From contig JAFGOG010000604.1 in assembly GCA_016926595.1 (NCBI GenBank), positions 1-15,454 of the forward strand: a stretch of DNA of 15,454 nt. The letters are read 5' to 3'. Shown in pieces: positions 1-15,454 of the stretch (its first letter is position 1; each line of letters opens with the position of its first letter). Below the pieces are notes generated by a model. The model worked only from the letters and a program-made list of their open reading frames with translations, was not told the DNA's origin and searched no databases. The position numbers and the translations under genes are program-made. This DNA comes from Anaerolineae bacterium. Its GTDB lineage: Bacteria; Chloroflexota; Anaerolineae; JAAYZQ01.

Positions 1-1202
1 ACGGGCTGTTCAGCGTCACCCTGGGCACGGTGACCGCCATCGACGCCGCCTGGGTTGACGGCCGCGACCTGTGGCTGGGCATCAACCTGGCCGGCGAGCT
101 GGAGATGACGCCCCGCCAGCAGTTGGTCAGCGTGCCGTACGCCCTCAACGCCGGCGACGTCCGCAACGCCGATATCCATCCCAATACCATCTACGCCGGC
201 ACTTATGGATTGGTGATCGACGCCGGCGGCAACTGGCACGGTCAGCCCTTCCCCGAAGGTCCGACCGGGCCTACCGGTCCGGCCGGCGCTACCGGCGCTA
301 CCGGCGCTACCGGCGCTACCGGCCCTATAGGCCCAAGCGGGCCCTCTGGCCCGGCGGGTTTAACCGGTCCGGCGGGCCCGACGGGTGCGATAGGCGCTAC
401 CGGCGCAACCGGTCCCGTAGGCCCGGCGGGTGCAACCGGCGCGACCGGCCCGCAGGGTCCTCAAGGCGCGCAGGGTCCGGTAGGCGCAACGGGCGCGACC
501 GGCCCCGTAGGCCCAAGCGGGCCCTCTGGCCCGGTGGGTGCAACTGGTCCGGCCGGCCCAGTAGGCGCAACCGGCCCGCAAGGCCCTCAGGGCGTGCAGG
601 GCCCAGTGGGCGCGACGGGCGCGACCGGCCCGCAAGGCCCCCAGGGCGTGCAGGGCCCAGTGGGCGCGACGGGCGCGACCGGCCCGCAAGGCGACCAGGG
701 CATGCAAGGCCCAATGGGCCCCCCTGGCGCGACCGGCCCCACAGGCCCAAGCGGCCCCTCCGGCCCATCAGGCATCGTGTATATGGCTTCCTACAGTGGG
801 GGCGGCAACAGCCCGAGCGGGTCGCTTCAGTTCCTCGCCCCCACGGCGTCGGCGACGATCTCCGCCGGGAAGACGGTCCACGTCGTCTCCACCAAGTCGT
901 TGGGCACTACAGCCGCCGGCGGCGCAGATAGCCTGAATCTGTATATCTGCTACCAGCTCAGCGGAAGCAGCATCACTGCAGTCGGCGGGGGAGCTTTCAA
1001 CATGCGCCTGGCGCAGGACCAGCGGGTGCCGATGACCCTGTCGGCGACCATCTCCGGCCTAGCTGCCGGCACGTACGCCTTTGGTCTGTGCGGCCAAGAC
1101 GACGGCTCTGGCAACTGGAACTATAACGAGTGGGGCTACACCTCGATCATTGTCGCCACGGTCCAGGCCAAGGACGGCGCCGGCGAGGAGGAGGGCCGAT
1201 GA
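1..1202 (+). CDS. Collagen-like Gly-X-Y repeat surface protein, 5' partial
   Basis: The reading frame is open from base 3, so the gene starts upstream of the window; the GTG at 30 lies inside an ongoing conserved stretch and is probably not the start. Visible parts are an N-terminal beta module (about bases 3-180, with WLGI, PRQ and SVPYAL), a collagen-like region of 57 uninterrupted Gly-X-Y triplets (bases 258-770, rich in GAT, GPQ, GPV and GPS), and a C-terminal globular domain of about 140 residues rich in Ser, Gly and Thr (bases 771-1199). Gly-X-Y tracts of this kind form triple-helical stalks in bacterial surface proteins, so a trimeric stalk carrying a C-terminal head is likely. I do not recognise the head domain. 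No signal peptide can be judged because the 5' end is missing. The stop codon overlaps the next start (ATGA), which suggests translational coupling. Attachment to a surface is inference. Confidence 0.85.
573..734 (+). repeat. 54-bp tandem repeat in the collagen-like region
   Basis: Three consecutive 54-bp units (573-626, 627-680, 681-734) each encode six Gly-X-Y triplets with the pattern [18 protein letters not shown]. The first two units encode identical residues and differ at very few bases. The third has diverged to [19 protein letters not shown] related unit begins at about 447. The pattern fits recent expansion by slippage or unequal recombination and predicts length variation between strains. 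Confidence 0.8.
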
Positions 1203-1504
1203 ACCATCCCAAGGCTGCTTTCCTGGCGCTGGTCCGCCTGGCGGCGCCGATCGGGCTGGTGGTCCTGCTGGCCGTGGCCGCCTTGGCCCAAGTGTCAGCC
1301 AACCATGACCTGAGCTGGCACGTGCTGGCCAGCGGCGGCGCCGACACGGCGTCGGCCGGCCACCTGGTCCACGGCACGCTGGGCCAGTTCGCCGTCGGCC
1401 CCGCCAGCGGTTTGGATCACGCCGCCGGCTCGGGCTACTGGTACGGCGTTGGCCGGCCGCACCGGATCTACCTGCCGATCGTTCTGAAATCGGCAATCTG
1501 GTAA
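1199..1504 (+). CDS. Small exported protein with C-terminal YLPIVLK motif
   Basis: A 101-residue protein starts at the ATG that overlaps the stop of the collagen-like gene. I chose this start because of the ATGA overlap and because a signal peptide begins there: a basic N-terminus, then a hydrophobic segment (about residues 10-31, ending near ALAQVSA). The mature part has the pattern [12 protein letters not shown]...[10 protein letters not shown]...GSGYWYG. It resembles small beta domains seen in many Chloroflexota exported proteins with a 'GTIGQP...GGFW' pattern; this is my recollection of the family, not a search result. The protein ends [13 protein letters not shown], a hydrophobic tail also found at the end of the protein at 1696-3141. 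It probably acts with the collagen-like protein as an envelope or secreted component. Function is unknown. Confidence 0.75.
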
Positions 1505-1555
1505 GCCCATCACCCCGCTGGTCAGAGCCGCGTTACCGGCTTTGGCCAGCGGATC

Positions 1556-1570
1556 TCTTGCCAGGCAAGA
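1556..1570. other. Perfect 15-bp palindrome TCTTGCC-A-GGCAAGA
   Basis: Two 7-bp arms surround a single central base, about 50 bases after the stop of the small exported gene and about 50 bases before the promoter at 1620. It could be a transcription-factor operator or the core of a weak terminator: a T-rich stretch (GTTTTCT) follows, but 7 bases past the arm. The sequence alone does not decide. Confidence 0.4.
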
Positions 1571-1602
1571 ACCCCGGTTTTCTCCCACTCTACGGTGGCC
1601 CC

Positions 1603-1619
1603 GGGCGCCACGGGCGCCC
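1603..1619. other. GC-rich inverted repeat abutting the -35 element
   Basis: GGGCGCC (1603-1609) and GGCGCCC (1613-1619) form a perfect 7-bp inverted repeat with a 3-base loop. It ends immediately before the TTGACC -35 box at 1620. No T-tract follows, so it is unlikely to be an intrinsic terminator. It may be a regulator-binding site or have no function. Confidence 0.35.
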
Positions 1620-1648
1620 TTGACCTCGGGCCGGTTCTTTGATATGAT
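1620..1648 (+). promoter_or_regulatory. Sigma70-type promoter for the Asp-box/DUF11 gene
   Basis: TTGACC at 1620-1625 and TATGAT at 1643-1648 are separated by exactly 17 bp. The predicted start of transcription near 1655 leaves a leader of about 40 bases before the ATG at 1696. A ribosome binding site AAAGGAG lies at 1682-1688, 7 bases before the ATG. Confidence 0.75.
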
Positions 1649-1695
1649 GAAAATCGTGGGCGCGGTCACCGCGCCCCTGCGAAAGGAGTCCATCG

Positions 1696-3141
1696 ATGAC
1701 GAAACCGGCCGTTCTTCGCTCCATAGTGGCCCTGCTGCTGGGCCTGACCATCGTCTCCCTGGCGCGGGGATCCGCCCCCGACTATGTCGGTCCCATCTAC
1801 TCGGGCGCCGAGCTGGACTACCAGCCGGCCATCATCCGCGTCTCGCCGGGCGGCGACCTCATGGTCGTCTTTGAGCGGCTGGCGCCGGGCAGCTACTTTG
1901 GCGACCTGTATGTCAGCTTCTCGTCGGACGGCGGCCACACCTGGACCACACCTCAGGCGATCGTCAGCTCGGCGCTCAACGAGCGCCACCCGGCCCTGGT
2001 GCAATTGGCCTCTGATTCTTTCGCCCTCTTTTACCTGGTCGACGAGACCAGCTCGGGTGGGTATCGCCTCCACCGCGCCACTTCGGCTGATGGCCTGGTC
2101 TGGACCGACCAGGGCGCCCTGGACCTGGGCTGGGCGACGCCCGGCGAGATCAACCCGTGTGTCATCCGCGAGGCGGACGGCACGCTGACCATGACCTACC
2201 ACCGCCTCTCGGGCCCCAGCTACATCGCCCGGTCGGCCGACGGCGGCGCCACCTGGGACAAGGCCAAGACTCAGGTCAGCAGCGGCAGCGCGGCGCTGCC
2301 CCGCCTGGCTAAACGGGAGAGCGATGGGCTATACCTGGTCACCTACCAGGTCAACCCCGGCGGCAACAACCTCGACATCTACAGCAAAACCTCAACCGAC
2401 CCCTACGACTGGAGCGGCCCGCAGCACCCCCTCTCGACGGCGATCAACAGCCACGACTCGCAGCCGGTTGTGCTGGAAGACGGCGCCTTCCTGGTGACCT
2501 ATGCCTCGACGCCGGTCAGCTACTTTGACCTCTTTTACCGCACCAGCCGCGACGGCGTTGTATGGTCAGATGGGGTGCAGGTGACGAACGACCCTGCCCA
2601 CTATGACACCCAGCCCCACCCGCTGCTGGCGGGCGCGCCCGGCTATGTCCTGCTTACCTGGTCACACCAGGTGGGCGCAACCCCCTACGTCGACCACGAC
2701 GTGTGGATCAACACCGGTCTGGCCATCCCCCCCGATCTGAGTGGATCGGCAAAAGCGGTCGATCCGCCCATCTTCTACCCGTCGGACCTGCTGACCTATA
2801 CGCTGGTCCTGTCCAACACCGGTCTCGGCCCGACGGTCGCCTGGCTGGCCGATCCGATCCCTGCCGATACGGCCTACCAGCCGGGCAGCCTGTGGGCCAG
2901 CAGCGGCCAGTACGGTTACGATCCGGCTGGCGACACGATCACCTGGACCGGGATGATCTCGGCCGGCGGGCAGGTCACCCTGTCCTTCCAGGTCAGCACG
3001 GGCCTTGACCTGTCGGACGGCGACGTGGTGACCAACACCGCCTGGCTCACCGACGGGCAGGGGATCGCCTGCACCCTGACGGCCGCCGCCGCCGCCATCC
3101 CACTGTGGCGCTTTTATCTACCTGTGGTCATAAAGGAATAG
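1696..3141 (+). CDS. Exported Asp-box (sialidase-fold) protein with DUF11 domain
   Basis: A 481-residue protein starts at an ATG preceded by AAAGGAG. Residues 1-27 form a signal peptide: basic start, hydrophobic core IVALLLGLTIVSLA, cleavage near ARGSA. Residues about 30-340 form a beta-propeller-like region with Asp-box motifs: S76-SDGGHTW83, a short form at S130-ADGLVW136, S180-ADGGATW187, and a short form at S284-RDGVVW290. Residues about 345-445 match the DUF11 'conserved repeat' domain (YPSDLLTYTLVLSNTG... and ITWTGMISAGG...), which is common in large surface proteins. The C-terminus is WRFYLPVVIKE, the same tail type as the protein at 1199-1504. Asp boxes are structural, and I could not identify the Arg triad or Asp/Tyr/Glu set of true sialidases, so glycosidase activity is not claimed. 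A secreted or envelope-associated carbohydrate-binding or structural protein is the safest reading. The gene has its own promoter and RBS and is probably a single unit. Confidence 0.85.
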   Translation: MTKPAVLRSIVALLLGLTIVSLARGSAPDYVGPIYSGAELDYQPAIIRVSPGGDLMVVFERLAPGSYFGDLYVSFSSDGGHTWTTPQAIVSSALNERHPALVQLASDSFALFYLVDETSSGGYRLHRATSADGLVWTDQGALDLGWATPGEINPCVIREADGTLTMTYHRLSGPSYIARSADGGATWDKAKTQVSSGSAALPRLAKRESDGLYLVTYQVNPGGNNLDIYSKTSTDPYDWSGPQHPLSTAINSHDSQPVVLEDGAFLVTYASTPVSYFDLFYRTSRDGVVWSDGVQVTNDPAHYDTQPHPLLAGAPGYVLLTWSHQVGATPYVDHDVWINTGLAIPPDLSGSAKAVDPPIFYPSDLLTYTLVLSNTGLGPTVAWLADPIPADTAYQPGSLWASSGQYGYDPAGDTITWTGMISAGGQVTLSFQVSTGLDLSDGDVVTNTAWLTDGQGIACTLTAAAAAIPLWRFYLPVVIKE

Positions 3142-3161
3142 TCTCATGCCGTGGGCGTGCG

Positions 3162-3196
3162 CCCCCCCCCTGGGATCGCCGGGCTCCGGCCCGGCC
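3162..3196 (-). repeat. REP-like hairpin repeat, copy a
   Basis: A run of nine C (3162-3170), TGGGATC, then the hairpin GCCGGGC-TCCG-GCCCGGC (3178-3195; 7-bp stem, 4-base loop). Read on the minus strand it is a version of the copies found inside and after the transposase gene. It begins 20 bases after the stop of the Asp-box gene, where it might also help end transcription. Confidence 0.75.
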
Positions 3197-3199
3197 TTG

Positions 3200-3232
3200 C
3201 CCCCCCTGGGATCGCCGGGCTCCAGCCCGGCC
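3200..3232 (-). repeat. REP-like hairpin repeat, copy b
   Basis: Nearly identical to copy a and exactly 36 bp further on (TGGGATCGCC starts at 3171 and 3207). The hairpin is GCCGGGC-TCCA-GCCCGGC at 3214-3231. It has the same orientation as copy a and is inverted relative to copies c, d and e. Confidence 0.75.
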
Positions 3233-3284
3233 CCACCGCCGCGTGGCGTGATGAGACGACAGGGTATCATCTGCGGAGGTGTGC

Positions 3285-3929
3285 ATGACCATTCCCGGCC
3301 CGACCGCCCCTACGTGGCACTCACGTGGATATGTGCCGCATTTCGACGCACCGCATGCTATCCAGCACGTCACCTACCACTTGGCCGATAGCCTGCCGGC
3401 CGATGCACTCGCGCGCCTGGAGGAAGAGTTGCGCTCGCTGCCACCGCAGCGACAGGATCCTGAGCGGCGGAAGCGCATCGAAGCGTTGCTTGATGCTGGG
3501 CATGGAAGCTGTGTCCTGCGCGCTCCATCTGTTGCAGGCATGGTCCAAGCGTCATTGCTGCACTTTGACGGCGAGCGGTACCGGCTGCTGGCCTGGGTAG
3601 TGATGCCCAATCACGTGCATATCCTGTTCGAGCCCCTTGATGCCTTGACGGTGGCGCAGATTGTGGCATCGTGGAAATCGTTTACGGGGAGAAGGATTGC
3701 GGAGTATATGGACAGGTATCAGGCTCAGGGCCAGGCTGGAGCCTGGCGATCCCAGGAGGGGAGGCGAGTCTGGCAGAGGGAGTATTGGGACCGGTTTATC
3801 CGGGATGAACGGCACTTTAACGCAGCGATGAGCTACATCCACCAAAATCCGGTCAAGGCGGGGCTGGTGAGAAGGGTGGAGGATTGGGAGTGGAGTAGTG
3901 CCAGGTTGGAGCCTGGTGAACCACTGTGA
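3285..3929 (+). CDS. REP-associated tyrosine transposase (RAYT, Y1 HUH family)
   Basis: A 214-residue protein. I chose the ATG at 3285 because GGAGG (3275-3279) lies 5 bases upstream; the in-frame GTG at 3279 overlaps that site. The N-terminal block WHSRGYVPHFD...QHVTYHLADSLP and the segment LDAGHGSCVLR are typical of the RAYT group. The HUH motif is in VMPNHVHILFEP (H110 and H112). The expected catalytic tyrosine is Y184 in SYIHQNPVKAGL. WKSFTGRRI and WQREYWDRFIRDERHF sit between them as in the family. These enzymes nick single-stranded DNA at REP hairpins and are thought to have spread REP elements through the genome. Two features are odd. Residues 149-159 (GQAGAWRSQEG) are encoded by an in-frame REP-like copy, and the last residues (ARLEPGEPL) come from another. 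All catalytic residues are present, so it may still be active, though the insertion lies between the HUH and Tyr motifs. Confidence 0.88.
   Translation: MTIPGPTAPTWHSRGYVPHFDAPHAIQHVTYHLADSLPADALARLEEELRSLPPQRQDPERRKRIEALLDAGHGSCVLRAPSVAGMVQASLLHFDGERYRLLAWVVMPNHVHILFEPLDALTVAQIVASWKSFTGRRIAEYMDRYQAQGQAGAWRSQEGRRVWQREYWDRFIRDERHFNAAMSYIHQNPVKAGLVRRVEDWEWSSARLEPGEPL
3729..3761 (+). repeat. REP-like hairpin repeat, copy c, inside the RAYT gene
   Basis: The hairpin GCCAGGC-TGGA-GCCTGGC is at 3730-3747, followed by GATCCCAGGAGGGG. This corresponds base for base to the minus-strand reading of copies a and b apart from a few changes. The 33-bp element is 11 codons long and keeps the reading frame. 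The G-to-A change in one arm is matched by C-to-T in the other, so the hairpin is preserved. Confidence 0.75.
3900..3922 (+). repeat. REP-like hairpin repeat, copy d, forming the end of the RAYT gene
   Basis: The hairpin arms are GCCAGGT-TGGA-GCCTGGT (3900-3917), with two G-T wobble pairs. The repeat encodes the last residues of the transposase (ARLEPGEP), and the stop codon follows at 3927-3929. It is diverged from copy c in the tail. Confidence 0.65.
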
Positions 3930-3935
3930 GAAGGC

Positions 3936-3965
3936 GCCAAGCTGGAGCCTGGCGGTTCTGGGGAA
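3936..3965 (+). repeat. REP-like hairpin repeat, copy e
   Basis: GCCAAGC-TGGA-GCCTGGC (3936-3953) has one A-C mismatch in the stem and is followed by GGTTCTGGGG. It starts exactly 36 bp after copy d, the same pitch as copies a and b. It may act as the 3' hairpin of the transposase transcript. Confidence 0.65.
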
Positions 3966-3988
3966 GGCTACGTGCCGGGTGGCGTTTT

Positions 3989-4018
3989 TTGATCGCTCTG
4001 CTGCAACCGTGGTATAAT
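3989..4018 (+). promoter_or_regulatory. Sigma70-type promoter for uvrA
   Basis: TTGATC at 3989-3994 and a consensus TATAAT at 4013-4018, spaced 18 bp, are set in a locally AT-richer patch. Transcription would start near 4025, just before the leader hairpin at 4027-4051. Confidence 0.7.
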
Positions 4019-4026
4019 AAACGGCT

Positions 4027-4051
4027 ATCGCCCGGTAGCCGCCCGGGCGAT
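4027..4051 (+). other. Leader stem-loop upstream of the uvrA ribosome binding site
   Basis: ATCGCCCGG (4027-4035) and CCGGGCGAT (4043-4051) form a perfect 9-bp stem with a 7-base loop. The stem begins at or next to the predicted transcript start and ends 1 base before the GGGGAG ribosome binding site (4053-4058). It could stabilise the 5' end of the mRNA, modulate ribosome access, or be an operator. It does not resemble the SOS boxes of E. coli or Bacillus. Confidence 0.55.
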
Positions 4052-4064
4052 TGGGGAGCGAGCC

Positions 4065-7013
<2,949 letters not shown>

Positions 7014-7038
7014 GAAGAGCCACGAGGAGGCGCATAGA

Positions 7039-8787
7039 ATGAAGGAACCAAGACTCTCCATCCTGTTTGTGAGCGCTGAAGTCGATCCTTACGCTACCAA
7101 AGCGGGCCTGGCGCAAGTTGCCGGTTCCCTACCTCAGGCTATCAAAGACCTGGCGAACGATGAGATTGACATCCGGGTCATAATGCCCAAGTATAGCAAC
7201 CAAGAGCTGCGCGCTGTGGAAAAGCAGGAACCCTTTAGTACTGTGGTTTCAGGGCTGAGAGTGCCTTTTGGCGGCCAGGAGTTTGATATAGCGGTGCAGA
7301 GGGATGATCGATATGGGGTAACGACCTATTTCGTGGACAGCTATGAATTCTTTGGCTGCGATGACAGAATCTACTGGCCTCCTGAGGCGCCCGGATCGGG
7401 CTGTGAGATTGAAATACCCAACATCAAACGTTTTGCCTTTTTCTCGCGGTCAGTTCTGGAAACGCTCAAGCGGTTGGAGTTTAGGCCTGATGTTATTCAC
7501 TGCAACGATTGGCATACTGCGCTCATTCCTGTATACTTGCGGACGCTCTATGGCGAGGACGGTTTTTGCACGGACCGCAAACGAGGGCGCCGTACAGGCT
7601 CTATTCTCACATTGCACAATGTGGGGCGGGGTTTTCAGAGTATCTGGCCCGCAAATCGCAAGCCGGATATCCTTGAGCTTGCGGGATTGGCTGGCTATAC
7701 AGCTTTGTACGACCTAGATTCGCGTTGGGGCCTTGGGCATTCAGCCCGCCCAATGGCGGGCTATGCTACCGAGATCAACCTGCTCAAGGGCGGCATTATC
7801 TACGCAGACCGGGTGAACACAGTCAGCCCTACTTATGCCCAGGAGATGCTCCAAGATCCCGTCATCACTGGCAGCGAGGGATGGTGTGGCGAGAAGTATG
7901 GCTACGAGGACAACCTCGTGGCTTTTCTTCAACATCACCAGGGCAAGCTCAGTGGCATCGTAAATGGCCTGGATTACAAGTATCGCGGTGGCGAGCAGCC
8001 CAAGGGTTGGGATCCTGAAAAAGATGATTGCATAACCCAGAGCTATACAGCCGCGGATCTGGACGAGATGGCGGGGCAGATTCCCAACAAGAACGAATGC
8101 AAGAGGGAACTCCAAAAGATGACAGGGCTGGCGCAGGACGAAAGCATCCCTCTAATTGGCATGGTTGGGAGGCTTGAGCCCCAAAAGGGAGTGTTGCTGC
8201 TTCTCAACGCTCTTGAGCAGCAAGCCCCCAACCGGCTAAAGGAGCTTGGCATTCAGATCCTCGTCTGCGGCAGGCCCGGTGAAGACAATGAAGGGAGGCG
8301 CATTAAAGCGGAGCTGGCCAGGTATGCTGGCAGTTTTTCCGCTTCAGGCGAGAATGTGTCGCCGTACGACGGCTGCTTCTCCGATTGGGTGAGGGCCGAC
8401 ATGACCTTTGTGCCCGAAAAGTTCATGCGCCAGCTATTTGCGGGCTGTGACATGATATTGATGCCCTCCGAGTATGAGCCCTGCGGTATGCCGCAATTGC
8501 AGGGACATCGCTACGGCGCCATTCCAATCGTCAGGAGGACGGGGGGATTGGCGGATACCGTAACCGACGGGGTAGATGGCTTTCTCTTTGAATCAGATCC
8601 CTGGGGCACCGACGGCGATAGAATCAGAAAGGCGTCCCAATCTATGCTGGATGCTATCGAACGGGCGGTCGCGACCTACAAGGGCGATCTCAAGAGATGG
8701 GGTGATCTAGTCCGAAATGCCATGGGCAGGGACCATACGTGGGCGGCATCGGCCCAACAATACATCGACCTGTACAGGAGTATCTAG
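7039..8787 (+). CDS. glgA: Glycogen/starch synthase (GT5 family)
   Basis: A 582-residue protein. I chose the ATG at 7039 because GAGGAGG (7024-7030) lies 8 bases upstream and the family's usual N-terminus (ILFVSAEVDPY) starts there; an extension back to 6955 would overlap uvrA. GT5 enzymes extend alpha-1,4-glucan from ADP- or UDP-glucose. Visible motifs are HCNDWHTALIP (154-164), a segment like INFLKAG-YADRVTTVSP (EINLLKGGIIYADRVNTVSP), GIVNGLD, MVGRLEPQKG (375-384), PSEYEPCGM with the expected catalytic Glu at E480, and RTGGLADTV (500-508). The N-terminal KxGGL nucleotide-sugar motif is altered to TKAGL (20-24). The length exceeds the usual 470-500, partly from longer loops around 390-450. 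Base composition is clearly lower in GC than uvrA and the clp genes, which suggests transfer. It sits 25 bp after uvrA and may be co-transcribed. Confidence 0.88.
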   Translation: MKEPRLSILFVSAEVDPYATKAGLAQVAGSLPQAIKDLANDEIDIRVIMPKYSNQELRAVEKQEPFSTVVSGLRVPFGGQEFDIAVQRDDRYGVTTYFVDSYEFFGCDDRIYWPPEAPGSGCEIEIPNIKRFAFFSRSVLETLKRLEFRPDVIHCNDWHTALIPVYLRTLYGEDGFCTDRKRGRRTGSILTLHNVGRGFQSIWPANRKPDILELAGLAGYTALYDLDSRWGLGHSARPMAGYATEINLLKGGIIYADRVNTVSPTYAQEMLQDPVITGSEGWCGEKYGYEDNLVAFLQHHQGKLSGIVNGLDYKYRGGEQPKGWDPEKDDCITQSYTAADLDEMAGQIPNKNECKRELQKMTGLAQDESIPLIGMVGRLEPQKGVLLLLNALEQQAPNRLKELGIQILVCGRPGEDNEGRRIKAELARYAGSFSASGENVSPYDGCFSDWVRADMTFVPEKFMRQLFAGCDMILMPSEYEPCGMPQLQGHRYGAIPIVRRTGGLADTVTDGVDGFLFESDPWGTDGDRIRKASQSMLDAIERAVATYKGDLKRWGDLVRNAMGRDHTWAASAQQYIDLYRSI

Positions 8788-8837
8788 GCAAGCACCAGGA
8801 AGCGGCAGCCAGGCTGCTGGCTTGGAACGTCACACAA

Positions 8838-8866
8838 AACAGGGGGGATGGATTATCCCCCCTGTT
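8838..8866. terminator. Intrinsic terminator between convergent glgA and clpC
   Basis: A 12-bp perfect stem (8838-8849 with 8855-8866, arms AACAGGGGGGAT and ATCCCCCCTGTT) has a 5-base loop. On the minus strand the stem runs into TTTTGTGTG, a short T-tract, 22 bases after the clpC stop. In the plus direction the T-tract is only TT. It is probably bidirectional but better for clpC. Confidence 0.8.
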
Positions 8867-8887
8867 GATCAAAGGTCGAGCGCCGGC

Positions 8888-11374
8888 CTACTCGGCCGGC
8901 ACAGCTATCTCAACCGTCACCGGCAACTGCTTCTCGAACACCAAGCCTTTCTCATCGCCCGTTTCGGCTCCCAGGTCGGCGACCACATAGTCGCCAGCCT
9001 GGAACTCGCCGCGCAGCACCCGCTTTGACAGCGGGCTCTCGACGTAACGCTGCAGCGTGCGTCGCAGCGGCCGGGCGCCAAAGGCCGGGTCGTAGCCTTC
9101 CCGGGCTAGCCATCGGCGGGCTGCGTCGGTCAGTTCAATGGCGATCCCCCGCTCGCCCAAGCGCTCACGAATTTCTGCCATCTGCAAGTCGACTATTTGC
9201 TCCACATGCTCCAAGGTCAGGGTGTGGAAGATGATAACCTCGTCGATCCGGTTCAGGAACTCGGGCCGGAAGGTTCGCTTCAAGCCCTCTTCAATCTGTT
9301 CTTTGGCCTTGCGTGCCTCTTCGTCGCCTCCATTGGAGCGGATAAAGCCCAGTGTGCCCCCTGCTTTTGCGTATTCTGTCCCGATGTTGGAGGTCATGAT
9401 CAGCACCGTGTTGCGAAAATCCACCACGCGTCCCTGGCCGTCGGTCAGCCGGCCGTCTTCTAGGATCTGCAGCAGCGCATTCAACACGTCCGAATGGGCC
9501 TTTTCGATCTCGTCGAACAGCACGATCTGGTACGGGCGGCGGCGAACCGCCTCGGTGAGCTGGCCGCCTTCGTCATAGCCGACGTAGCCTGGCGGCGCGC
9601 CGAATAACCGGCTGACGGTGTGCTGTTCCCGGTATTCGCTCATGTCGACGCGGACCATGGCGTCCTGGTCGTCGAACAGGAACTCGGCCAACGCTTTGGC
9701 CAGCTCTGTCTTGCCGACGCCCGAGCTGCCCAGGAAGATAAAGCTGCCGATTGGCCGGCGTGGATCCTTCATGCCGCTGCGTGCCCGCCGGATCGAGTCG
9801 GCAATGGCGCCGATCGCCTCTTCCTGGCCGACGATCCGCTTGTGCAGGTGCTCTTCCATCGTCAGCAGCTTTTCCGCTTCGGTCTGCAACAGGCTCGACA
9901 CCGGGATGCCGGTCCAGCGAGCCACGACTTCGGCGATGTCATCTGCGCCTACGTATTCGTCCAGGCCGGTTTCCTGTCGCCAGGCGTCGCGCTTTTCGTT
10001 GAACTCGCTCTCCAGAGTCAGTTTTTCGGCTTTGTACTGGGCGGCTCGCTCATAGTCGCGACTTGCCCACGCCGCCTCCTCCTCGGTGGCCAGCTTTTGC
10101 AGGCGGGCCTTCATCTGCTTCAGGTCGGGCGGCAAGGAATAGATCGCCAGGCGCAGTTTGCTGGCCGCTTCGTCGATGAGATCCACTGCCTTGTCGGGCA
10201 GACGCCGGTCGGTGACATAGCGGGCTGAAAGGCGGGCGGCGGCGATCAGCGCCTCCTCGGTAAAGCGCACGTTGTGATGCGCTTCGTAGCGGTCGCGCAG
10301 GCCTTGCAGCATGTCGATCGTCTCTTCAACCGACGGTTCTTCAACCCAGATCGGCGCAAAACGGCGCTCCAGGGCGCTGTCCTTCTCGATGTAGCGCCGG
10401 TATTCGTCCGCCGTGGTCGCGCCGATGCAACGCAACTCGCCGCGCGCCAGCGCCGGCTTGAGCATGCTCGACGCGTCCAGGGCGCCCATTGCCCCACCTG
10501 CGCCGACGACGCTGTGGATCTCGTCGATGAACAGGATCACTTCGCCCTCGGCGCGTTGGATCTCTTCTATCGCCCCCTTCAGCCGCTCCTCGAACTCGCC
10601 GCGGAAGCGTGTGCCGGCCACCATGGCCCCCAGGTCGAGCTGGATGACCCGCTTGCTGCTCAGGATTTCCGGCACGTCGTCCTGGGCGATCTTGATGGCC
10701 AGGCCTTCGACGATAGCTGTCTTGCCCACGCCGGCCCCGCCGATCAGCACCGGGTTGTTTTTGGTGCGCCGGCTGAGCACCTGGATTACCCGCAAGATCT
10801 CGTCGTCTCGCCCCACGACAGGGTCGAGCTTACCCTGCCGCGCCAACTGTGTCAGGTCGCGGCTGAACTTTTCCAGGGTGCGGTAGTGGCTCTCTGCCTG
10901 GGGCGTTGTCACCTGCTGCCCACCCCGGACCTCTTTGACAGCCTCCAGGATCCGGTCGCGCGTAACCCCCATCTCGACCAGGATGCGGGCCGCGGGGGCT
11001 TCCCGCTCGGCTGCCAGCGCCAGAAAGAGGTGCTCCGTCGAGATGTAATCGTCTTTCAGTTTAGCCGCTTCCTGGTTCGCCTGGTCCATGACCCGCTTTA
11101 GCCGGGGGGTGATATACACCTGGCCCAACCCTCCCGCGCCGTAGATCTGAGTGCGGTGGGTCTTTTTTAACTCCTCGTCGAGCCTTTGGCTGATCTGGTC
11201 CAGATCCACATTCAGGTAGCGCAGGATGTCAGGGATGACGCCGTCCGGCTGTTCTATCAAGGCCAGCAGCAGGTGCTCTGTGTCCACCTGGCTGTGGCTG
11301 TAACGCTGCAAGACTTCGTAGGCCCGCATGGCCGCGTCCTGCGCTCGTTCTGTGTATCGATCAAAACGCATCAT
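8888..11374 (-). CDS. clpC: ATP-dependent Clp protease ATP-binding subunit ClpC
   Basis: An 828-residue AAA+ unfoldase. Two N-terminal Clp repeats (about 5-145; [18 protein letters not shown]) are followed by Walker A1 GGAGVGKT (212-219, K218) and Walker [10 protein letters not shown] short middle region carries a UVR-like motif around D440 ([13 protein letters not shown]) instead of the long ClpB coiled coil. Walker A2 is GSSGVGKT (549-556, K555), with Walker [18 protein letters not shown] loop (L675-G676-F677) is where ClpP-binding Clp ATPases carry their docking motif, which ClpB lacks. This supports ClpC: it unfolds substrates and feeds ClpP; no clpP gene is in the window. The start is ATG-ATG at 11374/11371, with GAGGG (11388-11384) 9 bases upstream and its own promoter. 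Both Walker A loops differ from the usual GEPGVGKT and GPTGVGKT but keep GKT. Confidence 0.93.
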
Positions 11375-11404
11375 GGTTCAGAACCCTCGTGTTTCTTACT
11401 GCTG

Positions 11405-11433
11405 ATTATACCCCCTTTAGAGTTTTCTGGCAA
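11405..11433 (-). promoter_or_regulatory. Sigma70-type promoter for clpC
   Basis: Read on the minus strand, TTGCCA (11433-11428), a 17-bp spacer and a consensus TATAAT (11410-11405). Transcription would begin near 11398, giving a short leader of about 24 bases. clpC can therefore be expressed independently of clpB. Confidence 0.75.
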
Positions 11434-11449
11434 AAGGTTGGAAAATCCT

Positions 11450-11490
11450 GGCTTTCAATGTCTGCCCCTTTGGGGCAGACATTGAAAGCC
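11450..11490 (-). terminator. Perfect 41-nt hairpin after clpB; probable terminator or insulator
   Basis: Two 19-base arms (11450-11468 and 11472-11490) pair perfectly around a 3-base loop, starting 6 bases after the clpB stop on the minus strand and ending before the clpC promoter. The T-run on the minus strand (ATTTTCC) follows only after a 4-base gap, so it is not a textbook intrinsic terminator. It may block read-through, protect the 3' end of the clpB mRNA, or be a mobile or regulatory palindrome. Confidence 0.65.
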
Positions 11491-11496
11491 TTGTTG

Positions 11497-14091
<2,595 letters not shown>

Positions 14092-14155
14092 AGCTACAAC
14101 TCCCCGATCAGGTGCTCACTCTATTCTATCCAGCCCGCGTTAGACCAATGTGTGA

Positions 14156-14178
14156 AGAGTATTAGAACTCTGTTAGAA
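14156..14178 (-). promoter_or_regulatory. Repeats in the clpB leader
   Basis: On the minus strand TTCTAA occurs at 14178-14173 and again at 14167-14162 (11-bp spacing). An overlapping inverted repeat AGAGT (14156-14160) / ACTCT (14167-14171) has a 6-base loop. The position just downstream of the predicted transcript start fits a repressor site or leader structure. No match to CIRCE or HAIR heat-shock operators is seen. Confidence 0.35.
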
Positions 14179-14191
14179 ATGGACTTGGACC

Positions 14192-14220
14192 AGCATAGCA
14201 TGGAGTAGCATGTTTGTCAA
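14192..14220 (-). promoter_or_regulatory. Sigma70-type promoter for clpB
   Basis: On the minus strand a consensus TTGACA (14220-14215), a 17-bp spacer and TATGCT (14197-14192). The spacer contains CATGCTA twice (14212-14206 and 14202-14196) at a 10-bp pitch, a possible binding site for a regulator. The element looks like a housekeeping promoter rather than a sigma32-type heat-shock promoter. Confidence 0.75.
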
Positions 14221-14233
14221 TGTCTGCCCAGAT

Positions 14234-14262
14234 TTGAGCCTTTGGGCCAGCCGTGTTACAAT
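14234..14262 (+). promoter_or_regulatory. Sigma70-type promoter for the FAD-dependent dehydrogenase
   Basis: TTGAGC (14234-14239), a 17-bp spacer and TACAAT (14257-14262). Transcription would start near 14269, about 38 bases before the ATG. It is back to back with the clpB promoter: only 13 bp separate the two -35 elements, so the two promoters may compete or share a regulator. Confidence 0.7.
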
Positions 14263-14271
14263 AGGATGCTG

Positions 14272-14289
14272 GCCTGCATGCATGCGGGC
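14272..14289. other. Imperfect palindrome at the start of the dehydrogenase transcript
   Basis: The 10-base palindrome GCATGCATGC (14276-14285) is extended by GCC/GGC arms with one mismatched position, giving an 18-bp dyad immediately downstream of the predicted +1. This is a plausible operator position, but no regulator family can be assigned. Confidence 0.35.
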
Positions 14290-14306
14290 TGTTTTGGGAG
14301 AGCACA

Positions 14307-15454
14307 ATGAGCCAAGCAGAATATGACGTAATCATCGTGGGGGCTGGGCCGGCCGGCATCTTTGCCGCCTTGGAGCTGACCGAGACAGCTCACCCGCGAG
14401 TGCTGATGCTGGACAAGGGCCAGGATCTGGACAAGCGCCGTTGCCCGGCGCAAGAGTCGGGCCGCTGCGTGCAGTGCGCTACCTGCGCGCTGATGACCGG
14501 CTGGGGAGGCTCCGGCGCCTTTAGCGATGGCAAGCTGACCATCACCACCCAGGTCGGAGGCCTGCTGGCCGACATCCGGGGCGACGCCGAAGCGGCAAAG
14601 CTGGTCGAGGAGGTAGACGCGCTGTGGGTGCGGTTCGGCGCGGACGGCGAGCTGTATCATGGCGAGCGGGACCAGATCGAGCAGGTTGGCCATCGCGCTG
14701 CTCATGCCGGCTTGAAGCTGCTGCACTACCCGATCCGCCACCTGGGCACGGAGCGAAGCGGCGCCATCCTGGGCAACATGTACCAGGAGTTGGTGCGGCG
14801 GGGCGTGGAGGTCCGAACCCGGACCGATGTAGTTCGCCTCCTGACCCACGACGGGTGCGTCACCGGGGTGGAAACAGACCGTGGCCAGGCGCTGACTGGA
14901 CGGTACGTCATCGTTGCGCCGGGCCGCGAGGGGGCCGACTGGCTGACCGAAGTCAGCCGCGAGCTCAAGCTGAGCCTGAGCATCAACCCGGTCGACATCG
15001 GGGTACGGGTGGAGCTGCCAGCCTCGGTGCTGGCGCCCTTGACCGATCTGCTGTACGAGCCCAAGTTTGTCTACTATTCGGCAGCCTTTGACGACAAGGT
15101 GCGTTCCTTCTGCGTCTGTCCCTACGGCGAGGTTGTTACCGAATGGGTCGGCGACGTCATGACGGTCAACGGCCATTCGTACGCCAATATCAAGACCGAC
15201 AATACCAACTTTGCCGTGCTGGTGAGCAAGAATTTCACCGAGCCTTTCAAGGAACCGACGGCTTACGGCAAGTACATCGCCCGGTTGGCCAACCTACTGT
15301 CCGGTGGGATCATGGTCCAGCGTTTGGGCGACCTGCGCGAAGGCCGGCGCACGACTGACCAACGACTGGCGCGCTGCATCACCCGCCCGACGCTGGCGAG
15401 CGCCGTTCCTGGCGATCTGAACCTGGTGCTCCCCTATCGCTACGTGGTCAACAT
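14307..15454 (+). CDS. FAD-dependent dehydrogenase, COG2509-like, 3' partial
   Basis: The frame runs off the right edge; 382 residues are visible of an expected total of roughly 470-490. The ATG at 14307 follows GGGAG (14296-14300) by 6 bases. The N-terminal dinucleotide-binding fold is clear: YDVIIVGAGPAGIFAALEL (GxGxxG at G12-G17), then an acidic residue after the second strand (VLMLDKG). A four-cysteine cluster follows, C46-x7-C54-x2-C57-x2-C60, then GWGGSGAFSDGKL. This order is characteristic, as I recall it, of the uncharacterised FAD-dependent dehydrogenases of COG2509. Later a second FAD-contact segment YVIVAPGREG and, near the edge, ITRPTLASAVPGDLNLVLPYRY are visible. Substrate and electron acceptor are unknown. 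The cysteines could bind an Fe-S cluster or be redox-active (inference). No operon partner is visible; the gene is divergent from clpB. Confidence 0.85.
   Translation, partial: MSQAEYDVIIVGAGPAGIFAALELTETAHPRVLMLDKGQDLDKRRCPAQESGRCVQCATCALMTGWGGSGAFSDGKLTITTQVGGLLADIRGDAEAAKLVEEVDALWVRFGADGELYHGERDQIEQVGHRAAHAGLKLLHYPIRHLGTERSGAILGNMYQELVRRGVEVRTRTDVVRLLTHDGCVTGVETDRGQALTGRYVIVAPGREGADWLTEVSRELKLSLSINPVDIGVRVELPASVLAPLTDLLYEPKFVYYSAAFDDKVRSFCVCPYGEVVTEWVGDVMTVNGHSYANIKTDNTNFAVLVSKNFTEPFKEPTAYGKYIARLANLLSGGIMVQRLGDLREGRRTTDQRLARCITRPTLASAVPGDLNLVLPYRYVVN

Follow-up and report, generated by a model that had tools for sequence, protein, structure and literature searches.

The window, by which we mean the whole stretch of 15,454 nucleotides that was analyzed, contains a genuine RAYT unit. 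Its clade has a variant hairpin foot and habitually carries hairpins in its own gene. The unit is probably REPtron-like, consisting of a RAYT-type Y1 HuH transposase and of hairpins that it most likely recognizes in single-stranded form and that are local to the element. At related loci, whole RAYT units lie in frame inside candidate defence genes, and these are the lead most worth following. The features of the window unit are as follows.

3164 to 3232, plus strand: 33-nt direct repeat holding the upstream hairpin pair (copies 3164-3196 and 3200-3232, spacing 36; family D3, 97% identical)
3172 to 3195, plus strand: upstream hairpin copy 1, foot GGGATC, GCCGGGC / TCCG / GCCCGGC, 7 of 7 Watson-Crick pairs
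3208 to 3231, plus strand: upstream hairpin copy 2, foot GGGATC, GCCGGGC / TCCA / GCCCGGC, 7 of 7 pairs
3275 to 3279, plus strand: GGAGG, ribosome-binding-site-like by sequence reading, 5 nt 5′ of the ATG at 3285
3285 to 3929, plus strand: RAYT (Y1 HuH transposase), 214 aa, protein P0001, stop codon TGA at 3927-3929
3609 to 3620, plus strand: HuH motif NHVH, residues 109-112, from an alignment of 92 sequences
3730 to 3753, minus strand: internal in-frame hairpin copy, foot GGGATC, GCCAGGC / TCCA / GCCTGGC, 7 of 7 pairs
3834 to 3836, plus strand: codon of the catalytic tyrosine, Tyr184 of YIHQNP, invariant in the 92 aligned sequences
3900 to 3923, minus strand: downstream hairpin copy 1, degenerate, foot TGGTTC, 5 of 7 pairs on the tag strand
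3936 to 3959, minus strand: downstream hairpin copy 2, degenerate, foot AGAACC, 6 of 7 pairs plus a G-T on the tag strand
3967 to 3983, plus strand: terminator-like stem-loop with a T run, between the RAYT unit and uvrA

The 214-aa gene at 3285-3929 (plus strand) has an intact reading frame and sits between a BNR-repeat gene that ends at 3141 and uvrA, which starts at 4065. It has the HuH and Y---NP motifs by which RAYTs are defined, and REP-like stem-loops lie on both of its flanks. Of the 119 further homologues listed, 91 were aligned with the window RAYT; N109 and H110 are invariant, and V111 and H112 are each conserved in at least 90% of the 92 sequences. The protein scored 34.5 bits against PF01797 (Y1_Tnp) and 104.6 bits against the curated NCBIfam model NF047646 for REP-associated tyrosine transposases (cut-off 80), but stayed below the cut-off of 55 for the IS200-type TnpA model NF033573, at 24.2 bits. 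At an E value of 0.001, a PDB sequence search returned a sole match, the TnpAREP structure 4er8. A fold search with the structure model (pLDDT 80.8) likewise returned 4er8 alone at that threshold (E 6.7e-5; TM 0.46 by query and 0.58 by target), with 2xma ranking second at E 0.013. The NF047646 score and the agreement of sequence and fold on 4er8 support the earlier note, which had called a RAYT with inverted REP-like hairpins from the DNA letters.

Five hairpin copies accompany the gene, two tagged on the plus strand and three on the minus strand. The three good copies have a common foot, GGGATC, which is lost in both decayed downstream copies. The internal copy spans RAYT codons 149-157, in a loop at residues 149-163, and downstream copy 1 falls within the end of the ORF, where it encodes ARLEPGEP. 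The earlier note had described hairpins with 7-bp stems upstream and inverted hairpins downstream, at a pitch of 36 bp on either side. The upstream stems at 3178-3195 and 3214-3231 are indeed perfect, inverted copies do lie at 3900-3917 and 3936-3953, and the pitch of 36 bp is found on both sides (3178/3214 and 3900/3936). The symmetry that it saw holds as far as the presence of inverted copies on both sides is concerned, but the downstream pair is decayed and the fifth, internal copy had been overlooked. The further claim that paired repeats at a fixed spacing characterize the family had to be given up, as adjacent strict copies no more than 80 bp apart at related loci show a pitch of 25 to 76 bp, with 36 bp in only six of 35 pairs. 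We therefore rejected a fixed 36-bp pairing, and the upstream pair is most simply read as one tandem duplication. Compared with BIMEs and REPINs, the upstream pair is a direct tandem, and the inverted arrangement exists only across the gene.

Support for the hairpins rests on recurrence rather than folding stability, and folding alone is weak evidence: single-strand folding gave z scores of -1.9, -1.8, -1.5, -1.0, and -0.7. The pattern GGGATCGCCNGGCTNNNGCCNGGC, allowing up to three mismatches, matches the window three times against 0.03 expected from 200 shuffles, a comparison that is not independent because the pattern was derived from the window's own copies. Stem pairs also vary in a compensated manner, as the earlier note had argued in favor of a selected structure. 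That argument is thin inside the window, where it comes down to a single pair position (pair 4, G-C vs A-T), and gains its strength across loci. In 44 related loci, the first two stem positions hardly vary (G-C and C-G), positions 3-7 show several Watson-Crick types, and 15 loci have more than one Watson-Crick type at some stem position among their own copies. These compensated pairs support selection on the predicted structure across loci.

The locus set behind these comparisons consisted of the best 80 of 312 confirmed genome loci plus the window, giving 81 RAYTs from many phyla. We asked how often a candidate foot is followed by a hairpin, which was called when at least six of seven pairs formed after the site; pairing was not required beforehand. 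Within 500 bp of the 81 RAYTs, 155 of 421 GGGANC sites start a hairpin (in 44 loci), compared with 17 of 554 far sites; in one shuffled copy of the near regions, none of 374 sites does. Other feet near the RAYTs rarely do so (GTAG, 2/492; GTGG, 6/1071; CGTC, 5/1300). The dinucleotide 5′ of the foot is CT at 94 and CC at 38 of the 155 sites, so that the consensus at related RAYTs reads CY-GGGANC, unlike the textbook GT[AG]G. The window foot, CTGGGATC, likewise differs from the 5′ GT[AG]G foot of the GTAG REP superfamily, and the low count for CGTC sets these hairpins apart from the CGTC superfamily as well. In a first near/far comparison of words in hairpin 5′ flanks, GGGA was by far the commonest enriched four-letter word (184/322 near vs 19/147 far). 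ATTG had a slightly higher ratio (36 near vs 3 far), and GTAG was unenriched (20/322 near, 9/147 far).

The strict rule found no tagged hairpin near the RAYT in 37 of the 81 loci. A looser hairpin rule raised the number of loci with a nearby tagged hairpin to 65 of 81, and placed one inside the open frame in 57 of 81, but its background was high (124 matches in 350,833 far bases vs 246 near), and strict counts were used instead for this reason. A generic genome-wide hairpin pattern was dropped as well, having shown little excess over a reversed control in most of 12 genomes, and patterns specific to each system took its place.

The hairpins resemble the GTAG/GTGG REPs of Nunvar (2010; PMC2817692) in being short stem-loops with a conserved 5′ foot outside the stem, and a P. 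putida REP described there, TGTGGGAGCGGGC-GCCCGC, also has GGGAGC adjoining its stem. They differ in having CY in place of GT before GG, and neither GTAG nor GTGG is enriched at these RAYTs. P. putida REPs in the same work contain GTGGGAGC, which is one base from CTGGGAGC. CTGG being one base off the GTGG of some Pseudomonas REPs, the foot may therefore be a variant of GTGG and not a separate type. E. coli TnpAREP is reported to cleave at a CT beside the REP and to require GTAG (PMC8266576). Given the CT or CC before the foot at these loci, a cut between CY and GGGANC would be the natural inference rather than a result. GTAG REPs have been reported in Chloroflexi before (PMC3733652). If confirmed, the GGGANC foot would add another guide type of RAYTs to the two superfamilies, GTAG and CGTC, that were described in 2013, and a comparison of GTAG-type with GGGANC-type enzymes would make guide recognition and cut-site choice testable.

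We next consider whether such hairpins are local to the element or form a classical dispersed REP family, with many intergenic copies in the source genome and the window merely its RAYT locus. Such a family usually has REPs in inverted orientation around its RAYT, and we regard this account as possible, if distinctly less probable than a local element. The host was placed through UvrA, whose relatives bearing organism names are from Anaerolineae or Chloroflexota at 80-82% identity, in agreement with the Chloroflexota origin that the earlier note had proposed; the closest matches reach 90-93%. The best UvrA matches among 396 sampled genomes of the class were G322 (85%) and G349 (84%). Among the eight genomes ranking highest by UvrA, G349 alone proved to have a RAYT piece, which lies at the end of a contig. 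RAYTs of the window kind were found at E 1e-30 in 10 of 301 Chloroflexota genomes. The window's exact hairpin pattern was absent from these 301 genomes, which do not include the source genome, and this absence counts against dispersal.

Relatives gave a mixed picture. Hairpins with the RAYT's own stem are confined to the RAYT in three genomes: in G001 (Caldilineaceae), all seven GCCAATC hairpins lie within the RAYT frame; in G002 (Planctomycetia), all four own-stem hairpins are at the RAYT; and in G349, all three perfect GCCAAGC hairpins lie on the RAYT contig, which stops inside the gene. A looser pattern that included a second stem gave 14 hairpins in G001, with at least two imperfect ones elsewhere among the matches listed. 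G003 has four of its six hairpins at the RAYT and two away from it. Dispersal is favored by the scattered copies of other genomes (counts include the copies at the RAYT): 41 in G004, many in arrays; six over six contigs in G007 (Roseiflexus, Chloroflexota); and 11 in G008 and 10 in G009. Besides its local copies, G349, which is the closest relative to have a RAYT piece, contains 16 scattered hairpins of another stem with the CTGGGATC foot. These belong to a terminal-inverted-repeat (TIR) element of ~90 bp found in 16 places (L131-L138, L140-L147), whose central hairpin is GCCGAGC-ACCA-GCTCGGC and which has the foot in the 12 copies uncut at that point. Its TIRs are 18/20 identical in L132, and a 9-bp target duplication was seen in four of seven whole copies. 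Tagged hairpins can thus also spread via another transposase. The evidence for locality is provisional because draft assemblies lose repeats and the G349 RAYT contig ends in the gene. With this qualification, the hairpins of several relatives look like the ends and self-decorations of one element and not like a genome-wide REP population; to apply this one-element reading to the window is an extrapolation. The scattered copies in relatives, together with the 37 loci without a nearby tagged hairpin, stand against the reading of a local, REPtron-like unit. The earlier note's proposal of a new REP family therefore fares unevenly: the foot is unlike GT[AG]G, and the relatives are divided between local and scattered copies.

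Under the preferred reading of a local, REPtron-like unit, the transposase would bind the hairpin on its tagged strand, cut at the CT (or CC) just 5′ of GGGANC by analogy with E. coli TnpAREP, and move or copy the hairpins, or the hairpin-bounded unit, via single-stranded DNA. Copies that land in the unit's own gene would survive if they preserve the frame and strike either tail of the protein (N or C) or a flexible loop, which for the window would be the predicted loop between helix 123-148 and strand 164-171. Because its downstream copies are decayed, the unit may have lost its mobility.

Regulation at the RNA level is a still less likely account of the hairpins. It would have the leader hairpins at 3172-3231 and the internal hairpin act in the mRNA to tune RAYT expression, with mobility secondary or lost. 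Its appeal lies in the position of the upstream pair, between the stop codon ending at 3141 and the ribosome-binding-site-like sequence at 3275, and in the terminator-like site downstream at 3967-3983; the region 3000-4120 has three such sites, two of them overlapping at 3967-3983, against a mean of 0.5 in shuffles. Such a role fits poorly with a conserved foot that lies outside the stem, on a single strand, and with copies in both orientations relative to the gene. An Rfam scan of the window found no family at gathering score.

Hairpins inside the RAYT gene proved to be common in the clade. By the strict rule, 77 in-frame copies were found in 34 of the 81 loci. All six frame/orientation classes are occupied, which argues that the DNA hairpin is kept and not one peptide, and two or more classes occur together in 21 of the 34 loci. 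A slightly altered rule gave 86 copies for mapping onto the window protein, of which 49 fell on the N side, 26 on the C side, and 11 inside; the two side counts overstate the translated RAYT copies, as they include open frame beyond the true RAYT ends, or host sequence. Eight of the 11 inside copies fall between HuH and Y. Five loci (L001, L006, L009, L031, and the window) hold a copy at residues 148-163, three copies lie at residues 117-119 (one in L055 and two in L077), and three are at domain edges. The loop between helix 123-148 and strand 164-171 was modeled with low confidence (mean pLDDT 53 for residues 151-160 and 60 for 161-170), and many of 27 displayed homologues have translated copies at their ends and in this loop. 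It is most improbable that in-gene copies are retained for the peptide they encode, even though GNANLQIG or ANREIG-type peptides recur within single proteins, given the use of all six classes, more than one in most loci with such copies, and the co-variation of the stems. Least credible of all are chance palindromes in GC-rich DNA, which would suit the modest z scores of single hairpins (-0.7 to -1.9) but are refuted by the recurrence of foot and stem near RAYTs (155/421 vs 17/554 far and 0/374 shuffled) and by the excess of matches in the window (3 vs 0.03 expected).

In-frame REPs within tnpAREP genes are known from subclass 2.4 (Quentin, 2018; PMC6006769), and intragenic REPs had also been described earlier (PMC3733652), so the in-gene copies as such are not new. 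The window RAYT is like the subclass 2.4 TnpAREPs in its class 2 Y---NP motif, its NHVH and WQ, and the scatter of its relatives over phyla (PMC6006769). In that subclass, as here, REPs flank the tnpAREP gene and enter it in frame between HuH and Y (PMC6006769); the window has such a copy at 3730-3753. Subclass 2.4 is described with GT[AG]G REPs and the motif YIxNNP (PMC6006769), whereas the foot here is GGGANC. The window's Y motif reads YIHQNP, and among 111 stand-alone relatives, YIHNNP was found 17 times, YIRNNP 11, YIHQNP 10, and YIHENP seven, along with others. The variable insertion of subclass 2.4 lies between β3 and αC (PMC6006769), whereas the window copy lies between αC and β4, at aligned residues 148-156, after the helix 123-148; L055 and L077 do have an insertion at residues 117-119. 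The distance from HuH to Y has a median of 88 in subclass 2.4 (PMC6006769) and is 75 in the window, with a median of 65 in 104 rows, although counting perhaps differs between the two studies. The foot and the main internal position are what set the in-gene copies apart from those of subclass 2.4.

Other known systems share single features with the unit. IS200/IS605 elements such as ISDra2 and IS608 have a Y1 HuH fold, as the second-ranked fold match, 2xma, reflects, and hairpin ends with a 5′ guide (PMC8266576). In the window, by contrast, the gene lies between hairpins of inverted orientation, and its product is under the cut-off of the IS200 model. Di Nocera (2013; PMC3733652) described intragenic REPs and Rickettsia palindromic elements, which are likewise palindromes in frame in coding genes. 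As described there, the palindrome alone is inserted, whereas here whole RAYT units share frames too.

We found that an open frame of at least 1100 bp runs through the RAYT in 24 of the 80 loci. Eighteen of these 24 frames were scanned, and all 18 also hold another gene family. The partner is the HmaB methylase in nine of the 18 (the DUF1156 domain itself in seven), its assignment in L015 and L032 being made by comparison with HmaB. MmeI-type enzymes are the partners in L058 and L067, and a helicase with NOV_C in L055. The remaining partners are aminotransferases (L072, L076), GH4 (L014), creatininase (L073), RhuM (L012), and HAD (L079), and in these six loci Pfam places the partner at one end only. 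By PADLOC, the methylase is HmaB and the helicase of L055 is HmaA; the literature lists Hma among candidate defence systems (PMC8565338).

HmaB sequence was found on the flanks of the RAYT in 10 of the 80 loci (L011, L015, L018, L021, L023, L027, L030, L032, L034, and L043). It is always on the RAYT's strand, and in nine of the 10 both flanks are in the RAYT frame; in L034 the right flank is out of frame. The units in HmaA (L055) and in the MmeI-type genes (L058 and L067) are on the strand of the host gene too, with MmeI in frame on either side in L058 and on the left side only in L067. Eleven loci in all have a host gene, chiefly HmaB, that runs on in frame to the left and to the right of the RAYT. 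A protein search from one composite matched at least 120 proteins, and in the 129-protein set that included a further nine loci the RAYT was present in 100, which is no measure of prevalence because the query itself held a RAYT, nor is the set deduplicated (P0121 is L018). HmaB-like proteins occur in 67 of 400 Chloroflexota genomes, and a RAYT inside was confirmed in at least three of them (G007, G218, and G220).

The RAYT sits at two host regions, corresponding to residues 184-197 and 442-458 of P0207. Of 99 extracted RAYT domains, 65 belong to the second site and 32 to the first, and two were left unassigned. The ends at the second site are typically LGARASRP on the left and GRPRSQD on the right, which are the hairpin ends read in frame. 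Both the HuH and the Tyr motifs are intact in 94 of the 99 composites (104 of 111 stand-alone rows), as are the methylase motifs DPFAGGG (95/99) and DPPY (94/99). The catalytic motifs of both partners in the HmaB composites thus appear mostly intact at the sequence level. AlphaFold modeling of the methylase-RAYT composite P0121 gave a pLDDT of 57.7 and a pTM of 0.35, too poor to interpret.

A FastTree phylogeny of 214 rows required 14 changes for residence inside HmaB, at least five of them forced by starred branches, which points to several gains or losses of HmaB residence. The window RAYT groups in a starred set of 16 stand-alone RAYTs, giving no sign that its unit ever resided in a gene. 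A grouping of RAYTs has reportedly been made by Bertels and colleagues; E. coli RayT stands on a very long branch in our tree (3.3).

Among the matches listed from the open-licence literature, we found no account of a RAYT lying in frame within a gene for a methylase or a defence protein, nor did we find in print whole RAYT units of the window's group sharing one frame with another gene, as they do in 18 of the 80 loci. A survey of BREX-related systems from 2026 makes no use of the word transposase in its main text (PMC12839542). The nearest parallel is the ShiLan insertion, a mobile gene in a phage DNA methylase gene whose host frame is stop-free, with no known splicing; it differs in that its HNH gene is read out of frame, whereas the RAYT here is in frame with its host (PMC11855218).

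Our tentative interpretation, which we hold to be plausible but short of probable, is that the clade travels in frame. A stop-free foot would admit hairpins, and whole hairpin-RAYT-hairpin units, into reading frames, repeatedly so inside HmaB (at two sites), HmaA, and MmeI, where the RAYT would have become a resident domain, either a passenger of defence genes or a source of single-strand nuclease for them. The window would then be a free-standing relative that shows the same habit on its own gene. GGGANC lacks a stop codon and GTAG holds TAG, so hairpins and units with the variant foot could enter frames without ending translation. Openness in all six frames was considered as proof of selection and set aside as weak, since 108 of 132 tagged units are stop-free and composition shuffles are nearly as open (87 of 132); it serves here as an idea only. 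In-frame units in Hma and MmeI genes would represent splice-free residence of a transposase in a host gene, and it may be asked whether antiviral systems have thereby co-opted a HuH nuclease.

Elsewhere in the window, the ORF at 30-1202 encodes a long collagen-like GPTGATG repeat, and the neighboring ORFs at 1130-1504 and 1696-3141 end in a similar motif (WRFYLPVVIKE in the second), possibly a C-terminal sorting-like tail. Two adjacent large genes at 8888-11374 and 11497-14091 (minus strand) look like Clp-type ATPase genes, a name given by the look of their sequences.
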